Position numbers and translations under genes: made by a program. From a virus: a stretch of 64,000 bases of DNA. The stretch is taken from positions 1 to 64,000 of the IMG/VR virus record IMGVR_UViG_3300043438_000246; one strand, 5' to 3'. The notes under the pieces are model-generated. The model searched no databases, was not told where the DNA came from, and worked only from the letters and a program-made list of their open reading frames with translations. This document shows, one piece after another, positions 1 to 64,000 of the stretch. Position 1 is the stretch's first letter; every line of letters starts with the position of its first letter.

Positions 1-202
1 TGCGGAAGTTTTCTGCTTTCTTGATGTTTGCTACGGCATAGTCAATAACTTCTTTCTGCCATACCTTACGAGCCTTTTCATACTTAGCCTCGTTTGCTTC
101 TTGTGAAGCGTAGTCTGTTTCTAGTTTCGCTAGTGATGTTTCTAATGCTTTGATTACTCTTGCAGTAGGGATTTTAACTGAGATTGCTTTTCCTCTTGCC
201 AT
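1..202 (-). CDS. Small Lys/Glu/Ala-rich protein, C-terminus cut by window edge
   Basis: The reading frame is open at the left edge. The ATG at 202 follows an A/G-rich ribosome-binding stretch (AAAGAGAAA). The 67 visible residues begin MARGKAISVKIP and then become rich in Lys, Glu and Ala, so a mostly helical protein is likely. No family recognised. It lies downstream of the 288-449 gene on the same strand and may be read from the same promoter near 482-503, although a hairpin at 253-275 lies between them. Confidence 0.7.
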   Translation of the reverse strand, partial: MARGKAISVKIPTARVIKALETSLAKLETDYASQEANEAKYEKARKVWQKEVIDYAVANIKKAENFR

Positions 203-252
203 CTTTTATTTTCTCTTTTCTTTTTGTAGTGGATTTTGTTGGGGGGTTGTGT

Positions 253-275
253 TGAGCAGTTTTACATCTTGCTCA
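253..275 (-). terminator. Stem-loop between two small leftward genes
   Basis: TGAGCA (253-258) pairs with TGCTCA (270-275) around an 11-nt loop, just after the stop of the 288-449 gene. No U-tract follows on the reverse strand, so it may be a weak terminator or an mRNA-processing hairpin. Confidence 0.35.
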
Positions 276-287
276 GGATAGAAAGGC

Positions 288-449
288 TTATGCCTTCCAA
301 GTAGTCCAGCGTGTGTTACCATTTACATCTAACTTTACACGAACTGTGTTTTTGTTAGTTGGTGCAATTTCAAGAATTGTACCTGTAACCTTTGACTTCT
401 GTGTTGTGTAGAGGTCGCCTACCTTGTATGTTGATACTGATACTGTCAT
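288..449 (-). CDS. Small beta-rich hypothetical protein, 53 aa
   Basis: The start is set at the ATG at 449 because GGAGAAA lies just upstream; an earlier in-frame start at 491 would overlap the promoter. The sequence (MTVSVSTYKVGDLYTTQKSK, then a Val/Thr-rich stretch ending TRWTTWKA) looks like a small SH3-like or OB-like beta barrel that begins with a 'VGDLY' strand. No family recognised. It is the first gene behind the TGTCAG-type promoter at 482-503. Confidence 0.7.
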   Translation of the reverse strand: MTVSVSTYKVGDLYTTQKSKVTGTILEIAPTNKNTVRVKLDVNGNTRWTTWKA

Positions 450-481
450 TTGTTTCTCCTTTGTTGTTGTTGTATGTATTA

Positions 482-503
482 AGTGTAACATTTCCTACTG
501 ACA
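482..503 (-). promoter_or_regulatory. Leftward promoter, TGTCAG-N10-TACACT
   Basis: On the reverse strand TGTCAG is followed after exactly 10 nt by an extended -10 box (TGT-TACACT). The predicted start lies about 26 nt before the ATG at 449. The same layout recurs at 2991, 3823, 4875 and 5738. Confidence 0.6.
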
Positions 504-552
504 TTTTTCAAGTCCTGCCGTGGTATTTCTCACTATTTGAGACGCTCAGGGG

Positions 553-568
553 TGTGATTTATGTCACT
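553..568. promoter_or_regulatory. CRP/GlxR-like operator
   Basis: TGTGATTTATGTCACT: inverted half-sites TGTGA and TCAC(t) separated by 6 nt, with the central TA of GlxR-type sites. GAGACGCTCA precedes it at 539-548, as it also does before the site at 3062. Confidence 0.5.
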
Positions 569-638
569 TTTTATGCCCTAGCCCTGCAAATAGCAAGGTT
601 AAGACTAATAAGGTTATTATGAATAACTCCATTTATCC

Positions 639-1409
639 TCATTTCTTAGTTGCCGAGAATACTATGTCCGCTTTCGAGTATACACACAATGAGCAAGAAA
701 CGCAAGCCGAGCCCTTTGTGCTAATTAGTGGGATAGACTTTAGATTTTCAGGACACTTAGCCCCAGGTCTGTTAGTCAATGCTTTTAAGTCTGCTTGTCC
801 TATTAGAAAGTTTTTAGCAAGGTATGCAAGTCTTATGCCATGATCTTTTTTAAGTTCAATACCTGTATTTTTATTCTCGCTATCTGTTGAATAGTATAAA
901 GATAGATTATCTATACCCTGCAACATTAGGGCGGCAGATTTTACACGGGTATAAACCCAGAATTGAATACCTGTATTATTAAGGATGACATTCTTCCATG
1001 CCTGTGTATAAGTATCATTAAAGAAATCTCCGTCCCAATGAATACGAAATAGCATAGGGGCATTGCGCTTATTGCAATCAGCAATAAACTCATCTATCAT
1101 CTGAGTTAATAACACCTGCATGGTGTCAAGGTCTGCGTCTTTCAATAACTCCCAATTATGTAATAGGTTTTTCTTTACTGTTGGGAATACTTTTTCAAGT
1201 TTGCCTGCATAGCAAACACTCTCACAGACAGACGTTGCGCCAGGACATGAATAAGCCTTTCCTGCAGGTAATCCGAATGTGTTGGCGATACTTGCTTGTT
1301 TTCCATTTGGTGTGACGGCATTTGCTACTTTCCTATCTTTGCTTCTGAGTAATTTAGTAATGGTGGCTACTCGCTTTCTTTCTTTAATTCTAACATAAGG
1401 GACTGACAT
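639..1409 (-). CDS. gp88-type cysteine-rich phage protein
   Basis: 256 aa, much larger than its neighbours. The N-terminal third carries C55-x6-C62-x3-C66 in CPGATSVCESVCYAGK. The middle has FRIHWDGDFF followed by a Tyr/Trp-rich stretch, and the C-terminus has C219 plus C236-x2-C239-x2-C242 (CVSCSLC). This layout matches my recollection of the 'gene product 88' family of actinophages, whose function is unknown; the seven cysteines suggest a metal or Fe-S site. The ATG at 1409 overlaps a TGTCAG-like element, and no other usable in-frame start lies close downstream. It is a single-gene unit between two regulatory gaps. Confidence 0.75.
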   Translation of the reverse strand: MSVPYVRIKERKRVATITKLLRSKDRKVANAVTPNGKQASIANTFGLPAGKAYSCPGATSVCESVCYAGKLEKVFPTVKKNLLHNWELLKDADLDTMQVLLTQMIDEFIADCNKRNAPMLFRIHWDGDFFNDTYTQAWKNVILNNTGIQFWVYTRVKSAALMLQGIDNLSLYYSTDSENKNTGIELKKDHGIRLAYLAKNFLIGQADLKALTNRPGAKCPENLKSIPLISTKGSACVSCSLCVYSKADIVFSATKK

Positions 1410-1417
1410 TTTTTTCT

Positions 1418-1439
1418 ATTGTACTTTTTTTTGTTGACA
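1418..1439 (-). promoter_or_regulatory. Possible leaderless promoter of the gp88-like gene
   Basis: On the reverse strand TGTCAA is followed after 10 nt by TACAAT, and the ATG at 1409 lies 8 nt further on. This fits the spacing of the other left-arm promoters, with one change in the first element and no TGn extension. Confidence 0.4.
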
Positions 1440-1553
1440 ATTGGGGAGGCCGCATTAGAACGCCTTAATTCCATTAAGCGTCTTAATTCTTCTGCAGTTT
1501 TCTTCATCTAATAATTTTAGCAGAAATTGGGAAAAATAGCAAATCTTCTTAAT

Positions 1554-1569
1554 TGTGGTGTAGATCACA
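1554..1569. promoter_or_regulatory. CRP/GlxR-like operator, one mismatch
   Basis: TGTGGTGTAGATCACA is TGTGA-N6-TCACA with one change. It lies between the gp88-like gene and the end of the next leftward operon, beside a GGGCCCGGCCC element and a T-tract at 1582-1586. Confidence 0.4.
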
Positions 1570-1584
1570 GGGCCCGGCCCATTT

Positions 1585-1818
1585 TTATTGAACTGGAACG
1601 TACCAATCAATTGCATCATCAAATGCAAACTGAATAATTTCTTTTTCACCAAAATCATTTACAATTTGCACATCATAGTTATCTCCTGTTGAATCACTTT
1701 CAATAAATAGCACTTCAACAATTTCATCATTGTAACTAATTAGATCACCAATTTCTAGTGAGTCTGGAGTTAGTGTATCGGCTTTAATTAATTCCATGTC
1801 AATCATTGTAGCAGTCAT
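1585..1818 (-). CDS. Small acidic hypothetical protein, 77 aa
   Basis: Last gene of a six-gene leftward operon (2948 to 1585); its ATG directly abuts the stop of the gene before it. The protein is acidic with alternating hydrophobic strands (LEIGDLISYNDEIVEVLFIE), consistent with a small beta barrel. No family recognised. Confidence 0.75.
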   Translation of the reverse strand: MTATMIDMELIKADTLTPDSLEIGDLISYNDEIVEVLFIESDSTGDNYDVQIVNDFGEKEIIQFAFDDAIDWYVPVQ

Positions 1819-2139
1819 TTATTCTAGCCCCAATCCTAATTCAAATCCTTCATCTTCATTATAGTATTCAATGTTTTCAGGTAGCCATGCGTGTAAGTGG
1901 TGTTGCTCAATGATAGCCCATACAGGTGCAGCGGTATTGCCCTTGTATAAAATACCTTCAGGCATCTCAATAGTTTCATCCCACAAATCCTCATTAGCAA
2001 AATCAAGAGCCTGTATGCATACTAGAACCATGCTAAGAGGTACTGGAGGATAGTGATTACCTGTTAAGTGATAGCCAATAGCCTGTTCAAGGCTTATGTC
2101 AATGTTTTCTGCTAAGTCTGTTGCGAAATTGCTTCCCAT
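1819..2139 (-). CDS. Hypothetical protein, 106 aa
   Basis: ATG at 2139. The N-terminal half is helical (ATDLAENIDISLEQAIGYHL) and contains a 'LSMVLVCIQALDFANEDLWDE' type helix; the C-terminal part is acidic. Length and style match small early-region proteins of actinophages, but no family is recognised. Its stop abuts the next gene, indicating co-translation in the operon. Confidence 0.75.
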   Translation of the reverse strand: MGSNFATDLAENIDISLEQAIGYHLTGNHYPPVPLSMVLVCIQALDFANEDLWDETIEMPEGILYKGNTAAPVWAIIEQHHLHAWLPENIEYYNEDEGFELGLGLE

Positions 2140-2142
2140 TAT

Positions 2143-2307
2143 TTATACCCCTACGCTTTCGTTGTTGTTAGTTAATTGATTTATGTCTGCGACATAGACA
2201 TTATCTTTATTTATTCCATACTTTAATTGGAATTGAAAGACATCAATGGCCTCATCATAGGACTCAGCCTCGACATTTATGAAAGTGTTAAACTCAAATA
2301 TTTCCAT
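2143..2307 (-). CDS. Small acidic hypothetical protein, 54 aa
   Basis: Translated by hand: starts MEIFEFNTFINVEAESYDEA and ends NNNESVGV. The ATG at 2307 shares its last-read base with the TAA of the upstream gene (TAATG), the coupling used throughout this operon. The pattern 'F-x-V-x-A-x-S-Y-D-E-A' is typical of small phage ferredoxin-like folds, but no function can be assigned. Confidence 0.7.
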   Translation of the reverse strand: MEIFEFNTFINVEAESYDEAIDVFQFQLKYGINKDNVYVADINQLTNNNESVGV

Positions 2308-2528
2308 TATTTACTTACGACCTTTCGTCCTTCACGATAGAAAGTGCGGGTGTGCATCTTTCCACTAGGTTCAGATAAATTAACTGTTGCGTATTCATCT
2401 GCAAATCCCCAATCAATGTGTTTATTAAACTCATCAACGGCACTTAGTGCATCTGCATAGCGACCCGTCCAATGAACGGGCTTGCTATCATAGGATACTG
2501 TTACTGCGTATAGGTATTCGTTATTCAT
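2307..2528 (-). CDS. Small hypothetical protein, 73 aa
   Basis: Starts MNNEYLYAVTVSYDSKPVHW and contains a helix (ADALSAVDEFNKHIDWG) followed by strands and a basic tail. It resembles the preceding 54-aa protein in layout (strand, helix, strand), so the two may be distant relatives. TAATG coupling on both sides. Confidence 0.75.
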   Translation of the reverse strand: MNNEYLYAVTVSYDSKPVHWTGRYADALSAVDEFNKHIDWGFADEYATVNLSEPSGKMHTRTFYREGRKVVSK

Positions 2529-2719
2529 TATGCATTCTCCTTATAAAATTCGTTCATGATACTTTCAGAATACCATTCACAGTATTCATTTTCAAGTGAC
2601 ACGCCTTTAGCGCACTCACAAAATTCTGTGTCGTATTCTCCTGAGTTATTACCCCAAAAGAGTACGCCTTCATCATGGCAATCAACACAATCAACCAAAA
2701 AGTCTAGTAAGTTTCCCAT
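2528..2719 (-). CDS. Small Cys-rich protein, 63 aa, possible Zn binder
   Basis: MGNLLDFLVDCVDCHDEGV opens with C-x2-C followed by His, and a second pair C-x-C (EFCECAKG) comes about 20 residues later. This suggests a single zinc site. The C-terminus is acidic. No family recognised. Second gene of the operon, coupled to the next by TAATG. Confidence 0.7.
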   Translation of the reverse strand: MGNLLDFLVDCVDCHDEGVLFWGNNSGEYDTEFCECAKGVSLENEYCEWYSESIMNEFYKENA

Positions 2720-2723
2720 TTAT

Positions 2724-2948
2724 TTATTCTCCTATCTTTACTGCGACTATCGCATAAAAATCTTTACCCCATGATTTTATGCTATCTCCGTGTTGAGGTC
2801 TAACACGAACACGATAGGCTTGGTATTCATTTCCATACCATGCATCATGACTTTCTGCATCTTGAATAATTCCTTCAATCTTACGATTACGGGAACGATA
2901 GTATTTTCCTACTAGTAGGTTATCTATTGTATAGGTTAGTGCTGACAT
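2724..2948 (-). CDS. Small basic hypothetical protein, 74 aa
   Basis: First gene of the operon, about 36 nt behind the promoter at 2991-3012, with AAAGAAAGG as ribosome-binding site. The sequence has a central basic strand (YRVRVRPQHG) and aromatic residues, suggesting a small beta fold. No function can be named. Confidence 0.75.
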   Translation of the reverse strand: MSALTYTIDNLLVGKYYRSRNRKIEGIIQDAESHDAWYGNEYQAYRVRVRPQHGDSIKSWGKDFYAIVAVKIGE

Positions 2949-2990
2949 TTAGTGCCTGCCTTTCTTTGTTAATTAACTTATTACTCTGTA

Positions 2991-3012
2991 ATCCTATCAT
3001 TTATGGCTGACA
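2991..3012 (-). promoter_or_regulatory. Leftward promoter, TGTCAG-N10-TAGGAT
   Basis: On the reverse strand TGTCAG, 10 nt ending TGA, then TAGGAT. Drives the six-gene operon 2948-1585. Confidence 0.6.
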
Positions 3013-3061
3013 TTTATCAACCTACTAGCAAGTAATTCCAAATAATGAGACGCTCAATCCA

Positions 3062-3077
3062 TGTGATTAATCTCACA
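3062..3077. promoter_or_regulatory. Perfect CRP-type palindrome
   Basis: TGTGATTAATCTCACA, an exact TGTGA-N6-TCACA match, about 50 nt upstream of the promoter at 2991-3012. It is preceded by GAGACGCTCA (3047-3056), as at 539. Confidence 0.55.
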
Positions 3078-3088
3078 CTCTTAAAGCC

Positions 3089-3097
3089 TGTGGATAA
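3089..3097 (-). promoter_or_regulatory. DnaA box
   Basis: The reverse strand reads TTATCCACA, a perfect consensus DnaA box. A half-like GTGGACGAC follows. Part of the six-box set spread over 3089-7120. Confidence 0.5.
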
Positions 3098-3112
3098 CTT
3101 GTGGACGACACG

Positions 3113-3133
3113 CCCGACCGCGCCGGGTTTTTT
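3113..3133 (+). terminator. GC hairpin with T-tract facing right
   Basis: CCCG (3113-3116) pairs with CGGG (3124-3127) and TTTTTT follows. The T-tract is on the plus strand, although the flanking genes are read leftward. Confidence 0.35.
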
Positions 3134-3146
3134 ATTTGAAAAGATC

Positions 3147-3176
3147 AAGCAGTTTTAAAACTTGCTTAGGTTTTTT
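3147..3176. terminator. Stem-loop terminator at end of operon
   Basis: AAGCAGTTTT and AAAACTTGCTT form a near-perfect stem (one bulge), followed on the plus strand by AGG and six T. It sits directly after the last leftward gene (stop at 3179), so it could act in both directions. Confidence 0.5.
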
Positions 3177-3178
3177 AT

Positions 3179-3367
3179 TTAAACTAACTCTGCTTCTAAA
3201 TCTTTTGTACAAGCACTCCAAAATCTATCTTCATCAAATCTTGGATTGTCTGCACTAAACCATTCACTAAATTCAAAAACTAAATCTTGAAAAGTAATTG
3301 AGTCAATTAGGTTTGAAAACTTATTTAGAATTTCTGCAGTTTCTACATAGTCTTTGCGTGTCATCAT
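3179..3367 (-). CDS. Small phage protein of the 'TRKDY' type, 62 aa
   Basis: MMTRKDYVETAEILNKFSNL: the TRKDY opening followed by an amphipathic helix is common in small phage proteins of unknown function. The C-terminal half is acidic and Trp/Phe-rich (FSEWFSADNPRFDEDRFWSA). Two adjacent ATG codons are available; the first (3367) is TAATG-coupled to the upstream gene. Last gene of a three-gene operon. Confidence 0.75.
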   Translation of the reverse strand: MMTRKDYVETAEILNKFSNLIDSITFQDLVFEFSEWFSADNPRFDEDRFWSACTKDLEAELV

Positions 3368-3573
3368 TATTCGGCCACCTTTAGAATTGCATAAGACCCG
3401 CCTGCATTTATTTCATCTAGTGCAGGCTGAATGCGTGGTGCAAGTAATTCTTTTAGCATTGACTCAAGCATGATTACACGCATTGACTCCTCTAGTGCAA
3501 TAAGTTGTGCACCTACTGGATGAGTTTCGTCTACCTCTGTGATGAAGTGAAGTGAGTGTGGGATTTTTACCAT
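3367..3573 (-). CDS. Small helical hypothetical protein, 68 aa
   Basis: MVKIPHSLHFITEVDETHPV followed by a long amphipathic helix (IALEESMRVIMLESMLKELL) and a short C-terminal strand. Probably self-associating through the helix; no family recognised. ATG at 3573 is about 20 nt behind the upstream stop. Confidence 0.7.
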   Translation of the reverse strand: MVKIPHSLHFITEVDETHPVGAQLIALEESMRVIMLESMLKELLAPRIQPALDEINAGGSYAILKVAE

Positions 3574-3592
3574 TATTTTTATTTCCTATTCT

Positions 3593-3790
3593 TTAGTTTG
3601 AGTTTATTAGTGTGTTAGTACCACGAAGCGTACCACGAATACCAAGAGTATCGCAAGCGACTTTAACAGATACGCCAACAGGCAATTGTGTTGGGTAAGT
3701 GTTGATGAATTGAGCAACCTGACCTTTAGAGGATAGGTTGATTTTTTTTGTAGAACCTGAAAAGGTTTCTAGTGTTACAGTGTAAGTCAT
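3593..3790 (-). CDS. Small beta-rich hypothetical protein, 65 aa
   Basis: First gene of a three-gene operon behind the promoter at 3823-3844, with GAAAGGAAG as ribosome-binding site. The N-terminus MTYTVTLETFSGSTKKINLS alternates polar and hydrophobic residues like a beta hairpin. No function assigned. Confidence 0.7.
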   Translation of the reverse strand: MTYTVTLETFSGSTKKINLSSKGQVAQFINTYPTQLPVGVSVKVACDTLGIRGTLRGTNTLINSN

Positions 3791-3822
3791 TTATTGACTT
3801 CCTTTCTTTAAGTGATAGGACT

Positions 3823-3844
3823 ATCCTATCATGGGGGGCTGACA
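3823..3844 (-). promoter_or_regulatory. Leftward promoter, TGTCAG-N10-TAGGAT
   Basis: On the reverse strand TTGTCAG, then CCCCCCATGA (10 nt), then TAGGAT. TGA precedes the -10 box. Confidence 0.6.
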
Positions 3845-3872
3845 AATCTTGGCATTTATTCGCTAGGCTCAC

Positions 3873-3888
3873 TGTGATACTCGTCACA
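3873..3888. promoter_or_regulatory. Perfect CRP-type palindrome
   Basis: TGTGATACTCGTCACA, an exact TGTGA-N6-TCACA match 29 nt upstream of the promoter at 3823-3844. The phrase GCTAGGCTCACTG flanks it on both sides (from 3862 and 3897). Confidence 0.55.
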
Positions 3889-4001
3889 TTTATTTGCTAG
3901 GCTCACTGCCTGATTTATCTTTATTTAATTGTTATACTGCAAGTATAGCAAAAAAATCTCACAAAAGCAAATCGACACGCCGTAAATCGGGAAAGTTTTT
4001 G

Positions 4002-4017
4002 TGTGTTTCTTATCACA
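4002..4017. promoter_or_regulatory. CRP-like palindrome, one mismatch
   Basis: TGTGTTTCTTATCACA differs by one base from TGTGA-N6-TCACA. It lies between two copies of CGACACGCC in the 277-nt gap 3791-4067, which otherwise holds the promoter, one perfect operator and GC-rich hairpins. Confidence 0.35.
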
Positions 4018-4067
4018 TTCGACACGCCCGACAGCGCCGGGCCCCAAATTTTCGGGGGATCAATTAT

Positions 4068-4121
4068 TTACAAAGAATAAAGAAAGCCAAATACAATCAT
4101 AGCAATTAAAATAACTAACAA
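4068..4121 (-). CDS. Possible 17-aa membrane micropeptide
   Basis: Directly after the TAA of the 4122-4211 gene a TTG could start LLVILIAMIVFGFLYSL, a single hydrophobic helix ending in TAA. The zero-gap junction (TAA-TTG) resembles the translational coupling used elsewhere in the operon. There is no independent ribosome-binding site, so this is a candidate only. Confidence 0.3.
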   Translation of the reverse strand: MLVILIAMIVFGFLYSL

Positions 4122-4211
4122 TTAATTTTCCTCAATTTCATCTAGTAATTCCCAAAGTATTGGTTCTAATTCTTTAGCAACCAAATCTAATTTAGTTTGC
4201 AAGTCTTTCAT
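4122..4211 (-). CDS. 29-aa acidic helical microprotein
   Basis: MKDLQTKLDLVAKELEPILW, then LLDEIEEN and stop: one amphipathic acidic helix. The ATG at 4211 overlaps the TGA of the upstream gene (ATGA), with GAGAAAGAGG inside that gene as ribosome-binding site. Confidence 0.55.
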   Translation of the reverse strand: MKDLQTKLDLVAKELEPILWELLDEIEEN

Positions 4212-4372
4212 TCGCTAACCTCTTTCTCTAATAGTATTCCAAGAATTAATTCTAACTGTGGTGTAGTTAGTAATGCTTGGGCACAACCCCATGACCATGC
4301 TAAGTCCATGTCTCCATAGTGCTTTTTAGAAAGAGTATTTATCTGTTGAGCAATCTCAAAATTAGTTTTCAT
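4208..4372 (-). CDS. Small helical hypothetical protein, 54 aa
   Basis: Begins MKTNFEIAQQINTLSKKHYG and continues DMDLAWSWGCAQALL to end in an acidic helix (LEKEVSE). All-helical. Coupled by TAATG to the upstream gene and by ATGA to the downstream one. No family recognised. Confidence 0.65.
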   Translation of the reverse strand: MKTNFEIAQQINTLSKKHYGDMDLAWSWGCAQALLTTPQLELILGILLEKEVSE

Positions 4373-4566
4373 TACTTTACCAACCCTTCAAACCACTGAG
4401 AGTATCCACCATTGAAGTAGACTTCATCTCCGTTGCAATTAACAAGTGTAGCAGTGATTGACTCTAAATCATCATTGACATAGTGAACCTCTTTTACAAG
4501 ATAGTTTGTATCGTTGGAGATAAATAGTTTTCCAACATTGGTTTTATTTATTAGTGATAGTGACAT
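4372..4566 (-). CDS. Small beta-rich hypothetical protein, 64 aa
   Basis: MSLSLINKTNVGKLFISNDT opens a series of strands with little charge. The 'VGKLF' opening resembles 'VGKYY' and 'VGDLY' in the neighbouring small proteins at 2724-2948 and 288-449, suggesting a shared small fold. The ATG follows the upstream TAA directly. Confidence 0.7.
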   Translation of the reverse strand: MSLSLINKTNVGKLFISNDTNYLVKEVHYVNDDLESITATLVNCNGDEVYFNGGYSQWFEGLVK

Positions 4567-4713
4567 TTAGTTTTCTACTTTCTTTAATTCATGTTGATTA
4601 TTAAGGGGGCGATTGTTATTGGAGAACATGGCTTCAATAACCGCTTTATCTTTTATTGATTGAGCAATTCTTTTTTCTTGTTGCTCTTTAAGAATTCTAT
4701 CAAAGGTACTCAT
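4567..4713 (-). CDS. Small basic helical protein, 48 aa
   Basis: Hand translation: MSTFDRILKEQQEKRIAQSI, then KDKAVIEAMFSNNNRPLN and a Lys-rich end. The long charged helix with an Asn-rich tail suggests a nucleic-acid or protein adaptor; nothing more can be said. TAATG-coupled to the upstream gene. Confidence 0.65.
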   Translation of the reverse strand: MSTFDRILKEQQEKRIAQSIKDKAVIEAMFSNNNRPLNNQHELKKVEN

Positions 4714-4820
4714 TAGTCAAAGTATCCAAATTCTCCTATGCAAGAACCACAGATACCTGAGAATTCTTGCTCATGCTTTTCGCAATAAGCGACTTTCTTA
4801 TTTTCTTTAGTGTTAGTCAT
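4713..4820 (-). CDS. 35-aa zinc-ribbon-like microprotein
   Basis: Hand translation: MTNTKENKKVAYCEKHEQEF, then SGICGSCIGEFGYFD. C-x2-H followed by C-x2-C is a minimal zinc-ribbon layout. First gene of the operon behind the promoter at 4875-4896, with AAAGG upstream. Confidence 0.65.
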   Translation of the reverse strand: MTNTKENKKVAYCEKHEQEFSGICGSCIGEFGYFD

Positions 4821-4874
4821 TTTTGACCTAACCTTTCTTTATCAAGAACCTTTCTTGATTTTCTTTATACTGTA

Positions 4875-4896
4875 AGTCTAACATAGACCACTGACA
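4875..4896 (-). promoter_or_regulatory. Leftward promoter, TGTCAG-N10-TAGACT
   Basis: On the reverse strand TTGTCAG, 10 nt ending TGT, then TAGACT. Precedes the operon 4820-4068. Confidence 0.6.
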
Positions 4897-4934
4897 AATT
4901 AGGGACATTCTCGGGCGTGTCGGAAAAGTATTTT

Positions 4935-4950
4935 TGTGATAACCATCACA
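4935..4950. promoter_or_regulatory. Perfect CRP-type palindrome
   Basis: TGTGATAACCATCACA, an exact TGTGA-N6-TCACA match 39 nt upstream of the promoter at 4875-4896 and directly beside a pair of DnaA boxes. Confidence 0.55.
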
Positions 4951-4954
4951 CTAC

Positions 4955-4974
4955 TTATACACAGGTTATCCACA
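4955..4974 (+). promoter_or_regulatory. Tandem DnaA boxes
   Basis: TTATACACA (4955-4963) and TTATCCACA (4966-4974), same orientation, starts 11 nt apart (about one helical turn). Both fit TTATNCACA. The remaining gap 4975-5010 holds a T8 tract. Confidence 0.5.
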
Positions 4975-5010
4975 GGACCCGGCATTTTTTTTATGCAGGG
5001 TACTGAATAA

Positions 5011-5166
5011 TTATTTATACAAATGATCCCATGCCTTGCGACACATTAAAATGCTTTCGCAATTATTGCAACAAATAACACCATGAGGGTTTAGGTCATA
5101 GTCATACATGTCGATTGTGGTAGATACCGCACCACATACGGATTTAATTGGTACATAGGTACTCAT
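5011..5166 (-). CDS. Small Cys-rich protein, 51 aa
   Basis: Hand translation: MSTYVPIKSVCGAVSTTIDM continuing to GVICCNNCESILMCRKAWDH. Cys11 plus a CC-x2-C cluster and a further Cys suggest a zinc site. The ATG overlaps the TGA of the upstream gene. Last gene of the operon 5686-5011. Confidence 0.6.
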   Translation of the reverse strand: MSTYVPIKSVCGAVSTTIDMYDYDLNPHGVICCNNCESILMCRKAWDHLYK

Positions 5167-5273
5167 TTAGTATTCTCACTTTCTTTAGTAGCATTAGAGA
5201 TAATTGTGAAAGCCTCAATGCGTTGCATTGCTCTTTTATTCTCTACGAATTTTTTATAGTCTGTTAAGTCCAT
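5163..5273 (-). CDS. 36-aa helical microprotein
   Basis: MDLTDYKKFVENKRAMQRIE, then AFTIISNATKESENTK. Charged helix, ATGA overlap downstream and TAATG overlap upstream, so it sits in a translationally coupled chain. No function assigned. Confidence 0.6.
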   Translation of the reverse strand: MDLTDYKKFVENKRAMQRIEAFTIISNATKESENTK

Positions 5274-5455
5274 TATTTACTCACATACCAATCTGTCCAT
5301 TCAGGCAGACGCTCAGGGTCTCCGTCATAGTAGTAACGCTCAATGTTATTTTCACACATCTCACAGAAAGTGAATTGTGTATCTGCTACATCAGAGATAG
5401 CAGTTTTATTAGGGGTATGCTCTTTGCATACTGTGTTAGTTATTAGTGTTATCAT
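5273..5455 (-). CDS. Small Cys-containing protein, 60 aa
   Basis: The start is set at the ATG at 5455, 9 nt behind AAAGG; a TTG three codons earlier is less likely. The sequence has Cys/His residues (TVCKEHTP and FCEMCENN), giving C-x2-H and C-x2-C, so one zinc site is likely. The C-terminus is acidic and aromatic (YYYDGDPERLPEWTDWY). Confidence 0.65.
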   Translation of the reverse strand: MITLITNTVCKEHTPNKTAISDVADTQFTFCEMCENNIERYYYDGDPERLPEWTDWYVSK

Positions 5456-5521
5456 TTTTGACAACCTTTCTTTTTTTATTAGTTATTATTATTTATTAAG
5501 TTTTTTTGTTTCTCTAATTGC

Positions 5522-5686
5522 TTAGAGAGAACGACCACATGCAGAGTGGAAACAATTTCCGTCTGACTTACAGTTTTCGTGTATAGTGGCAGGTGCTAAT
5601 ACAACCTGACCACATTGGCAGAGGTTCATTAAACCTCTAGGGTAGTCGCTAAGTGTAGCGACTCTTGCAAAGATTGAGTTTGTCAT
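5522..5686 (-). CDS. Small Cys-rich protein, 54 aa
   Basis: Hand translation: MTNSIFARVATLSDYPRGLM, then NLCQCGQVV, CKSDGNC and SACGRSL. Six cysteines point to zinc-ribbon-like structure. First gene behind the promoter at 5738-5759; GAAAGGAG precedes the ATG. The AT-rich 66-nt gap to the next gene (5456-5521) shows no separate promoter. Confidence 0.65.
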   Translation of the reverse strand: MTNSIFARVATLSDYPRGLMNLCQCGQVVLAPATIHENCKSDGNCFHSACGRSL

Positions 5687-5737
5687 TTCTGACTCCTTTC
5701 TTGTTAAAGACCTTCTTTAACTTTCTTTATACTAGTA

Positions 5738-5759
5738 AGTATAACAGGGGGGTCTGACA
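5738..5759 (-). promoter_or_regulatory. Leftward promoter, TGTCAG-N10-TATACT
   Basis: On the reverse strand TTGTCAG, ACCCCCCTGT (10 nt), then TATACT. The clearest member of the set, with an extended -10 (TGT-TATACT). Confidence 0.65.
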
Positions 5760-5822
5760 AATTGAGGGGTACAAATCGGACATTAGAGACATTGTGATGT
5801 AGAACACATGTGACGTACATCA

Positions 5823-5843
5823 TGTGGATAAACCTGTGGATAA
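5823..5843 (-). promoter_or_regulatory. Tandem DnaA boxes
   Basis: Two reverse-strand TTATCCACA boxes at 5823-5831 and 5835-5843, starts 12 nt apart, in the divergent gap between leftward and rightward transcription. A degenerate CRP-like half-palindrome (5809-5824) overlaps the first box. Confidence 0.5.
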
Positions 5844-5854
5844 CCCCGGTAAAA

Positions 5855-5870
5855 TGTGATGCACATCACA
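5855..5870. promoter_or_regulatory. Perfect CRP-type palindrome
   Basis: TGTGATGCACATCACA, an exact TGTGA-N6-TCACA match, 22 nt upstream of the -35 box of the rightward promoter at 5892-5920, a position where such a regulator could activate. Confidence 0.55.
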
Positions 5871-5891
5871 TCCAAGACACGGCGTGTCGTC

Positions 5892-5920
5892 TTGACTTTT
5901 GGGGGTATCTATGTTATACT
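5892..5920 (+). promoter_or_regulatory. Rightward sigma70-like promoter
   Basis: TTGACT, 17-nt spacer, TATACT. The spacer begins TTTGGGGGTATCT. A GACACGGCGTGTC palindrome (5876-5888) abuts the -35 box. Drives the gene at 5972. Confidence 0.65.
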
Positions 5921-5971
5921 TGCAGTATTAGATAGTTAAAGTATAACTACTAAAAAAGAAAGGTTCATCAA

Positions 5972-6082
5972 ATGAACACTGTTAAACTAAATGAAGTACT
6001 CGCTCAGACACCTGAGCAGACCCTAGCAGACTATGCTAGATTAGACGCACTTATCGCTAAGGGTACCTACTCAGATAAGTGA
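5972..6082 (+). CDS. 36-aa microprotein, first rightward gene
   Basis: Hand translation: MNTVKLNEVLAQTPEQTLAD, then YARLDALIAKGTYSDK. One helical peptide with AAGAAAGG as ribosome-binding site. It has its own promoter (5892-5920), and a second promoter follows immediately, so it is a single-gene unit. No family recognised. Confidence 0.6.
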   Translation: MNTVKLNEVLAQTPEQTLADYARLDALIAKGTYSDK

Positions 6083-6093
6083 CCTAAGTCACA
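6078..6093. promoter_or_regulatory. CRP-like palindrome, one mismatch
   Basis: AGTGACCTAAGTCACA, overlapping the stop codon at 6080-6082 and lying 21 nt before the -35 box at 6115. This is almost the same spacing as the operator at 5855-5870 to its promoter. Confidence 0.4.
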
Positions 6094-6114
6094 CAACGCC
6101 TACGGCGTGTCGCC

Positions 6115-6143
6115 TTGACTTTTGGCGAGGTATCTGATAGGAT
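6115..6143 (+). promoter_or_regulatory. Second rightward sigma70-like promoter
   Basis: TTGACT, 17 nt, TAGGAT. From the preceding GGCGTGTCG through the spacer it is nearly identical to the promoter at 5892-5920, so one is a copy of the other. Confidence 0.65.
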
Positions 6144-6174
6144 ACTCCTATAACAATTAAATAGTAACACAAAT

Positions 6175-6238
6175 CCTAGTGAGCCCTACTAAGTAGGCAA
6201 ATAACCTAGGTCAGCAAAAAGGTTAGCAAATCGCTAAC
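6175..6238 (+). ncRNA. Structured leader of the rightward operon
   Basis: The transcript from 6115-6143 has a leader of about 115 nt. Nested CCTAG/CTAGG (6175-6179, 6206-6210) encloses CCTAC/GTAGG (6185-6189, 6193-6197), and GTTAGC/GCTAAC forms a second stem (6222-6227, 6233-6238). The leader ends in AAAAGAAAGG before the ATG at 6265. Possible cis-acting RNA. Confidence 0.35.
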
Positions 6239-6264
6239 TAGATTAAAAGAAAGGTGTTCATCAA

Positions 6265-6438
6265 ATGGATACACTAAACAGAATAAAGGCAGAGCAAGAC
6301 CTTGCTCGCCATGAAGCACATGAGAAGGCTATGCTAAAGTCTCCTTGGATACGTGAAAGCGTAGAAGCCTATCGCTCAGCAGATGAGGCACAAATCGCTA
6401 CTGTGGAAGCAATCCGCAAGCAATGGTATGGTTTCTAA
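6265..6438 (+). CDS. Small helical protein, 57 aa
   Basis: MDTLNRIKAEQDLARHEAHE followed by KAMLKSPWIRESVEAYRSADEA-type helix and a C-terminal KQWYGF. Charged, all-helical. First gene of a tightly packed operon of six small genes. No family recognised. Confidence 0.65.
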   Translation: MDTLNRIKAEQDLARHEAHEKAMLKSPWIRESVEAYRSADEAQIATVEAIRKQWYGF

Positions 6439-6439
6439 C

Positions 6440-6523
6440 ATGACTATACTACTCATTATCTCTCTAGTATCTTTTATCTTTATCCCTATTGGAATCTATC
6501 TAACAAACGAAGGACACATCTAA
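6440..6523 (+). CDS. 27-aa membrane microprotein
   Basis: MTILLIISLVSFIFIPIGIY, then LTNEGHI: one transmembrane helix with a short polar tail. The ATG starts 2 nt after the previous stop. Likely membrane-inserted; role unknown. Confidence 0.55.
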   Translation: MTILLIISLVSFIFIPIGIYLTNEGHI

Positions 6524-6525
6524 AA

Positions 6526-6693
6526 ATGACAATCACATACTCAATCTGGCAAGGCTCTAAACTCATCTCTATTGACAACATTGCACATGAGGTTAAGGCA
6601 ATAGACCACCTCATCAACTCACTAAACGATAGTGAATTAGGCAAGGGTAAAAAGTTTACCGCAAATGTTATGGACATTAAGGTAGGTAACTAA
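6526..6693 (+). CDS. Small hypothetical protein, 55 aa
   Basis: MTITYSIWQGSKLISIDNIA, a helix (EVKAIDHLINSLNDSELG) and a strand (FTANVMDIKVGN). Two nt separate it from the upstream stop. No family recognised. Confidence 0.65.
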   Translation: MTITYSIWQGSKLISIDNIAHEVKAIDHLINSLNDSELGKGKKFTANVMDIKVGN

Positions 6694-6696
6694 CTC

Positions 6697-6837
6697 ATGA
6701 CTATTGAATTAGACAACTATGGATTTATGTTTGACCTAGGAGATTTTATTTATGTATCTCTATCGTGGGCTATGCTAATTACTAGCGCAGTTATTTTTGC
6801 AGGGTATAAGATTTACAAAAGAAAGAAGGCTAACTAA
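6697..6837 (+). CDS. 46-aa single-pass membrane protein
   Basis: MTIELDNYGFMFDLGDFIYV leads into one transmembrane helix (SLSWAMLITSAVIFAGYKIY) and a basic end KRKKAN. By the positive-inside rule the C-terminus faces the cytoplasm. Second membrane peptide of this operon. Confidence 0.6.
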   Translation: MTIELDNYGFMFDLGDFIYVSLSWAMLITSAVIFAGYKIYKRKKAN

Positions 6838-6942
6838 ATGCTATCAGCAATGTATGCACACACATGTGAATCATGTGGAGATACGGGTCTAATTATTTTT
6901 GACCAAGATAAAACACACATAGACCCTTGCAAATGTGAATAG
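6838..6942 (+). CDS. 34-aa zinc-finger-like microprotein
   Basis: MLSAMYAHTCESCGDTGLII, then FDQDKTHIDPCKCE. A C-x2-C pair and a C-x-C pair about 18 residues apart match a family of very small phage zinc proteins. The ATG directly follows the previous TAA. Confidence 0.6.
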   Translation: MLSAMYAHTCESCGDTGLIIFDQDKTHIDPCKCE

Positions 6943-6952
6943 GATCTAGGGT

Positions 6953-6968
6953 AGGGGGTACGCCCCCT
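6953..6968 (+). terminator. GC-rich stem-loop after the rightward operon
   Basis: AGGGGG-TACG-CCCCCT: a 6-bp stem with a 4-nt loop, 10 nt after the last stop. No immediate T-tract, but TTCTTTTTTG follows at about 7001. Confidence 0.45.
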
Positions 6969-7084
6969 CCCAATGGTGTGCTCACTAATTATTAACAATT
7001 CTTTTTTGAAAATCACGCATCATACAAACCAAACAAATATTCAGATTTTGCCAAAATGAAAATTTTTACAGATTTTCAGATTTG

Positions 7085-7103
7085 CCAGGGTATATAACTC
7101 TGG
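7085..7103 (-). terminator. Stem-loop after the 7105-7311 gene
   Basis: CCAGGGT and ACTCTGG (7085-7091, 7097-7103) pair around ATATA, directly after the leftward stop at 7105. The rest of the convergent gap 6969-7084 is AT-rich with repeats of CAGATTTT and TTGCC and shows nothing else. Confidence 0.35.
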
Positions 7104-7104
7104 A

Positions 7105-7311
7105 TCACCATTTATCCACAGGACATTTAGCATTCTTAAGGGTAGTCTTTAAAGTCATAAAACATCCACACTTTCTACATGTTTGAGACAGTTTTCTAAA
7201 AAATGGACATCCTCTACAAATTTCAAGGCGGTATGCAACCAATTCTTCCTGGGACCTTGGTGAATTAGGATTTAATAAATCCCATGGCTTAACATCATCC
7301 TGATCTGACAT
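7105..7311 (-). CDS. Phage zinc-ribbon protein, 68 aa
   Basis: EICRGCPFF (C-x2-C), then TCRKCGCFMTLKTTLKNAKC and PVDKW. This C-x2-C...CRKCGCFM...K-A-CP-x2-KW layout recurs in many phages of aquatic bacteria as a small protein of unknown function, and probably binds one or two zinc ions. A TATACT box at 7318-7323 lies 6 nt before the ATG, so the mRNA may be leaderless. A DnaA box (7112-7120) overlaps the last codons. Confidence 0.75.
   Translation of the reverse strand: MSDQDDVKPWDLLNPNSPRSQEELVAYRLEICRGCPFFRKLSQTCRKCGCFMTLKTTLKNAKCPVDKW
7112..7120 (+). promoter_or_regulatory. DnaA box inside coding sequence
   Basis: TTATCCACA overlapping the C-terminal codons of the zinc-ribbon gene. Sixth box of the set; it may be a coding coincidence, since the family's conserved CP-x2-KW ending partly dictates the sequence. 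Confidence 0.3.
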
Positions 7312-7317
7312 ATATCC

Positions 7318-7323
7318 AGTATA
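7318..7323 (-). promoter_or_regulatory. -10 box for the zinc-ribbon gene
   Basis: TATACT on the reverse strand, 6 nt before the ATG at 7311, implying a leaderless transcript. There is no TG extension. Confidence 0.4.
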
Positions 7324-7357
7324 TCCTATATCACCATATATCTAATATATAACTTTT

Positions 7358-7366
7358 TGTTATAAT
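7358..7366 (+). promoter_or_regulatory. Extended -10 promoter with inverted repeat
   Basis: TGTTATAAT, overlapping the inverted repeat ATAAC-TTTTT-GTTAT (7349-7363). No start codon follows closely; the nearest downstream gene begins at 7511, so this would transcribe the structured stretch 7405-7487. Confidence 0.45.
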
Positions 7367-7404
7367 CCAGGATATTAGGCATACTAGAGAAAACTAACCT
7401 TTAT

Positions 7405-7487
7405 TAGACATAGGGGATACTTGTATCCTTATATTGTCTATAGGGGGTTTGGGTAACTCTATTTTCGGCGGCGCTTAAATACCGTCG
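7405..7487 (+). ncRNA. Structured non-coding stretch upstream of 7511
   Basis: TAGACA/TGTCTA (7405-7410, 7435-7440) encloses GGATA/TATCC (7415-7419, 7424-7428). A second stem, CGGCGG with CCGTCG (7466-7471, 7482-7487, one G-U pair), follows. This is a possible short RNA or leader downstream of the promoter at 7358-7366. Confidence 0.3.
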
Positions 7488-7495
7488 AATTTTAA

Positions 7496-7504
7496 TGTTA
7501 TAAT
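7496..7504 (+). promoter_or_regulatory. Extended -10 promoter, leaderless gene
   Basis: TGTTATAAT with the ATG at 7511 only 6 nt downstream. Confidence 0.55.
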
Positions 7505-7510
7505 TTGCAT

Positions 7511-7789
7511 ATGACCGCATACTTTAAAGATAGTCTTAGCCATACTGATCCACAGCGATTGAGCCCGAACGGAACCCACTCAGGCCTTGACTTTACAATT
7601 CAAAACTGTAATGATTCAGGTTATATATATTTGGGCGGAAACGAAAACGTGTCCTCTTCAAACTTTGGATTTAGAATTTTGCCAAACCATTCTATATCAT
7701 TCGAACTACCAGGTAAGGATGCCATGTATGCAGTGGCATCGACATCTGGTATGAACGTATCTGTAATTTATACTAGTTTGGAATTCTAA
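7511..7789 (+). CDS. Small beta-sandwich virion-associated protein, 92 aa
   Basis: The ATG at 7511 is chosen because the -10 box ends 6 nt before it; a TTG two codons earlier has no support. The pattern 'TIQNCNDSGYIYLGGNENVS', then RILPNHSISFELPGKDAMYA, is that of a small phage beta sandwich with a surface-exposed glycine turn, often found near tail genes. It is TAATG-coupled to the next gene, also beta-rich, so the two are probably virion parts made together. Function not proven. Confidence 0.65.
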   Translation: MTAYFKDSLSHTDPQRLSPNGTHSGLDFTIQNCNDSGYIYLGGNENVSSSNFGFRILPNHSISFELPGKDAMYAVASTSGMNVSVIYTSLEF

Positions 7790-8235
7790 TGGCTCGGTTT
7801 ACACACCCCGCTTTTGGAGACATGGGTGGTCTTACAACAACAATTAACACGTATGCTCCAGTATGGTCTGGAACTGGGCTAACTTATACAAACACTCCAG
7901 CAACTGGCTACTACATAAAAATTGGCAACTTAGTAACTATTCAAATAGATGTTTTATTTACAACTGTCACTAACTTTGGAACTGGTCAATATTCGTTGAC
8001 GCTTCCATTTGCTTCTAAATATCACACAGATGTTTATGGCGGATCTATTCATGATGTTGTAAATCAGGGTGTAGATCATTATAGTATTAAGGGACATCTA
8101 TCTCCAGCATCAACAGGTATTACAGTGTGGAATATTGGTAGTTCTGCAAAAGATGAACCATTTGATCACAATTCTCCATTTGTATTATCAACAGCAGATA
8201 AATTCCATATGTCATTTTCTTATATATGTGAATAA
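7789..8235 (+). CDS. Putative small tail-spike or fibre tip protein, 148 aa
   Basis: MARFTHPAFGDMGGLTTTIN, then YTNTPATGYYIKIGNLVTIQ: the phrase 'G-Y-Y-I-K-I-G-N-L-V-T-I-Q-I' followed by 'LPF' is typical of phage fibre C-terminal domains that bear a receptor-binding head. All beta, no transmembrane segment. TAATG-coupled to 7511-7789. Confidence 0.6.
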   Translation: MARFTHPAFGDMGGLTTTINTYAPVWSGTGLTYTNTPATGYYIKIGNLVTIQIDVLFTTVTNFGTGQYSLTLPFASKYHTDVYGGSIHDVVNQGVDHYSIKGHLSPASTGITVWNIGSSAKDEPFDHNSPFVLSTADKFHMSFSYICE

Positions 8236-8249
8236 TTAATCTCAAATAC

Positions 8250-8258
8250 TGATATAAT
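8250..8258 (+). promoter_or_regulatory. Extended -10 promoter, leaderless gene
   Basis: TGATATAAT with the ATG at 8268, 9 nt downstream. Confidence 0.55.
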
Positions 8259-8267
8259 AATCTTATT

Positions 8268-8555
8268 ATGACTACTACCGATTGGGCTCAATTTATTCTT
8301 GCTTTGCTTTCAATCGGAGCGATTGTAGTTAGTTCAATTCGCTGGTATATAAGAGTTCAAACCAAGCCAATCGCTGATGCCATAGAAGATATTAGAAAAG
8401 AAACTAAAACTAACGGCGGAACTTCTATGCGTGATGAGATTAAATTTATTAAACTTGAACAAGAAAGATCTGCTAAAACTAGAGCAGCATATAATTCTAA
8501 GTTAGATCATATGTATGAAATTCTTATAGAGTTTATATCTAAAAACTCTAAATAG
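8268..8555 (+). CDS. Holin-like / DUF2746-type membrane protein, 95 aa
   Basis: One N-terminal transmembrane helix (FILALLSIGAIVVSSIRWYI), then a helical cytoplasmic part with KPIADAIEDIRKETKTNGGT and MRDEIKFIKLEQ. This order (TM helix, coil, NGG-turn, 'MRDEI') is how I remember the DUF2746 family of actinophages, often found near lysis genes. A holin or holin-partner role is an inference; the only lysin here (19653-20219) is far away and on the other strand. Confidence 0.6.
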   Translation: MTTTDWAQFILALLSIGAIVVSSIRWYIRVQTKPIADAIEDIRKETKTNGGTSMRDEIKFIKLEQERSAKTRAAYNSKLDHMYEILIEFISKNSK

Positions 8556-8699
8556 TATATATAAAAGATATCTTAAAAACCTCTTACTTTATACTTCTTT
8601 TCTTTATATATTTAGTATACACCTTAATACCCTGGATTTCTACTTTTTAAGTAAAGTTGTTTATAACAATTTTGTAACAATTCTTAATACCCTGGGTTT

Positions 8700-8739
8700 A
8701 TAACTTTTTGTTATCATATATATAACGTTTTGTTATAAT
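8700..8739 (+). repeat. Inverted repeats ATAAC-N5-GTTAT with promoter boxes
   Basis: Two copies (8700-8714 and 8722-8736), a third at 7349-7363. The second copy overlaps TGTTATAAT (8731-8739), as the 7349 copy does. They lie in the 299-nt gap 8556-8854, which also holds two phrases of TTAATACCCTGG (near 8630 and 8684). Operator-like arrangement overlapping -10 boxes. Confidence 0.45.
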
Positions 8740-8761
8740 GTAATATGTCTATGTAATTTAA

Positions 8762-8822
8762 TGTTATAATAAAAGCGCTGGCCCACTAGATTGCTCTACC
8801 CACCCCCACTGCCTCTAGTGGG
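8762..8822 (+). ncRNA. Candidate small RNA with own promoter
   Basis: TGTTATAAT (8762-8770) would start a transcript near 8777. A 9-bp stem CCCACTAGA/TCTAGTGGG (8782-8790, 8814-8822) with a C-rich 23-nt loop follows, and then TTCAGCCTTTATTT. The next gene has a separate -10 box at 8838, so this hairpin could be a short RNA or a terminator. Confidence 0.4.
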
Positions 8823-8837
8823 TTCAGCCTTTATTTA

Positions 8838-8846
8838 TGGTATAAT
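8838..8846 (+). promoter_or_regulatory. Extended -10 promoter, leaderless gene
   Basis: TGGTATAAT; the ATG at 8855 is 8 nt downstream. An ATG at 8849 is only 2 nt from the box and therefore unlikely to be the start. Confidence 0.55.
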
Positions 8847-8854
8847 CAATGATT

Positions 8855-9265
8855 ATGACATGTTCTTCTTGTTCCCCACAAATTCAAAAATACGGTGCAG
8901 ATCCTGCCAGTGTTCAATGGAAGGTTGTGCGTGGAGACACAGCAACCCTAGAGGTTGAGTTTCTTGAGATAGACGAGACTACCCCATTTGACACCGATGG
9001 CTGGACGTATAAGGCTACTTCATACGATGCCACGGGTTCAGTGCTAGATGACCTTCCAGTAACGGCTACAACAGGAGTTGCTATGATTACAGTAGATCCT
9101 TGCATTACTGAAAAATGGGGAACGGCATATAAAACAGTTGTAGCAGAATTACCATTTGATTTACAAATTACTATTCCAGCAGCATCGGGAGAACCAACAG
9201 TTTGGACACCAGTTATTGGTACAATATGTGTACTAGGTGATATTACTCCAGGAGGAAGTCTATGA
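8855..9265 (+). CDS. Baseplate/tail protein with BppU-N-like domain, 136 aa
   Basis: After MTCSSCSPQ the protein reads WKVVRGDTATLEVEFLEIDE, then a Trp-containing strand pair and a Val/Ile-rich end. 'W-x-V-x-x-G-D-T-A-x-x-x-V' is the opening of an Ig-like domain found at the N-terminus of phage upper-baseplate proteins. Two further proteins here share it (9362-9709 and 20886-21266). Probably an adaptor that anchors fibres; this is inference. Confidence 0.55.
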   Translation: MTCSSCSPQIQKYGADPASVQWKVVRGDTATLEVEFLEIDETTPFDTDGWTYKATSYDATGSVLDDLPVTATTGVAMITVDPCITEKWGTAYKTVVAELPFDLQITIPAASGEPTVWTPVIGTICVLGDITPGGSL

Positions 9266-9360
9266 CAGCACTACCGCCAGTTATAAAGATTAATGACACA
9301 CGTACAAATTTTCCACCTATTGTAAAAGTAAACAATAAAGTTTTTAAGGTAAAGGGATAA
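9262..9360 (+). CDS. 32-aa basic microprotein
   Basis: Hand translation: MTALPPVIKINDTRTNFPPI, then VKVNNKVFKVKG. Two repeats of a Pro-Pro-x-[IV]-[KV]-[IV] strand. ATGA overlap with the upstream gene and GGAGGAAG before the ATG. Role unknown. Confidence 0.6.
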   Translation: MTALPPVIKINDTRTNFPPIVKVNNKVFKVKG

Positions 9361-9361
9361 C

Positions 9362-9709
9362 ATGGCATTTCCAGGTACATATAATTTTAGTTATTACAAG
9401 GGCGATACAAATGAATTTGTTATTCGTCCTAAGAATTCTTCAGGATCAGCATTTGACCTAACTGGTTTTAGCGCTGCATTTTTTATTGCATCAGCCCGTG
9501 GAGATGATCCTGCTTTCTCAGTTGAAGCACAAGCAGTAGTCAGTGCAGTAAACGATACAGTTACTTGCACAATTTTGCCAGGTGTTGGAACAACCTTAGA
9601 TGCAGGTTCATATGTTTATGACGTTCAGATCACATCTGGACCTTCTGTTATTTATACAATAATCACAGGAACAATTTCGGTCACAGAACAAGTAACTGGA
9701 GCAGCATAA
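9362..9709 (+). CDS. BppU-N-like domain protein, 115 aa
   Basis: YYKGDTNEFVIRPKNSSGSA, then DLTGFSAAFFI: same Ig-like start as 8855-9265, with the typical 'DLTG' turn after the first strands. It begins 1 nt after the preceding stop. Probably a fibre-anchoring domain. Confidence 0.6.
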   Translation: MAFPGTYNFSYYKGDTNEFVIRPKNSSGSAFDLTGFSAAFFIASARGDDPAFSVEAQAVVSAVNDTVTCTILPGVGTTLDAGSYVYDVQITSGPSVIYTIITGTISVTEQVTGAA

Positions 9710-10290
9710 TGACAGATGTCGTTCTAAATAACGATGATGTTACAGTTCTTGCTCCTCCAGCAATAGTTGAGGTGCTTGTAGATATTGGTCCACAGGGAAC
9801 TCGTGGAAGCCAGTTTTTTGTCGGGGTAGGAAATCCAAACTCAGTAAGCATTGGACAAACACCAAATCTAAATGATTTATATATTAATACATCTCCTGGT
9901 GGAGAACTAGGATATTTATATCAATACAGATCAGAACCTGGTGGAAATGTTTGGGTAGAAGTATTAGATATTTATCCTTCAGTATATTCAGAAAATGCAC
10001 AAGTTACATTTGAGTCAGGTACTTCAGAAGTTATTATTCCAGTAGCAGATATTGTTACAGTTACTGGTACCCCGCTTGTTTCAGAAAATTTTAGTGTTCA
10101 GTACAGTATCGCCCATACTAATCCAGTTGCTTCAGCAATGCAGATTCCAGCCCTAGTAGGTGCAGGAGATAATCTTGTCATTAATCTTGAAGCCGTTGAG
10201 TATGCAGGCGCTGCATGGTCTGCACTAGATGAGTCAGTTACAATTCACTTCAACATTACCATTGTTGAAGCGGGATCAGTGTCATACTAG
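9709..10290 (+). CDS. Virion structural protein with collagen-like segment, 193 aa
   Basis: After a Val-rich N-terminus a short collagen-like unit (GPQGTRG) leads to a 'DLYINTSPGGELGYLYQYRS' segment and a C-terminal beta domain. The phrase with DLYI..., YLY and VWVEV is common in phage fibre proteins where a collagen stem meets a globular part. TAATG-coupled to the preceding gene. Confidence 0.6.
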   Translation: MTDVVLNNDDVTVLAPPAIVEVLVDIGPQGTRGSQFFVGVGNPNSVSIGQTPNLNDLYINTSPGGELGYLYQYRSEPGGNVWVEVLDIYPSVYSENAQVTFESGTSEVIIPVADIVTVTGTPLVSENFSVQYSIAHTNPVASAMQIPALVGAGDNLVINLEAVEYAGAAWSALDESVTIHFNITIVEAGSVSY

Positions 10291-10300
10291 CATCATAATA

Positions 10301-10309
10301 TGGTATAAT
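10301..10309 (+). promoter_or_regulatory. Extended -10 promoter of fibre cassette A
   Basis: TGGTATAAT, followed by AAGAGGTGAT and the ATG at 10327; a leadered start. Confidence 0.5.
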
Positions 10310-10326
10310 TTTCAAGAGGTGATCTA

Positions 10327-11706
10327 ATGGCAACAGAGTCAATTGGTACGTTAATACCAACAGCAATTCCAGGGTATACTGATTCAGCAGATATCCAAGC
10401 AGCACTACGTGCATACCACTATGGTTCATATACTTATGACCCTGCTAATACATCACCAGCATCACTTGTAAGCCCCTCTATTGCAAAGACTATTTATGAT
10501 ATTGAAGCAGATATCACTGCTCTTGAAAATCGTCCTTCATCAGGTGGAGAAGTAGATGATACAGAGCCAGTACCAGCAGACTTTACACCACCAGAGATTC
10601 CAGATGGATTTATCTGGGTAGATTCAAATGGCACAGTAGGTGGACAACCAACATCTGCAACTTCAGTATTTACAAACTCTGCTCCAACAACATCTCTTAC
10701 AACTGGTGTTATTTGGGTAGATAAAGATCCAACTTCAATTACCGCAAATCCATTTATTCCAACCGCAATGATTAATGCAAAAGGTGATTTAATTGTTGGA
10801 AGCGCAGACGATGCAGCAATACGTTTAGCAGCAGCATCTACTAACGGATATGTTCTTTCTGTAAACTCAGCAACAACATCAGGACTTGAATGGATTGTAA
10901 ACGATCAAGGTGATATTACAGCGGTAACATCTGGAACTGGAATTACAGTTACAAATGGTACAGGTCCAATACCTTCGGTTGCAATCGATACAACCGTAAC
11001 AGCAGATTTAACAACGGCACAAACTTTAACAAACAAAACTTTGACAACTCCAATTATTAGTTCTATTTCTAATACTGGTGCTTTAACTTTACCAACAAGC
11101 ACAGACACTTTAGTGGGCCGTGCTACAACAGATACGTTAACAAACAAAACAGTTAACTTAACTAATAATACTTTGTCTGGTACTATTGCACAGTTTAATA
11201 CAGCACTTTCAGATGCTGATTTTGCAACATTGGCAGGCACTGAAACACTTACAAGTAAAACCTTAACCTCTCCTGCAATTAATACAGGAACAGTATCAAA
11301 CTCTATTTTGGTAGGACCAGAAGAAAGATGGAATATTGTTGCAGCAGCAGCAAGTTCAACAATAGCAATTGATGCTTTGACTTCTGGTGTTTGGTATTAT
11401 ACTTCAAATGCAACAGCAAATCATACTCTTAATTTTAGAGGTAGTTCTTCAACTTCAATGAACACAATTTTATCAATTGGTGATTCTGTTACTATTTTGT
11501 GGTTAAACACAAATGGTGGAACAGCATACTATCCAAATGTTTATCAAGTAGATGGAACTACATCTGGAGTTACAGTAAACTGGTCTGGTGGAACCGCACC
11601 AACTGCAGGCAATGCTTCAGGTATTGATGTATATTCTTTTACAATTGTAAAAACAGCAAATGCAACATTTAGAGTATTAGCAGCAGGGGCGGTAAAATAC
11701 GCATGA
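10327..11706 (+). CDS. Tail fibre protein, cassette A, 459 aa
   Basis: The N-terminal third is unique (DSADIQAALRAYHYGSYTYD...) and ends in an 'IWVDKDPTSITANPF' type linker. The middle holds repeats with DTLVGRATTDTLTNKT and AQTLTNKTL, a trimeric fibre-shaft signature. The C-terminus is a beta domain (WYYTSNATANHTLNF...). The region 10924-11300 is about 90% identical in protein to the fibre at 12807-13691, while the DNA differs at many third codon positions. First gene of cassette A. Confidence 0.75.
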   Translation: MATESIGTLIPTAIPGYTDSADIQAALRAYHYGSYTYDPANTSPASLVSPSIAKTIYDIEADITALENRPSSGGEVDDTEPVPADFTPPEIPDGFIWVDSNGTVGGQPTSATSVFTNSAPTTSLTTGVIWVDKDPTSITANPFIPTAMINAKGDLIVGSADDAAIRLAAASTNGYVLSVNSATTSGLEWIVNDQGDITAVTSGTGITVTNGTGPIPSVAIDTTVTADLTTAQTLTNKTLTTPIISSISNTGALTLPTSTDTLVGRATTDTLTNKTVNLTNNTLSGTIAQFNTALSDADFATLAGTETLTSKTLTSPAINTGTVSNSILVGPEERWNIVAAAASSTIAIDALTSGVWYYTSNATANHTLNFRGSSSTSMNTILSIGDSVTILWLNTNGGTAYYPNVYQVDGTTSGVTVNWSGGTAPTAGNASGIDVYSFTIVKTANATFRVLAAGAVKYA

Positions 11707-12539
11707 GTCCAACATTTTCACCTGTTGGTGGCGGAGGAATTGGTAAAGCAGCCATTACTTCACAATCTGGTGCGACAGTTGACACAACATCTCGCGCTGG
11801 AAAAACTATTTATAAGTTTACTGGTTCAGGTTCAATTACAGTTGGTACCGCTGGACTTGCAGAAGTTTTAGTTATTGGTGGAGGTGGAGGCGGAGCCTCC
11901 GCATCTAGCCCGTCAAACCTCAAGGGTGCAGGTGGAGGTGGAGCAGGTGGAGTTCTTTATGATACTGATAGATACTTGCCTGCTGGAACGTACACAGTAA
12001 CTATTGGCGCTGGTGGAGTTGGTGGATTTTATGTCCCTGGTGAAACAGCATATGGAAGCATTGGTAACAATGGACAAACAACGCAGATTGGCATTATTGC
12101 TATAGCCCCAGGCGGTGGTGGTGGTGGTGGACCAAGTCAGTTTGCTGAACCATCTGCTGGTGGCTCTGGTGGTGGCAGAGGTGGTCCTTATACTGCTAGC
12201 GGTGCAGTAGGAACAGCAGGGTTGGGAAATTCTGGAGGCAATAGTGTTGGCGCTAATAGTGGCGGAGGCGGCGGTGGTGCAGGCGCTGCTGGCACTAATG
12301 CTAGTGGTTCTACATCAGGTGCAGGCGGTGCAGGAAGAGCAATTTCAATTACTGGAACTAGCGTTACTTATGGTGGCGGTGGTGGTGGTTGTGGTGCTGG
12401 TACTGCTGTAGGTGGTTCAGGCGGTGGCGGTGCAACTGGTACTGCAGGTACTTCTAATACTGGTGGCGGTGCAGGGGCTGAACGCGCTTATTATGGACCA
12501 AGTGGTGGTTCTGGATACGTAGTGGTGGTGACTGGATAA
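11703..12539 (+). CDS. Glycine-rich adhesin-like protein, cassette A, 278 aa
   Basis: After a short beta segment the protein is dominated by Gly clusters (GGGGGGASAS, GGGGGGGPSQ, GGGGGG), with small residues between them and a final YVVVVTG. Such proteins resemble the poly-Gly II-helix adhesins at phage fibre tips (for example gp38 of T-even relatives) and bind receptors through the loops. ATGA overlap with the fibre gene upstream. Three relatives follow at 14279, 15535 and 18531. Confidence 0.65.
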   Translation: MSPTFSPVGGGGIGKAAITSQSGATVDTTSRAGKTIYKFTGSGSITVGTAGLAEVLVIGGGGGGASASSPSNLKGAGGGGAGGVLYDTDRYLPAGTYTVTIGAGGVGGFYVPGETAYGSIGNNGQTTQIGIIAIAPGGGGGGGPSQFAEPSAGGSGGGRGGPYTASGAVGTAGLGNSGGNSVGANSGGGGGGAGAAGTNASGSTSGAGGAGRAISITGTSVTYGGGGGGCGAGTAVGGSGGGGATGTAGTSNTGGGAGAERAYYGPSGGSGYVVVVTG

Positions 12540-12787
12540 TGGCACATTTTGCAAAAATAGAAGATGGATATGTTCGTCAAGTTATTGTTGTAAGAAATGA
12601 AGATGCTCCTGATGAAGCAACTGGTAAAGCATTTATTGCCTCAATTGGTTTAGATGGTGAATGGATTCAAACTTCTTACAATGGAAACTTTAGAAGTAGA
12701 TTTGCTGGCACTGGAATGATCTATGATCCAGTAGCAGATGAATTTAAATACTCAGATAATATAGTAGAGGAGATAGTAACAGAGTAA
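12539..12787 (+). CDS. MAHFA-family small protein, cassette A, 82 aa
   Basis: MAHFAKIEDGYVRQVIVVRN, then WIQTSYNGNFRSRFAGTGM and IYD. This short family occurs near tail fibres of many aquatic phages; relatives here are 16888-17232 and, more distantly, 19353-19559. A role in fibre assembly or as a virion cap is plausible but unproven. TAATG-coupled to the Gly-rich gene. Confidence 0.65.
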   Translation: MAHFAKIEDGYVRQVIVVRNEDAPDEATGKAFIASIGLDGEWIQTSYNGNFRSRFAGTGMIYDPVADEFKYSDNIVEEIVTE

Positions 12788-12791
12788 TTTC

Positions 12792-12800
12792 TGTTATAAT
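12792..12800 (+). promoter_or_regulatory. Extended -10 promoter of fibre cassette B
   Basis: TGTTATAAT with the ATG at 12807 only 6 nt downstream. The stretch CTGTTATAATACAATTATGG differs from the cassette C promoter (17482-17490) at two positions. Confidence 0.6.
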
Positions 12801-12806
12801 ACAATT

Positions 12807-13691
12807 ATGGCAACTATTAACACTACCGATCCAAAACCAGGGTTTGTCTATGACCTTGATACAGACACATGGTTTCCACTTCTAGGACTTGCTACACAGT
12901 CACTAGATGGATTAACAGATGTTATTATAACTACCCCGTCAACAAACCAAGTTCTTGCATATAATGGAACTAACTGGGTAAACTCCTCTGAGGCTGGAGA
13001 TGTTTCAGCGGTAACTTCAGGAACAGGTATCACAGTAACCAACGGTACTGGACCAATTCCCTCTATCGCAATTGACACTACAGTAACAGCAGATCTTACT
13101 ACTGCACAAACTTTAACAAATAAAACTTTAACAACTCCAGTTATTTCTTCAATTAGCAATACTGGAACAGTTACCTTGCCAACTGCTACTGATACTTTGG
13201 TCGGTAGAGCCACAACAGATACTTTAACAAATAAAACAGTAAATCTTACATCTAATACACTATCAGGAACTATTGCTCAGTTTAATACCGCTCTTTCGGA
13301 TGCTGATTTTGCAACTTTGGCTGGTACTGAAACTTTAACAAATAAAACATTAACTGCTCCTGTTATTTCATATTCAGTAAATGCTGTTACTTCTTCAACA
13401 TATACAACTGTAGCAACTGATGCTGCAGCAATTGTAACAATGAATAATGGATCTGCTAATACATTTAGCATTCCAACAAATGCAAGCGTTCCATATGCAG
13501 TTGGTTCATCAATAACCATTATTCAAATTGGTGCGGGGCAGACAACAATTAATGCTGTAACTTCTGGAACTACTACTATTGCTTCTGTTGGCGCAACACC
13601 TGCTGCCCCAGCATTAAGAGCACAATATTCTTCCGCTACATGCATTAAGGTTGCAACTGATACCTGGTATGTAGTGGGTGATGTTGCGTGA
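12807..13691 (+). CDS. Tail fibre protein, cassette B, 294 aa
   Basis: N-terminus GFVYDLDTDTWFPLLGLATQ, followed by the same repeat block as the cassette A fibre (AVTSGTGITVTNGTG, AQTLTNKTLTTP, DTLVGRATTDTLTNKT) and a C-terminal beta domain with VTSGTTTIASVGATPAAP. The two blocks align nearly residue by residue. A leaderless start is likely. Confidence 0.75.
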   Translation: MATINTTDPKPGFVYDLDTDTWFPLLGLATQSLDGLTDVIITTPSTNQVLAYNGTNWVNSSEAGDVSAVTSGTGITVTNGTGPIPSIAIDTTVTADLTTAQTLTNKTLTTPVISSISNTGTVTLPTATDTLVGRATTDTLTNKTVNLTSNTLSGTIAQFNTALSDADFATLAGTETLTNKTLTAPVISYSVNAVTSSTYTTVATDAAAIVTMNNGSANTFSIPTNASVPYAVGSSITIIQIGAGQTTINAVTSGTTTIASVGATPAAPALRAQYSSATCIKVATDTWYVVGDVA

Positions 13692-14269
13692 CAAAACTTT
13701 TCCCTGGCGTTGTAGCATCTGGAATTAGTGGACATCTCTGGGCACCTTCTGGTGCTTATGAGCAGATTGCTTCTACAACTGTAGGTGCTGGTGGAGTCTC
13801 TACCGTTACTTTTAATGGTATCCCGCAGACTTATCAAAATTTACAAATCAGAGCACTAGCAAGAACAACAGTTACTGCTGACTTTGACGACTTTTTGGCA
13901 ATACGTTTCAATGGTGATTCCTCAAGTAATTACGTTCATCACGCTACATATGGTCTCGGCTCTTCTGCAGGTTCTGGAGTGGACAGGCCAATCACGTTTG
14001 CTATTGCACAACGAGCATCAACTAACAAAAATACAACAGGGATATTTGGAGCAATTGTATTAGACATTCTTGATTACGCTAATACAAATAAAAATAAAGT
14101 TACAAGAAATATAGGCGGTTATGATAGAGGTAATGGAGGCCAGGTGTACCTTGACAGTAATTTATGGCTATCTACATCTGAAATATATTCAATAACTATA
14201 ACACCTTCAGCAGGAGCATCTATGTCATTTACAGAGTACTCACAATTCGCCCTATACGGAACTAAATAA
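13688..14269 (+). CDS. Beta-sandwich tail fibre accessory protein, 193 aa
   Basis: Starts at GTG 13688, overlapping the TGA of the fibre gene. 'FNGIPQTYQNLQIRALART' and the closing 'EYSQFALYGTK' mark a jelly-roll unit common in fibre-associated proteins of aquatic phages. The same unit forms the N-terminal halves of the next two proteins (14279 and 15535), where a Gly-rich domain is fused behind it. Confidence 0.65.
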   Translation: MTKLFPGVVASGISGHLWAPSGAYEQIASTTVGAGGVSTVTFNGIPQTYQNLQIRALARTTVTADFDDFLAIRFNGDSSSNYVHHATYGLGSSAGSGVDRPITFAIAQRASTNKNTTGIFGAIVLDILDYANTNKNKVTRNIGGYDRGNGGQVYLDSNLWLSTSEIYSITITPSAGASMSFTEYSQFALYGTK

Positions 14270-14278
14270 AGGCTAAAA

Positions 14279-15535
14279 ATGTCTACTACATACACTCCAA
14301 TTGCTACACAGACACTGGTTTCTACAGCATCTTCTGTTACTTTTTCTAATATATCTGGTAGTTATACGGACTTGGTATTGGTAATCACTGCAACTGGTTC
14401 AACAAGTGCTGATTTAATTTTATCTTTTAACAGCGATACAACTGTTGCTAATTATTCAACTACTTCACTTAACGGAAGTGGAAGTTCTGCTGCATCAAAT
14501 CGCACTACTGTATTGCCTGGTATATCTCTTACAAGTAATTCATACTTAAGAAGCACTGAAGCAATGCAATGGAACATAAGCATACAAAATTATTCAAATG
14601 CAACTACATACAAGACTGTTTTAAGCAGAACTGGAAATGTTCCATTAGGTAGAGCCGACCTTGCTACTGGTTCCTGGCGTGGAACACCTGCTGCTATTAC
14701 TTCACTTACCTTAACACCTTCTCCAGGAACGTTGGCAATTGGATCAACTTTTAATTTGTACGGAATTGCTGCTGCAACTGCGCCTGTTGCTAAAGCAACT
14801 GGTGGAACAATAACTACAACAAGTGGTTATACGGTTCATACATTTACAAGCACAGGAACATTTACTCCTTCTCAAAATCTACAGGTTGAGTATCTTGTAG
14901 TAGCAGGAGGTGGCGGTGGTTACTTTAATGGTGGATCTGCTGGCGGTGCTGGTGGATTTAGAACTAACGTAGGCGGAGCACTGCTCTCTTGTTCATCAGG
15001 AACCGCATACACAACAACCGTTGGCGCTGGTGCTGGCACAAACGCAGATGGAAGCCCTTCTTCTTTTAATGGAATTAACGCAAGCGGTGGAGGCGGAGCA
15101 AGCGGTGGCGGATTACTAGGTGGTCCTGGTGGTTCTGGAGCAGGTGGCCGCACTAACAGCAGCGGCTTTGGAGGTGCTGGAAATATTGGTGGATACTTCC
15201 CAGTAGAAGGCTACGCTGGTGGTACAGCAGGTGTTGATCAAGGTGGCGGTGGAGGCGGTGGCGCTGGTGGAGTTGGTAATAATGGCCAAGACGGTACTGG
15301 CGGTGCTGGTGGTATTGGACGTGTATCTTTGATATCTGGCTCATCTGTTTACTATGCAGGCGGTGGTGGTGGAAATAACGCAGCAGGTGGTACAGGTGGT
15401 GGTGGTGCAGGACGAGTTGGTACTGGTGCTGGGTATGATGGTACTGCAAACACTGGTGGCGGTGGTGGTGGAAGCCGTCAAGGTTCAGGCGGTAATGGTG
15501 GTTCAGGAATCGTTATAGTTAGGTATAGAAACTAA
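14279..15535 (+). CDS. Jelly-roll plus glycine-rich fibre protein, 418 aa
   Basis: Residues 1-165 form a jelly-roll unit (TFSNISGSYTDLVLVITATG ... FNLYGIA), followed by a short linker and a Gly-rich C-terminal domain (residues ~200-418) ending SGIVIVRYRN. The architecture is that of 13688-14269 joined to a poly-Gly adhesin. Ten nt separate it from the upstream stop; AAAGG precedes the ATG. Confidence 0.65.
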   Translation: MSTTYTPIATQTLVSTASSVTFSNISGSYTDLVLVITATGSTSADLILSFNSDTTVANYSTTSLNGSGSSAASNRTTVLPGISLTSNSYLRSTEAMQWNISIQNYSNATTYKTVLSRTGNVPLGRADLATGSWRGTPAAITSLTLTPSPGTLAIGSTFNLYGIAAATAPVAKATGGTITTTSGYTVHTFTSTGTFTPSQNLQVEYLVVAGGGGGYFNGGSAGGAGGFRTNVGGALLSCSSGTAYTTTVGAGAGTNADGSPSSFNGINASGGGGASGGGLLGGPGGSGAGGRTNSSGFGGAGNIGGYFPVEGYAGGTAGVDQGGGGGGGAGGVGNNGQDGTGGAGGIGRVSLISGSSVYYAGGGGGNNAAGGTGGGGAGRVGTGAGYDGTANTGGGGGGSRQGSGGNGGSGIVIVRYRN

Positions 15536-16869
15536 TGGCCGATACATACGTACTCTTACAAAAAATAACTATAAGCGCATCTTCTGTTGCGTCAATAACT
15601 TTTTCAAACATTCCACAAACTGGTTATACAGATTTGGTAATAAAAGGTAGTAGCAGAACTACTGGTGATACTTTAATTGGTGGTTTTTCTTTTAATGGTG
15701 TAACAACCAATCTGTCTGCGAGACAAATTTATGGAACTGGTAGTGCTGCTGGATCTGTAGGTAGTGCAATAAATACTAATTCTTATGGTGTGGTAGGTGC
15801 CGTTTCTTACACCGCCAATACATTTGGCAATTTTGAAGCATATTTTTCTAATTATACTTCTTCTGCTTACAAGATGTTTAATGTTGATGGTGTAGTTGAA
15901 AATAATGGTACAGAATCATACAGTTGTTTAGTTTCTGGATTATGGTCTAACACTTCTGCAATTACTTCTATAACATTTACACCAACTGATGGAAACCTTA
16001 TTCAGTACTCAACTTTCTCCCTATACGGTGTATCAAAATTCGGTACAACACCAACAGAATCCCCATATGCAATAGGTGGAGATATTATTGAAACTGATGG
16101 AACTTATTGGTATCATGCTTTCTTGTCATCAGCAGCATTTATACCTACCAAGGATTTGAGTTGTGATGTACTTGCTGTTGGTGGAGGTTCATCTTCGGGA
16201 CAAAGTGCTGCTGGTGGTGGAGGTGCTGGAGCCGTAGTTTATGCAGCATCAACTTCACTTACAACAACAGGTTATACAGTTATAGTTGGTGCTGGAGGCC
16301 CCACATACACGGTTGGCGGTAATACAGCCTTTAGTTCTCTTGTAACTGCAGCAGGTGGTGGTCTTGGTGGTGGAGAAAATACTGCTGCACCGTCTAATAC
16401 AAATGGCGGTTCTGGTGGTGGAGGTGGCGGTAGTGCTTCTGCTGCTACTAAAGCGGGTTCTGCTGCTGGTTCAGGTAGTTCTGGTGGAACTGTCTATGCT
16501 TCTGCTGGTGGTCTAGGAAACCAAAATTACAACGGTGGCGGAGGCGGAGGAGCGGGAGCCGTAGGTGGCTCGGCAACTACAAGCGTTCCTGGTAGTGGTG
16601 GTGCAGGTATAAATACCTATTCTACTTGGTTATCTGTAACAGGACTAGGCGTTAGTGGCTATATTGCAGGTGGTGGTGGAGGTTGTACGTTTAATGGAAC
16701 TCCTTCTAGTGGTGGTGCAGGAGGTGGCGGTGCAGGTGGTCGTTATTCGCCAGCACAAGCACAGACTGCAGGAACTGCTAACACAGGCGGTGGCGGCGGT
16801 GGTGGAAACGGTGTAGGTAATGGTGCCGCTGGCGGTTCAGGTCTAGTAATAGTTAGGTATTTAATTTAA
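15535..16869 (+). CDS. Jelly-roll plus glycine-rich fibre protein, 444 aa
   Basis: Same architecture as 14279-15535: jelly-roll (SSVASITFSNIPQTGYTDLV ... YSTFSLYGVSKFG), linker, Gly-rich C-terminus ending SGLVIVRYLI. Shared closing motif 'SG-[IL]-V-I-V-R-Y'. TAATG-coupled. These two adjacent genes look like diverged tandem copies, possibly offering two receptor tips. Confidence 0.65.
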   Translation: MADTYVLLQKITISASSVASITFSNIPQTGYTDLVIKGSSRTTGDTLIGGFSFNGVTTNLSARQIYGTGSAAGSVGSAINTNSYGVVGAVSYTANTFGNFEAYFSNYTSSAYKMFNVDGVVENNGTESYSCLVSGLWSNTSAITSITFTPTDGNLIQYSTFSLYGVSKFGTTPTESPYAIGGDIIETDGTYWYHAFLSSAAFIPTKDLSCDVLAVGGGSSSGQSAAGGGGAGAVVYAASTSLTTTGYTVIVGAGGPTYTVGGNTAFSSLVTAAGGGLGGGENTAAPSNTNGGSGGGGGGSASAATKAGSAAGSGSSGGTVYASAGGLGNQNYNGGGGGGAGAVGGSATTSVPGSGGAGINTYSTWLSVTGLGVSGYIAGGGGGCTFNGTPSSGGAGGGGAGGRYSPAQAQTAGTANTGGGGGGGNGVGNGAAGGSGLVIVRYLI

Positions 16870-16887
16870 ATGAAAGGTAAAAAATAA

Positions 16888-17232
16888 ATGGCACATTTTG
16901 CAGAGATAGATGAAAACAATATAGTTAAGCAAGTATTAGTTGTTCCTAATTCAGTAGAACATTATGGAGAACTTTATTTATCAAGAGATCTTAATCTTGG
17001 CGGTAGATGGGTACAAACATCTTATAATGGTAATATTAGAAAAAATTTTGCAGGTATTGGATATACATATGATGAAATCAGGGATGCTTTTATAACGCCA
17101 AAACCATATTTATCTTGGGTATTAAATGAAGAAACCTGTCTTTGGGAGGCACCAGTTGCTTATCCAACTGATGGTATCATATATGTGTGGGATGAAGAAA
17201 CTATTGATTGGAAGGCTGTTGTAAATGACTGA
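16888..17232 (+). CDS. MAHFA-family protein, cassette B, 114 aa
   Basis: MAHFAEIDENNIVKQVLVVP, then GRWVQTSYNGNIRKNFAGIG and YTYDEIRDAF. Close to the 12539-12787 protein, with an extra 30-residue Trp-rich tail (SWVLNEETCLWEAP). AAAGGTAAAAA lies before the ATG. Confidence 0.65.
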   Translation: MAHFAEIDENNIVKQVLVVPNSVEHYGELYLSRDLNLGGRWVQTSYNGNIRKNFAGIGYTYDEIRDAFITPKPYLSWVLNEETCLWEAPVAYPTDGIIYVWDEETIDWKAVVND

Positions 17233-17458
17233 TACATTAAAAAAACTAGTAGTTGATGTTGCAAAAGGAACTCAGGAATATATTGACCTGACCCCTGAAG
17301 AAATCGCACAACGTGAAACAGATGCAGCCGCATTTGCAGTAGCAGAGGCAGAGCGAATAGCAGCAGAAGAAGCAAGCGCCGAGGCCAAGGCCAGCGGTAT
17401 TGCAAAATTGCTTGCTCTTGGTCTTACTGAAGAAGAAGCCCAAGAACTAACAAAATAA
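17225..17458 (+). CDS. Short coiled-coil protein, 77 aa
   Basis: 'YIDLTPEEIAQRETDAAAFA' followed by an Ala/Glu-rich helix and GLTEEEAQELTK. The 'LTPEEIAQRE' start followed by a long Ala/Glu helix is common in small proteins encoded behind phage tail fibres, sometimes annotated as fibre assembly chaperones. Overlaps the upstream gene by 8 nt. Last gene of cassette B. Confidence 0.6.
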   Translation: MTDTLKKLVVDVAKGTQEYIDLTPEEIAQRETDAAAFAVAEAERIAAEEASAEAKASGIAKLLALGLTEEEAQELTK

Positions 17459-17481
17459 GGAGGAATAGCAGACAATAAATC

Positions 17482-17490
17482 TGCTATAAT
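17482..17490 (+). promoter_or_regulatory. Extended -10 promoter of fibre cassette C
   Basis: TGCTATAAT with the ATG at 17497, 6 nt downstream; nearly the same sequence as the cassette B promoter. Confidence 0.6.
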
Positions 17491-17496
17491 ACAATC

Positions 17497-18210
17497 ATGG
17501 CAATTACATTTGATTATTCAGGCAAACCAACATACATGTTCCAGGCTGGAGCAACTTCTACTGATGGTGTTTGGTATGCCGTTGGTGCCAAGATTGATAC
17601 CGCCGCAGGATACGAATGGGCTGGCGCACAAACATTTTTAAATACTGTAACTACTGATGCTACTGTTATTTTAAGAGATGGTTTTAATAATTTTCTAAAC
17701 CCTGCTGCTCGTGATGCTGCTTTAACATCTCCTGCTCAAGGTACTCTTGCTTTTATAAGACAAGATTCTGGTGGATCTCCTCTTAATCAAATTCAATTTT
17801 ATAATGGATCCGCTTGGGTTGCAAATGATGGAGACATCAATGGTGTAACTGCTGGAACTGGTCTTTCAGGCGGCGGTACATCAGGAACAGTTACTCTTTC
17901 TGTTGATACAACAGTAGTAGCAACAACAAGCAATACTCTTACAATGAGTGGTAAGACACTTTCTGCTGCAACACTAACTGGAACACTTACTGCAGCATCT
18001 ACATCTGGAACAAATGGACAATATTTGCAAACAACTGGTACTGGTGTCCAATGGGCGACGGTAACAGGATATTCAGCACCAACACTTGGATCAACAGCAT
18101 TAACATCTGGTGCAACAATTACAACAATTTCTGGATTAACAGATATTGTTTTAAATGGTCCAGGAAGTATTAAAGATGAACTAACGCTCCTATTAATGGG
18201 CGCACTCTAA
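17497..18210 (+). CDS. Tail fibre protein, cassette C, 237 aa
   Basis: The N-terminal part (DYSGKPTYMFQAGATSTDGV) is unlike the other fibres. The middle has 'TAGTGLSGGGTSGTVTLSVD' and 'NTLTMSGKTLSAATLTGTLT', a variant of the TLTNKT shaft repeat. The C-terminus ends ELTLLLMGAL. Leaderless start. First gene of cassette C. Confidence 0.7.
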   Translation: MAITFDYSGKPTYMFQAGATSTDGVWYAVGAKIDTAAGYEWAGAQTFLNTVTTDATVILRDGFNNFLNPAARDAALTSPAQGTLAFIRQDSGGSPLNQIQFYNGSAWVANDGDINGVTAGTGLSGGGTSGTVTLSVDTTVVATTSNTLTMSGKTLSAATLTGTLTAASTSGTNGQYLQTTGTGVQWATVTGYSAPTLGSTALTSGATITTISGLTDIVLNGPGSIKDELTLLLMGAL

Positions 18211-18228
18211 CCTGAAAGGTAGTAACTA

Positions 18229-18531
18229 ATGGCTACAGCAACAAAGGTGCTCGCTAGAACAGCAGCAGCCACATCAAGCACAACACTATATACAGTACCT
18301 AGTGCAACAACTACAGTAGTAACTAATATTGTAGTAACTAACTCAGCAGCATCTGCTGCTACGTTTACTCTTACGCTTAACAGCGTTGATATATTTACTA
18401 CAGCAGCAATTGCCGCTAACTCAACAGCAATGTTTGACTTAAAACAGGTAATGGCAACAACTGAAATTATTGCTGGCTTTGCCAGCGCAGTAACAGTCAA
18501 GTTTCACATCAGCGGAGTGGAGATTTCCTAA
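18229..18531 (+). CDS. Small beta-rich virion protein, 100 aa
   Basis: 'STTLYTVPSATTTVVTNIVV', then strands rich in Thr/Ser/Ala and a closing VTVKFHISGVEIS. 'LYTVP-x-x-T-T' opens a family of small phage decoration or fibre proteins. GAAAGG precedes the ATG; TAATG-coupled to the next gene. Confidence 0.6.
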   Translation: MATATKVLARTAAATSSTTLYTVPSATTTVVTNIVVTNSAASAATFTLTLNSVDIFTTAAIAANSTAMFDLKQVMATTEIIAGFASAVTVKFHISGVEIS

Positions 18532-19343
18532 TGGCATCAACAGTATTTCCTGCCCCTTCAACGGCTTCAACACCACCTCTTACAATTGGTGTTCCTATTG
18601 GCTTAACACTTCGTAATACTTACACTTCAAGCGCAAGCAGTTTAACTTATCCTGTAACACAGGTATATGCAATTGTTATTGGCGGTGGAGGAGCAGGTGG
18701 TACTGGTAGTAATGCTGGTGGTGGTGGTGGTGGTGGTGCGGTAGTTCAAGGCTGGATTGCACCACCAACAACAGTTACCGTTGGCGCAAGTAATGGTTTT
18801 AGTCAGTTCGGAGATTTACTTGCACCTGCAGGTGGTTTTGGAAATTCATCTAATGGACTTTCTGGTAAAAGAGGTTCAATGGGAAGCGGAAGTGGTGGTG
18901 GTGGCTCAGATGCAGATGCTACTTATAATAACGTAGCAAGCGCACCTCAAAATAATACTTTCTTAAATTCTTTTGGTGGGTATGGCGGAGCATTTGGAAA
19001 CTTTGTTCAAAATTCTGCTGGTGGTGCTGGAACATCAGGAGGCGGTGCTGCTGCTGTATGGGGTGGTACAGCAGGTCCTGGTGGTAATGGAGTTTATACA
19101 GGCGGTGGCGGTGGCGGTGGTGCAAACGGTGGAGCAGCATCTGCGGGTGGTTCAGGAAAAGGTGGAATAGGTGGCGCTAGCGCTAGCGCTGGTGGCGGTG
19201 GAGCAGGTTACATTGCTGCTGGCGGAGCAGCATCTGGCGGCACTGGCGGTACTGGCGGCAATGGCGGTGGCGGTGGCGGTGGCTGCGGTCAAGGTGGAAC
19301 AGCAGGCGCTGGCGGCGCTGGTGTTGTTTATGTTTACTACTAA
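18531..19343 (+). CDS. Glycine-rich adhesin-like protein, cassette C, 270 aa
   Basis: A short N-terminal beta segment, then Gly clusters (GGGGAGGTGS, GGGGGGGAVV, GGGGGGGANG, GGGGGGGCGQ) through to GAGVVYVYY. Same type as 11703-12539. The repetitive GGTGGC DNA is a likely site for replication slippage and length variation. Confidence 0.65.
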   Translation: MASTVFPAPSTASTPPLTIGVPIGLTLRNTYTSSASSLTYPVTQVYAIVIGGGGAGGTGSNAGGGGGGGAVVQGWIAPPTTVTVGASNGFSQFGDLLAPAGGFGNSSNGLSGKRGSMGSGSGGGGSDADATYNNVASAPQNNTFLNSFGGYGGAFGNFVQNSAGGAGTSGGGAAAVWGGTAGPGGNGVYTGGGGGGGANGGAASAGGSGKGGIGGASASAGGGGAGYIAAGGAASGGTGGTGGNGGGGGGGCGQGGTAGAGGAGVVYVYY

Positions 19344-19352
19344 GGAGAAATA

Positions 19353-19559
19353 ATGAAAACTTTTGCAATAATTGCAGATAATCGTGTAATAAATATAGTT
19401 GTTGCCGATAATAAAGAAACTGCTGAAGCGGTTTCTTTTGAAGGTACTATTGCTGTTGAATGTTCAGTCAATGATTTAGTTAATGAGACATGGACTTATG
19501 ACGGAACTAAATTAGTTCCTCCAACAATACAGGAACCAACTGATGACCAAAGCATGTGA
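19353..19559 (+). CDS. Short protein of the MAHFA type, cassette C, 68 aa
   Basis: MKTFAIIADNRVINIVVADN, then a 'WTYDGTKLVPP' end. It lacks the QTSYNGN core but keeps the FA-x-I-x-x-x-x-V-x-x-[IV]-[IV]-V opening and its place at the end of a cassette. AGGAG precedes the ATG. Confidence 0.6.
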   Translation: MKTFAIIADNRVINIVVADNKETAEAVSFEGTIAVECSVNDLVNETWTYDGTKLVPPTIQEPTDDQSM

Positions 19560-19611
19560 CCTAGCCAATGCTAGTACAGGTTTATTGTATTAATAATTAA
19601 ATAAAAAAATA

Positions 19612-19646
19612 ACCCCCAAAAGCCAAAAGCCAATGGGGGTATTTTT
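19612..19646. terminator. Bidirectional terminator between convergent genes
   Basis: ACCCCC (19612-19617) pairs with GGGGGT (19635-19640) around a 17-nt loop. TTTTTT follows on the plus strand (19642-19647) and a T-rich tract on the minus strand. It lies exactly between the fibre cassettes and the leftward lysin gene. Confidence 0.75.
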
Positions 19647-19652
19647 TATCCC

Positions 19653-20219
19653 TTAAATCAAATGATTAGGAAATTTCTTTAACCATTTATTCGTGGCACC
19701 GTTTTTTATAGATGACCATGAACTCCAGTCCTTACCGCCTTTTGTCATGTGAAACACGATTTGGGCATTTTTGACTGGGCTAAAGAGTTCAGCATTTAAA
19801 TCAAGATTGAATTTGTCTTTTCTATCTGGACCTAAATTACCGATCATGTTGATCTGGAAGATTCCATATGAGGAGTCTCCCGTCTCAGCATTACCATTGA
19901 ATGCAAATGGGCGACCATTAGATTCTGCCTTGGCAACAGCCCAAGCAGTCTTAAGACCTACCCCTTTAAACCCAACAGCCTTCAGTAATTCAACCAACTG
20001 GATGTCAGTCAAACTTGTAGCATCCGCATACTTTGCAAGTACTACATCAGTAGTAGGCTTAGAAAGCAAAAAAGCCGCTTTGTCGGCGGCAGGTGCAATC
20101 TGAGCGGTATTACTTAGTAAATTGTTCTTGGTAGCATAAGCACCATTCAAACCATTATTTAATAATGTAAGAGTGAGCAATGTTACAAGAACCCCCGATA
20201 GTATTTTGTTGTCTCTCAA
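19653..20219 (-). CDS. Secreted lysozyme / lytic transglycosylase, probable endolysin
   Basis: 188 aa. Residues 1-30 look like a signal peptide or signal anchor (ILSGVLVTLLTLTLL, then NGAYA). The catalytic-type core has E99 in AVAKAESNGRP and 'SSYGIFQIN' (116-124), the hallmark of SLT/goose-lysozyme-like enzymes that cut the glycan strand of peptidoglycan; the C-terminal KGGKDWSSW closes the fold. The start is TTG, 6 nt after AGGAGGAAAAAC begins, since no ATG lies near the strong ribosome-binding site. It is the only leftward gene in the late region. Export could be Sec-dependent rather than holin-dependent. Confidence 0.75.
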   Translation of the reverse strand: MRDNKILSGVLVTLLTLTLLNNGLNGAYATKNNLLSNTAQIAPAADKAAFLLSKPTTDVVLAKYADATSLTDIQLVELLKAVGFKGVGLKTAWAVAKAESNGRPFAFNGNAETGDSSYGIFQINMIGNLGPDRKDKFNLDLNAELFSPVKNAQIVFHMTKGGKDWSSWSSIKNGATNKWLKKFPNHLI

Positions 20220-20240
20220 GTTTTTCCTCCTAGACTACAA

Positions 20241-20260
20241 ATGCTACTTTTCAGTAGCAT
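20241..20260 (-). promoter_or_regulatory. Hairpin in the lysin leader
   Basis: A perfect 8-bp stem ATGCTACT/AGTAGCAT with a 4-nt loop (GAAA on the transcribed strand), 22 nt before the TTG start. It would lie close to the 5' end of the mRNA and could stabilise it or control translation. Confidence 0.5.
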
Positions 20261-20266
20261 AAGATA

Positions 20267-20275
20267 ATTATAGCA
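20267..20275 (-). promoter_or_regulatory. Extended -10 promoter of the lysin
   Basis: TGCTATAAT on the reverse strand. Predicted start near 20260, so the hairpin at 20241-20260 forms the very 5' end of the RNA. Confidence 0.55.
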
Positions 20276-20334
20276 TGATTTAGCCTTTTGAGTCAAATAT
20301 CAGCATAAATTCTTAAAATTATTTCTATTGCAAG

Positions 20335-20343
20335 TGGTATAAT
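20335..20343 (+). promoter_or_regulatory. Extended -10 promoter, leaderless gene
   Basis: TGGTATAAT with the ATG at 20353, 9 nt downstream. Confidence 0.55.
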
Positions 20344-20352
20344 AATAAGACT

Positions 20353-20886
20353 ATGGCTGAAACTCCTGTCTATGACATTCCGTATCCCACGAACTCTTCT
20401 CCAGTAGATGTTGCTGGTGATTTACAGGCTCTTGCTGAGCGTATTGAAGTAATTCTTCCTACAATTGGATTACCTTATCATACATTAGAAGTTGTAAATA
20501 ATAGTGGTGTTTCTATTGCTAAGGGTGATCCTGTATACATATCAGGTTTTGGTACCAGCAAACCAAGAATAACAAAATCACAAGCAAGCACTATTGCAAC
20601 ATTTCCAGTAATTGGATTAGCACAATCTGCAATTGGTAATGGTAGTGATGGAGTTGTTGTTATATCAGGTGTATTTACTGACATTAATACTTCTTCATAT
20701 TCTGTAGGAGCAAGACTCTATGTTGGTTCAAGTGGTGGGTTAACAACAACTCAGCCAATTACTGCTGAAACAAATTCTGGAGTAGTTGGTATTGTCGCAA
20801 AATCAAATAGCACTACTGGCATTATTCTTGTAGGATCTTTTAAAGGCAACGGTACGTGGGGATCAATGAAAGCAGGATTAGCATAA
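20353..20886 (+). CDS. Minor virion protein, 177 aa
   Basis: 'YDIPYPTNSSPVDVAGDLQA' followed by LAERIE is a common N-terminus of phage tail-tip or fibre proteins. The rest, with KGDPVYISGFG, GVVVISGVFTDI and GARLYVGSSGGLTTT, resembles small beta proteins (DUF2190-like) that decorate virions. TAATG-coupled to the next gene. Confidence 0.6.
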   Translation: MAETPVYDIPYPTNSSPVDVAGDLQALAERIEVILPTIGLPYHTLEVVNNSGVSIAKGDPVYISGFGTSKPRITKSQASTIATFPVIGLAQSAIGNGSDGVVVISGVFTDINTSSYSVGARLYVGSSGGLTTTQPITAETNSGVVGIVAKSNSTTGIILVGSFKGNGTWGSMKAGLA

Positions 20887-21266
20887 TGGCACAATATAGA
20901 GGTTACGCACAATCTTTTACAGTTGGCTACGAACCACCAACAGTTACTTGGACAGTCGTTAAAGGCGACACAGCATCCTTTAGAGTATATGTTACAGATA
21001 ATGACAGAAACCCACTAGATATAGAAAACTGGACAATTGCAATGGATATTGTTCCACCTAATACAAGCGTTCCAGTTGTAGAGTTGTCTCCTGGACCAAC
21101 AGAAGATGATGGACCAGGTGAATTTACAGTTTCATTATCAGCACAAGAATCTGCAGAACTTTCAACAGGAGATAGATTTGATATTCAAATGTCTACTACT
21201 TCTCCAGTATCCGTTTGGACGGTTGCCCAGGGTACTATGGTAATGATTGATACCGTTACAGAATAA
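20886..21266 (+). CDS. BppU-N-like domain protein, 126 aa
   Basis: The start is set at the TAATG-coupled ATG at 20886. 'TWTVVKGDTASFRVYVTDND' and 'PLDIENWTIAMDI' place it with 8855-9265 and 9362-9709 as the third copy of this Ig-like domain. Acidic loop EDDGPGE in the middle. Probably a fibre anchor. Confidence 0.6.
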   Translation: MAQYRGYAQSFTVGYEPPTVTWTVVKGDTASFRVYVTDNDRNPLDIENWTIAMDIVPPNTSVPVVELSPGPTEDDGPGEFTVSLSAQESAELSTGDRFDIQMSTTSPVSVWTVAQGTMVMIDTVTE

Positions 21267-21490
21267 TGCCAATAACTCAAGTATCTAATTTAGATACACA
21301 TCCAACAGAGATAATTAACATAGATTGTAGAACAAGTTTTATAACGACAATAGATGCCCTTTGTACTGAGTTTGCTACAGTAATGCCATTTAGAATTAAT
21401 TTTCAGACTATTGATATTGGTGGGTTTTCCCCGACAAATCCAGCCCCTATTGGCATTGCCATCATAGGATTTAATAACTACATTTTATGA
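21266..21490 (+). CDS. Small hypothetical protein, 74 aa
   Basis: MPITQVSNLDTHPTEIINID, then FITTIDALCTEFATVMPFRI and a hydrophobic C-terminus (IGIAIIGFNNYIL). TAATG-coupled to the previous gene; the following promoter overlaps its last codons. No family recognised. Confidence 0.55.
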   Translation: MPITQVSNLDTHPTEIINIDCRTSFITTIDALCTEFATVMPFRINFQTIDIGGFSPTNPAPIGIAIIGFNNYIL

Positions 21491-21496
21491 TATAAT
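21488..21496 (+). promoter_or_regulatory. Extended -10 promoter, leaderless gene
   Basis: TGATATAAT overlapping the stop of the preceding gene; the ATG at 21505 is 8 nt downstream. Confidence 0.55.
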
Positions 21497-21504
21497 CAAT
21501 TATT

Positions 21505-23055
21505 ATGGCTATTATTAGCATCCCAGATTTAAAAGCAAAGTTTCAAGCGGGAGATTATCCACGCAGTGCTGATTACACGGATCTAATAGATACCCTTGCA
21601 AGCGATGTGCATGTTTCAGAATCACAGCCAAGCAATCCAACACTAAGTCCATTATGGTTTAATCCAGTTACATTAAATTTTTATATTTATGATGGAACAG
21701 AGTGGGTATCAATTGGTGGAGGAGCATCTGGAGCATCTGCATACGAGATAGCGGTTCTTAATGGTTATTCTGGTACAGAAACACAGTGGCTTGCTTCTTT
21801 AATTGGAGCAACAGGATCTACTGGAGCAACAGGATCTACTGGAGCGACTGGACCAGCGGGACCACAAGGCCAGACAGGGGCAACAGGTGCAACTGGAGCA
21901 GGTGTTGCAATCGGTGGAACAACAGGGCAATATCTTACAAAAATTGACGGAACAAATTATAATACTCAATGGTCAACATTAGATTTAAGTAATTATCAGC
22001 AAAAAGTTTCTGGAGTAAATGATACTGAAATTGGCTACCTAGATGGCGTAACATCTGCTATACAAACTCAGTTAAATGCAAAGGCTGCAACAGCAGATAT
22101 CCCTGAATTAGCACAAGATGCAGTAGGCAACAGCCTTTCAAATTTATTTACATATAATGATTCAACAGGCGGAATTAGCATGGATAATGCAAAAGTCTGT
22201 GACTTTTTGCTTGATGGTGCAAGTGGTAATTCCTACGGTCTTATTGGAACATCAGCCTATCTAGATATTAAAAACACTAATGGATATAATAAAGAAATTG
22301 AATTAGATATAGCAGCAGTTAAGACGCAACTTAATATAGATGGATACTTAACTACATCAAGTACAAGCACTTTAACTAATAAAACTTTAACATCCCCGAA
22401 AATTAATGAAGACGTAGCAGTTACAGCAACTGCTACAGAATTAAATTATGTTGATGGAGTTACATCATCAATTCAGACACAGTTAGATAATAAAGTTTCT
22501 GCCGTTACACCTTTAACATTAACACAATCGTCAAGCAATGCTAACTACCCACTAACAATCTCCTCTGCTAACGAGCAGGGTGGTGGTGCAGGATTCTCTG
22601 ACATTCTTAAGTTGGTAAACTCAAAATCTGGTGCTACTAATATAAATAAGCATTTCAGAATGAATTCTTCTGGTACTTTAGAAATAATTAATAGTGCTTA
22701 TACTGCAAGCATTTTCTCAGTTTCAGATGATGGAACTGTCACATCAACTAATCTAGGTGAAACTGGCTGGACAACAGTAGGGTCTTTCTCAAATAACTTC
22801 GTGTCTGGTGGAAATGCTCCAGGCTATAGACGACTAAACAACGTTGTCTACTTACGAGGAAATGTTAATAATGGAACTGCTGGTCAGACAGCATTTACTT
22901 TGCCTTCTGGATATCGCCCAGCAACTGATTTTGTAGTACCTGTGCAGCAGTTCGGTACAGGAAACATAAGTTATGTAACTGTCTACACTGATGGTCGTGT
23001 AGTACCCAACTCAACATCTGGTTGGCTTACTGGCATACAATTCCCTATCGGATAA
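21505..23055 (+). CDS. Tail fibre protein with collagen-like stem, 516 aa
   Basis: N-terminus 'IPDLKAKFQAGDYPRSADYT' with TDLIDT is shared with the 23107-23544 protein. Then PLWFNP...YIYDGTEW, a collagen-like G-x-T/A segment of about 12 triplets (GATGSTGATG ... GATGATGAG), shaft repeats with TATELNYVDGVTSSIQTQL and SSTSTLTNKTLTSPKI, and a C-terminal head (YRRLNNVVYLRGNVNNG, FTLPSGYRP) typical of receptor-binding fibre tips. Trimeric fibre likely. Leaderless start. Confidence 0.75.
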   Translation: MAIISIPDLKAKFQAGDYPRSADYTDLIDTLASDVHVSESQPSNPTLSPLWFNPVTLNFYIYDGTEWVSIGGGASGASAYEIAVLNGYSGTETQWLASLIGATGSTGATGSTGATGPAGPQGQTGATGATGAGVAIGGTTGQYLTKIDGTNYNTQWSTLDLSNYQQKVSGVNDTEIGYLDGVTSAIQTQLNAKAATADIPELAQDAVGNSLSNLFTYNDSTGGISMDNAKVCDFLLDGASGNSYGLIGTSAYLDIKNTNGYNKEIELDIAAVKTQLNIDGYLTTSSTSTLTNKTLTSPKINEDVAVTATATELNYVDGVTSSIQTQLDNKVSAVTPLTLTQSSSNANYPLTISSANEQGGGAGFSDILKLVNSKSGATNINKHFRMNSSGTLEIINSAYTASIFSVSDDGTVTSTNLGETGWTTVGSFSNNFVSGGNAPGYRRLNNVVYLRGNVNNGTAGQTAFTLPSGYRPATDFVVPVQQFGTGNISYVTVYTDGRVVPNSTSGWLTGIQFPIG

Positions 23056-23090
23056 TCACAGCATCTTTATTGATCAAATTACCATAAATA

Positions 23091-23099
23091 TGATATAAT
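23091..23099 (+). promoter_or_regulatory. Extended -10 promoter, leaderless gene
   Basis: TGATATAAT with the ATG at 23107, 7 nt downstream. The stretch ATGATATAATCAAT also occurs at the 21488 promoter. Confidence 0.55.
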
Positions 23100-23106
23100 C
23101 AATGAT

Positions 23107-23544
23107 ATGGCCGTCCTACCAATAAATCAATTAAAAGCAAAGTTTCAAACAGGTGATAGACCTAACGGAGAAGACTTTACTGACCTAATTGATACCACCG
23201 CATACAGAGCAGACTCTTTGGGTGGAGATGGAAACAACTCGGTCACAATCAACGGTATTGAATCAGCAACAGTATTTGACACAATAGATACATCTACCTG
23301 GAGAACAATCAAGTACATGGTTCAAATGTCCCATGCTGGATCTTCTTCATATAGAAGCGCAGAAATAAACATAGTTTTTGATGGTACCAATCAAAATATT
23401 ACAGAGTTTGCCTCTGTTGCTAATACCAATAGCAATGTAGGAAATATCACTGCTAATTTAAATTCTGGTACAATTAGCATGACAGTTACACCAGCATTAA
23501 GCCCGATGACCATACGGTTCTACCGTACAGGTTTGAAGGCCTGA
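23107..23544 (+). CDS. Mini fibre protein, 145 aa
   Basis: The N-terminus (INQLKAKFQTGDRPNGEDFT, then DLIDT) matches the start of the 21505 fibre. The C-terminal ~85 residues (TSTWRTIKYMVQMSHAG, ITEFASVAN) match the C-terminus of the 765-aa fibre that follows. It thus looks like an anchor joined directly to a tip, without a shaft. Confidence 0.65.
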   Translation: MAVLPINQLKAKFQTGDRPNGEDFTDLIDTTAYRADSLGGDGNNSVTINGIESATVFDTIDTSTWRTIKYMVQMSHAGSSSYRSAEINIVFDGTNQNITEFASVANTNSNVGNITANLNSGTISMTVTPALSPMTIRFYRTGLKA

Positions 23545-23560
23545 CCTAAAGGAGAAGTAA

Positions 23561-25858
23561 ATGGCTACAGTCGACAAAGCCTTTCGCATTAAAAATGGCC
23601 TCGTAGTTGAAGGCGCATCGGCTACCGTAAATGGATCAACAGTCCTTACAGAAGCCTCTACAGAATTTCTACAAGATACCACAGCAGCCATGTTTGATGG
23701 CTCTCAGAGCGGTATCTCGTTTTCATATAATGATACATCAGGAAAGATTACTGCAACAGTATCTACAACACCAACATTTGCAGATAGAATTACATTTGAA
23801 GGCGCAACACCTGATGATTATGAATTAACTCTTCTTGTTACAGAGCCAACACAAGATGTAACAGTAACCCTTCCAAATGCTACAGATACTTTGGTAGGTA
23901 AGGCAACAACAGATACTCTTACAAACAAAACTTTAACTTCTCCTAAGATTAACGAAGATGTAGTGCTTACAGCAACTGCTACTGAACTTAACTATGTAGA
24001 CGGAGTTACATCAGCAATTCAAACACAGTTAGACGCTAAGTCAACAGCATCAAAAACAGAAACACTTACAAACAAGTCTGTTTCTCTTGCTACAAACACA
24101 CTAACTGGTACACTTGCAGAATTTAATACTGCACTTGCAGATGCTGATTTTGCAACTATCGCTGGAACAGAGACTCTTACAAATAAAACACTAACAAGCC
24201 CAATTGTTTCAGGACTTGCTATTTCAGATTCAAGTATTGTGTTTGAGGGATCAAGCGCAGACAACAATGAAACTACACTTACAGTAACAAACCCAACTGC
24301 AGATCGTACAATTACTTTCCCAGATGTAACTGGTACAGTTGTAACAACAGGTGATACTGGTTCTGTTACAAATGCAATGCTTGCAGGATCAATTGCAAAT
24401 GAAAAACTTACAAACTCTTCTATCACAATTAACGGTACTGCAACAGCACTTGGTGGATCAATCAATATCACTTCTGGAGTATCAAGCGTTAATGGAACTA
24501 CCAGTCAAATTGCAGTAAGTGCAACAACTGGAGATGTAACACTATCATTTCCAAACGCAGTAACATTCCCAGGAACAGTTACTCTTAATGCAGCACCAAC
24601 AGTAGACCTTGAAGCAGCAACAAAGGGTTACGTAGATTCTGTTGCACAAGGACTGGATATTAAGGCTTCCGTAAAGGCCGCTACAACCGAAAATGGAACA
24701 CTTGCTACAGCATTTGATAACGGAAGTGTAATTGATGGTATAACTCTTGCAACAGGCGATAGAATTCTTATTAAGAATCAAACAGATGCAACAGCAAATG
24801 GTATTTACGTAGTTGCAGCATCTGGAGCACCTACTCGTTCAACAGATATGAATGCACCCGCAGAATTTCCAGGAGCATTTACATTTGTTGAGCAAGGAAC
24901 TACAAATGCAGATACTGGATACGTATGTACTAACAACTCAGTAGTTGTTGGAACAACTGAAATTACTTTTGCACAGTTCTCTGGTGCAGGATCATATGTT
25001 GCAGGCAACGGTATAACACTAACTGGTAACTCATTTAGTATTAATACAGGAGTTACTGCAGATCTATCAACAGCACAGACATTTACAAACAAGACATTAA
25101 CAAGCCCAACAATTACAACACCAGTTGTAACTGGACTTACATTAAATGACTCAAGTATTGTTTTTGAGGGATCAAGCGCTGATGATCACGAAACAACTCT
25201 TACAGTAACAAATCCAACTGAAGATCGCACACTTACACTTCCAAATGCTACAGGAACTATTGCGCTTACATCAGACATCACATCTGCAATTGATACATTT
25301 GGTGGTGCTGTAACTGGCGGTACAGGAATTAGCGCATCATATGCATCAACATCAGATATTCTTACAATTACTAACGTAGGCGTAACAAGCCTTGCTGGAA
25401 CAACAGACCAGATTACAGCATCTGCATCTACTGGATCAGTAACACTGTCTCTACCACAGAGCATTGCTTCAACATCTAGCCCAACATTTGCATCACTTTC
25501 TGTTGGATCTGGATCACTTACAGCAGGCTCAGTAACTTTGACAGATGCACTTATTGGAACTGCAACAACTAGCGTAAGCACAACAAGTGCAACAGTAGTT
25601 GATACATGGTCAGCAACAACATACAGCACAGCAAAGTATATTGTTCAAATGACAAACGGAACTGACATTGAGGTTCTAGAAGTTCTAGTAACAATTGATG
25701 GCAACGACAATGTTTACTTAACAGAGTATGCTGATGTAATTAGCAATGCTCAAATTGGAACAACAGATGCTGACTTCTCAGGTGGTAACGTCCGCTTGTT
25801 AGTAACATCTACAAACGGTACTACAGTAAAGGTTCACAAGACGCTTATTGAAGCGTAA
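23561..25858 (+). CDS. Long tail fibre protein, 765 aa
   Basis: N-terminus AFRIKNGLVVEGASATVNGS is typical of long fibres in aquatic phages. Repeats of 'FEG-x3-D-x2-E-T' followed by 'LTVTNPT-x-D-R-T' and 'TLVG-x-ATTDTLTNKT' form the shaft. 'AATKGYVDSVAQGLDIKASV' and 'ATGDRILIKNQTDATANGIY' mark an intermolecular domain. The C-terminus 'YSTAKYIVQMTNGTDIEVLE' is shared with 23107-23544. AAAGGAGAAG precedes the ATG. Confidence 0.75.
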   Translation: MATVDKAFRIKNGLVVEGASATVNGSTVLTEASTEFLQDTTAAMFDGSQSGISFSYNDTSGKITATVSTTPTFADRITFEGATPDDYELTLLVTEPTQDVTVTLPNATDTLVGKATTDTLTNKTLTSPKINEDVVLTATATELNYVDGVTSAIQTQLDAKSTASKTETLTNKSVSLATNTLTGTLAEFNTALADADFATIAGTETLTNKTLTSPIVSGLAISDSSIVFEGSSADNNETTLTVTNPTADRTITFPDVTGTVVTTGDTGSVTNAMLAGSIANEKLTNSSITINGTATALGGSINITSGVSSVNGTTSQIAVSATTGDVTLSFPNAVTFPGTVTLNAAPTVDLEAATKGYVDSVAQGLDIKASVKAATTENGTLATAFDNGSVIDGITLATGDRILIKNQTDATANGIYVVAASGAPTRSTDMNAPAEFPGAFTFVEQGTTNADTGYVCTNNSVVVGTTEITFAQFSGAGSYVAGNGITLTGNSFSINTGVTADLSTAQTFTNKTLTSPTITTPVVTGLTLNDSSIVFEGSSADDHETTLTVTNPTEDRTLTLPNATGTIALTSDITSAIDTFGGAVTGGTGISASYASTSDILTITNVGVTSLAGTTDQITASASTGSVTLSLPQSIASTSSPTFASLSVGSGSLTAGSVTLTDALIGTATTSVSTTSATVVDTWSATTYSTAKYIVQMTNGTDIEVLEVLVTIDGNDNVYLTEYADVISNAQIGTTDADFSGGNVRLLVTSTNGTTVKVHKTLIEA

Positions 25859-25885
25859 TGTGGACTGAAGGGACAGTGAACTTCA

Positions 25886-26296
25886 GTGACGACTAATAAT
25901 AAAGACTTTGTTGTAAGACAAGGACTTAAGGTTGCCACTGGAGTTACATTCCCTGATAACTCTGTACAGACTACAGCGTTTACTGGAAGTGCAATTACCG
26001 TTGGTAGTACATTTCCAGTTAGCCCATCAAATGGTGCAATGCATTTAGATACAAATACAAATAGAATTTATTACTATTATTCTAGTACTTGGTATGCAAT
26101 GGCTAATTATGATGATACCGCTTCAGTTGTAAATCACACACATGAAACTGGTCTTGACGAGGGCGGATTTGTTAAAGATGTTTACACATATGCGGGAAAT
26201 GGTACATCTGGACCATGGCTTGGCACCTCTTTAGACGGTGGCTCACCAGCCACTACATCCTTCACAATGACTATTGATGGAGGGGCAGCAGCATGA
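25886..26296 (+). CDS. Fibre-associated protein, 136 aa
   Basis: GTG start; KDFVVRQGLKVATGVTFPDN is a short form of the N-terminus of the 765-aa fibre, followed by 'GAMHLDTNTNRIYYYYSSTW' and a region with DDTASVVNHTHETGLDEGGF. An ATG alternative is not available in frame. Probably a short fibre or a fibre cap. Confidence 0.6.
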   Translation: MTTNNKDFVVRQGLKVATGVTFPDNSVQTTAFTGSAITVGSTFPVSPSNGAMHLDTNTNRIYYYYSSTWYAMANYDDTASVVNHTHETGLDEGGFVKDVYTYAGNGTSGPWLGTSLDGGSPATTSFTMTIDGGAAA

Positions 26297-26303
26297 CAAA
26301 TTC

Positions 26304-26312
26304 TGCTATAAT
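26304..26312 (+). promoter_or_regulatory. Extended -10 promoter
   Basis: TGCTATAAT, with ATGGAGG as ribosome-binding site before the GTG start at 26336. Confidence 0.5.
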
Positions 26313-26335
26313 TAAACATAATATGGAGGTTTACT

Positions 26336-27466
26336 GTGTCTGTTAGAATTCAAATGCGTAGAGGTACAACATCTGAATGGAACAGCGCAGATCCAATTCT
26401 TAATGAAGGAGAAATTGGGTATAACTCAACACTTACTTCTTTTAAAATTGGAGATGGCGAATCTCTTTGGTCTGAATTAGACTATTATCAAGCAGCAGCA
26501 GATATTACTCCAAATGAAATTGGTGCAATTGCTTCTACAGAAAAGAATGCAGCAGATGGGGTTGCAGGTCTTGATGGAAGCAAAAATGTTATTACTGCTC
26601 TTTCAGTTGTTTTTGAGGGCGCTACTGCAGATGCCCATGAAACATTTCTTACTGTAACAGAGCCAGCATCAGACATAACAATAAATCTTCCAAGTACAGC
26701 AGACACCCTAGTTGGTCGTGCAACAACAGACACTCTTACAAATAAGTCAATATCTGGAGCAACTAACACTCTTTCTAATATTGGTAACGCTTCCTTAACA
26801 AACTCTGCTATTACAATAAACGGATCAAGCGTTTCTCTTGGTGGTTCAATCAGTATTGGTGATATTACAGGAATAACAACGGCTGCAGGTTCAGGTCTTT
26901 CAGGCGGTGGATCAAGTGGAGACATAACCCTTTCTATTGATACAGCAGTTACAGCAGATCTTACAACTGCTCAGACATTAACTAACAAGACACTAACAAG
27001 TCCATCTGTTGGAACATCTCTTACTACAGCAAGTACATCTTTTAATCTTTTGAATACAACCGCAACAACAGTTAACTTTGCTGGAGCAGCATCTACTATT
27101 TCAATTGGTTCGGTAACAAGCACTACAACAATAAATGACAGCCTTATTGTTACTGGAAATTTAACCGTAAATGGAACTACTACAACGATTGATACACAAA
27201 CATTACAGGTAGAAGACAAAAATATTGTTCTTGGATATGGTTCTACATCAGATGTTGCTGTAGATGGCGGCGGTATAACATTAACTGGTGCAACAAATAA
27301 AACATTTAACTGGATAGACGCAACAGATGCTTGGACATCTTCTGAGCATATGAACTTAGTTACAGGCAAGTCTTACAAGATTAACAATACAGCAATATCA
27401 GCAGCCTTACCAGCCCTTACATGGGGAGAAGTTAAAAATGGTAAGTCTGGTCTTGTAATTAGTTAA
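26336..27466 (+). CDS. Tail fibre with Mtd-like N-terminal domain, 376 aa
   Basis: GTG start behind GGAGG. N-terminus 'IQMRRGTTSEWNSADPILNE' then GEIGYNSTLTSFKIGDGESL: the small beta-prism domain first seen in the major tropism determinant of Bordetella phage and now known from many fibres. The body has 'VVFEGATADAHETFLTVTEP', LVGRATTDTLTNKS and 'TGNLTVNGTTTTIDTQTLQV'. No C-type-lectin variable region or reverse transcriptase is seen, so no diversity-generating system is implied. Confidence 0.75.
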   Translation: MSVRIQMRRGTTSEWNSADPILNEGEIGYNSTLTSFKIGDGESLWSELDYYQAAADITPNEIGAIASTEKNAADGVAGLDGSKNVITALSVVFEGATADAHETFLTVTEPASDITINLPSTADTLVGRATTDTLTNKSISGATNTLSNIGNASLTNSAITINGSSVSLGGSISIGDITGITTAAGSGLSGGGSSGDITLSIDTAVTADLTTAQTLTNKTLTSPSVGTSLTTASTSFNLLNTTATTVNFAGAASTISIGSVTSTTTINDSLIVTGNLTVNGTTTTIDTQTLQVEDKNIVLGYGSTSDVAVDGGGITLTGATNKTFNWIDATDAWTSSEHMNLVTGKSYKINNTAISAALPALTWGEVKNGKSGLVIS

Positions 27467-27495
27467 ACAACTTTACAAAAACAAAAGTAGTAAAC

Positions 27496-27582
27496 CTTTA
27501 CTTCATGCTTAATGTTTTAAATTAAGCGTAAAGTCATAAAATAATTATGTGATATACTTAGAGTACTTTACAAGATGTAAAG
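27496..27582 (+). promoter_or_regulatory. Regulatory region of the ribonucleotide reductase gene
   Basis: A long hairpin (CTTTAC and GCTTAA pairing with TTAAGC and GTAAAG, 27496-27533) ends the fibre unit. TGATATACT (27550-27558) is the promoter. CTTTACA-AGA-TGTAAAG (27566-27582) forms a 7-bp hairpin at the start of the transcript. The CTTTACA word occurs three times between 27470 and 27572. No NrdR box or B12 riboswitch was recognised. Confidence 0.5.
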
Positions 27583-27619
27583 TTCTATTATTATTTTTAG
27601 TGAGAGGTTTACAAATTCA

Positions 27620-29647
27620 ATGTCAGATATCTTTTCTTTTCGTTTGTTAGATGATTTTATTGCAAAATACAAGGAGACTGAGCCTCCGTTTGGCTTTACC
27701 GACGCAGGCAATAACTCTTTAGGAGAAATCACTTTCATTCGTACCTATTCTAGAATCAAGGAAGACGGAACAAAGGAAAGATGGCATGAGGTTTGTAAGC
27801 GTGTAATTGAGGGTATGTACTCAGTTCAAAAGAACCATGCTAAGGAAAACAGACTTCCCTGGAATGACAACAAGGCTCAGAAGTCTGCACAAGAAGCCTA
27901 TGAGCGTATGTTCAATCTTAAGTGGACTCCACCAGGTCGTGGTATGTGGACGTTTGGTACACACATGACTATGGAAAAGAAGAACTCTGCAGCATTGCAA
28001 AATTGTGCAATGGTTTCTACTCGTGATATTGATCGTAATGATCCTGGTGCATTATTTGCATGGGTTATGGATGCATTAATGCTGGGTATTGGAGTTGGAT
28101 TTGATACCGTCGGTGCTGAGAAAGAATATCCAATTTATGCACCAACAGAGCCAGTATCTACCTATCAAATTCCAGACACTCGTGAAGGATGGGTTGAATC
28201 TGTTAGATTCTTGCTTAATTCCTTTCTACGCCCAAATCAGAGTATTCAGGAGTTTGACTACTCCTTGATCCGTCCTCTAGGTGCCCCTATTAAGGGCTTT
28301 GGAGGGGTTGCAAGCGGTCCACAGCCATTGATTGACCTCCATACACGTATTCGTAAAGTTATTGGCGGTAGAGCAGGAGAGAAGTTAGATTCTCGTGCAA
28401 TTACAGACATTGTAAATCTTATTGGTACATGTGTTGTTTCTGGAAATGTACGTCGTTCTGCTACCCTTGCTTTGGGTGCACCAGGAGACCAAGATTTTAT
28501 TAATCTAAAAAACTCAGAGGCATTTCCTGAGCGCAACTCATTTGATCCAGAAAATCCAGGTTGGGCATGGATGTCTAATAATTCTATTTCTGCAAACGTA
28601 GGAATGGATTATGAAAAATATATAGATTTAATTGTTGACAATGGAGAGCCAGGTTTTATTTGGCTTGATGTTGCCAGGAATTATGGTCGACTAAAAGATC
28701 CAGCAGACGGAAAAGACTTCCGTGTAATGGGCTTCAATCCTTGTGCGGAGCAGCCATTGGAATCATACGAACTTTGTACACTTGTAGAAGTGCACTTGAA
28801 TCGTCATGAAACTAAGGAAGACTTCCTCAAGACATTGAAGTTTGCATATCTTTATGGAAAGACTGTTACCCTGCTTCCAACACATTGGCAACAGACAAAC
28901 GGTATCATGCAACGTAATCGTCGCATTGGAACATCTTTAACAGGAATTGCATCTTTTGCAGATGAAAGAGGACTTCCAATAACTCGTGAATGGATGGATG
29001 AAGGATATGAAAAGATTCGTCATTATGACCATCAGTATTCAGAGTGGCTATGTGTACGTGAATCAATTCGTGTAACAACAGTAAAGCCATCAGGTTCTGT
29101 TTCAATTCTTTCTGGCGCAACACCTGGAGTTCACTGGGGACCAGGAGGAGAATACTTCCTACGTGCTATTCGTTTTGGTGAAACAGATCCCATGCTTCAT
29201 TTATTTAAAACAGCGGGGTATAAGATTGAAAAAGACCTTGTATCAGCAAATACTCAAGTAGTATATTTCCCAGTACATTCAGGACATCCACGTTCTGAGA
29301 AAGATGTAACATTATTTGAAAAGATTGCTCTTGCTGCAACTGCTCAAAAGTATTGGTCAGATAATGGTGTTTCTGTTACCCTTTCATTTGACAAAGAAAC
29401 AGAGTCAAAGCATGTTGCTCCAGCACTTCATATGTATGAGGGCCAACTCAAGGCGGTATCATTTTTACCAATGGGAAATCATACCTATCCTCAACAACCA
29501 TATACTCAAATTACAAGAAAAGAATATGAAGCATATCTTGGTCAAATTAAGAAGATTAATTGGGATGCAATTTATGATGGAGTTGACAATCTTGAGGCTA
29601 TGGGCGAGGCCTATTGCACAACAGATGTATGCGAAATAAAACTGTAA
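27620..29647 (+). CDS. nrdJ: Ribonucleoside-triphosphate reductase, class II (B12-dependent), monomeric
   Basis: 675 aa, similar to the monomeric enzymes of the Lactobacillus leichmannii type (739 aa). It reduces ribonucleotides to deoxyribonucleotides using adenosylcobalamin. The expected residues are present: C129 in AALQNCAMVST, the radical site C375 with E377 in FNPCAEQPLESYELC, its partner C386, and a C-terminal redox pair C666/C671 in CTTDVCEIKL. It would supply dNTPs for phage replication. It lies between fibre genes and a minor tail gene, far from the replication operon, with its own promoter. Confidence 0.93.
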   Translation: MSDIFSFRLLDDFIAKYKETEPPFGFTDAGNNSLGEITFIRTYSRIKEDGTKERWHEVCKRVIEGMYSVQKNHAKENRLPWNDNKAQKSAQEAYERMFNLKWTPPGRGMWTFGTHMTMEKKNSAALQNCAMVSTRDIDRNDPGALFAWVMDALMLGIGVGFDTVGAEKEYPIYAPTEPVSTYQIPDTREGWVESVRFLLNSFLRPNQSIQEFDYSLIRPLGAPIKGFGGVASGPQPLIDLHTRIRKVIGGRAGEKLDSRAITDIVNLIGTCVVSGNVRRSATLALGAPGDQDFINLKNSEAFPERNSFDPENPGWAWMSNNSISANVGMDYEKYIDLIVDNGEPGFIWLDVARNYGRLKDPADGKDFRVMGFNPCAEQPLESYELCTLVEVHLNRHETKEDFLKTLKFAYLYGKTVTLLPTHWQQTNGIMQRNRRIGTSLTGIASFADERGLPITREWMDEGYEKIRHYDHQYSEWLCVRESIRVTTVKPSGSVSILSGATPGVHWGPGGEYFLRAIRFGETDPMLHLFKTAGYKIEKDLVSANTQVVYFPVHSGHPRSEKDVTLFEKIALAATAQKYWSDNGVSVTLSFDKETESKHVAPALHMYEGQLKAVSFLPMGNHTYPQQPYTQITRKEYEAYLGQIKKINWDAIYDGVDNLEAMGEAYCTTDVCEIKL

Positions 29648-29649
29648 AA

Positions 29650-29658
29650 TGCTATAAT
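29650..29658 (+). promoter_or_regulatory. Extended -10 promoter
   Basis: TGCTATAAT directly after the reductase stop; CTAAGGAG is the ribosome-binding site for the ATG at 29676. Confidence 0.5.
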
Positions 29659-29675
29659 AAAGGCTAAGGAGTAAC

Positions 29676-32600
29676 ATGTCTCAGCCGTCCAATTTATATG
29701 CAGAAAAGGTTTATTCAGAGCACCCAACTATCTTGTGGGCATTGGATGACCAGGCTGACTATATTTCTTTAATTACAGAAAACCAAAGAGATATAAGAAA
29801 TGGCTGGACCATAACTAATGCATCCGTAACCTCTGGTTCTGGAGTAACTGGAGAACCTTTTCCAGATAGTTATACAACACTTGTTGAGGGTGATGTTCCA
29901 AGTGGCGCAACAGACACAGTTACACTAATAAGTCCAGACTTAGTTAATTTCCAAGATTTAAATAGTACCCTTGGATCTTTTTCTATTGGTTCATATTTTT
30001 ATTCAAATAGTGCATACCTACAATCTGTAGAAATAGGATTTAGATATATAGATACAACTACTTCTTTGCCAATAGAAGAATTAGATTTTTTTACAACTTC
30101 CGTTTTTCAGTCATGGAGTTTTGTATCTGGAACATTTGATATAGTAGACGAGAACACTGACTTTCAGGTTGTTATAAAATTAAACTATGCAAGTGGTGGC
30201 AGTGCTGGAGACTACGATTTCTACATTAATGGAATTACAGCAGGTCAATGGTCTGAAGAATTTAGTACAACTTCTTTAGGTATTACACCAGTATCTTTTC
30301 CAACAAACATTGCACTTTCTGCAACCCAAGCAGTACAGGCAGATCCATATGGTCTTGCTGGAGAAGTTGGATACTATCTTGTAGATAACAATGCTTTGAT
30401 TGCAAGAAACAGCGGAGTACCAATGGTATTTGGTGCAAGCAATATTACAAGAATGACTCCTAACTCTAATAACAAACCTTCTTTGATTGTTCCAGGAAAA
30501 GGTTTCTTAAATAAGAGTGGCCAGTATAAAGAATATACGGTTGAGTTCTGGACAAGAATTAACTCTAATGCATATGAGCCTAAAAAAATATTTGGTCCAA
30601 TTTCATCTAATGACGGACTATATGTTGAGTCTGGATTTTTAACACTTGTAATAGGCACCGAGTTTTCTTCTCACTTCGTTGGTGAGTGGTTTAGACCAAT
30701 GCTTATTCATGTTAGAGTAATTAGAAATAATGCAACGGTATTGTTAAATGGAGAAGAGATTATTAATCTTCCTATTAATACAGATACGCTAGATCTTCCA
30801 GAAATTCTAGATGAGTTTGGTGATAGCCAAGACTGGCTAGGTTTTTATGCTTACACAGATGTTACTCCAGTTGAAGTAGACTGTGTTGCAATTTATCCAT
30901 ATTCCGTTGCAATTAATATTGCAAAGCGTAGATGGGTATATGGACAGGGTGTGCTTTCTCCAGAAGGTATTAACTCAGCATATGGTGGAACAGCAGCATT
31001 TATAGATTATCCTTTTGCTGACTATACCGCAAACTATAACTATCCAGATTTTGCTCAATGGGAGCAGGGAGCATTTGATAATCTTACAACAACATCAAAC
31101 TCTTTAACTACCCCACAATATTCTCTTCCAGAAATAAGCCTTGACTCAAAAACCCTTACACAACTGTATGCAGATAACAAAGAAATACAAGATCCTTTAG
31201 ACTATAACTTTATAACATTTAGACCAAATAATTCCTGGAACTCAGATAGATGCTACTTCAACTTCCCCAACTTTAATATATTAAATGACTCCATACATAC
31301 AATCTATGGTGTATTTTCATCAGAAGATCTTTTATCAGAGGAAACACTTTTTAAGATTTATAATCCAACTACTGGAAATTATTTTAGTATTAGAAAAGAT
31401 TTAGATGAAATCCACTATTATCTTTACTTCAATGGCACAGAAGAAGAAATCTTTACAAGCGACATAATTGAGTCTGGATATAAATTTGCAGCAGGTATTG
31501 AAATTCAAACGCTTGTTGCCACTTTTGGTGGAAATGTTGCCACATTCTTTGGAAATCAAAATGGATTAAAAATGTATGTTGGTGGTGAAGAAGATGCATC
31601 TTTACAATTTACTGGAAAAATATACTCAGCAGGCCTTGCAACAAACTATAATGCGGTAGAGTTAACGAGTCACTTTGAAGATAATGGAACAGCAATCGTT
31701 GATAGTTATTTGGCAACAGGATCTCAGGAATCAGAAAACGCTATAGCACTTCTTGAGCATACTGCCAGTTATACTCTTTTACCCCTACAGGCATATGGAT
31801 CTTATTTTCTTGATATTGGTGTTTCTGGTTACTGGGAAGATTACATGCCTCTTTCATATTTTGCACAATTTGTAACTAACGACATTGGCAATAAATTTTA
31901 TGATCTAGACTTTTTGCAGTTTAATATAGGATATCCATCACCTACAAAGTTAGCGGAATTTGAAACAACCAGTTCTTGGACATATGAAGAACTAAAAGAA
32001 GAGTACTCTCATCCAGTACAAAGAACCTATTTACAATTAGATAATAACCTATTTACTGGCTGGAATAACTATGAGGACATGGCTCAAAGAGCAGAAAAGT
32101 ATTATGAGTATGATACATCAGATGCATCTATTAGAAGTTATATAACTTTTCAGTATATTGAAACAGGTGCCAATGCGCCACAAGAAGATTTTACAACCGT
32201 GCTTCCAGCAAGAGAGGGAGCAATTATTGATATGGACGAATACCCAGATTGGCTATCAACAAAGTTTGAAGTAGTAGACAATACTTTAATTTATCCAACA
32301 AAGACTGTTGACTTTAATGATCTTGCTTTGGTATATCATCTTGATTTTAATATTCGTGGCATCTTAAAGAAGCCTATTCAGTTAAGAAGGCTAGAACTTG
32401 CATCCCAAGCATTTAATGACAACTCGTTTAATCCAGTCGGCACTAGATTTGGTATCAACATGTTCCCATATACAAGGTCTGGACTATACTATGACTATAA
32501 GGCAAAAAACCCATTTAGCATTTATAAAGGAAGCACTCCATATTTATACCTAAATAGAAGTTCTGGCGTAGAGGTGCGTGGAAGTTTTGACCCATTCGTA

Positions 32601-33293
32601 AGTCGTGGAATGTCAATTCCAGTTAACCAAAATATTGCAGATAATTATAGAATAAGTGCTACGCAAGTTTGGATGCGCTATGACCAAGATGCATTCCCTA
32701 TTACTCCAACCGAAATCTTTGAGATAAATTACAAGGCAGACACAATTAAGTTTTACATGGTTGCAGATAATCCAGAAGGTACAAGAGCAAGAATATATGC
32801 TATGAGCCAAACAACTAATAGTTTATACAATGGCATATCTTATTTCCTAAATGGATCAATCGTAAGAGAGCCAGTATTAACAATTAAAGAATGGGGTGTT
32901 CTAGGAATTGCATTTGCAAGTGCTTTAAGTTTTGACCTATACCTTGGCTCTATTAATTTGACTGGTCCTCTTGTATTTAATAATATTGCCTTCTACCAAG
33001 CAAATAATCTACAGCAGGTTCAGAGTAATCTTCTTAGACCGTGGCTTAAGGTTCAAACTGACGGTATTACAAGTTTTGACTGGGAATTCTGGCTTAATAG
33101 TTTTAACTGGGAAGGAGTTCTTGTTATTTCTGCCTCAGATCTATATGGAGTTTTACCTTCTGACGTTTATAAGACATATATTGGAACAAATAAGATTATT
33201 ATTGATGATGAAGAGGGCATGGTGTTCGATGCAGAGAAACTTAAGGTCTATAATGACACAACATGGACTATTAGACTCGGAACCCCAGTCTAA
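29676..33293 (+). CDS. Large minor tail protein with LamG-like domains, 1205 aa
   Basis: Opens 'NLYAEKVYSEHPTILWALDD', a phrase found in minor tail proteins of actinophages. A concanavalin/LamG-like domain spans about residues 285-415 (YTVEFWTRINSN, GEEIINLPINT, DWLGFYAY, AIYPYSV), and further lectin-like segments follow (for example WMRYDQDAFP and 'FYMVADNPEGTRARIYA'). Probably binds cell-surface sugars at the tail tip. It sits alone between the reductase and the head genes, away from the other tail-tip genes at 50625-58236. Confidence 0.75.
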   Translation: MSQPSNLYAEKVYSEHPTILWALDDQADYISLITENQRDIRNGWTITNASVTSGSGVTGEPFPDSYTTLVEGDVPSGATDTVTLISPDLVNFQDLNSTLGSFSIGSYFYSNSAYLQSVEIGFRYIDTTTSLPIEELDFFTTSVFQSWSFVSGTFDIVDENTDFQVVIKLNYASGGSAGDYDFYINGITAGQWSEEFSTTSLGITPVSFPTNIALSATQAVQADPYGLAGEVGYYLVDNNALIARNSGVPMVFGASNITRMTPNSNNKPSLIVPGKGFLNKSGQYKEYTVEFWTRINSNAYEPKKIFGPISSNDGLYVESGFLTLVIGTEFSSHFVGEWFRPMLIHVRVIRNNATVLLNGEEIINLPINTDTLDLPEILDEFGDSQDWLGFYAYTDVTPVEVDCVAIYPYSVAINIAKRRWVYGQGVLSPEGINSAYGGTAAFIDYPFADYTANYNYPDFAQWEQGAFDNLTTTSNSLTTPQYSLPEISLDSKTLTQLYADNKEIQDPLDYNFITFRPNNSWNSDRCYFNFPNFNILNDSIHTIYGVFSSEDLLSEETLFKIYNPTTGNYFSIRKDLDEIHYYLYFNGTEEEIFTSDIIESGYKFAAGIEIQTLVATFGGNVATFFGNQNGLKMYVGGEEDASLQFTGKIYSAGLATNYNAVELTSHFEDNGTAIVDSYLATGSQESENAIALLEHTASYTLLPLQAYGSYFLDIGVSGYWEDYMPLSYFAQFVTNDIGNKFYDLDFLQFNIGYPSPTKLAEFETTSSWTYEELKEEYSHPVQRTYLQLDNNLFTGWNNYEDMAQRAEKYYEYDTSDASIRSYITFQYIETGANAPQEDFTTVLPAREGAIIDMDEYPDWLSTKFEVVDNTLIYPTKTVDFNDLALVYHLDFNIRGILKKPIQLRRLELASQAFNDNSFNPVGTRFGINMFPYTRSGLYYDYKAKNPFSIYKGSTPYLYLNRSSGVEVRGSFDPFVSRGMSIPVNQNIADNYRISATQVWMRYDQDAFPITPTEIFEINYKADTIKFYMVADNPEGTRARIYAMSQTTNSLYNGISYFLNGSIVREPVLTIKEWGVLGIAFASALSFDLYLGSINLTGPLVFNNIAFYQANNLQQVQSNLLRPWLKVQTDGITSFDWEFWLNSFNWEGVLVISASDLYGVLPSDVYKTYIGTNKIIIDDEEGMVFDAEKLKVYNDTTWTIRLGTPV

Positions 33294-33295
33294 TC

Positions 33296-33304
33296 TGGTA
33301 TACT
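33296..33304 (+). promoter_or_regulatory. Extended -10 promoter, leaderless gene
   Basis: TGGTATACT with the ATG at 33312, 7 nt downstream. Confidence 0.5.
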
Positions 33305-33311
33305 TTAGTAC

Positions 33312-33707
33312 ATGAATCCATTAATTAGTCCAAAAACTGGTAAGCCTATTGTAAGTAATGTCCGTAGACAGGTCATTGAAAAGAAATACAATTGGGGACT
33401 TTATGTTTATAAGAAGTCAGATGGCAAATGGTTTACCGACGGAGAAGGCAATATCTTAAACATTGAGTCTACTCGTGGAGATATTCTACAAATTACTAAA
33501 CTTAAAAATGCTGCAAAGCACTATGGTGATGATGGAGAGGGAGAGGCTGTCTTTGTTCCTGGACTTACCAGAGTTAGCGAAGAAGAGCACTCAGAGCAAC
33601 TAGATAGAATGATGAACGGACTTATTCCTTCAATGAACGATCTAGGTGCATGGAAAGCAGCCCAAGACACAATGAACAAACATGGAAGAGATGCGTACGA
33701 AGCATGA
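33312..33707 (+). CDS. Hypothetical protein before the portal, 131 aa
   Basis: The N-terminus has 'NPLISPKTGKPIVSNVRRQV' followed by WGLYVYKKSDGKWFTDGEGN, then a helical acidic half. ATGA overlap with the portal gene implies joint production, so a head-packaging role is likely. It is not a terminase: far too short and without Walker or nuclease motifs. Confidence 0.65.
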   Translation: MNPLISPKTGKPIVSNVRRQVIEKKYNWGLYVYKKSDGKWFTDGEGNILNIESTRGDILQITKLKNAAKHYGDDGEGEAVFVPGLTRVSEEEHSEQLDRMMNGLIPSMNDLGAWKAAQDTMNKHGRDAYEA

Positions 33708-35329
33708 GCGAAGATTACGATTATATTCAAGCAAGTATCAGAACTCAAGAAGAGTCTGAGAATCTATTTAAGACACAAGATCCATTTGGAAAAGACTGGA
33801 CAATCTTAAAAGACTATGTTGGCATTGATCAAAACTTTAAACGTAGAACCTCAAGAACAGTTTCTAAGGCAACATATGCATACAATTCAGTAGAGCCTTC
33901 AACACAATATTTAAATTCTGCAAATGCCGTTCCTGCTGGAGACGGTGCAGAATCAAAGCAAATTAATCCTGGAACGGTATACAGAAATGGATACGGTCTA
34001 TTTGATGTAATTACACCACCATATAATATGTATGAGTTGGCAAGTTACTATGACACATCTTTTGCAAATCATGCTGCTATTGATGCAAAGGTAGAAAATG
34101 TTGTTGGTCTTGGATACCGTTTTGATATTACAGATAGAACAATGTTAAGGTTTGAGACAAACGATGATCAAGGTGCTGTAGATCGTGCACGTCGCAGAAT
34201 TGAAAGAATGAAACTTGAAATGCGTGAGTGGGTAGAGTCTCTTAATGATGATGACTCATTTACAACAAGCATGGAAAAAGTTTATACAGATCTTCAGGCA
34301 ACTGGAAATGGATTTTTAGAAGTTGGTAGAACAGTAACTGGAGAAATTGGATATATTGGACACATCCCATCAACAACTGTGCGTGTAAGAAGACTGCGTG
34401 ATGGCTTTGTTCAGATTATTGGTCAAAAGGTGGTTTACTTCCGCAACTTTGGTGCAACTAATACAAACCCAATGACAACAGATACTCGTCCAAATGAAAT
34501 TATTCACATCAAGGAATATTCTCCATTAAACACATACTATGGAATTCCTGACATTATTTCAGCGGTATCATCATTAATTGGTGATTCACTTGCTGCTCAA
34601 TACAATATAGACTACTTCCAAAATAAGGGAGCCCCAAGATATATTATTACAGTCAAGGGTGCAAAACTATCTGCTGATGCAGAAGACAAAATGTTTAGAT
34701 TCCTTCAGTCTGGACTCAAGGGGCAAAACCATAGAACGCTGTATATCCCACTTCCTGGAGATACAGATAACAACAAGGTTGAGTTCAAGATGGAGCCAGT
34801 TGAAACTGCAATTCAGGAAGCATCATTTGAAAGATATAGAAAACAAAATCGTGATGATATTCTTGTAGCACACCAGGTTCCTATTTCAAAACTAGGCGGA
34901 TCAGATTCAGGCGCTATTGCTGCTGCTATGTCACAGGATAGAACCTTTAAAGAGCAGGTTGCCCGTCCAGCACAGGCACAACTTGAAAAGGTTATTAATA
35001 AGATTATTAAAGAAAAGACAGACATTCTTAGTCTTAAGTTTAATGAACTTACACTTACAGATGAGATTGCTCAATCACAAATCATTGAGAGATATGTTAA
35101 AACACAAGTTATTACTCCAGATGAGGCTCGTGAATTGATTGACATGCCGCCAAGAGCAGATGGAGAAGGTAATGCTCCGTTCTCTATGACACCAAGACAA
35201 GCAACAGATGCAAGAGCAAATCTTGCTGGCAATCGTCAACGGGATGCTGAAAGAACAAACAACTCTTCAGACTCTACAGCAACACTTGAAGGTAGAAATC
35301 CACAAGGAGAAGGAAGATCATCTCAATAG
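33704..35329 (+). CDS. Portal protein
   Basis: 541 aa, with the ATG at 33704 overlapping the upstream TGA; an ATG 18 codons earlier would overlap the preceding gene and is rejected. 'IIHIKEYSPLNTYYGIPDII', then a dimer-like helix DSLAAQYNIDYFQNKGAPRY and 'DILVAHQVPISKLG', are hallmarks of HK97/PBSX-type portals, the 12-fold ring through which DNA enters and leaves the head. The C-terminal 60 residues are polar and probably disordered. Confidence 0.88.
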   Translation: MSEDYDYIQASIRTQEESENLFKTQDPFGKDWTILKDYVGIDQNFKRRTSRTVSKATYAYNSVEPSTQYLNSANAVPAGDGAESKQINPGTVYRNGYGLFDVITPPYNMYELASYYDTSFANHAAIDAKVENVVGLGYRFDITDRTMLRFETNDDQGAVDRARRRIERMKLEMREWVESLNDDDSFTTSMEKVYTDLQATGNGFLEVGRTVTGEIGYIGHIPSTTVRVRRLRDGFVQIIGQKVVYFRNFGATNTNPMTTDTRPNEIIHIKEYSPLNTYYGIPDIISAVSSLIGDSLAAQYNIDYFQNKGAPRYIITVKGAKLSADAEDKMFRFLQSGLKGQNHRTLYIPLPGDTDNNKVEFKMEPVETAIQEASFERYRKQNRDDILVAHQVPISKLGGSDSGAIAAAMSQDRTFKEQVARPAQAQLEKVINKIIKEKTDILSLKFNELTLTDEIAQSQIIERYVKTQVITPDEARELIDMPPRADGEGNAPFSMTPRQATDARANLAGNRQRDAERTNNSSDSTATLEGRNPQGEGRSSQ

Positions 35330-35351
35330 TTGAGAAAACCATAAAAAGGTT

Positions 35352-35360
35352 TGATATAAT
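35352..35360 (+). promoter_or_regulatory. Extended -10 promoter, leaderless gene
   Basis: TGATATAAT with the ATG at 35370, 9 nt downstream. Confidence 0.5.
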
Positions 35361-35369
35361 AATACTGCC

Positions 35370-36698
35370 ATGATTATAAATAAAGCACACTGGGTTACTG
35401 AAGGCGACAATGTTCGCTTTTCTATGCCAATCGGCAAGGTAGACCAGGAGCGTAGAATTGTATCAGGTTTTGCAACATTGGACAATATTGACAAGCAAAA
35501 TGACATTGTTACAACAGAGGCAAGCCTAGAAGCATTTAGAAAATTCCGTGGAAATCTACGTGAGATGCACCAGCCAAGTGCTGTTGGCAAGATTGTTTCA
35601 TTTAAAGAGGATCGTTATTTTGAGCCTCAATCAAAAAAGTTTTATAGCGGGGTATATGTTTCTGCATATGTCTCAAAGGGTGCACAGGATACCTGGGAAA
35701 AGGTACTTGATGGCACACTAACTGGTTTTTCAATCGGTGGCAACATCACAAAGTCAGATGATACCTTTGATGAAAAACTTGATAAATCAGTGCGTATAAT
35801 TAAAGAGTATGAATTGTTTGAATTATCACTAGTTGATAATCCAGCAAACCAATTTGCTAATGTTATCTCTATTGAAAAAGTAGACGGTAAGAATACAGTT
35901 AGTGGATACCTTTCAAAGACAGAAGTTAAAAACGTATTCTGGGATTCAGAGAATGATATTGTATTAATGTCAGAAGATGATTCAGCAGATAGTCCTACTT
36001 CTGGTAAGCCTATGAAAAATATTGGTTTTGTTGAAAAATCAGATTCAGAAAATACAGAAAAAATAAAGTTCTTAGTTGATAGTGCAAAAGGCATTAGAAC
36101 AATTAAGATGACAGAGGAGGAAAATCCTATGACAGAAGAAACAACAATCGTTAACGCACTAGGTGCTGAGACAGTAGAGTTGGTTGAAAATGTTGAGGTT
36201 GCTCCAGAGGCTGCAGCAGTTGCTGTAGAAGAGGCTCCAGTAGAAGTTCCTGCAGAGGATACTCCTGCTACAGAGCCAGCAGCAGAAGCAGCACCAGAGG
36301 CTGAAGAAGCACCTGTTGTTGAAGAAGCAAATGATTCAGTTGATGCTGTTGTTAATGCAACAGAAGAAGTTGCTAAAGCAGTTTCTTCAATCAATGAAAA
36401 TCTAACTAATGCCTTGAGCAATCTAGCAGAAACAGTAAAGTCTATGCAGGCCACTGTTGAAGCAATTACAAAGTCCCTTGATGCCGTTACGGGCGAAGTT
36501 AAGTCTGTATCAAATGAGGTAAAAGAAGTTAAGGGTTCTTTTAATGAGTTTGGAAAGCGAGTAGATATGGTCGAAAAAGACACCGCTTTCCGCAAGTCTG
36601 GCGATCTCGGCGAGATTGTACAGGAGTTTTCGGAAACGAAGACTCAAAAATCCCTATGGGGCGGTCGTTTCCTCAAAACAGCCGACTTATTCCAATAA
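35370..36698 (+). CDS. Head maturation protease (XkdF-like) fused to scaffold domain
   Basis: 442 aa. Residues 1-175 resemble XkdF-type serine proteases: H67 in REMHQPSAVG, S121 in TGFSIGGNI and the closing FELSLVDNPANQ. From residue ~254 the chain is acidic and Ala/Glu/Pro-rich, then a coiled coil (NALSNLAETVKSMQATVEAI), a typical scaffold. An in-frame ATG at 36129 behind GAGGAGG could give the scaffold alone. The protease would cleave scaffold and capsid arms during head maturation. Confidence 0.8.
   Translation: MIINKAHWVTEGDNVRFSMPIGKVDQERRIVSGFATLDNIDKQNDIVTTEASLEAFRKFRGNLREMHQPSAVGKIVSFKEDRYFEPQSKKFYSGVYVSAYVSKGAQDTWEKVLDGTLTGFSIGGNITKSDDTFDEKLDKSVRIIKEYELFELSLVDNPANQFANVISIEKVDGKNTVSGYLSKTEVKNVFWDSENDIVLMSEDDSADSPTSGKPMKNIGFVEKSDSENTEKIKFLVDSAKGIRTIKMTEEENPMTEETTIVNALGAETVELVENVEVAPEAAAVAVEEAPVEVPAEDTPATEPAAEAAPEAEEAPVVEEANDSVDAVVNATEEVAKAVSSINENLTNALSNLAETVKSMQATVEAITKSLDAVTGEVKSVSNEVKEVKGSFNEFGKRVDMVEKDTAFRKSGDLGEIVQEFSETKTQKSLWGGRFLKTADLFQ
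36129..36698 (+). CDS. Nested scaffold protein from internal start
   Basis: 189 aa, the same frame as the protease-scaffold fusion. The ATG at 36129 (MTEETTIVNALGAE) has GAGGAGG 8 nt upstream, one of the strongest ribosome-binding sites in the window, inside a coding frame. The layout matches lambda C/Nu3 (protease with a nested scaffold). Scaffold would then be made in excess over protease. Confidence 0.6.
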   Translation: MTEETTIVNALGAETVELVENVEVAPEAAAVAVEEAPVEVPAEDTPATEPAAEAAPEAEEAPVVEEANDSVDAVVNATEEVAKAVSSINENLTNALSNLAETVKSMQATVEAITKSLDAVTGEVKSVSNEVKEVKGSFNEFGKRVDMVEKDTAFRKSGDLGEIVQEFSETKTQKSLWGGRFLKTADLFQ

Positions 36699-36724
36699 GT
36701 ACTATTCACTAGGAGGTGAACAAT

Positions 36725-37864
36725 ATGTCGGAACAAGAAATCGTAAAGAACTATCCAGGCTCTCCAACCGTAAGCCACCAACACGCAGGTGATGGTGCTT
36801 TCGCATCAGGTGATATTGGCGGAGCAACTGCTACCAGCCCAACCACTTCAAATGTCGGAGCAGAAATGGGAAATATTGCAACAGCGAACTTTGGTGTAAC
36901 CAACGGTCCTAACGCAATTAATCCAACTGGTACACCTGGAGGTATTCTACTTCCAGAACAGGCTCGTCGCTTCATCGACTACGTGTGGGATGCAACAGTT
37001 CTCGCCAAAGATGGTCGTAGAGTTACAATGAGAGCAAACACCATGGAACTTGAAAAAGTTAACGTTGGTGAGCGTGTAATCCGTGCTGCTGCACAGGCAA
37101 GCAATGATTATACAAACGCAGGTGCAACATTTACAAAGGTAGAGTTAACAACCAAGAAGATTCGTCTTGACTGGGAAGTATCTACAGAAGCACTTGAAGA
37201 TAATATTGAAGGCGGAGCGCTTGAAGATCATCTAGTTCGCTTGATGACAAACGCATTTGCTAACGATATCGAAGACCTTGCTATTAATGGCGATGGTTCA
37301 ACTGGAAACTTCCTTTCAATCATGGAAGGTTTCGTACACAAGGTAGAGAATGATGGCGATGCTCACGAAGCACTCGTTACTGTTACTGATGATAACTGGA
37401 CAACTGAAGTAATGCAGGATATTATCCTTGCAATGCCACGTAAGTATCGTGCACTAAAGCAGAACCTAAAGTTCTACGCTGGTACAGATGCATTCCAAGG
37501 TATCGTAAAGAACAACGGAACACTTGCTGATGCTATCGCAGAAGCATTTGCTCCTCGTGCTGCAGGTACAGAGCGCAACCGTCAGGCATACCTTGATGGA
37601 CAGGCACAGACATTCGGCGGAGCACGTACAACACGTGTTCTTGGAATTGACGTACAAGAAGTCCCTTACTACCCAGCAGATTATGTCGACTTGACATTCC
37701 CTGCTAACCGTATTTGGGGATTCCAGAGAGATATCACTGTAAACCGTGAATACAAGCCAAAGAAGGATACAATTGAATACACAGTATTCGTCCGCTTTGG
37801 TCTACAGTGGGAAGAACTTGATGCGGTTGCTTATGCAGACGCAGCATCAGATCCTACTGCATAA
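36725..37864 (+). CDS. Major capsid protein, HK97 fold
   Basis: 379 aa. The ATG at 36725 is 8 nt behind GGAGG; a GTG three codons earlier is less likely. After an N-terminal arm (residues 1-75, YPGSPTVSHQHAGDGAFASG) comes 'GGILLPEQARRFIDYVWDAT', then 'KKIRLDWEVSTEALEDNIEG', DIEDLAINGDG and a C-terminal domain with VLGIDVQEVPYYP and 'WGFQRDITVNREYKPKKDTI', the usual order of HK97-type capsid proteins. Followed by a strong terminator. Confidence 0.9.
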   Translation: MSEQEIVKNYPGSPTVSHQHAGDGAFASGDIGGATATSPTTSNVGAEMGNIATANFGVTNGPNAINPTGTPGGILLPEQARRFIDYVWDATVLAKDGRRVTMRANTMELEKVNVGERVIRAAAQASNDYTNAGATFTKVELTTKKIRLDWEVSTEALEDNIEGGALEDHLVRLMTNAFANDIEDLAINGDGSTGNFLSIMEGFVHKVENDGDAHEALVTVTDDNWTTEVMQDIILAMPRKYRALKQNLKFYAGTDAFQGIVKNNGTLADAIAEAFAPRAAGTERNRQAYLDGQAQTFGGARTTRVLGIDVQEVPYYPADYVDLTFPANRIWGFQRDITVNREYKPKKDTIEYTVFVRFGLQWEELDAVAYADAASDPTA

Positions 37865-37889
37865 TAGTTTATAAAAAACTAAACGATAG

Positions 37890-37916
37890 GGAGGACAGGT
37901 CAAACTGTCCTCCTTT
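37890..37916 (+). terminator. Strong terminator after the capsid gene
   Basis: GGAGGACAG (37890-37898) pairs with CTGTCCTCC (37905-37913) around a 6-nt loop, then TTTATC. The 9-bp GC-rich stem should cap the capsid mRNA; genes beyond need read-through or the promoter at 38167. Confidence 0.75.
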
Positions 37917-37933
37917 ATCAATTAAGGAGCATT

Positions 37934-38158
37934 ATGTCTTATCCAGGAAGTCCAACAGTTCCACACCAACATGATGGTGATGGCGCTATTGCAGTAGGCG
38001 GGGTAGGCGGGGCAATCATAATGGGTCCAAGTGGTATGATTACACAAAATAATGTTTTAGGAAATATACCAACACCAATATTTGGTGATAATATAACAAT
38101 TTCTGGAACACCAAGCGGTATTAAAAGACCACAAACATTGAGAGCAAGTAGAAGATAA
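37934..38158 (+). CDS. Stand-alone copy of the capsid protein N-terminal arm, 74 aa
   Basis: Residues 2-31 (YPGSPTVPHQHDGDGAIAVG and GVGGA) align with capsid protein residues 10-39; 'GNI-x-T-x-x-FG' and 'GTP-x-GI-x-x-P' also align further on. The protein ends in a basic RRASRR-like tail (TLRASRR) where the capsid fold would begin. AAGGAG precedes the ATG. It may bind the head lattice or the scaffold as the capsid arm does, as a minor capsid or decoration part; this is inference. Confidence 0.65.
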   Translation: MSYPGSPTVPHQHDGDGAIAVGGVGGAIIMGPSGMITQNNVLGNIPTPIFGDNITISGTPSGIKRPQTLRASRR

Positions 38159-38166
38159 GTTATCTC

Positions 38167-38175
38167 TGATATAAT
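38167..38175 (+). promoter_or_regulatory. Extended -10 promoter for the neck genes
   Basis: TGATATAAT, then TGGAGGATAAG before the ATG at 38192. It restarts transcription after the capsid terminator. Confidence 0.5.
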
Positions 38176-38191
38176 AGCAGTGGAGGATAAG

Positions 38192-38584
38192 ATGGCAACA
38201 ACAGTAGAAGTAGTAGAAAAATTTAGTAAGAAAACAGTACCACAACTAAAAGCCTATGCAAAAAAGAACAATATTGATCTATATGGAACAAGCACAAAAG
38301 AAGAAATGCTAGAGGCTATTTTGCCTTTTGTACCAAGAAAAGATGTAGAAGAAGTAAAAGAAACAAAAAAAGCAGAAGGACCAAAAGAACAAAAAGAAGC
38401 GCTAGAGTTTCCAACAGACAAGATGGCTTTGTATTCAGAGCGAAATCTTCATTGGAACGGTGTGGGTGCCCTTGAAAAAGGATATAACATTGTCACAAAG
38501 GAGGCATCCGTTAAGTGGCTAAATCATAAGGCAGTTCGTGAAGCATCGCCTAAAGAAGTAGCCAGACATTACGGTAAGATTTAA
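38192..38584 (+). CDS. Head-tail region protein with SAP/Rho-N-like motif, 130 aa
   Basis: The ATG at 38192 follows GGAGG. 'TVPQLKAYAKKNNIDLYGTS' with TKEEMLEAI (residues ~15-43) resembles the small SAP or Rho N-terminal helix-extended-helix fold, often fused to phage head proteins. The C-terminal 'MALYSERNLHWNGVGALEKG' followed by VKWLNHKAVREASPKEVARH is a phrase seen in small proteins after actinophage capsid genes. Charged Lys/Glu linker between them. Confidence 0.6.
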   Translation: MATTVEVVEKFSKKTVPQLKAYAKKNNIDLYGTSTKEEMLEAILPFVPRKDVEEVKETKKAEGPKEQKEALEFPTDKMALYSERNLHWNGVGALEKGYNIVTKEASVKWLNHKAVREASPKEVARHYGKI

Positions 38585-39588
38585 TGCAGATTTTACGTTT
38601 ACCACCATACCCATTAACCATCTCTTATGATGTGCTTTTACCAAATACTGACTACATCCTTGTTATCAATCAAAGCACAAGAAATGTAAATGATGTTACA
38701 GAAACTATTGTTTCTACTGCTGGATCAAAACTAGAATACACTCTTCCAGACCAGTTTAATTCTTATGATGAGTCTTACTATTTGGCTATCTATGAAGCGG
38801 TCTATTCAACTGGCTCTGAATTTCCAGAAGAAGGAGATCTTGTTGTTGAGGATAATCTAGAAATTATGCGTCCTTATGTAAACCCTACAAAACTAGCACA
38901 AAGTTTAGGCTTTACTACAGCAACAGAAATTGCACAATACTTACAATATGAAAACTTAGCACGAGCAATCATTGATTCTATAGTTCCAGGAGGCTTCTAC
39001 TATGAGCGTTCATGGTATGAAACAAATGGTAATGGAACAGACTATCTTGGCATCTGGGATAGAGTATATAAAATTTTAAAGGCATATGAAAACAATGAAC
39101 TTGTCTGGGATTCAACACAAGATCCTGCAGCATTGTTTGAGTGGAGTTATCTATTAACAAAAGACAAGACAGCAATTATTAAAGAGTGGAATCAGCAAAT
39201 GACTGATTCATATGTTAGAGCAGTTGGAACACCAAAGGGTGTACCACTTGGAGAGTCAGATTCAATTTATCTTTACGATACAGAAGATAGCCCCGTAACA
39301 CTAGCAGTAGCCGCAGGAGTAACATTTCCAGTAACATTTAACTATCTATTCTCGCTTGAAACTGGGTACAAGGTAGTTCCTTATGATATTCAAGATGCCG
39401 CAACAATGCTTATTGATGACATTAAATGTGGCAAAATGGAATACCACAAGAGATATATTCTTGATTATTCTACAGACCAATACAAGATTAAGATTGACAA
39501 GTCTGCACTTAGCGGAACAGGCAATATCCTAGTAGACAAAATCCTAGAAAAGTATATTACGAACTTTGGCACACCTGGAGTTTTATAA
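38584..39588 (+). CDS. Neck / head-tail connector protein, 334 aa
   Basis: Residues 1-90 form a beta domain (PLTISYDVLLPNTDYILVIN); the rest is helical with 'LARAIIDSIVPGGFYYERSW' and 'DAATMLIDDIKCGKMEYHKR'. The helical part resembles gp6-like adaptors that line the portal exit. TAATG-coupled on both sides within the neck operon. Confidence 0.6.
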   Translation: MQILRLPPYPLTISYDVLLPNTDYILVINQSTRNVNDVTETIVSTAGSKLEYTLPDQFNSYDESYYLAIYEAVYSTGSEFPEEGDLVVEDNLEIMRPYVNPTKLAQSLGFTTATEIAQYLQYENLARAIIDSIVPGGFYYERSWYETNGNGTDYLGIWDRVYKILKAYENNELVWDSTQDPAALFEWSYLLTKDKTAIIKEWNQQMTDSYVRAVGTPKGVPLGESDSIYLYDTEDSPVTLAVAAGVTFPVTFNYLFSLETGYKVVPYDIQDAATMLIDDIKCGKMEYHKRYILDYSTDQYKIKIDKSALSGTGNILVDKILEKYITNFGTPGVL

Positions 39589-40037
39589 TGGCTGAGTGCG
39601 AGGCAACAGACTTTATCTACCCAATGAAAGCAGATATTTACTATCCAATAATTACACAAAACAATTATGGACAAGCAAATAAAGAATGGGTATTTGATAG
39701 AACTATTATTTGCAACGCAACAACTATAGGTGGCGCAGGAGATGTAGAATTAAAACCAGATGTATTTTTACAGTATGATGGTAAACTTATTGCAAGATCA
39801 AAATCAGACATAAGAACATCTTCTAATAATGCAGAAAATGCAATTACAAACATACTAGTTACAAACATTAGAAGCGCAAGCGATATAGTGTTTTATAAAG
39901 AAACAGCAGGCCCAAGAACTGGCCGTGGAACTATCTATGAAATAGGAACTTTTGAGCCTTTTATTGGTCCATTTGGAGAAATAGAATATTATAAAATGCT
40001 CTGGCGCAGAACAGAGAACCAGACAGTTGGTGACTAG
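39588..40037 (+). CDS. Head-closure-like protein, 149 aa
   Basis: 'ADIYYPIITQNNYGQANKEW' followed by an all-beta body and a closing 'YYKMLWRRTENQTVGD'. The 'ADIYYP-x-x-x-Q-N-x-Y-G' start is that of phage head-tail stoppers (gpFII/gp16-type position). Gene order (adaptor, then stopper) supports this. Confidence 0.6.
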   Translation: MAECEATDFIYPMKADIYYPIITQNNYGQANKEWVFDRTIICNATTIGGAGDVELKPDVFLQYDGKLIARSKSDIRTSSNNAENAITNILVTNIRSASDIVFYKETAGPRTGRGTIYEIGTFEPFIGPFGEIEYYKMLWRRTENQTVGD

Positions 40038-40714
40038 TGAGAGTCTCCATACAGACCAACAACTTTGAAAAAGAACTTCTTAATATTGCTAACTACTCTT
40101 TGGGTTTTTTAGAGGGTGCTCAAAAAGGTAAAAAAGTATTTTTAGATAATCTTGGTAGAGGAGTTATCTTTGCACTAGGACAATACGTAGATGTTGAAGC
40201 AAGAGCAAATAAAGAAGCACTACACCACGTATATGAGTGGTATCAAACAGGAAGTCCCCAAGCAAGATTATTTGACATAACGTACACTGTTAGCAACCTA
40301 GGCCTTTCTCTTAATTCTACTTTTAGACAATCAAGAACTATACAGCAAGATGCAACTACTCCATTTTACAATAAAGCAAAAATAATGGAAAATGGAATAC
40401 CCGTAGTTATTCGACCAAAGAAAAACTCAGTATTAAGATTTTATCAAGGTGGAGAGACTGTCTTTACTTCAAAGCCAGTTACAGTAAGAAATCCTGGAGG
40501 CAATCAGGTTGAAGGATCTTTTGAAAGAATTTTTGATGAATTTATGACAAGATACTTTACTCAAGCATTTTTAAGAGCAAGCGGTATCTCTGATTATATA
40601 AGCAATCCAGTTATATACAAAAAGAATCTTCCAGCAGGGGCAAAACAGGGTAGACCAAAGGGTGTATCTACTGGGTATAAATGGATTACAAATGCAAAGA
40701 TTGAGGTAGAATAA
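40037..40714 (+). CDS. Tail completion / neck protein (gp10-like), 225 aa
   Basis: GTG start overlapping the upstream TAG. N-terminal helices (FEKELLNIANYSLGFLEGAQ, then HHVYEWYQTGSPQARLFDIT) and a C-terminal part with FDEFMTRYFTQAFLRASGI. Order and 'HHVYEWYQTG' suit HK97 gp10-like neck proteins. Confidence 0.6.
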   Translation: MRVSIQTNNFEKELLNIANYSLGFLEGAQKGKKVFLDNLGRGVIFALGQYVDVEARANKEALHHVYEWYQTGSPQARLFDITYTVSNLGLSLNSTFRQSRTIQQDATTPFYNKAKIMENGIPVVIRPKKNSVLRFYQGGETVFTSKPVTVRNPGGNQVEGSFERIFDEFMTRYFTQAFLRASGISDYISNPVIYKKNLPAGAKQGRPKGVSTGYKWITNAKIEVE

Positions 40715-40718
40715 GAAT

Positions 40719-41303
40719 ATGGAAAATGTATTAACAACAGGGTTTCCCCCAACATTTATTAATCACTATATTGTTGGTCAGTTGAACAGATTTGGAATAC
40801 TGGGAAACACAGAGATGGTTCAGAGCCCAGAGCAAATGGTGCCCATTTTTCCAACTAGTCCAACAAACATAGAGGATGTATTTAAAAACTATATAGCCCC
40901 ACCTGGCGTATCAGATCCATTATTGATTCAATATGAAAGATTAGTTAGATTTAGACCAAGTGCATTTTATAGAAATAAAAGAGAACAGGTAGTTTACTAT
41001 TTATATTGCACAAACTTTAGCAAAATAACAGATGCTCATAGAATTATTACAGACTCTCTTGATAGAGAAGATTCAGCAGCACAGGACGTAAATGCCTGGT
41101 GCTCCGACCCAGATACAGCAATAAACCCGTTTAACGTCTACTTTCACAATATTCGGGTATACCAGGCTGACGAGACAAGGGATATCCTAGAACTGGCCTC
41201 AGCCAGAACGGTATATGCAAATAAACTAGTTATTGAGTACGACTACCACACAATAGACGATATTGAAGTCAATGGCGTAGTCTACACAAACCCATACACT
41301 TAA
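40719..41303 (+). CDS. Tail terminator protein, 194 aa
   Basis: 'TGFPPTFINHYIVGQLNRFG' and 'RKREQVVYYLYCTNFSKI'-like segments with a final strand VIEYDYHTID. Its place directly before the major tail protein and its size fit the tail terminator that caps the tube at the neck. The promoter at 41310 follows at once. Confidence 0.6.
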   Translation: MENVLTTGFPPTFINHYIVGQLNRFGILGNTEMVQSPEQMVPIFPTSPTNIEDVFKNYIAPPGVSDPLLIQYERLVRFRPSAFYRNKREQVVYYLYCTNFSKITDAHRIITDSLDREDSAAQDVNAWCSDPDTAINPFNVYFHNIRVYQADETRDILELASARTVYANKLVIEYDYHTIDDIEVNGVVYTNPYT

Positions 41304-41309
41304 AAATGC

Positions 41310-41318
41310 TGTTATACT
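41310..41318 (+). promoter_or_regulatory. Extended -10 promoter of the major tail gene
   Basis: TGTTATACT with a leader of about 55 nt and AGAGGTGAAAAA before the ATG at 41381. Confidence 0.5.
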
Positions 41319-41380
41319 TATTTTGAGGAAACACCCCAACAACTTAATATAGATTCTATTGAAAGTAGAGGTGAAAAAAT

Positions 41381-42016
41381 ATGGCATACACTCGTGGTAC
41401 GTCTACTAACATTATTGTTGGTGCTGCAGCGCTTTTCGTCGCAGACACAACACTAACTGCTGGAACCCTACCTGCTTATGTGGGATCCGAGTCATACAGA
41501 GAGACAATCGCTGATGATTCTGATTTTACTAACGTAGGTTATACAATGAACGGCCTTGAATTGCAGTTCCAACCAGACTTCGGCGAAGTACAGGTTGACC
41601 AACTTCTTGACGTTGCTAAGTTATACAAGCAGGGAATGCAAGTGAACATGGCAACGGCTTTTGCTGAAGCAACACTTGAGAACCTTCTTCTTGCACTTGC
41701 TTACAACTCTGATCAGTTGTCAGGCACAAAGAGCACATCTAACGGACAGGCACTTGACCTATCCGCAGGCGATATTGGCGAATGTCCAGTAGAGCGTGGA
41801 ATTATTGCTGTAGGTCCAGGTACAGGTGACTGTGCGGACTCAGCATACGTAGAGCGTGTTTACAGCGCATACCGTGCACTCTCAATTGAGAATGTAACAG
41901 TATCTGCAAAGCGTGATGAGGCTTCAATGTTTGAAGTATCATTCCGTCTCCTACCAGAGGACACATCTGGTTCATACGGTAAGATCGTAGATCGTACCTG
42001 GACACCAGCAACATAA
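41381..42016 (+). CDS. Major tail tube protein
   Basis: 211 aa. 'NIIVGAAALFVADTTLTAGT' and 'VGYTMNGLELQFQPDFGEVQ' with VDQLLDVAKLYKQGMQVN show the beta-sandwich tube fold used in many actinophages; position between the tail terminator and chaperones agrees. Own promoter upstream and strong terminator downstream suit a highly expressed structural protein. Confidence 0.8.
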   Translation: MAYTRGTSTNIIVGAAALFVADTTLTAGTLPAYVGSESYRETIADDSDFTNVGYTMNGLELQFQPDFGEVQVDQLLDVAKLYKQGMQVNMATAFAEATLENLLLALAYNSDQLSGTKSTSNGQALDLSAGDIGECPVERGIIAVGPGTGDCADSAYVERVYSAYRALSIENVTVSAKRDEASMFEVSFRLLPEDTSGSYGKIVDRTWTPAT

Positions 42017-42038
42017 TCTAGTTTTAGATTAATAACAG

Positions 42039-42070
42039 GCCCATCCCTTCGGGGGTGGGCTTTGTTGTTT
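42039..42070 (+). terminator. Strong terminator with UUCG loop
   Basis: GCCCATCCC pairs with GGGGTGGGC (42039-42047, 42052-42060, one G-U) around TTCG, followed by TTTGTTGTTT. Ends the major tail transcript. The next promoter starts 2 nt later. Confidence 0.85.
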
Positions 42071-42071
42071 G

Positions 42072-42080
42072 TGATAGAAT
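42072..42080 (+). promoter_or_regulatory. Extended -10 promoter, leaderless chaperone gene
   Basis: TGATAGAAT with the ATG at 42088, 7 nt downstream, right behind the terminator. Confidence 0.5.
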
Positions 42081-42087
42081 AGATAGA

Positions 42088-42792
42088 ATGGCTACAGAAA
42101 TATATAATAAAGGTAATATTTATTTAATTGATGGAACAGAATTAGAAATTATCCCATTAAAGATTAAATATTTAAGAGAGTTTATGGTAGAGTTTGAAGG
42201 CATCAAGGATGCTTCAGACGATGATGAGGCTATTGAAGTTTTGTCAAAATGTGTCGGTATTTGTATGAAACAATACTATCCAGAAATAGCAAATACAGTA
42301 GAAGATAACCTTGACCTACCTACAATATATAAAGTTATAGATATTGCTGCTGGTATTAAGATAAATAAAAAATCAGAGGAACCAGTAAAAGAACAAGCAA
42401 AGACTAGTGGTTCTACCTGGGATGATCTTGATTTAGCAAAACTAGAGGCAGAAGTATTTATATTAGGAATTTGGAAAGACTATAAAGAACTAGAAGAGTC
42501 TTTATCTATGCCAGAATTAATGGTTACTCTTTCTAGTAAAAGAGAATTAGATTATGAAGAAAAAAAGTTTTTGGCAGCAATTCAGGGGGTAGATCTAGAT
42601 GGTGCTACTAATTCTGATAAAGGTCAAAAAGAATGGGAAGACATGAAGGCTAGGGTATTTAGTGGTGGTGCTACTTCTGACAGCAACGATGTATTATCAC
42701 TTCAAGGACAAAATGCTAAAAAGGCTGGATTTGGCATCGGTATGGGTCTTGATTATGAAGATGCAAGAGATCCATCCCTTATGAAAAATTAG
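42088..42792 (+). CDS. Tail assembly chaperone, G-T fusion in one frame
   Basis: 234 aa; the start at 42088 is set by the -10 box. Residues 1-95 are a G-type domain (LIDGTELEIIPLKIKYLREF, MKQYYPEIA, LDLPTIYKV). After a Lys/Glu linker the T-type part begins (TSGSTWDDLDLAKLEAEVFI, then KKFLAAIQGVDLDG). In most siphophages G and G-T come from one gene by a -1 frameshift; here the fusion is a single open frame, and a separate G paralogue follows at 42837. Confidence 0.75.
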   Translation: MATEIYNKGNIYLIDGTELEIIPLKIKYLREFMVEFEGIKDASDDDEAIEVLSKCVGICMKQYYPEIANTVEDNLDLPTIYKVIDIAAGIKINKKSEEPVKEQAKTSGSTWDDLDLAKLEAEVFILGIWKDYKELEESLSMPELMVTLSSKRELDYEEKKFLAAIQGVDLDGATNSDKGQKEWEDMKARVFSGGATSDSNDVLSLQGQNAKKAGFGIGMGLDYEDARDPSLMKN

Positions 42793-42800
42793 CCTATTCA

Positions 42801-42809
42801 TGCTATAAT
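42801..42809 (+). promoter_or_regulatory. Extended -10 promoter of the second chaperone
   Basis: TGCTATAAT, then ATAGGAGGCAAA before the ATG at 42837. Confidence 0.5.
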
Positions 42810-42836
42810 TAAGGTTAACCTAAAATAGGAGGCAAA

Positions 42837-43145
42837 ATGGCAACAACAAAGTATGAGGCTCAAAAACTCACACTTATGGATGGTACAGAAATCTCTGTTC
42901 GTCCTTTAAAAATCTCTCTACTTCGTCCATTCATGGCAAAGTTTGAGGGCGTTGCGGCGGTGGCGGATAATAATGAGAAGTCAATGACACTTCTTGTTGA
43001 ATGTGTTCAGATTGCTATGAAGCAGTATAAGCCAGAACTAGCCGATGACATTGAGAAACTAGAAGAAGTTCTAGATTTACCAACTGTCTACAAGATCGTA
43101 GAAGCAGCATCAGGTACAACACTTGCTGCAGACTCTAACGATTAA
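42837..43145 (+). CDS. Tail assembly chaperone, G paralogue, 102 aa
   Basis: 'LMDGTEISVRPLKISLLRPF', MKQYKPELA and LDLPTVYKI align along the whole N-terminal half of 42088-42792. It has a strong ribosome-binding site, ends before any T-like region, and no overlapping frame continues it. Directly followed by the tape measure gene, the usual position of these chaperones, which keep the tape measure soluble. Confidence 0.75.
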   Translation: MATTKYEAQKLTLMDGTEISVRPLKISLLRPFMAKFEGVAAVADNNEKSMTLLVECVQIAMKQYKPELADDIEKLEEVLDLPTVYKIVEAASGTTLAADSND

Positions 43146-43176
43146 TAACAAAAACTAAAAAGCGAGGTGTAACTAG

Positions 43177-46100
43177 ATGGCTGATGTTAATGCTAATATT
43201 GGCGTTAATATTGATACGTCTGCAGCGTTAGCCCAACTAAAGGCTTTACAACGTCAGATATCTCAGTTTCATACATCTATCGCTAAAAGCAGTGAAACTG
43301 CTGCATTGGCGCAGAGGGATCTGCAGAAAAACTTTCTTAATAGCGTAAATGCTATTGGAGCGTTCTCTGCAGAACTCCGCACCGTAAAAACAACTGCTGA
43401 GTCTTTTACTGATTCACTTCAAAAAAACAAGTTCTCAATGCGAGAATATTTCCGCTTTGCAGGCGGTGCAACAAAAACATTTGGAAAATTATTTAAATCT
43501 GAGTTTGACACAATAGGCAAGGTAGCAGATGATCGTGTCAAGAGACTTCAGACTCAGTACATAAAATTAGGTCGTGATACAAGCGGTGTAATGAAGGCAA
43601 TTGCCATTATGCCTAACCAACTTGATATGAGTAATTTTTCTACTCAATCACAAATTGCAGCACAGAAACAAGCAATATTTAATCAATTAGTTAAACAAGG
43701 ATCTACAAATCTTTTAAACTTTGGTAAGAATACCCAGTGGGCTGGCCGCCAGTTAATGGTTGGCTTTACGCTACCACTAGCCACTTTGGGAACGGTAGCA
43801 ACACGTACTTTCATGGAGATGGAAGCACAAACAATAAAATTTAGAAAAGTCTATGGTGATTTATTTACACCAACAGAAGAAACAAACCAAGCACTTGATA
43901 ATATTACAGCACTTGGCCAGATGTTTACAAAATATGGTGTGGCTGTTTCTCAAACAGTTGGCCTTGCAGCAGAGGCTGCAGCAGCAGGTTTTTCTGGAGT
44001 TGACCTACAGCGTCAAACAACAGAAGCAACAAGGCTTTCCGTTCTTGGACAAATTGATTCCAATAAAGCACTTGAAACAACAATTTCATTGCAAAATGCA
44101 TTTAAGATGTCTTCTGAAAACCTTGCATCATCTATTGATTTCTTAAACGCAGTAGAAAACCAAACAGTAGTATCTCTTGATGATATTACAACTGCAATTC
44201 CAAAGGTTGCTCCAGTTATCCAGCAACTAGGTGGAGATGTAAAAGACTTAGCATTCTTTATGGCTGCAATGAAAGAAGGTGGAATTAATGCATCAGAAGG
44301 TGCTAACGCACTTAAGTCTGGTCTTGCAGCATTAATTAATCCAACCACAAAAGCATCTGCAATGCTTGCAGGTTATGGAATAAATATAGACAAAATTATT
44401 GAAGGAAATCAGGGAGATCTAAAAACAACTGTTGTTGAGTTTGCTCAAGCACTTGATACACTTGATCCACTTACCCGTGCAAGAGCAATTGAACAACTAT
44501 TTGGTAAGTTCCAGTTTGCTCGTCTTTCAACTTTGTTTGATAACGTAACAAATCAAAGCGGTCAGGCAGCCCGTGTACTTGAACTAGCAGGAACATCTAT
44601 TGAAGATCTTTCAGCCTTATCTGAAAAAGAATTGGGCATGACTGCAGATTCTGCAATGAATAAGTTTAGAAAGTCTGTTGAAGATTTAAAACTTTCACTT
44701 GTTCCAGTAGGACAAACATTCTTACAAGCAGTAACACCAATTGTTGAATTTATTGGCGGAATACTTGAAAGATTTAACAACCTATCTGATGGTGTAAAGA
44801 AAGCAATCGTAGTACTAACTGTAGCAATTGGAGCAATTGGACCTATTGCACTTATGACATTTGGTTTGCTTGCAAATGGTTTGGCAAATATTGTTAAAGG
44901 CGCACTTGTATTACGTAATGGATATTTAAGATTAACTGGACAAACTCAAATACTTGGTGAACAAACAGAGTATTTAACAATGGAGCAGATTGATGCAGCA
45001 GCAGCATCTCACTCACTAGATCAGTCACACGCAAGACTAACTCAAACATTCACTGCTGAGTCAAGTGCGGTTACTCAACTTATTGCCGCATATCAACAGG
45101 CTACAGTTGCAGCAGCAAAGTTTGCAGCAATCAACCCTGGATTGATGAGACCACCTGGTGCTCCAACAAAGAGAGCAAAGGGAAAACCTATAGTAGTCGG
45201 CGGTAGCGGAAACCAAGACACAGAATTAGCATTACTCACACCTGGAGAAACAGTAATTCCAGCAGAGATGTCAAAGAGATATGGTGCTTTAATCAATGGA
45301 ATGATTGCTGGCAATATTCCTGGATATAGAAGAGGGCTTGGTTCTGGAGACGCAGAATTTGCACAATCTATTGCTGGTGTTGCTCCACAAAGAAGCCAAG
45401 CAGGAGTTCAGGCTTTCTTAGAAAGAGAACTTAAGGCTGTTCCAGAACAACTTGTTCAAGACTTTAAAGACTTAGTTACAACAATTTCTCAAGAAGTAAA
45501 ACTTTCAGAAACAGCACTAAAAGAAAGACTAAAAGCATTTAGAGCACAATACAATGCAAATATTGGGCAACAAGAAGAATTACAGTTTGCACATCTAGAT
45601 ACTGGCAGAAGAGTAAAGGCTGGAGAACTACAGTCAAGTGGAGCAGTAGTTGACCCAAGAACTCAGGCAAGACTAAGAGAATTTGTAGATGCAGCAGGTG
45701 CAGACGCTCTAGTTGATCTTAAAACTGGATTTGGTGTAGAGTTAACTGGATTCTTGAACAATGCAATGCAGGGTGCTGGTGCAAGCCTAGAAGATGCCAT
45801 CAATGACTTTAAGATTGGTGGTGTTGATAAGTTCCGCAAATCAGTTGAAATTGGCGGCGGCAACATGGAAGATTTAGGTCCAGAGTTAGCAGCCTTTGAC
45901 GCAAGGTTCCAACAAAATTTAGAAGAAGCATATAGCCAAGGCGCAAGAATAATTGTAGATAGCCAAGCACAAATTGAGCAAATGAGACAAGAGGCTCTTG
46001 TTAAGGGTGAAACATTTGATGACACAATTTATGTTGCAATGGATACTGTTGCAGAACAAACAAGACAAAATGTTCTTGAATTAGGATCAGGTCTTGAGGC

Positions 46101-49100
46101 TGTATTCCAAGAAGCAATGAATACAATTACAGAAATAAGATTTCAAGGATTAACTCCAGAACAACAGGCAGGATTGCCAGCAGGATATGGTAGAGGTTCC
46201 AAGGGCGGAAGAGTAACTCCTGGTGGAACTGGAACATTTAGAAAACGTGGTGGAGTTGGATCATTTGCAAATGCTCCACTTGCACAAGAAAGCGTAGCAA
46301 ATGTTGACGCAGCAATTATGGCAACTGCACAAGCAGCAGGCACACAATCTCCATCAAAAAAGACAATTCCAATTGGAGAAGACATTGCTCGTGGACTTCA
46401 AGTTGGTATGGCAAATCAGAAAGATGAAGTTGCAGCCTCTGGACAAGCATTAGGCACTGCAGCAGTTTCTGGAACACAGAGCGGTAGAAGAGCAGCATTT
46501 AGAGCACAAGGACCAGCAGGAACAGATACTTTAACACAAAGTGGTGGACCAAGAGTTAGAAGAAGAGCCGATAGACCACAGGCACCTGCTGACCTTACTT
46601 TAGAGCAAGCACGTCAATCAGCAATATCTCCAGCAATGAAAGATGCAATAGATAAAGAAGTAACAGCAAGAAAAACATCCGCACAAAAAATTGACTCTAT
46701 GAATAGGGGTCTTATGGCTGGAACCTTTGCACTAACATCCCTTGCTGGTGCTGGATCTATGGCAGGCGGAACAATAGGAAATCTTTCTCAACAAGTAATG
46801 AAATTTTCAGGATTACTATTTGCATTAATGTCTGTTACACAATTGCTAACACAGGCAAAAGTTGCACAGTTAGTAGCAACAAGGGCAACCACGGTTGCAA
46901 CAGCAATGGGTGGTACTGGATTTAAATCTTTGTTTAGTCGTGGCGGAGGGCTTTTAGGATTTGGCAAAAATCTTTTAACTGCTGGTAAATTCTTATTACG
47001 TTTTGCTGGACCAATTGGACTTGTAACAACAGGACTTATTGGGCTTTACTCTATAACTAAAATGATAAATGCAGCAAGAGAAAAAGAAAGACAAAAACTA
47101 GAGGCATTTTCAGATGTAATAACAGTAAGTACTGATAAATTAAAATTTTTATCAGAGCAATTTAATTTTGTTCCAGTTAAAGGCTCTTTAGAAACTTTTG
47201 GCAAAGACCTTGAAAGAACATCTGTAGTTGTTAGAAGTGCAAGAGAAGAATTAAAGGCATCCGAAGGGTTCCAAGAAACATACGGACAGAACATAGAACA
47301 AGTTCGTGGAATGTCAGACCAACAGGCAGAAACTGCTCTATCATTTATGGGGCTTGACCTAATTTCTCAGGGTATGGCAAAAGAACAAGTTCAACTACTT
47401 ATAGATACCATTAAAGAAGAAGCAGGAAAGAAAGACCTAAAGTTTGATTTTAAGAAACTTACTTTTGATGAAAAAGGCTTAAAGGGATTAAACTCTCAAT
47501 TTGATGTATCTATAAAAGAGTTTGCAAATACAGCAAAAAATGGTTTTGAGAAAGTTTTTCAACAAGTAGCAGTTGGAGAAGGACGTGCTGCAAGATTACA
47601 AATTGTTGAAAGATTAGTTCCAAATGCAGAAGCAAAAGCAGCAATTAAAAATGCTGGAGCATTGATTGGGTCTTATGCGGAAAGTTTAAATAGATTAGTA
47701 ACAAGTGGATCAATAGAAGCAGAAGAATTTACTAAAGTAACAGACAATATGTTTGCTAGTATTGCTGAATCAGCACCCGATGCATCACTACAAATTAGAA
47801 TTTTTAATGCAACATTAAATGCAATAGATCCAGCACTTGCTAAAATAGTAAAGGGTGTTAAAGATTTAAAGGATAATCAACTACTACTTAAATCTGCAAT
47901 TGCTGGCGTATCTGCTAATTTAATTGCTAACGCAGCACTAGCATTTAGAACAGCAGAGGCACTGAATAAAGTTGCAGAGGCAAACCTTAAAGCATTTGGA
48001 GTAAAAGATGTTACCGCCGATCAAGCAGCAACAAGAGGTTTTGCTAATAGCAATAGCGTAAATGCTAGAAAATTATTAAATGATGCAATTAAAGAATCAA
48101 TTGAACTTCAAAAAGAATTAAATAAAGTTCAAGGAAAAATTGGCGGAGATGGTTCGGGCACAGGAAAATCTCCATTCCAGTTAGCAATTGAACAACTTGA
48201 AAAACAACAGTTAGAATTAAAAAATACAAAAAAGGCTTATGACATTCTTACAGAGGCTGGATTTGATGCAGCCACAGCAACAAAGTATGCCAGCGATTCT
48301 GTTATTGCCCTTGGACTTGCAACAGGTAAAATCAGCACAACACAACTTGAGCAAGTTAAAACCCTTATGGAAGATATTGAAAAACGTGCAGGATCTGAAG
48401 CAATAAAGAATTTCTTAGATTCACTAAGAACAGAAACTAATTTAAAAGAAAATTTCTTGGGAATTGCTCCTAGTATTCTTGCAATGGGCGGAACGTTAAA
48501 AGATGTTGAAAACATACTTGGTAATCCAACACTAATGCAATCTTTTGTAGATCCTCTTGCTACAGCAGAAATAAAAACAAAAAGAATAAAAGACTATTTA
48601 GATGCTATAAGAACTGGTGAAGCAATTGATATAAAGATTGATTTTTTAATTAATCCAGATAAGGCAAAAGAAGAACTAAAGAAAAAAGCAGACGAACTAT
48701 TTGGATTCCTTGAAAGAGCAGCACAACGTGAGTATAAGCCAAAGATTATTAATGCAGAAAAAGAAGTTAAAAATGCACAGGACGCAGTTGATAAGATTCA
48801 AGTAAGAATTGATGCTATTCAAGATAAAATTGATTTAGAACAACGCAACCTTGAAACTGGTATTACTAGAAAAATTGAACAATATCAAGAACAAGTAAGT
48901 GATCTTCAAAGAACAATTGAGATTCAGTTTGACAGACCAATTGAAGCAATTCAAAATGAAATAAGTGCACTTGAGCGTGGTATAGAACTAGACTTTGAAA
49001 GACCATTGTCTGCTTTACAAGAAACATCCTCTGACCTATCTAATGATTTAACATTAATAGATAAGCAGGCTGAATCTATAAATCAAAAATATGATGCACA

Positions 49101-50625
49101 AGCAAAAGCCCTTGAAGATGTTGCAAATATTAATCAACAAATACTTGGTCAGCAAAAACAACAAATCAGCCTTGCAGATGCATTAAGCCAGGGCGATATA
49201 TCTGCTGCAGCGCAAATAGCACAAGAGTCAAGGGCCTCATCAGCAGAAGCATCCTCTGCCAATGCACAGAATACTCTGCAGGCTGCTAGACAACTAGAAC
49301 TGGATAGACTTAGAAACGTTGCTGGACTTACAAGAAAACAAATAGAAGAAGCACAGTTTAAAATTGGTCAGCAGACATTTGCGATTGAAGAACAACGTGA
49401 AGCGGTACAGGCAAGAATACAAATTAAACAAGATCAAATTTTTGCATTAGAGCAGGCAAGACAAACAAACCTTATACAGATAAAGGGTATTGAAGATTCA
49501 ATCTATATTCTTGAAGAACAACGTGAGGCAGTTCTTTTAACTATTCGTGGATATGAAGATGAAATCTATAACATAAAAGTTAAAGAACTTGAGCCAGCCC
49601 TGGCTCTTTTAGAAACAGCACAAAATAATCTTCAAGTAATAAAAGATGAACTACAAGCAAGACTTGATAACATTGAGGCACAAAGAGATGCTTGGCAGGC
49701 TGCAGCAGATGCAGAGATGGCTGCAAAAATTCTTGCTGGAGAATACAATGATGTATTATTAAAAACAATTGAATATCTTAATAATATTTTAGACCTATGG
49801 AAAAAAATTGCTGCAGCATCTAAGGTTGACGGCGGCGGTGGTCCCACAAGCAGTGGCGGTGTTACTACTACTAAAACTGTTCAAAAATCTGTTGCTTATT
49901 CAACTTGTCCTTCGGGAAAGGGATTGTATATAGAGACTTATGTAGATGGAAAATTAACTTCATCTAAATTTTCTGCCTGCGTTACTGACACAACTGATAC
50001 TACAAAAACAGAAGATCCTATTACACAAGCAGTTAATGATGCAATAAAATTAAATCCAGGAAATGGGCCAGATGCTTTATATGATCAAAAATTAGCAAAA
50101 CAAGCAGCAGAAAATTTGTTATTAGTATCAAAAATAAATCCAAGCGCTTTGGCAGCACAAGAAAGTGGTGCAATTGGTGCAGCATCTATCGCGGCACAAT
50201 TTACGGCAGCCAAAGCAGCGGCAAATCAGGCTTCAGCGCTATCTAACTTTAGAGCAAAAGAAGCCGCAGATGCTGCCGCTGATGCTAGGGCTGCTGCCGC
50301 TGCTGCCACTAAAGGTAGAGTTGGAAGAAAGTATGGCGGAATGATTCCTAAGTACCTTGCTTCTGGAGGATTTCCTAGAGGAACCGACACAATACCAGCA
50401 ATGTTATCTCCAGGAGAATTTGTAATGAGTAAGTATGCTGTTAATTCATATGGTGTTGACAAAATGAAAGCAATTAATTCTGGCTCTTACGAGGGCGAAA
50501 AGGTGTATAATTATAATCTAAGTGTTAATGTTAAATCTGATGCAGATCCTGACGATATTGCACGGGTAGTTATGACACAAATTAGACAAATTGACTCACA
50601 AAGAATTAGGACACAAAGGGCATAA
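43177..50625 (+). CDS. Tape measure protein, 2482 aa
   Basis: TP901-1-type core near residues 190-560 (MEMEAQTIKFRKVYGDLFTP, AEAAAAGFSG, AAMKEGGINASEGANALKSG). Hydrophobic segments lie near 540-570 and around 1210-1290, and a long coiled coil near 1850-2240. A 'LTPGETVIPAEMSKRYGAL' motif at ~687 recurs as 'MLSPGEFVMSKYAVNSYGVD' at ~2409. At about 0.15 nm per residue the tail would be near 370 nm. The coil and hydrophobic parts are consistent with passage into the host membrane. Confidence 0.9.
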   Translation: MADVNANIGVNIDTSAALAQLKALQRQISQFHTSIAKSSETAALAQRDLQKNFLNSVNAIGAFSAELRTVKTTAESFTDSLQKNKFSMREYFRFAGGATKTFGKLFKSEFDTIGKVADDRVKRLQTQYIKLGRDTSGVMKAIAIMPNQLDMSNFSTQSQIAAQKQAIFNQLVKQGSTNLLNFGKNTQWAGRQLMVGFTLPLATLGTVATRTFMEMEAQTIKFRKVYGDLFTPTEETNQALDNITALGQMFTKYGVAVSQTVGLAAEAAAAGFSGVDLQRQTTEATRLSVLGQIDSNKALETTISLQNAFKMSSENLASSIDFLNAVENQTVVSLDDITTAIPKVAPVIQQLGGDVKDLAFFMAAMKEGGINASEGANALKSGLAALINPTTKASAMLAGYGINIDKIIEGNQGDLKTTVVEFAQALDTLDPLTRARAIEQLFGKFQFARLSTLFDNVTNQSGQAARVLELAGTSIEDLSALSEKELGMTADSAMNKFRKSVEDLKLSLVPVGQTFLQAVTPIVEFIGGILERFNNLSDGVKKAIVVLTVAIGAIGPIALMTFGLLANGLANIVKGALVLRNGYLRLTGQTQILGEQTEYLTMEQIDAAAASHSLDQSHARLTQTFTAESSAVTQLIAAYQQATVAAAKFAAINPGLMRPPGAPTKRAKGKPIVVGGSGNQDTELALLTPGETVIPAEMSKRYGALINGMIAGNIPGYRRGLGSGDAEFAQSIAGVAPQRSQAGVQAFLERELKAVPEQLVQDFKDLVTTISQEVKLSETALKERLKAFRAQYNANIGQQEELQFAHLDTGRRVKAGELQSSGAVVDPRTQARLREFVDAAGADALVDLKTGFGVELTGFLNNAMQGAGASLEDAINDFKIGGVDKFRKSVEIGGGNMEDLGPELAAFDARFQQNLEEAYSQGARIIVDSQAQIEQMRQEALVKGETFDDTIYVAMDTVAEQTRQNVLELGSGLEAVFQEAMNTITEIRFQGLTPEQQAGLPAGYGRGSKGGRVTPGGTGTFRKRGGVGSFANAPLAQESVANVDAAIMATAQAAGTQSPSKKTIPIGEDIARGLQVGMANQKDEVAASGQALGTAAVSGTQSGRRAAFRAQGPAGTDTLTQSGGPRVRRRADRPQAPADLTLEQARQSAISPAMKDAIDKEVTARKTSAQKIDSMNRGLMAGTFALTSLAGAGSMAGGTIGNLSQQVMKFSGLLFALMSVTQLLTQAKVAQLVATRATTVATAMGGTGFKSLFSRGGGLLGFGKNLLTAGKFLLRFAGPIGLVTTGLIGLYSITKMINAAREKERQKLEAFSDVITVSTDKLKFLSEQFNFVPVKGSLETFGKDLERTSVVVRSAREELKASEGFQETYGQNIEQVRGMSDQQAETALSFMGLDLISQGMAKEQVQLLIDTIKEEAGKKDLKFDFKKLTFDEKGLKGLNSQFDVSIKEFANTAKNGFEKVFQQVAVGEGRAARLQIVERLVPNAEAKAAIKNAGALIGSYAESLNRLVTSGSIEAEEFTKVTDNMFASIAESAPDASLQIRIFNATLNAIDPALAKIVKGVKDLKDNQLLLKSAIAGVSANLIANAALAFRTAEALNKVAEANLKAFGVKDVTADQAATRGFANSNSVNARKLLNDAIKESIELQKELNKVQGKIGGDGSGTGKSPFQLAIEQLEKQQLELKNTKKAYDILTEAGFDAATATKYASDSVIALGLATGKISTTQLEQVKTLMEDIEKRAGSEAIKNFLDSLRTETNLKENFLGIAPSILAMGGTLKDVENILGNPTLMQSFVDPLATAEIKTKRIKDYLDAIRTGEAIDIKIDFLINPDKAKEELKKKADELFGFLERAAQREYKPKIINAEKEVKNAQDAVDKIQVRIDAIQDKIDLEQRNLETGITRKIEQYQEQVSDLQRTIEIQFDRPIEAIQNEISALERGIELDFERPLSALQETSSDLSNDLTLIDKQAESINQKYDAQAKALEDVANINQQILGQQKQQISLADALSQGDISAAAQIAQESRASSAEASSANAQNTLQAARQLELDRLRNVAGLTRKQIEEAQFKIGQQTFAIEEQREAVQARIQIKQDQIFALEQARQTNLIQIKGIEDSIYILEEQREAVLLTIRGYEDEIYNIKVKELEPALALLETAQNNLQVIKDELQARLDNIEAQRDAWQAAADAEMAAKILAGEYNDVLLKTIEYLNNILDLWKKIAAASKVDGGGGPTSSGGVTTTKTVQKSVAYSTCPSGKGLYIETYVDGKLTSSKFSACVTDTTDTTKTEDPITQAVNDAIKLNPGNGPDALYDQKLAKQAAENLLLVSKINPSALAAQESGAIGAASIAAQFTAAKAAANQASALSNFRAKEAADAAADARAAAAAATKGRVGRKYGGMIPKYLASGGFPRGTDTIPAMLSPGEFVMSKYAVNSYGVDKMKAINSGSYEGEKVYNYNLSVNVKSDADPDDIARVVMTQIRQIDSQRIRTQRA

Positions 50626-51263
50626 TGGCAACTGCAGCGTATATAACAGGTAGAAAGCGCTACCAAAGACCACAGGCAGTATTATGGTCAAACAACCCTG
50701 GAACCCTCTCAGGAGGCCTGTACGTGCCCAATGGCTTTGAAGTAGGAGCAAGTGTACCTGCAGAGACAGACCCAGATTTAATTGACCAATTTTTAATTTT
50801 ATCAGATCACAATCGTGGAGAAATCACTATTAATTCTGAGAGACTTGAACAACGTCAAAGAACAATTAATGGTCGTATGCGCTCTTATCACATTGCAGAT
50901 AAATTAAAATTTAATTGGTCTTGGTCTATGTTGCCATCTCGTGCATTTTATCAAAATGCTGCATTTAATACAACAACTGGCAAATCTCCATATCAAAATA
51001 TTACACAAGAATTTACATCAGATGGTGGAGCAGGCGGAGTAGAAATTTTAGACTGGTATCAAAACCATAAAGGACCATTCTGGATGTATCTAGCATATGA
51101 TAAATATTCTAATTTTGGTGATGATAATGCAGCCTTTGGACATCTTGCACAATACAATCAAATAGTTCAAGTATATTTTGCTGATTTTAATTATTCAATA
51201 GTAAAACGTGGTGGAAATAACTTTGACCTCTGGAATATTTCGGTAACACTGGAAGAGGTCTAA
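50625..51263 (+). CDS. Distal tail protein candidate, 212 aa
   Basis: 'RRYQRPQAVLWSNNP'-like start, then 'LSDHNRGEITINSERLEQRQ' and a C-terminal beta part closing DLWNISVTLEEV. Directly after the tape measure, TAATG-coupled; the position of distal tail proteins that join the tube to the tip. The final 'V-T-L-E-E-V' is common in such proteins. Confidence 0.65.
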   Translation: MATAAYITGRKRYQRPQAVLWSNNPGTLSGGLYVPNGFEVGASVPAETDPDLIDQFLILSDHNRGEITINSERLEQRQRTINGRMRSYHIADKLKFNWSWSMLPSRAFYQNAAFNTTTGKSPYQNITQEFTSDGGAGGVEILDWYQNHKGPFWMYLAYDKYSNFGDDNAAFGHLAQYNQIVQVYFADFNYSIVKRGGNNFDLWNISVTLEEV

Positions 51264-51264
51264 A

Positions 51265-54200
51265 ATGTTTGTTAGTGAAGCATTAAAGACACATCTAGAA
51301 ACATCTGCAACAATAAGACTTCAGTCATTAGTATTGGCTGAATGGAATATGAATATGCCAGATAATCTACAAAAGGTTGGTAATTATAGATACCGACCAA
51401 CAGATGTTACATCTCAATATTTTACTTTGCCCATTAGTTTTGATTTACTTGATCAGGGCAACTACTACACTGGCGCAACAGATGCAGATGTAGTAATTGA
51501 TGGTGGTTTTACAAATAGCAATGTTCCACAACAATTTACATTGCAAAAAGATAAAATGAAAATGATTTATTCTTTAGAAGATTGCACAAAACCATTTAGA
51601 CCAAGATCTGGAATTAACAAGCCACTTTATTTTTCTGGTAGATATATAGCAAACTCTGGTGCAGATATGGCAGAAAGACCAAGATACTACATGCCATCTC
51701 GCTATGATGAGTTTAGATATTGGACTTCTTACAGAACAGAAGATAATTTTGAGCGTGGTATTGCAAACAACATATCTAATGGTCTTAATTACATAGACGA
51801 TGCTGTTCCATTTGTTGTTTATAAAACACAGGTTCCAGCAAACAGACTTATTGTAAAAATGCAAACAAACACTGGTTCTGTTGACCTTGGTCCATTTGCT
51901 ACAAGCACTGGCCCAATTGATGATCCCTTGTTTGGAGATGCAAATAAAACAACTCCATCAAGATGGAAAGTTCAATATTTAAATGATAATAACTGGGTAG
52001 ATGCTTACTCATTTAATGAAACAGACACTAGACCAGATGGATCACCAATTATTGGTCCAGATGGTTATGTTGAAATAGAATATGGACTTATAGTTCCAGA
52101 ACAATACAGAGATATTTTTGTTTATGCTGAAACACTAGCATCTGTAACACTAAGACCAGATGCTGCACCGATTGGCTATTCGTACCTTGTAATTCCAACT
52201 TCGGGAGATCAAGGAACATTTTATATTTATACTGGCACAGGCGAAGATGATGGCTACGATTCCTTTGTGCCAGAATATGGATGGACGCTAGGTTCAGAAA
52301 CAATAACAAATCAAACAAACTTTGTAACAGACTTAACCTCTCCAGAGCAGTTTACAGACGAAGTTAATGGACAAACAGTTTACAGAGAGTTTGAATATGT
52401 TCAGGGTATTAGAGTTGTAGTAGACATAATGAATAAGTTTGACTCTACATTTGACCTAATTGAAATGTCACCAAGACTAGTTGTTGATATATCTGATAAG
52501 GTAATTGATTTTAATATTACAAAAACATTGTCTGATATTGGTGTAACATCTTTACCAGTCGGACAACTACTAGCATCAACTGGGTCACTATCAATCTTTG
52601 ATGACGATCAGGCCTTTAATTCTTATAATACTACAAGTATTGTTGCAGACTATATTAGAAAAAATATTAAGTTTAACTTTTATGAAGTCATAGTAGATGT
52701 TGATGGCTTTGATTACTATGTTCCAATCAAGACATTATACTCAGAGGGTATGCCACAGGCAAATGTAACCGCTGGAACCATTGATATTACTTTACGTGAC
52801 CTATATTTTTTCTTAGAATCAATGCCAGCACCAAGACTTTTAATGACAGAAACATCTTTAAGCATGGCTATTGTTACGTTGCTAGACTATATTGGTTTTA
52901 GCAATTATTCTTTTAGAAGATTAGATACCGAGTCTGACCCAGTAATTCCATATTTTTTTGTTGCACCAGATCAAAATGTTGCAGAGGTTTTAAACCAACT
53001 AGCAATTGCAACTCAAAGTGCAATGTTCTTTGATGAATTTAATAACTTCATTGTAATGAGCAAAAACTATTTAATGCCAGATACAGATGAGCGACCAACA
53101 GACTTTGTGCTATCTGGAACTAATAACCAGACAGATTCGGGGGTAGTTGAAAATGCTACATCTGGAAACTTACCAAATATAATTAGTATAGCCTCAGAAG
53201 ATAAAAAGGTATATAACGGAGGAAATATATCCTATACCGCAAGATATATCCAAAGATCATATGGAAGTATTAGACAAGCAAATATGGTTGATAGAGATAA
53301 GACTTGGATTTATAAGCCTGCGCTCTTATGGGAAGTTGCTGGAACAGAAAATACTAAAACTATTAATGAGGTTGCCTCTAAGCAGGGCAAGTATGTTCTT
53401 GGAGCAATGCCTCTCAATTCTGACTTAACAGGATCTTTGCCAGTTGTTCAAAACGGTATAGTTATAAATAACGTTATGGACATAGGAGAAAACGTCTATT
53501 GGTTAACAAGATATCAAGGATACTTTTATTCTGGTGGAGAAGTAATAAGATATGATGCTGCAGAATTTAATATAACTGGAACTGGAAATGTTTGGATTAG
53601 CAGTAATCAAGAGTATCAAAAATACTTTTCATCAATACCTTTTAATGGAAAAATATATCCAACAGGACTAGTAAGGATATTTTCAACACCATACTATGAA
53701 ACTGTTGATGGAATAAACAGACTACAACCTGGAGCAGTATATGAGCATGGCAGAGGTCAGTTTGGTACACCAGTAGTTGCCCACACTGCTGGAATTAATC
53801 AATATTGGTCAGACAACTCCTACGTTCGTGGCTGTGATATGCAAACACAATACTTGTTTACAACAACTTTAGATCAAAATCTTTCTGTACCCGCAACAAC
53901 ACTAGGGGCCGCTGGAGTAAATAACACGCTTGCAAGACAAACCACAAGAAATGGTATTATTAAAAATTTTATGTCAACTAGTTATTTGACAGAAACAGAT
54001 GTAAATAGTCTTAAGTCTACACAGACAGGAACTATTCAATCTTCAGCCCTTGTAATGAATGGTCCATCTTTTAAAACTACAGAGGTTCCAATTAACTTTG
54101 TGTCATATCAATACAAACAACTTGATAATGCATATAGAAGTTTTGGTGCAAGAATGAGAATTGTTGGAAAGATTGAAAACAACGAAACCCGTGGACAGAC

Positions 54201-55587
54201 ACCTATCGGTAGCATATCTTACTACCAAGTAAATAGTGCACAGACAAATCAAAATGTCAGCATAGGTGGTGGCTCTGGTGGTTTAGCAATCATGCTTAAT
54301 CCAGAAACAAACAACGGATACTATTTTGAAATTGTTGCCCTAACAGAAACAAATGTTGAGTCTTACTTAAAACTTGATCCAACTGGACAAGCAGAAGTAA
54401 ACATTAACAACGTTGTTTTTTACAAAGTTAAGAAAGATGCATCAAATAATAATGCTATTCCAGTTAAACTTTGGGGTGGTCTAACAAGCATCATTGTTGA
54501 CGACGGTAGATTTACTGGACAGTATAGACTTTCTGGAGAAGACAAGCCAACCGTGTATGATTTAGCAGTAGAGTATCAAAATATTGGAACTCTGCGTAGA
54601 TTCTATTTATACATTAATAACAAGTTAATTAAGATTGTTGACGATCCAGATCCACTACCAGTTTATAACAATATTGCTCTTTTTGTTAGAGGATCTTCCA
54701 GAGTAATGTTTGAAAACCTATATGCCATAACAAATAACTATTCACAAAATACCGTATCTGTAGTAGGAGAAACCCTTTCTGATGTATTTGGAGATAGTGA
54801 AATTGACGCAAATGAATCATTTAGAAAATATGCAATAAGTGGTTTAGTTCAGGGAACATATCTTACGGGAATAAGTTCAGAACAACCACCAAAATATAAC
54901 ATGTATTTTGAAGAGTTTGGTTCTATTATGCGTGAATGTGCTTACTTTGATGTTAAGTATGATCGTTCCTACCCCGCACTATACGCACAACTATCTCCAA
55001 CATTTAACAGAATCAAAGGCTATACAGTCTCTGGTTTCCAAGCAGACTCATATGGAGCAGAGTTCTTAATCTTTAATGCCTCTGACACTGCTCTCAATCT
55101 TGATGAAACAACTGGCAACTATCTAAGAATTCAGGGTATTACATTTACACAAGATACTTCTTATCAATTAACCGTAGATGAATACTTTAAGAAACAAGGA
55201 AATCTATCAGATCCAGAACTACAGGGAAGCACACTAATAACATCTCCTCTTGTAGAAAAAGCAAAGTATGATGAGATTAAACTAAGTAGATTGATCTATG
55301 GAAAGAATGATTTTTCAATTGAAACACCTTACATTCAAAGCCAGGATGATGCAAATGAATTAATGGGTTGGATTATTAACAAAGTAATGCGTCCTAAGAA
55401 ATCAATTGGTATTAACCTGTTTTCTATTCCAACATTACAACTAGGAGACATTGTTACAATTGATTATAAAAATAGTGATGACTTAGACCTTGTTGCAGAA
55501 GCATCAGACAGGTTTGTAGTTTATAACATTGGATACAATAGATCTTTGTCTGGTCCATCTATGACAGTATATTTGAGCGAGGTGTAA
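51265..55587 (+). CDS. Large tail tip / hub-like minor tail protein, 1440 aa
   Basis: 'MFVSEALKTHLETSATIRLQ', then mixed beta domains. Residues ~410-620 (DISDKVIDFNITKTLSDIGV, LRDLYFFLESM, DYIGFSNYSFRRLD, 'VAPDQNVAEVLNQLAIATQS') resemble the hub fold of siphophage tail-associated proteins. The C-terminal third has a lectin-like segment and ends with SIPTLQLGDIVTIDY. One nt follows the upstream stop. Confidence 0.7.
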   Translation: MFVSEALKTHLETSATIRLQSLVLAEWNMNMPDNLQKVGNYRYRPTDVTSQYFTLPISFDLLDQGNYYTGATDADVVIDGGFTNSNVPQQFTLQKDKMKMIYSLEDCTKPFRPRSGINKPLYFSGRYIANSGADMAERPRYYMPSRYDEFRYWTSYRTEDNFERGIANNISNGLNYIDDAVPFVVYKTQVPANRLIVKMQTNTGSVDLGPFATSTGPIDDPLFGDANKTTPSRWKVQYLNDNNWVDAYSFNETDTRPDGSPIIGPDGYVEIEYGLIVPEQYRDIFVYAETLASVTLRPDAAPIGYSYLVIPTSGDQGTFYIYTGTGEDDGYDSFVPEYGWTLGSETITNQTNFVTDLTSPEQFTDEVNGQTVYREFEYVQGIRVVVDIMNKFDSTFDLIEMSPRLVVDISDKVIDFNITKTLSDIGVTSLPVGQLLASTGSLSIFDDDQAFNSYNTTSIVADYIRKNIKFNFYEVIVDVDGFDYYVPIKTLYSEGMPQANVTAGTIDITLRDLYFFLESMPAPRLLMTETSLSMAIVTLLDYIGFSNYSFRRLDTESDPVIPYFFVAPDQNVAEVLNQLAIATQSAMFFDEFNNFIVMSKNYLMPDTDERPTDFVLSGTNNQTDSGVVENATSGNLPNIISIASEDKKVYNGGNISYTARYIQRSYGSIRQANMVDRDKTWIYKPALLWEVAGTENTKTINEVASKQGKYVLGAMPLNSDLTGSLPVVQNGIVINNVMDIGENVYWLTRYQGYFYSGGEVIRYDAAEFNITGTGNVWISSNQEYQKYFSSIPFNGKIYPTGLVRIFSTPYYETVDGINRLQPGAVYEHGRGQFGTPVVAHTAGINQYWSDNSYVRGCDMQTQYLFTTTLDQNLSVPATTLGAAGVNNTLARQTTRNGIIKNFMSTSYLTETDVNSLKSTQTGTIQSSALVMNGPSFKTTEVPINFVSYQYKQLDNAYRSFGARMRIVGKIENNETRGQTPIGSISYYQVNSAQTNQNVSIGGGSGGLAIMLNPETNNGYYFEIVALTETNVESYLKLDPTGQAEVNINNVVFYKVKKDASNNNAIPVKLWGGLTSIIVDDGRFTGQYRLSGEDKPTVYDLAVEYQNIGTLRRFYLYINNKLIKIVDDPDPLPVYNNIALFVRGSSRVMFENLYAITNNYSQNTVSVVGETLSDVFGDSEIDANESFRKYAISGLVQGTYLTGISSEQPPKYNMYFEEFGSIMRECAYFDVKYDRSYPALYAQLSPTFNRIKGYTVSGFQADSYGAEFLIFNASDTALNLDETTGNYLRIQGITFTQDTSYQLTVDEYFKKQGNLSDPELQGSTLITSPLVEKAKYDEIKLSRLIYGKNDFSIETPYIQSQDDANELMGWIINKVMRPKKSIGINLFSIPTLQLGDIVTIDYKNSDDLDLVAEASDRFVVYNIGYNRSLSGPSMTVYLSEV

Positions 55588-55588
55588 A

Positions 55589-56092
55589 ATGACAAACAGT
55601 AATTCTATCTCAGCAACTCCGCTTACTCCATCAACAATTGGCTTGGCGGTATCAAGCAGCAATATTAATCCAGTATTGACTGCCCCAATAGATACAATTC
55701 TATTTAATGATGACTCTGTTCCAATAGAGATAATGTCAGACCTTATCTTTGAAAATATTGGTGGACAAGAATTAATTAATATTGCTCGTAATGATACAGT
55801 TAATGGACAAACAATTTTATATCAGCCAATTAAAAATCTAACAGCAGTTCAACAACAGTACAATCCTAATAATATAGTTAGTCTTCAAGCAACTTCAGAT
55901 AAATACTTTCAAAACTTTTCTATTAAGTTTGATGAAAAAGTTCCCACAGAGGGAACTGGTCCAGATGGATCTCATGTTTATATTGATCCAGAAACTGGAG
56001 AACTGGTTGTTGAAGCCGTTAATATGGCGGAAGATGAACAAATAGAACTAGAAATTACCATCAGTGGTACAATATATGAGGCGGACATTTAA
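55589..56092 (+). CDS. Minor tail protein, 167 aa
   Basis: Thr/Ser-rich start, then 'LISFENIGGQ'-like strands (IFENIGGQELINIARNDTVN) and a C-terminus with an acidic loop (PETGELVVEAVNMAEDEQIE). One nt after the hub gene and directly abutting the next. 'G-G-Q-E-L-I-x-I-A-R-x-D' is seen in small tail-tip proteins of actinophages. Confidence 0.6.
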   Translation: MTNSNSISATPLTPSTIGLAVSSSNINPVLTAPIDTILFNDDSVPIEIMSDLIFENIGGQELINIARNDTVNGQTILYQPIKNLTAVQQQYNPNNIVSLQATSDKYFQNFSIKFDEKVPTEGTGPDGSHVYIDPETGELVVEAVNMAEDEQIELEITISGTIYEADI

Positions 56093-57244
56093 ATGATAAC
56101 TGACACTGGAAAATCGATAATTGGTAAGTATTTGCTTGGACAGGCTCCAGCATACGCTTCATACATTGCCGTTGGCTGTGGGGCGCAACCACTTGAAACC
56201 GCAGACCCATACGGAGATTACTCTGAAAAACAAAATCTAGACTTTGAAATGTTTCGTGTTCCCATATCATCTAGAGGATTTGTAAATGACGGTGCAACAG
56301 AAAAACTAGTCCTTACAGCAGAATTGCCAACAGAAGAAAGATATGAGATTACAGAGATTGGTCTTTACTCAGCAGGATCAAACCCATCGGCTGGTGCCTA
56401 TGATAGCAAAACTGTTTTTGCATTTACACAGGGAGAAAACTGGCAATACCATACAGCAGTAGCAGCAACATCTATTCCCACAATTACAGAACCTCTTGAT
56501 GACCCATTAGATGATAACGTAATTGCAACAGCAGATCCAGTATTTCAAACAAATGCAGATAACTCAATTTTTTATAAATCTCCACGTCCAGAAAGATATG
56601 AACGTGCAAGATTTTTAAATAATATTATTTTAATTCAAGGAGATGACTCAGACTTAACTATTGATGCAAGTACTGGCGCTCCTGCTGGACACTTTGTTAT
56701 TGAGGCTGGATCTAATCACATACACCTAACTGGAGCAGATGTTAATTTTAGTAGAAACTCTCCGATAGATGAACTAAGGCTTGCATTTTCTATTATTAGC
56801 AAAGACGGAGATTCCGCATCAGTTCCAGATACAGTTAGAATATTAGTTGACTTTGCATCAACGGACTCAGAAACTCCAGATGAGTTTGCTAGATTTGAAA
56901 TTGAACTAGATAATGGAAATGGAAGCGGGGCAACATACGATTTTGCTGCTAACAGATATTATGTAGCATCTACACAACTACAAGAGTTATACCAGACACA
57001 AGGTTTTACTTGGAATGCTGTTACTGTAGTTAAAATTTATGCTTGTGCTATCGTATCAAATGTACCTTCTGATGACTACTATATTGCACTTGATGCTCTT
57101 AGACTAGAAAATATTGCAACAACAAATCCTTTGTATGGATTAACTGGATACTCGGTTGTAAAAAATACAGATGCAGAAACAATTGTTAAATCACCAAATA
57201 CAAGTAATTATATCGAATTTAGATTTTCTGTTGGGGTAACGTAA
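56093..57244 (+). CDS. Baseplate-type minor tail protein, 383 aa
   Basis: 'MITDTGKSIIGKYLLGQAPA' followed by YASYIAVGCGAQPL and 'YEITEIGLYSAGSNPSAGAY': the layout of tail proteins that start with a short beta module binding the tail tip ('I-x-E-I-G-L-Y'). A jelly-roll occupies residues ~190-350. TAATG-coupled to the next gene. Confidence 0.65.
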   Translation: MITDTGKSIIGKYLLGQAPAYASYIAVGCGAQPLETADPYGDYSEKQNLDFEMFRVPISSRGFVNDGATEKLVLTAELPTEERYEITEIGLYSAGSNPSAGAYDSKTVFAFTQGENWQYHTAVAATSIPTITEPLDDPLDDNVIATADPVFQTNADNSIFYKSPRPERYERARFLNNIILIQGDDSDLTIDASTGAPAGHFVIEAGSNHIHLTGADVNFSRNSPIDELRLAFSIISKDGDSASVPDTVRILVDFASTDSETPDEFARFEIELDNGNGSGATYDFAANRYYVASTQLQELYQTQGFTWNAVTVVKIYACAIVSNVPSDDYYIALDALRLENIATTNPLYGLTGYSVVKNTDAETIVKSPNTSNYIEFRFSVGVT

Positions 57245-57774
57245 TGGCTAATGAAACAATTAAAAAATTTAAGGTACCACTTACAGATATGCCACCAATT
57301 AGTAGCATAACTGAAGGATATGATTTAAGATATAGGGTTATATCATCAGATAAAAACAGAACTTCTCATTGGTCTCCAGTATATTTAATTCAGCCAGACT
57401 ACACATTTACTCCTGGAGTTATTGCATTTAATAAAGCGGGAAGCATTGCTAGCCTTGTATGGGACTCAGTTAGCATTAATAAAATAGATGGAGCAAGTAC
57501 TTATTTTATTAGAAAAGAATCTCAGTATGATTTTTGGGTAAGATGGGATAGAGGTGGAAGTAATGGTGATTGGTTATATAAAGAAAGATTGTCAACAACT
57601 TCTTTGTCTATTCCAGTTCCGTCTACATATACCGTAAACGGTGTAGTTCAACCAAGCCCACCAAATAGAATGAGTGTTGAAGTTTACCTTCCAGGATATC
57701 CAATTCAAAGATCAGATGGTGCTGCTGGAACACCGTTTTTAAAAGTTTACAGACTTCTCAATGAGACTGTTTAA
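57244..57774 (+). CDS. Minor tail protein with FN3-like fold, 176 aa
   Basis: 'YDLRYRVISSDKNRTSHWSP' followed by VYLIQPDYTFTPG is the pattern of a fibronectin-III-like strand pair ('Y-x-[LV]-R-Y-R-V'), often used in tail tips as a spacer or sugar binder. The C-terminus has 'PNRMSVEVYLPGYPIQRSDG'. Confidence 0.6.
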   Translation: MANETIKKFKVPLTDMPPISSITEGYDLRYRVISSDKNRTSHWSPVYLIQPDYTFTPGVIAFNKAGSIASLVWDSVSINKIDGASTYFIRKESQYDFWVRWDRGGSNGDWLYKERLSTTSLSIPVPSTYTVNGVVQPSPPNRMSVEVYLPGYPIQRSDGAAGTPFLKVYRLLNETV

Positions 57775-57783
57775 TGATATAAT
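57775..57783 (+). promoter_or_regulatory. Extended -10 promoter
   Basis: TGATATAAT overlapping the stop of the preceding gene; the ATG at 57793 is 9 nt downstream, with GGAGAG between. Confidence 0.5.
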
Positions 57784-57792
57784 GGAGAGATA

Positions 57793-58236
57793 ATGGCTAA
57801 AGTACCGCTACCAGAACGAGGACAACCTCTAGATTTAACATACATTTATCAATTAGTTGATACTGTTAATGATTTATCTACACAGGTTTCATCAGCAACC
57901 TATAACTATACAACAGTTGATACTATTTCTGCTGGAAAGCAGAGCATAAAAACATCTGAAGCAAGAGTTGTTGGTGGCTATGTAGAGGTTGCAAATAACT
58001 CTACAGTAAGTGCTGGAAATGAAAAAACATTTGCGTATGATTTTCCTTCAGATTTTAAGTATGCTCCAATTGCGTCCGCAACGGCGGTAAATATTGGAAA
58101 TACTCCAGCGGGTCAAAACGTTAATGTTATTTTAAAGAGTGTAACAACTTCAAGAGTAGAAGGCATTGTAAGATTTGGTGCATCTGGAGATCTTTCTCTA
58201 GCAGTCCACCTTATTATTATTGGTATACCAAACTAA
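57793..58236 (+). CDS. Minor tail protein of the 'MAKVPLPERGQPLD' family, 147 aa
   Basis: 'MAKVPLPERGQPLDLTYIYQ' is a conserved start of a small protein at the end of many tail modules; the rest is one beta domain (GGYVEVANNSTVSAGNEKTF ... LAVHLIIIGIPN) like a fibre head. Probably the last structural gene before replication genes. Confidence 0.65.
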   Translation: MAKVPLPERGQPLDLTYIYQLVDTVNDLSTQVSSATYNYTTVDTISAGKQSIKTSEARVVGGYVEVANNSTVSAGNEKTFAYDFPSDFKYAPIASATAVNIGNTPAGQNVNVILKSVTTSRVEGIVRFGASGDLSLAVHLIIIGIPN

Positions 58237-58249
58237 AGGGGACTGGGTA

Positions 58250-58438
58250 ATGCATTGTGGGAAATGCAATGGCAGAATGTTTGTTGACAGACAATATTCT
58301 AGCCAAATACATATTGAAACTTATTGCATCTGTTGTGGTTCAAGAAAATTCTTTCATCCACCTTCAGATAGCAAGGAGGGTAGATGGATTTTAAACCAAG
58401 AAAACTTGAGAGCAAAGACTACAATAGTCAGCCTGTAA
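58250..58438 (+). CDS. Zn-ribbon protein, 62 aa
   Basis: The ATG at 58250 follows AAAGGGGACTGGG; earlier in-frame starts would overlap the tail gene. MHCGKCNGRMFVD (C-x2-C) and YCICCGSRKFFHPP (C-x-C-C) about 25 residues apart form a rubredoxin-like zinc ribbon. Overlaps the next gene by 55 nt in another frame. Possibly a transcription or replication accessory factor. Confidence 0.65.
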   Translation: MHCGKCNGRMFVDRQYSSQIHIETYCICCGSRKFFHPPSDSKEGRWILNQENLRAKTTIVSL

Positions 58439-58929
58439 TTTCTGGAAACAAAAATATTTGGTTCCTTAATGGCGATTTAGTTAGACTGCATCATAGTTCA
58501 AGATCAACTGGTATGGTTTCTGTTTATAACATAACAAAAGATAGACTAGAAACATGTTTTCGTGCTGACTTTAGAAAAAATAGACAAAAGGCTTACACTG
58601 TAACAGAAACTGCTAAACTTGTCAATAGGCACAGAAAATATTTTCCATTATTAATTAAACGAGGAGTCATTCCTCCACCAATGGGTTCTCAACTAAACGG
58701 GGTACGTCATTGGCAAGTAAGAGCATACTACTCTGAATCGCAACTAAAAGAGATACGTGATATACTTGCAAGTATACATATTGGAAGACCAAGAAAAGAT
58801 AATTTAATAACAAACAATATGACTCCTACGAGTCAAGAGTTGACACGAAGAACTGGCGATGGTATACTGGTTTATACAAGAACTGAAGATGGAAGATTTA
58901 TTCCAATTTGGAATGAGAGCATTAATTAA
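58384..58929 (+). CDS. MerR-like DNA-binding protein, 181 aa
   Basis: AAGGAGGG precedes the ATG. Residues ~70-125 (YTVTETAKLVNRHRKYFPLL, then IKRGVIPPPMG ... WQVRAYYSESQLKEIRDI) have the MerR-type pattern: helix-turn-helix followed by a wing and a tyrosine-rich strand. The family is often found just before phage replication genes. It may control that operon or act at the origin; this is inference. Confidence 0.7.
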   Translation: MDFKPRKLESKDYNSQPVISGNKNIWFLNGDLVRLHHSSRSTGMVSVYNITKDRLETCFRADFRKNRQKAYTVTETAKLVNRHRKYFPLLIKRGVIPPPMGSQLNGVRHWQVRAYYSESQLKEIRDILASIHIGRPRKDNLITNNMTPTSQELTRRTGDGILVYTRTEDGRFIPIWNESIN

Positions 58930-59174
58930 TGGAGGCAATGGTGGAAGAAATTACAGAGAACGTTATTGAAAGACAAAACACAAAGGTATCTGCAACACTT
59001 GGATACACGCTTAATCTAGGTAACTTTCAATCACTAAGAGTTGATCTTGGTGTTGTTGATTATACTCGTGAGGGCGAGACAACAAATGAGGCCATGGATC
59101 GTATCTATGCATTTGTTGAAAACAAAGTAATCGAAAAAGTAAACGAAGCAAAAGCCGAAATCGTAGCAGAGTAG
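58929..59174 (+). CDS. Small conserved phage protein, 81 aa
   Basis: TAATG-coupled to the upstream gene (an ATG 9 nt further in is an alternative start). 'ATLGYTLNLGNFQSLRVDLG', VVDYTREGETTNEAMDRIYA and a Glu/Lys helix. The strand-helix layout ('G-Y-T-L-N-L-G-N-F-[QE]-S-x-[RK]') occurs in proteins adjacent to phage helicase genes; function unknown. Confidence 0.65.
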   Translation: MEAMVEEITENVIERQNTKVSATLGYTLNLGNFQSLRVDLGVVDYTREGETTNEAMDRIYAFVENKVIEKVNEAKAEIVAE

Positions 59175-59175
59175 A

Positions 59176-59484
59176 GTGGCTGAACGCAAAGACCGAATGG
59201 CTTTGCTCAGTCGCTACAACAAACTTTACTTGCAGAGATATGAGCAAAAGTCCAACATCAACTTAAATGTTGAGCAATGGGCATCTGATGCCCTTGTTGA
59301 ATCGTATGGGATTTCTGCTTGCTATGACTTATTGGACTATTACTTTGGTGTAGCGCAAGATCCTACTTGGAACTTCTTTGCCTACAATGCAGAAAAAATT
59401 CTTAATGGTAAACTTGATAAAGAGCAAGACGACACAGAACGTAAAGAGCGTAGGGTAAAAGCAAAGGAGTGGTTAAGTGAATAA
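59176..59484 (+). CDS. Possible helicase loader, 102 aa
   Basis: GTG start 1 nt after the upstream stop. Helical: 'LLSRYNKLYLQRYEQKSNIN', ALVESYGISACYDLLDYYFG, then a Lys/Glu/Arg-rich C-terminus ending WLSE. It overlaps the helicase start by 8 nt. Size, helicity and position fit small phage helicase loaders, but no clear family match, so this is inference from context. Confidence 0.5.
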   Translation: MAERKDRMALLSRYNKLYLQRYEQKSNINLNVEQWASDALVESYGISACYDLLDYYFGVAQDPTWNFFAYNAEKILNGKLDKEQDDTERKERRVKAKEWLSE

Positions 59485-60703
59485 TACAGAGGCAAAACTA
59501 ATCACTGCTGTTTTAACTGATAAACAAGTTCATGTTTTATTGCAGGCAAATGTTGATAATCTTCTTAGAACTCATAATGATGTATGGAATTTTATTAGAA
59601 ATTATTCAGAAGCAAACTCAACAGTTCCTCCAGTCTCGCTAGTTGTAGAAAAGTTTAGAGACTTTGTTCCAGCAGAGGGTATAGGTGCAACAAAGCACCA
59701 CCTAGATGAATTACAAGTAGAGTACCTTAACGATAGTCTAAAAGATATTATTCGTAATGCTGCTTCTGAAATACAGCAGGGCGAAGGTCCAAAAGCATTA
59801 GAACAATTGATTACAAAAACTTCAGAGTTAAAAAAGAATACATCTACTATTCGTGATATTGATGCTACAGATATAGACTCTGCTGTTGCATATTTTGAAA
59901 ATGTAAAGAAGCAACAAGCACTTGGTCATATTGGAATTAAGACTGGGCTTCCAGGATTTGATAACTACCTACCGTCTGGAATTATGCCAGGCCAGTTAGG
60001 AGTGTTCCTTGCTTACCCAGGTATTGGTAAGTCTTGGCTAGCACTCTACTTTGCTGTGCAGGCTTGGAAGCAGGGCAAGACTCCATTAATTATTAGTCTT
60101 GAAATGTCAGAAACAGAAGTTAGAAATCGTGCATTTACCATTATGGGTGAGGGTCTTTGGTCACATAGAAAACTTTCTAACGGTGATGTTGAAATGGATA
60201 TGCTTAAGAAATGGCATGAAAGCAAACTTCAAGGCAGGCCACATTTTCATATTATTTCAAACGATCAGGGTGGAGAAGTTACTCCTTCTGTAATTCGTGG
60301 AAAGATTGATCAGTACAAGCCAGACTTTGTTATTGTAGACTATCTACAACTTATGAGTCCAAATCAAAAGTCAGATAACGAAACGGTACGAATGAAGAAC
60401 CTTTCTCGTGAACTAAAGTTAATGGCTATTAGTGAAGAAGTTCCCATTATGGCTATTTCTTCTGCAACTCCAGATGATGCAAAAGATTTAAGCAGTGTTC
60501 CTACTCTTGGTCAAACATCTTGGTCTAGACAGATTGCCTATGATGCTGACTGGGTGTTAGCACTTGGTCGTGCTACCAATAGTGATATTATTGAGTGTGC
60601 ATTTAGAAAAAATCGTAATGGATTTATGGGAGACTTTTTAGTACAAGCAGACTTTGATAAAGGATATTACAGATACAAGGATTTTGAAGACAAAAATGGT
60701 TAA
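59477..60703 (+). CDS. dnaB: Replicative DNA helicase, DnaB type
   Basis: 408 aa. An N-terminal helical domain (1-150) precedes a RecA-type core. Walker A is AYPGIGKSW with K185, Walker B FVIVDYLQLM with D288, and motif 'LIISLEMSETEVRNRAFTIM' is the H1a-like glutamate. DnaB helicases unwind the fork as hexamers and couple to primase, encoded next with an 8-nt overlap. Slightly shorter than bacterial DnaB (about 470 aa), as usual in phages. Confidence 0.9.
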   Translation: MNNTEAKLITAVLTDKQVHVLLQANVDNLLRTHNDVWNFIRNYSEANSTVPPVSLVVEKFRDFVPAEGIGATKHHLDELQVEYLNDSLKDIIRNAASEIQQGEGPKALEQLITKTSELKKNTSTIRDIDATDIDSAVAYFENVKKQQALGHIGIKTGLPGFDNYLPSGIMPGQLGVFLAYPGIGKSWLALYFAVQAWKQGKTPLIISLEMSETEVRNRAFTIMGEGLWSHRKLSNGDVEMDMLKKWHESKLQGRPHFHIISNDQGGEVTPSVIRGKIDQYKPDFVIVDYLQLMSPNQKSDNETVRMKNLSRELKLMAISEEVPIMAISSATPDDAKDLSSVPTLGQTSWSRQIAYDADWVLALGRATNSDIIECAFRKNRNGFMGDFLVQADFDKGYYRYKDFEDKNG

Positions 60704-61619
60704 AGAATTATATACAACACAACAAATACACAGAGTTATAACTGGCGCAGGAATTGACATAGAGGCTGAGTATGGAACTGACTATATAATTTTTTGCCCT
60801 TATCATAATAATAATAGAACTCCAGCAGGAGAAGTTTCAAAAGAGTCTGGTTTATTCTTTTGTTTTGGATGCCAAACAACAAGAAGCCTAATTGAGTTAA
60901 TTATGCACATGACTAATAGAACATATTTTGAAACTGTTAGATTTATTAAGAGCAAAGAAACAGAAACAAACATTGAAGCAGTTGTTAACAAGGCTCTGCA
61001 TCAGATGCCTGACTTTGTTCAGTATGACGAACTATTAATTAAAAGATTAGGCAAGCAGGCAATTGATTCACCGAGAGCAATGACTTACTTTGAAGGACGT
61101 AGACTTACAAAAGAGTCAGTTATAAAGTTTGATCTTGGATACTCAGAAAAACAAGATTCTGTAGTTATTCCAATGCAGTCACCAGATGGTATGTCTATTG
61201 GATTTGTTGCACGAACTATTGAAGGCAAAGAGTTTAAAAATACTCCAGGTCTTCCAAAGAGTAAAATATTATTTAATCTTCACAGAGTAAAAGCATCAAA
61301 GATAGTTTATGTTGTTGAATCTTCTTTTGATGCTATCAGATTAGATCAAGTAGGTTTCCCTGCGGTTGCTACCCTAGGGGCAAATGTTTCATCAAGCCAG
61401 ATTGAACTTTTGAAGCGGTACTTTACAGGTGTCGTATTAGTAGCAGACAACGATGAGGCTGGAGCAATTATGTCTGAGAGGCTTACTGAAAAGATGGGCA
61501 ACTTGGTCACAGTTATTTCACCTGATAAAAAATATAAAGACATAGGCGATATGACAGATGATGAAATTAGAAAACTAGAGTTTCAGTTTGACAATGTTAT
61601 AGACTCTATGCTAAAATAA
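60696..61619 (+). CDS. dnaG: DNA primase, DnaG type
   Basis: 307 aa from the ATG at 60696, which overlaps the helicase stop. Zinc site C34-x2-H37 ... C56-x2-C59 (FCPYHNNN, FCFGCQTT) as in CHC2 primases. TOPRIM motifs with E208 (YVVESSFDAI) and D251/D253 (VLVADNDEAG). It makes RNA primers at the fork. It lacks the long C-terminal helicase-binding domain of bacterial DnaG (about 580 aa). Confidence 0.88.
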   Translation: MVKELYTTQQIHRVITGAGIDIEAEYGTDYIIFCPYHNNNRTPAGEVSKESGLFFCFGCQTTRSLIELIMHMTNRTYFETVRFIKSKETETNIEAVVNKALHQMPDFVQYDELLIKRLGKQAIDSPRAMTYFEGRRLTKESVIKFDLGYSEKQDSVVIPMQSPDGMSIGFVARTIEGKEFKNTPGLPKSKILFNLHRVKASKIVYVVESSFDAIRLDQVGFPAVATLGANVSSSQIELLKRYFTGVVLVADNDEAGAIMSERLTEKMGNLVTVISPDKKYKDIGDMTDDEIRKLEFQFDNVIDSMLK

Positions 61620-61646
61620 TAAAAACACTTATATAAGGAGAAAAAG

Positions 61647-62300
61647 ATGACTATTGTAAAGGGATTAAAAAATATCAACGCCCTAGTCGACAAGCCAAAA
61701 TACGAAGGTACTGGAACAAAAGTTCGTTGGGTTAAGTTAGCAGACGGACAAGCAGCAAAGATTAGATTCGTTAATGAATTAGATCAAGATTCAGCAAACT
61801 ATAATGAAGATCGTGGATTAGCAGTAGTGTGTTCAGAACACACAAATCCAAAAGACTATAAGCGCAAGGCAGCATGTACACAGGAATCTGAAGGACGTTG
61901 CTTTGGTTGTGAAATGGCACGTAAAGAGCCTAAGTCTGGTTGGAGAGCACGTCTGCGCTTCTACACAAATGTTTTGGTAGATGATGGAACAGAGGATGCT
62001 TATGTTGCTGTTTGGTCACAAGGCATTAGCAAGCAATCCGCATTTAATACAATTCGTGAGTATGCCCTTGAAACAGGAAGCATCTCAAATCTACAATGGA
62101 AGTTAAAGCGTAATGGTCAGGGAACTGAAACCAATTACACGCTTATTCCAAATGTACCAGATTCAGAGCCATTCAAGTGGGACGGTTATGAATTTTTCAA
62201 CCTAGATAAGGTTGTTCGTGAGGTTCCTTATCCAGAGCAGGAAGCATTCTACTTTGGATTCGACACTCCATCTGCTACCAGCACAAATATTGACTGGTAA
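61647..62300 (+). CDS. ssDNA-binding-like protein with zinc site, 217 aa
   Basis: 'WVKLADGQAAKIRFVNELDQ' (an OB-type opening), then C62-x2-H65, C77 and C85-x2-C88 (CFGCEMARKEP), then 'WRARLRFYTNVLVDDGTEDA' and YVAVWSQG. A zinc site inside an OB-like fold recalls gp32-type single-strand-binding proteins. Position between primase and polymerase supports this. AAGGAG precedes the ATG. Its C-terminus (TSTNIDW) is not acidic. Confidence 0.65.
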   Translation: MTIVKGLKNINALVDKPKYEGTGTKVRWVKLADGQAAKIRFVNELDQDSANYNEDRGLAVVCSEHTNPKDYKRKAACTQESEGRCFGCEMARKEPKSGWRARLRFYTNVLVDDGTEDAYVAVWSQGISKQSAFNTIREYALETGSISNLQWKLKRNGQGTETNYTLIPNVPDSEPFKWDGYEFFNLDKVVREVPYPEQEAFYFGFDTPSATSTNIDW

Positions 62301-62303
62301 TAG

Positions 62304-64000
62304 ATGAATTATGTAGGTTTGCACGTCCATACACACTACTCCTTAATGGATGGTGTTGCTACTCCAGAAGAATACGTTAACCGAGCAGTTGAACTTGGTA
62401 TGCCAGCATTGGCTATCACAGATCATGGTTCTTTATCTGGGCATAGGGAACTGCACCGTATTGCAAAAGCAAAGGGCATCAAACCAATTCTTGGCGTAGA
62501 AGGCTATATGACAAGGGATATGAATGACAAGAGAGCAAAGGCAGAACGTACTGATCCTCTTGATTTGAATTATCATCATATAGTTCTTCTCGCTAAGAAT
62601 CAAACAGGTCTAGAAAACTTAAACAAGATTAATGAAATTGCTTGGACAGAAGGATTTTTTAGTAAGCCAAGATTTGATTTTGATGTATTAAAAAAGTATA
62701 AAGAAGGACTTGTTGTTACATCTGGCTGCCTTAGTGGTTGGATTGCCAAGGCGGTAGAACTAGGTGAACTGGCAACTGCAAAGCGACATATGCAATGGTT
62801 TAAAGATGAGTTTGGTGATGACTATTATATTGAAGTAATGCCACACAACTCTGCTGAAATCAATAAAGGTATTATTGAACTTGCAGATGCTCTTAAGATT
62901 AAGATTGTTGTAACTCCAGACTGCCATCACTCTGATCCAAGTCAAAAAGAAATTCAAGAATTGATGCTTATTCTTAATACTCATGCTAAGTTGGAAAAAG
63001 ATGCAACTTATGAGAAGTCTAAGAAAAAAGAAACATTTATGGATAGACTTGATTATTTATATGGCGCAGACCGTATGATGAGTTTTAATAAGTTTGATAT
63101 ACATTTGCTTTCATATGAAGAGATGAAGGCTGCCATGCTAAAGCAGGGCATTGATCGTGAAGATATGTTTACATCTACTATAGAAATTGCCAACAAGGTA
63201 GAAGACTATGACATTAAAGAAGGACTAAATCTACTACCAGTGCAATATCCAAAGCCAGGTTTAGAGTTAAAGAAACTTGCTATGGAAGGACTTAAAGAAC
63301 GTGGTCTTGAGGGTAAGCAAGACTATATTGATAGACTTGATGAAGAGTTAACAATTATTAATGATAAAAACTTTGCACCTTACTTCTTAGTGGTTCGCAA
63401 CATGCTTAACTGGGCAAAGAAAGAAGACATTATGGTTGGTCCAGGACGTGGATCATCTGCTGGTTCTTTGCTTTGCTACACACTTGGTATTACAGATATT
63501 GATCCACTTAAGCACGGACTTTTGTTCTTTCGATTTATTAATCCAGAACGTAATGACTTTCCTGATATTGATACAGATATTCAAGATTCAAGACGTGATG
63601 AAGTTAAAGACTATTTAGTTAGACAGTATAGACATGTTGCATCTATTGCTACCTTCTTGCAATTTAAAGATAAAGGTGTTGTGCGAGATGTTGCTCGTGC
63701 ACTTAACATTCCATTGCCAGATGTTAACAAGGTTCTTAAAACCGTAGATACTTGGGATGACTACTGTGGTTCAAGAAATGCTGCTTGGTTTAGAGAAAAA
63801 TATCCAGAAGTAGAACTATACGGAGACCAACTCCGTGGTCGTATTAGAGGAACTGGTATCCATGCTGCTGGTGTTGTTACTAGCAAGGATCCAATATTTA
63901 AGTATGCTCCACTAGAGACACGCTCCGTGACTGGAAGCGATACAAGAATTCCAGTTGTTGCTGTAGATATGGAAGAAGCAGAAAAGATTGGTCTAATTAA
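62304..64000 (+). CDS. dnaE: DNA polymerase III alpha subunit, C-terminus cut by window edge
   Basis: 565 codons visible from the ATG at 62304. The N-terminal PHP domain has GLHVHTHYSLMDG and 'PALAITDHGSLSGHRELHRI'. The polymerase palm begins near residue 350 with 'MVGPGRGSSAGSLLCYTLGI' and the catalytic aspartates D421/D423/D425 in FPDIDTDIQD. 'GTGIHAAGVVTSKDP' follows. A C-family replicase in a phage is less common than family A or B; with helicase and primase it forms a near-complete fork set. Three nt separate it from the SSB-like gene. Confidence 0.9.
   Translation, partial: MNYVGLHVHTHYSLMDGVATPEEYVNRAVELGMPALAITDHGSLSGHRELHRIAKAKGIKPILGVEGYMTRDMNDKRAKAERTDPLDLNYHHIVLLAKNQTGLENLNKINEIAWTEGFFSKPRFDFDVLKKYKEGLVVTSGCLSGWIAKAVELGELATAKRHMQWFKDEFGDDYYIEVMPHNSAEINKGIIELADALKIKIVVTPDCHHSDPSQKEIQELMLILNTHAKLEKDATYEKSKKKETFMDRLDYLYGADRMMSFNKFDIHLLSYEEMKAAMLKQGIDREDMFTSTIEIANKVEDYDIKEGLNLLPVQYPKPGLELKKLAMEGLKERGLEGKQDYIDRLDEELTIINDKNFAPYFLVVRNMLNWAKKEDIMVGPGRGSSAGSLLCYTLGITDIDPLKHGLLFFRFINPERNDFPDIDTDIQDSRRDEVKDYLVRQYRHVASIATFLQFKDKGVVRDVARALNIPLPDVNKVLKTVDTWDDYCGSRNAAWFREKYPEVELYGDQLRGRIRGTGIHAAGVVTSKDPIFKYAPLETRSVTGSDTRIPVVAVDMEEAEKIGLI

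Follow-up and report, generated by a model that had tools for sequence, protein, structure and literature searches.

The window analysed here is a stretch of 64,000 nucleotides at the start of virus record IMGVR_UViG_3300043438_000246 (bases 1-64000 of 68,050), with a G+C content of 38%. Its genes include those for a tape-measure protein, a portal, a head maturation protease and a DnaB-like helicase, and on sequence grounds it probably derives from an uncultured, tailed freshwater phage with an Actinomycetota host. The portal is closest to those of Streptomyces phages (44%), which makes such an actinobacterial host likely. No Rfam family or tRNA was found in the window. Three consecutive promoter-led cassettes, A, B and C, occupy positions 10301 to 19559 with the following features, all on the plus strand:

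10301-12787, plus strand: cassette A (promoter, A1, A2, A3)
10301..10309, plus strand: slot A promoter TGGTATAAT of the extended -10 type; a leader and a Shine-Dalgarno sequence precede the ATG
10327..11706, plus strand: A1 fibre; slot-A head at aa 1-66, TNKT-repeat stem at about 186-319, tip of family 0 (phrog_5906)
10909..11208, plus strand: part of the A1 stem matching B1 at 12996-13295 (76% over 300 nt)
11703..12539, plus strand: A2 Gly-rich adhesin (Gly_rich_2, E 5.7e-13)
12539..12787, plus strand: A3, small protein of the MAHFA type (phrog_7759), proposed as a chaperone of the adhesin
12776..12797, plus strand: A/B junction inverted repeat GTAACAGA-n6-TCTGTTAT, 7/8 pairs; it covers the stop codon of A3 and the extended -10 of B
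12792-17458, plus strand: cassette B (promoter, B1-B6)
12792..12800, plus strand: slot B promoter TGTTATAAT; the ATG follows after 6 nt, and the mRNA is predicted to be leaderless
12807..13691, plus strand: B1 fibre; slot-B head at aa 1-50, TNKT stem, tip of family 2 (phrog_21978 / phrog_8780)
13688..14269, plus strand: B2 beta-sandwich-type protein, first of a paralogous triplet
14279..15535, plus strand: B3, B2-like N-terminal domain and Gly_rich_2
15535..16869, plus strand: B4, B2-like N-terminal domain and Gly_rich_2; its model resembles the Pam3 fibre
16888..17232, plus strand: B5 MAHFA-type small protein, proposed adhesin chaperone (phrog_7759); its model resembles Pam3 gp25
17225..17458, plus strand: B6 small protein, accompanying B2-type modules in relatives
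17465..17487, plus strand: B/C junction inverted repeat ATAGCAGA-n7-TCTGCTAT, 8/8 pairs, overlapping the C extended -10
17482-19559, plus strand: cassette C (promoter, C1-C4)
17482..17490, plus strand: slot C promoter TGCTATAAT; the ATG follows after 6 nt, and the mRNA is predicted to be leaderless
17497..18210, plus strand: C1 fibre; slot-C head at aa 1-105, tip of family 1
18229..18531, plus strand: C2 small protein (phrog_1276), of a kind found directly behind tip-1 fibres
18531..19343, plus strand: C3 Gly-rich adhesin, about one third Gly
19353..19559, plus strand: C4, small relative of the MAHFA-type proteins (phrog_14370)

A sequence-only reading of this DNA had placed three tail-fibre cassettes of common plan at these coordinates, where we recovered the corresponding open reading frames and promoters. 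The distribution of Gly-rich adhesin-like genes that it described, one, two and one, is likewise confirmed (A2; B3 and B4; C3), and the MAHFA-type protein that it saw at the cassette ends is present as A3 and B5, C4 qualifying loosely in that its family is weakly matched by MAHFA proteins. Against a curated cut-off of 24.3 bits, the Gly_rich_2 domain (PF21722) scores 49.8 in A2, 65 in B3 and 68.3 in B4; C3 is Gly-rich by composition and has no match in PHROGs. Sequence searches of the PDB gave non-specific matches only for A1 and A2, and NCBIfam yielded nothing for eight of the array proteins. B2 had to be discarded as a candidate second fibre, since it is paralogous to the N-terminal halves of the B3 and B4 proteins. 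One related contig (L084:14791-19561) encodes nine consecutive B2-type proteins, equivalent to three triplets.

A structural parallel is provided by cyanophage Pam3 with its fibre gp24 and chaperone gp25 (PDB 7ypx, 7yfw; PMC9608196), where, as in the array, a small gene, in Pam3 that of the chaperone, comes after a Gly-rich distal domain. In Pam3 this chaperone wraps around the Gly-rich distal end of the fibre and is absent from virions (PMC9608196). The predicted structure of B4 (pLDDT 83), compared with the Pam3 type of fibre, in which the distal domain is TNF-like with glycine-rich layers, matched the Pam3 fibre 7ypx_A (Foldseek E 1.8e-3, prob 1.00, TM 0.26/0.43), and a B4 profile finds the Pam3 fibre structures with E 0.0075. 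The best PDB match of the MAHFA model (pLDDT 95) was Pam3 gp25, a weak one (Foldseek E 0.29, prob 0.87, TM 0.40), with Mu Tfa 5yvq_B at E 6.8. The model contains a single helix, at residues 21-34, and lacks the C-terminal helical trimerisation domain of the Pam3 gp25 / Tfa type. We also considered whether B6 might supply the helical half of a Tfa chaperone split over two genes, and rejected the idea, as B6 matched no solved chaperone. Together the models suggest, through weak matches, that the Gly-rich proteins may be adhesins like Pam3 gp24 and the MAHFA protein a chaperone like gp25; these roles are proposed mainly because the gene order matches that of Pam3. The two systems differ in that Pam3 has a single one-protein fibre with its own helical head, whereas in the array the fibre and adhesin are separate genes and several slots are present; in addition, gp25 has a C-terminal helical domain which the MAHFA protein does not.

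Three scans of viral contigs yielded 169 loci, which were merged into 150 sequences including the window. With profiles of the fibre heads we identified 139 complete fibre genes (head A, 45; head B, 41; head C, 53), and about 50 viral contigs support a model in which each head marks a distinct slot. Across these relatives the heads are slot-specific. Profile comparison did not connect head A with either of the other two; heads B and C share only a weak motif of about 30 residues (hhalign 85%); a recent duplication of heads is thereby ruled out. The stems behave differently from the heads, since those of A1 and B1 have 367 nt in common at 78% (blastn).

The C-terminal ends of the fibres, when grouped by single-linkage clustering of their last 130 residues, fall into three main tip families, each of which is present in all three slots. 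Tip 0 occurs in slots A, B and C 30, 28 and 6 times, tip 1 2, 7 and 44 times, and tip 2 6, 5 and 3 times. The genes behind the fibre follow the tip: after near-duplicates were removed, the one correction for relatedness applied in this count, C2 lies directly behind the fibre in 28/28 cases with tip 1 and in 0/55 with tips 0 or 2, and within slot B alone the corresponding figures are 3/3 and 0/21. The exchange is also seen in a sibling phage (L005), which has a U protein 97% identical to that of the window. Heads and stems of the two phages agree slot for slot and the tip families are exchanged: the A1 of L005 combines the head and stem of the window's A1 (94% over aa 1-319) with a tip of the window's B1 family, and its B1 retains the B head with a tip of the window's A1 family. 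The swapped tips are only about 63-67% identical between the two, implying that the window and L005 were not direct exchange partners. Across relatives the array thus joins a conserved anchor to an exchangeable, presumed receptor-binding end.

An extended -10 promoter, TGNTATAAT, stands at the start of each cassette, and the B and C promoters are nearly identical through to the ATG (20/22 bases), both as previously reported from the sequence. The motif occurs 19 times in the window against 5.2 +/- 2.0 expected (0/100 shuffles reach 19), with 18/19 copies on the coding (plus) strand and nearly all just upstream of genes. Hence it does not define a cassette, and a cassette-specific promoter can be dismissed: the cassettes use a general phage promoter, which serves transcription units across the window. 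Several copies lie 6-9 nt before an ATG and would give leaderless mRNAs. Among the relatives' loci and the window, the promoter is found near the start of 137/139 fibre genes, and in slot A it is kept with a spacing of 17-24 nt in 45/45 genes. In most relatives the B promoter instead has a Shine-Dalgarno leader, so that the likeness between the window's B and C promoters does not simply record a duplication; it reflects the phage-wide promoter type together with an inverted repeat at the cassette junctions.

Heads are fixed, tips are shuffled, cargo is linked to the tip and each unit carries a promoter motif. The array is real and modular, and is best read as a set of fixed slots with exchangeable tips; its function in host recognition we infer from homology. 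Specifically, we propose, with a probability of about three in four, a three-slot receptor-binding array whose slot heads stay fixed and whose tips and adhesins are exchanged between slots and between phages. Each slot would constitute one transcription unit encoding a fibre made of a slot head, a repeat stem and an exchangeable tip, with the slot-specific head predicted to dock at its own place on the virion. The genes behind the fibre would supply tip-matched adhesins, presumed to bind receptors, and a small putative chaperone. Recombination, probably easiest in the common stem, would then swap the tip with its adhesins between slots or phages, leaving the heads in place.

The variation in cassette number bears on an alternative, namely that the three units are parts of one composite or branched fibre needed by the virion, so that the common plan is structural and does not reflect a set of separate options for receptor binding. 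Thirty-one contigs, some of them near-identical to each other, cover the whole interval from U through E1; 23 of these have the order A-B-C and 8 have the A head only. Cassette number and content therefore vary among relatives, in agreement with the modular array postulated from the sequence. More precisely, there is not one fixed set, whereas the complete multi-unit arrays all read A-B-C. This constant order would fit a composite fibre, and all three units may well sit on one virion; the eight arrays with a single head, the extra promoter-led units without a recognized head in several contigs and one partial contig with the order A-C-B speak against it. We regard the composite fibre as unlikely, and note that it can hold together with the slot model.

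A second alternative, in which a single ancestral cassette was duplicated in tandem and the copies then diverged, corresponds to the origin suggested by the sequence-only reading. The same gene plan in each unit, the similar A1 and B1 stems, the near-identical B and C promoters and the weak motif common to the B and C heads would all fit such a history. Growth by simple cassette duplication is nevertheless contradicted by the heads, which differ from each other, are slot-specific across relatives and in the case of A are unrelated to the others, and by the tips and cargo, which follow neither slot nor position. As the B/C motif is weak, and as what the cassettes have in common is the A1/B1 stem and the tip families, exchange into distinct slots is favoured over duplication of whole cassettes, which we consider improbable. 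A switching system, in which an invertible segment or a diversity-generating retroelement selects the fibre that is made, could be suspected from the several alternative tips side by side and a neighbouring gene with an Mtd_N domain, but is rejected as very improbable, given that the inverted repeats of the array are imperfect, scattered, chance-like matches, that the 68-kb record, which may be incomplete, contains no reverse transcriptase or serine recombinase, and that the cassettes all have the same orientation in the contigs mapped.

Returning to the three-slot array, its junctions show a distinctive feature. Many B and C promoters take part in an inverted repeat: the extended -10 (TCTGNTAT) supplies its right arm, and the left arm is located just upstream, often within the last codons of the preceding gene. 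A variable base covaries with its partner (G-C 18, T-A 10, A-T 5 at sites with at least 7/8 pairs). In a test that permuted the right arms and ignored kinship among contigs, 31 of 54 distinct junctions reach 7/8 pairs against a permuted mean of 18.6 (0/5000 reach 31), as do 14 of 37 distinct arm pairs against 8.3 (2/5000 reach 14); for slot C junctions alone the excess of pairing is not significant (330/5000 permutations). Among the 18 promoters of the window, only those of B and C attain this level. Considered as an intrinsic terminator, the repeat is without a T tract, and our guess is that it insulates between units. The fuller proposal, that three docking sites draw on one pool of tips, adhesins and chaperones and that the junction repeat, with its compensatory changes, insulates or regulates the units, is offered tentatively.

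The ends of cassettes in relatives accommodate further genes. These include modification-type enzymes (L013:9637-10473, L012:9367-10956, L023:5249-6664 and L016:3131-4108), namely a sulfotransferase, a tryptophan halogenase, a carbamoyltransferase and a PF11397 GlcNAc transferase, which could modify the fibre or the host surface. In the slot-A region of one contig (L029:3072-9218) two Phe/Pro-rich repeat (FFPPFF) proteins occur with three 2OG-Fe(II) oxygenases, and hydroxylation of these repeats is possible. A short PPPTT-repeat protein (L016:2196-2426), encoded a few genes upstream of a GlcNAc transferase behind a slot-A fibre, may be glycosylated and take the place of the Gly-rich adhesin. 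An IP-(D/E)-WYK-type motif is shared by proteins of about 220-250 aa that recur at cassette ends (L007:16199-16945; L014, L019, L023, L029, L062); the one scanned gave no Pfam match. In the window itself, the end of the array is adjoined on the opposite strand by a gene for an SLT_3 lysozyme-like protein (19653-20219, minus strand), with a GC-rich inverted repeat and T run between them (about 19610-19646), terminator-like by eye yet unflagged by the scan. Elsewhere in the window we noted a protein with an Mtd_N domain (PF18454; 26336-27463) and, adjoining the portal, a 1205-aa protein (29676-33293) with no Pfam match and no relative in the phage collection, in which protein U has no relative either.

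Several known systems share elements with the array. Salmonella phage S16 has a fibre, gp37, and a separate Gly-rich adhesin, gp38 (cited in PMC9608196). The S16 adhesin gene comes after the fibre gene, as it does in the array. We found no sequence match between S16 gp37-gp38 and the array, and S16-like phages carry one fibre-adhesin pair where the array has several units. Gene content is shared with the cultured 'Ca. Planktophila' phage E7 (record OX376640, described as LanE43-AprE7; PMC10202952), which has homologues of C2, the B2 triplet, B6, and the MAHFA protein, and also two Gly-rich proteins, in one block. Judged by its content, this block appears to be the variable island that its authors tie to host recognition (PMC10202952). 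E7 is a different, 39-kb phage, and in the stretch examined the three heads, homologues of U and E1 and the TGNTATAAT motif are all absent. Klebsiella phage receptor-binding proteins (PMC8262889) are comparable in having a conserved virion-side part and an exchangeable receptor-side part, as are Alteromonas phages A5/V22 (PMC10579305), in which the anchor is conserved and the exchangeable tip travels with a chaperone. The array differs from these modular proteins in having three different anchors per genome, one tip pool and a promoter per unit. It is a variant of known modular receptor-binding systems.

If our proposal is correct, the host range of freshwater phages would evolve through the insertion of exchangeable adhesin modules into several slots of one virion, the slots themselves staying fixed. 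A single phage would be able to try several receptors at once, and tips could be traded with relatives with no need to rebuild the attachment sites. It would also furnish a sequence rule applicable across metagenomes, in which the head denotes the slot and the tip denotes the cargo, and, for phrog_7759, the widespread MAHFA family that lacks annotation, a candidate function as adhesin chaperone.
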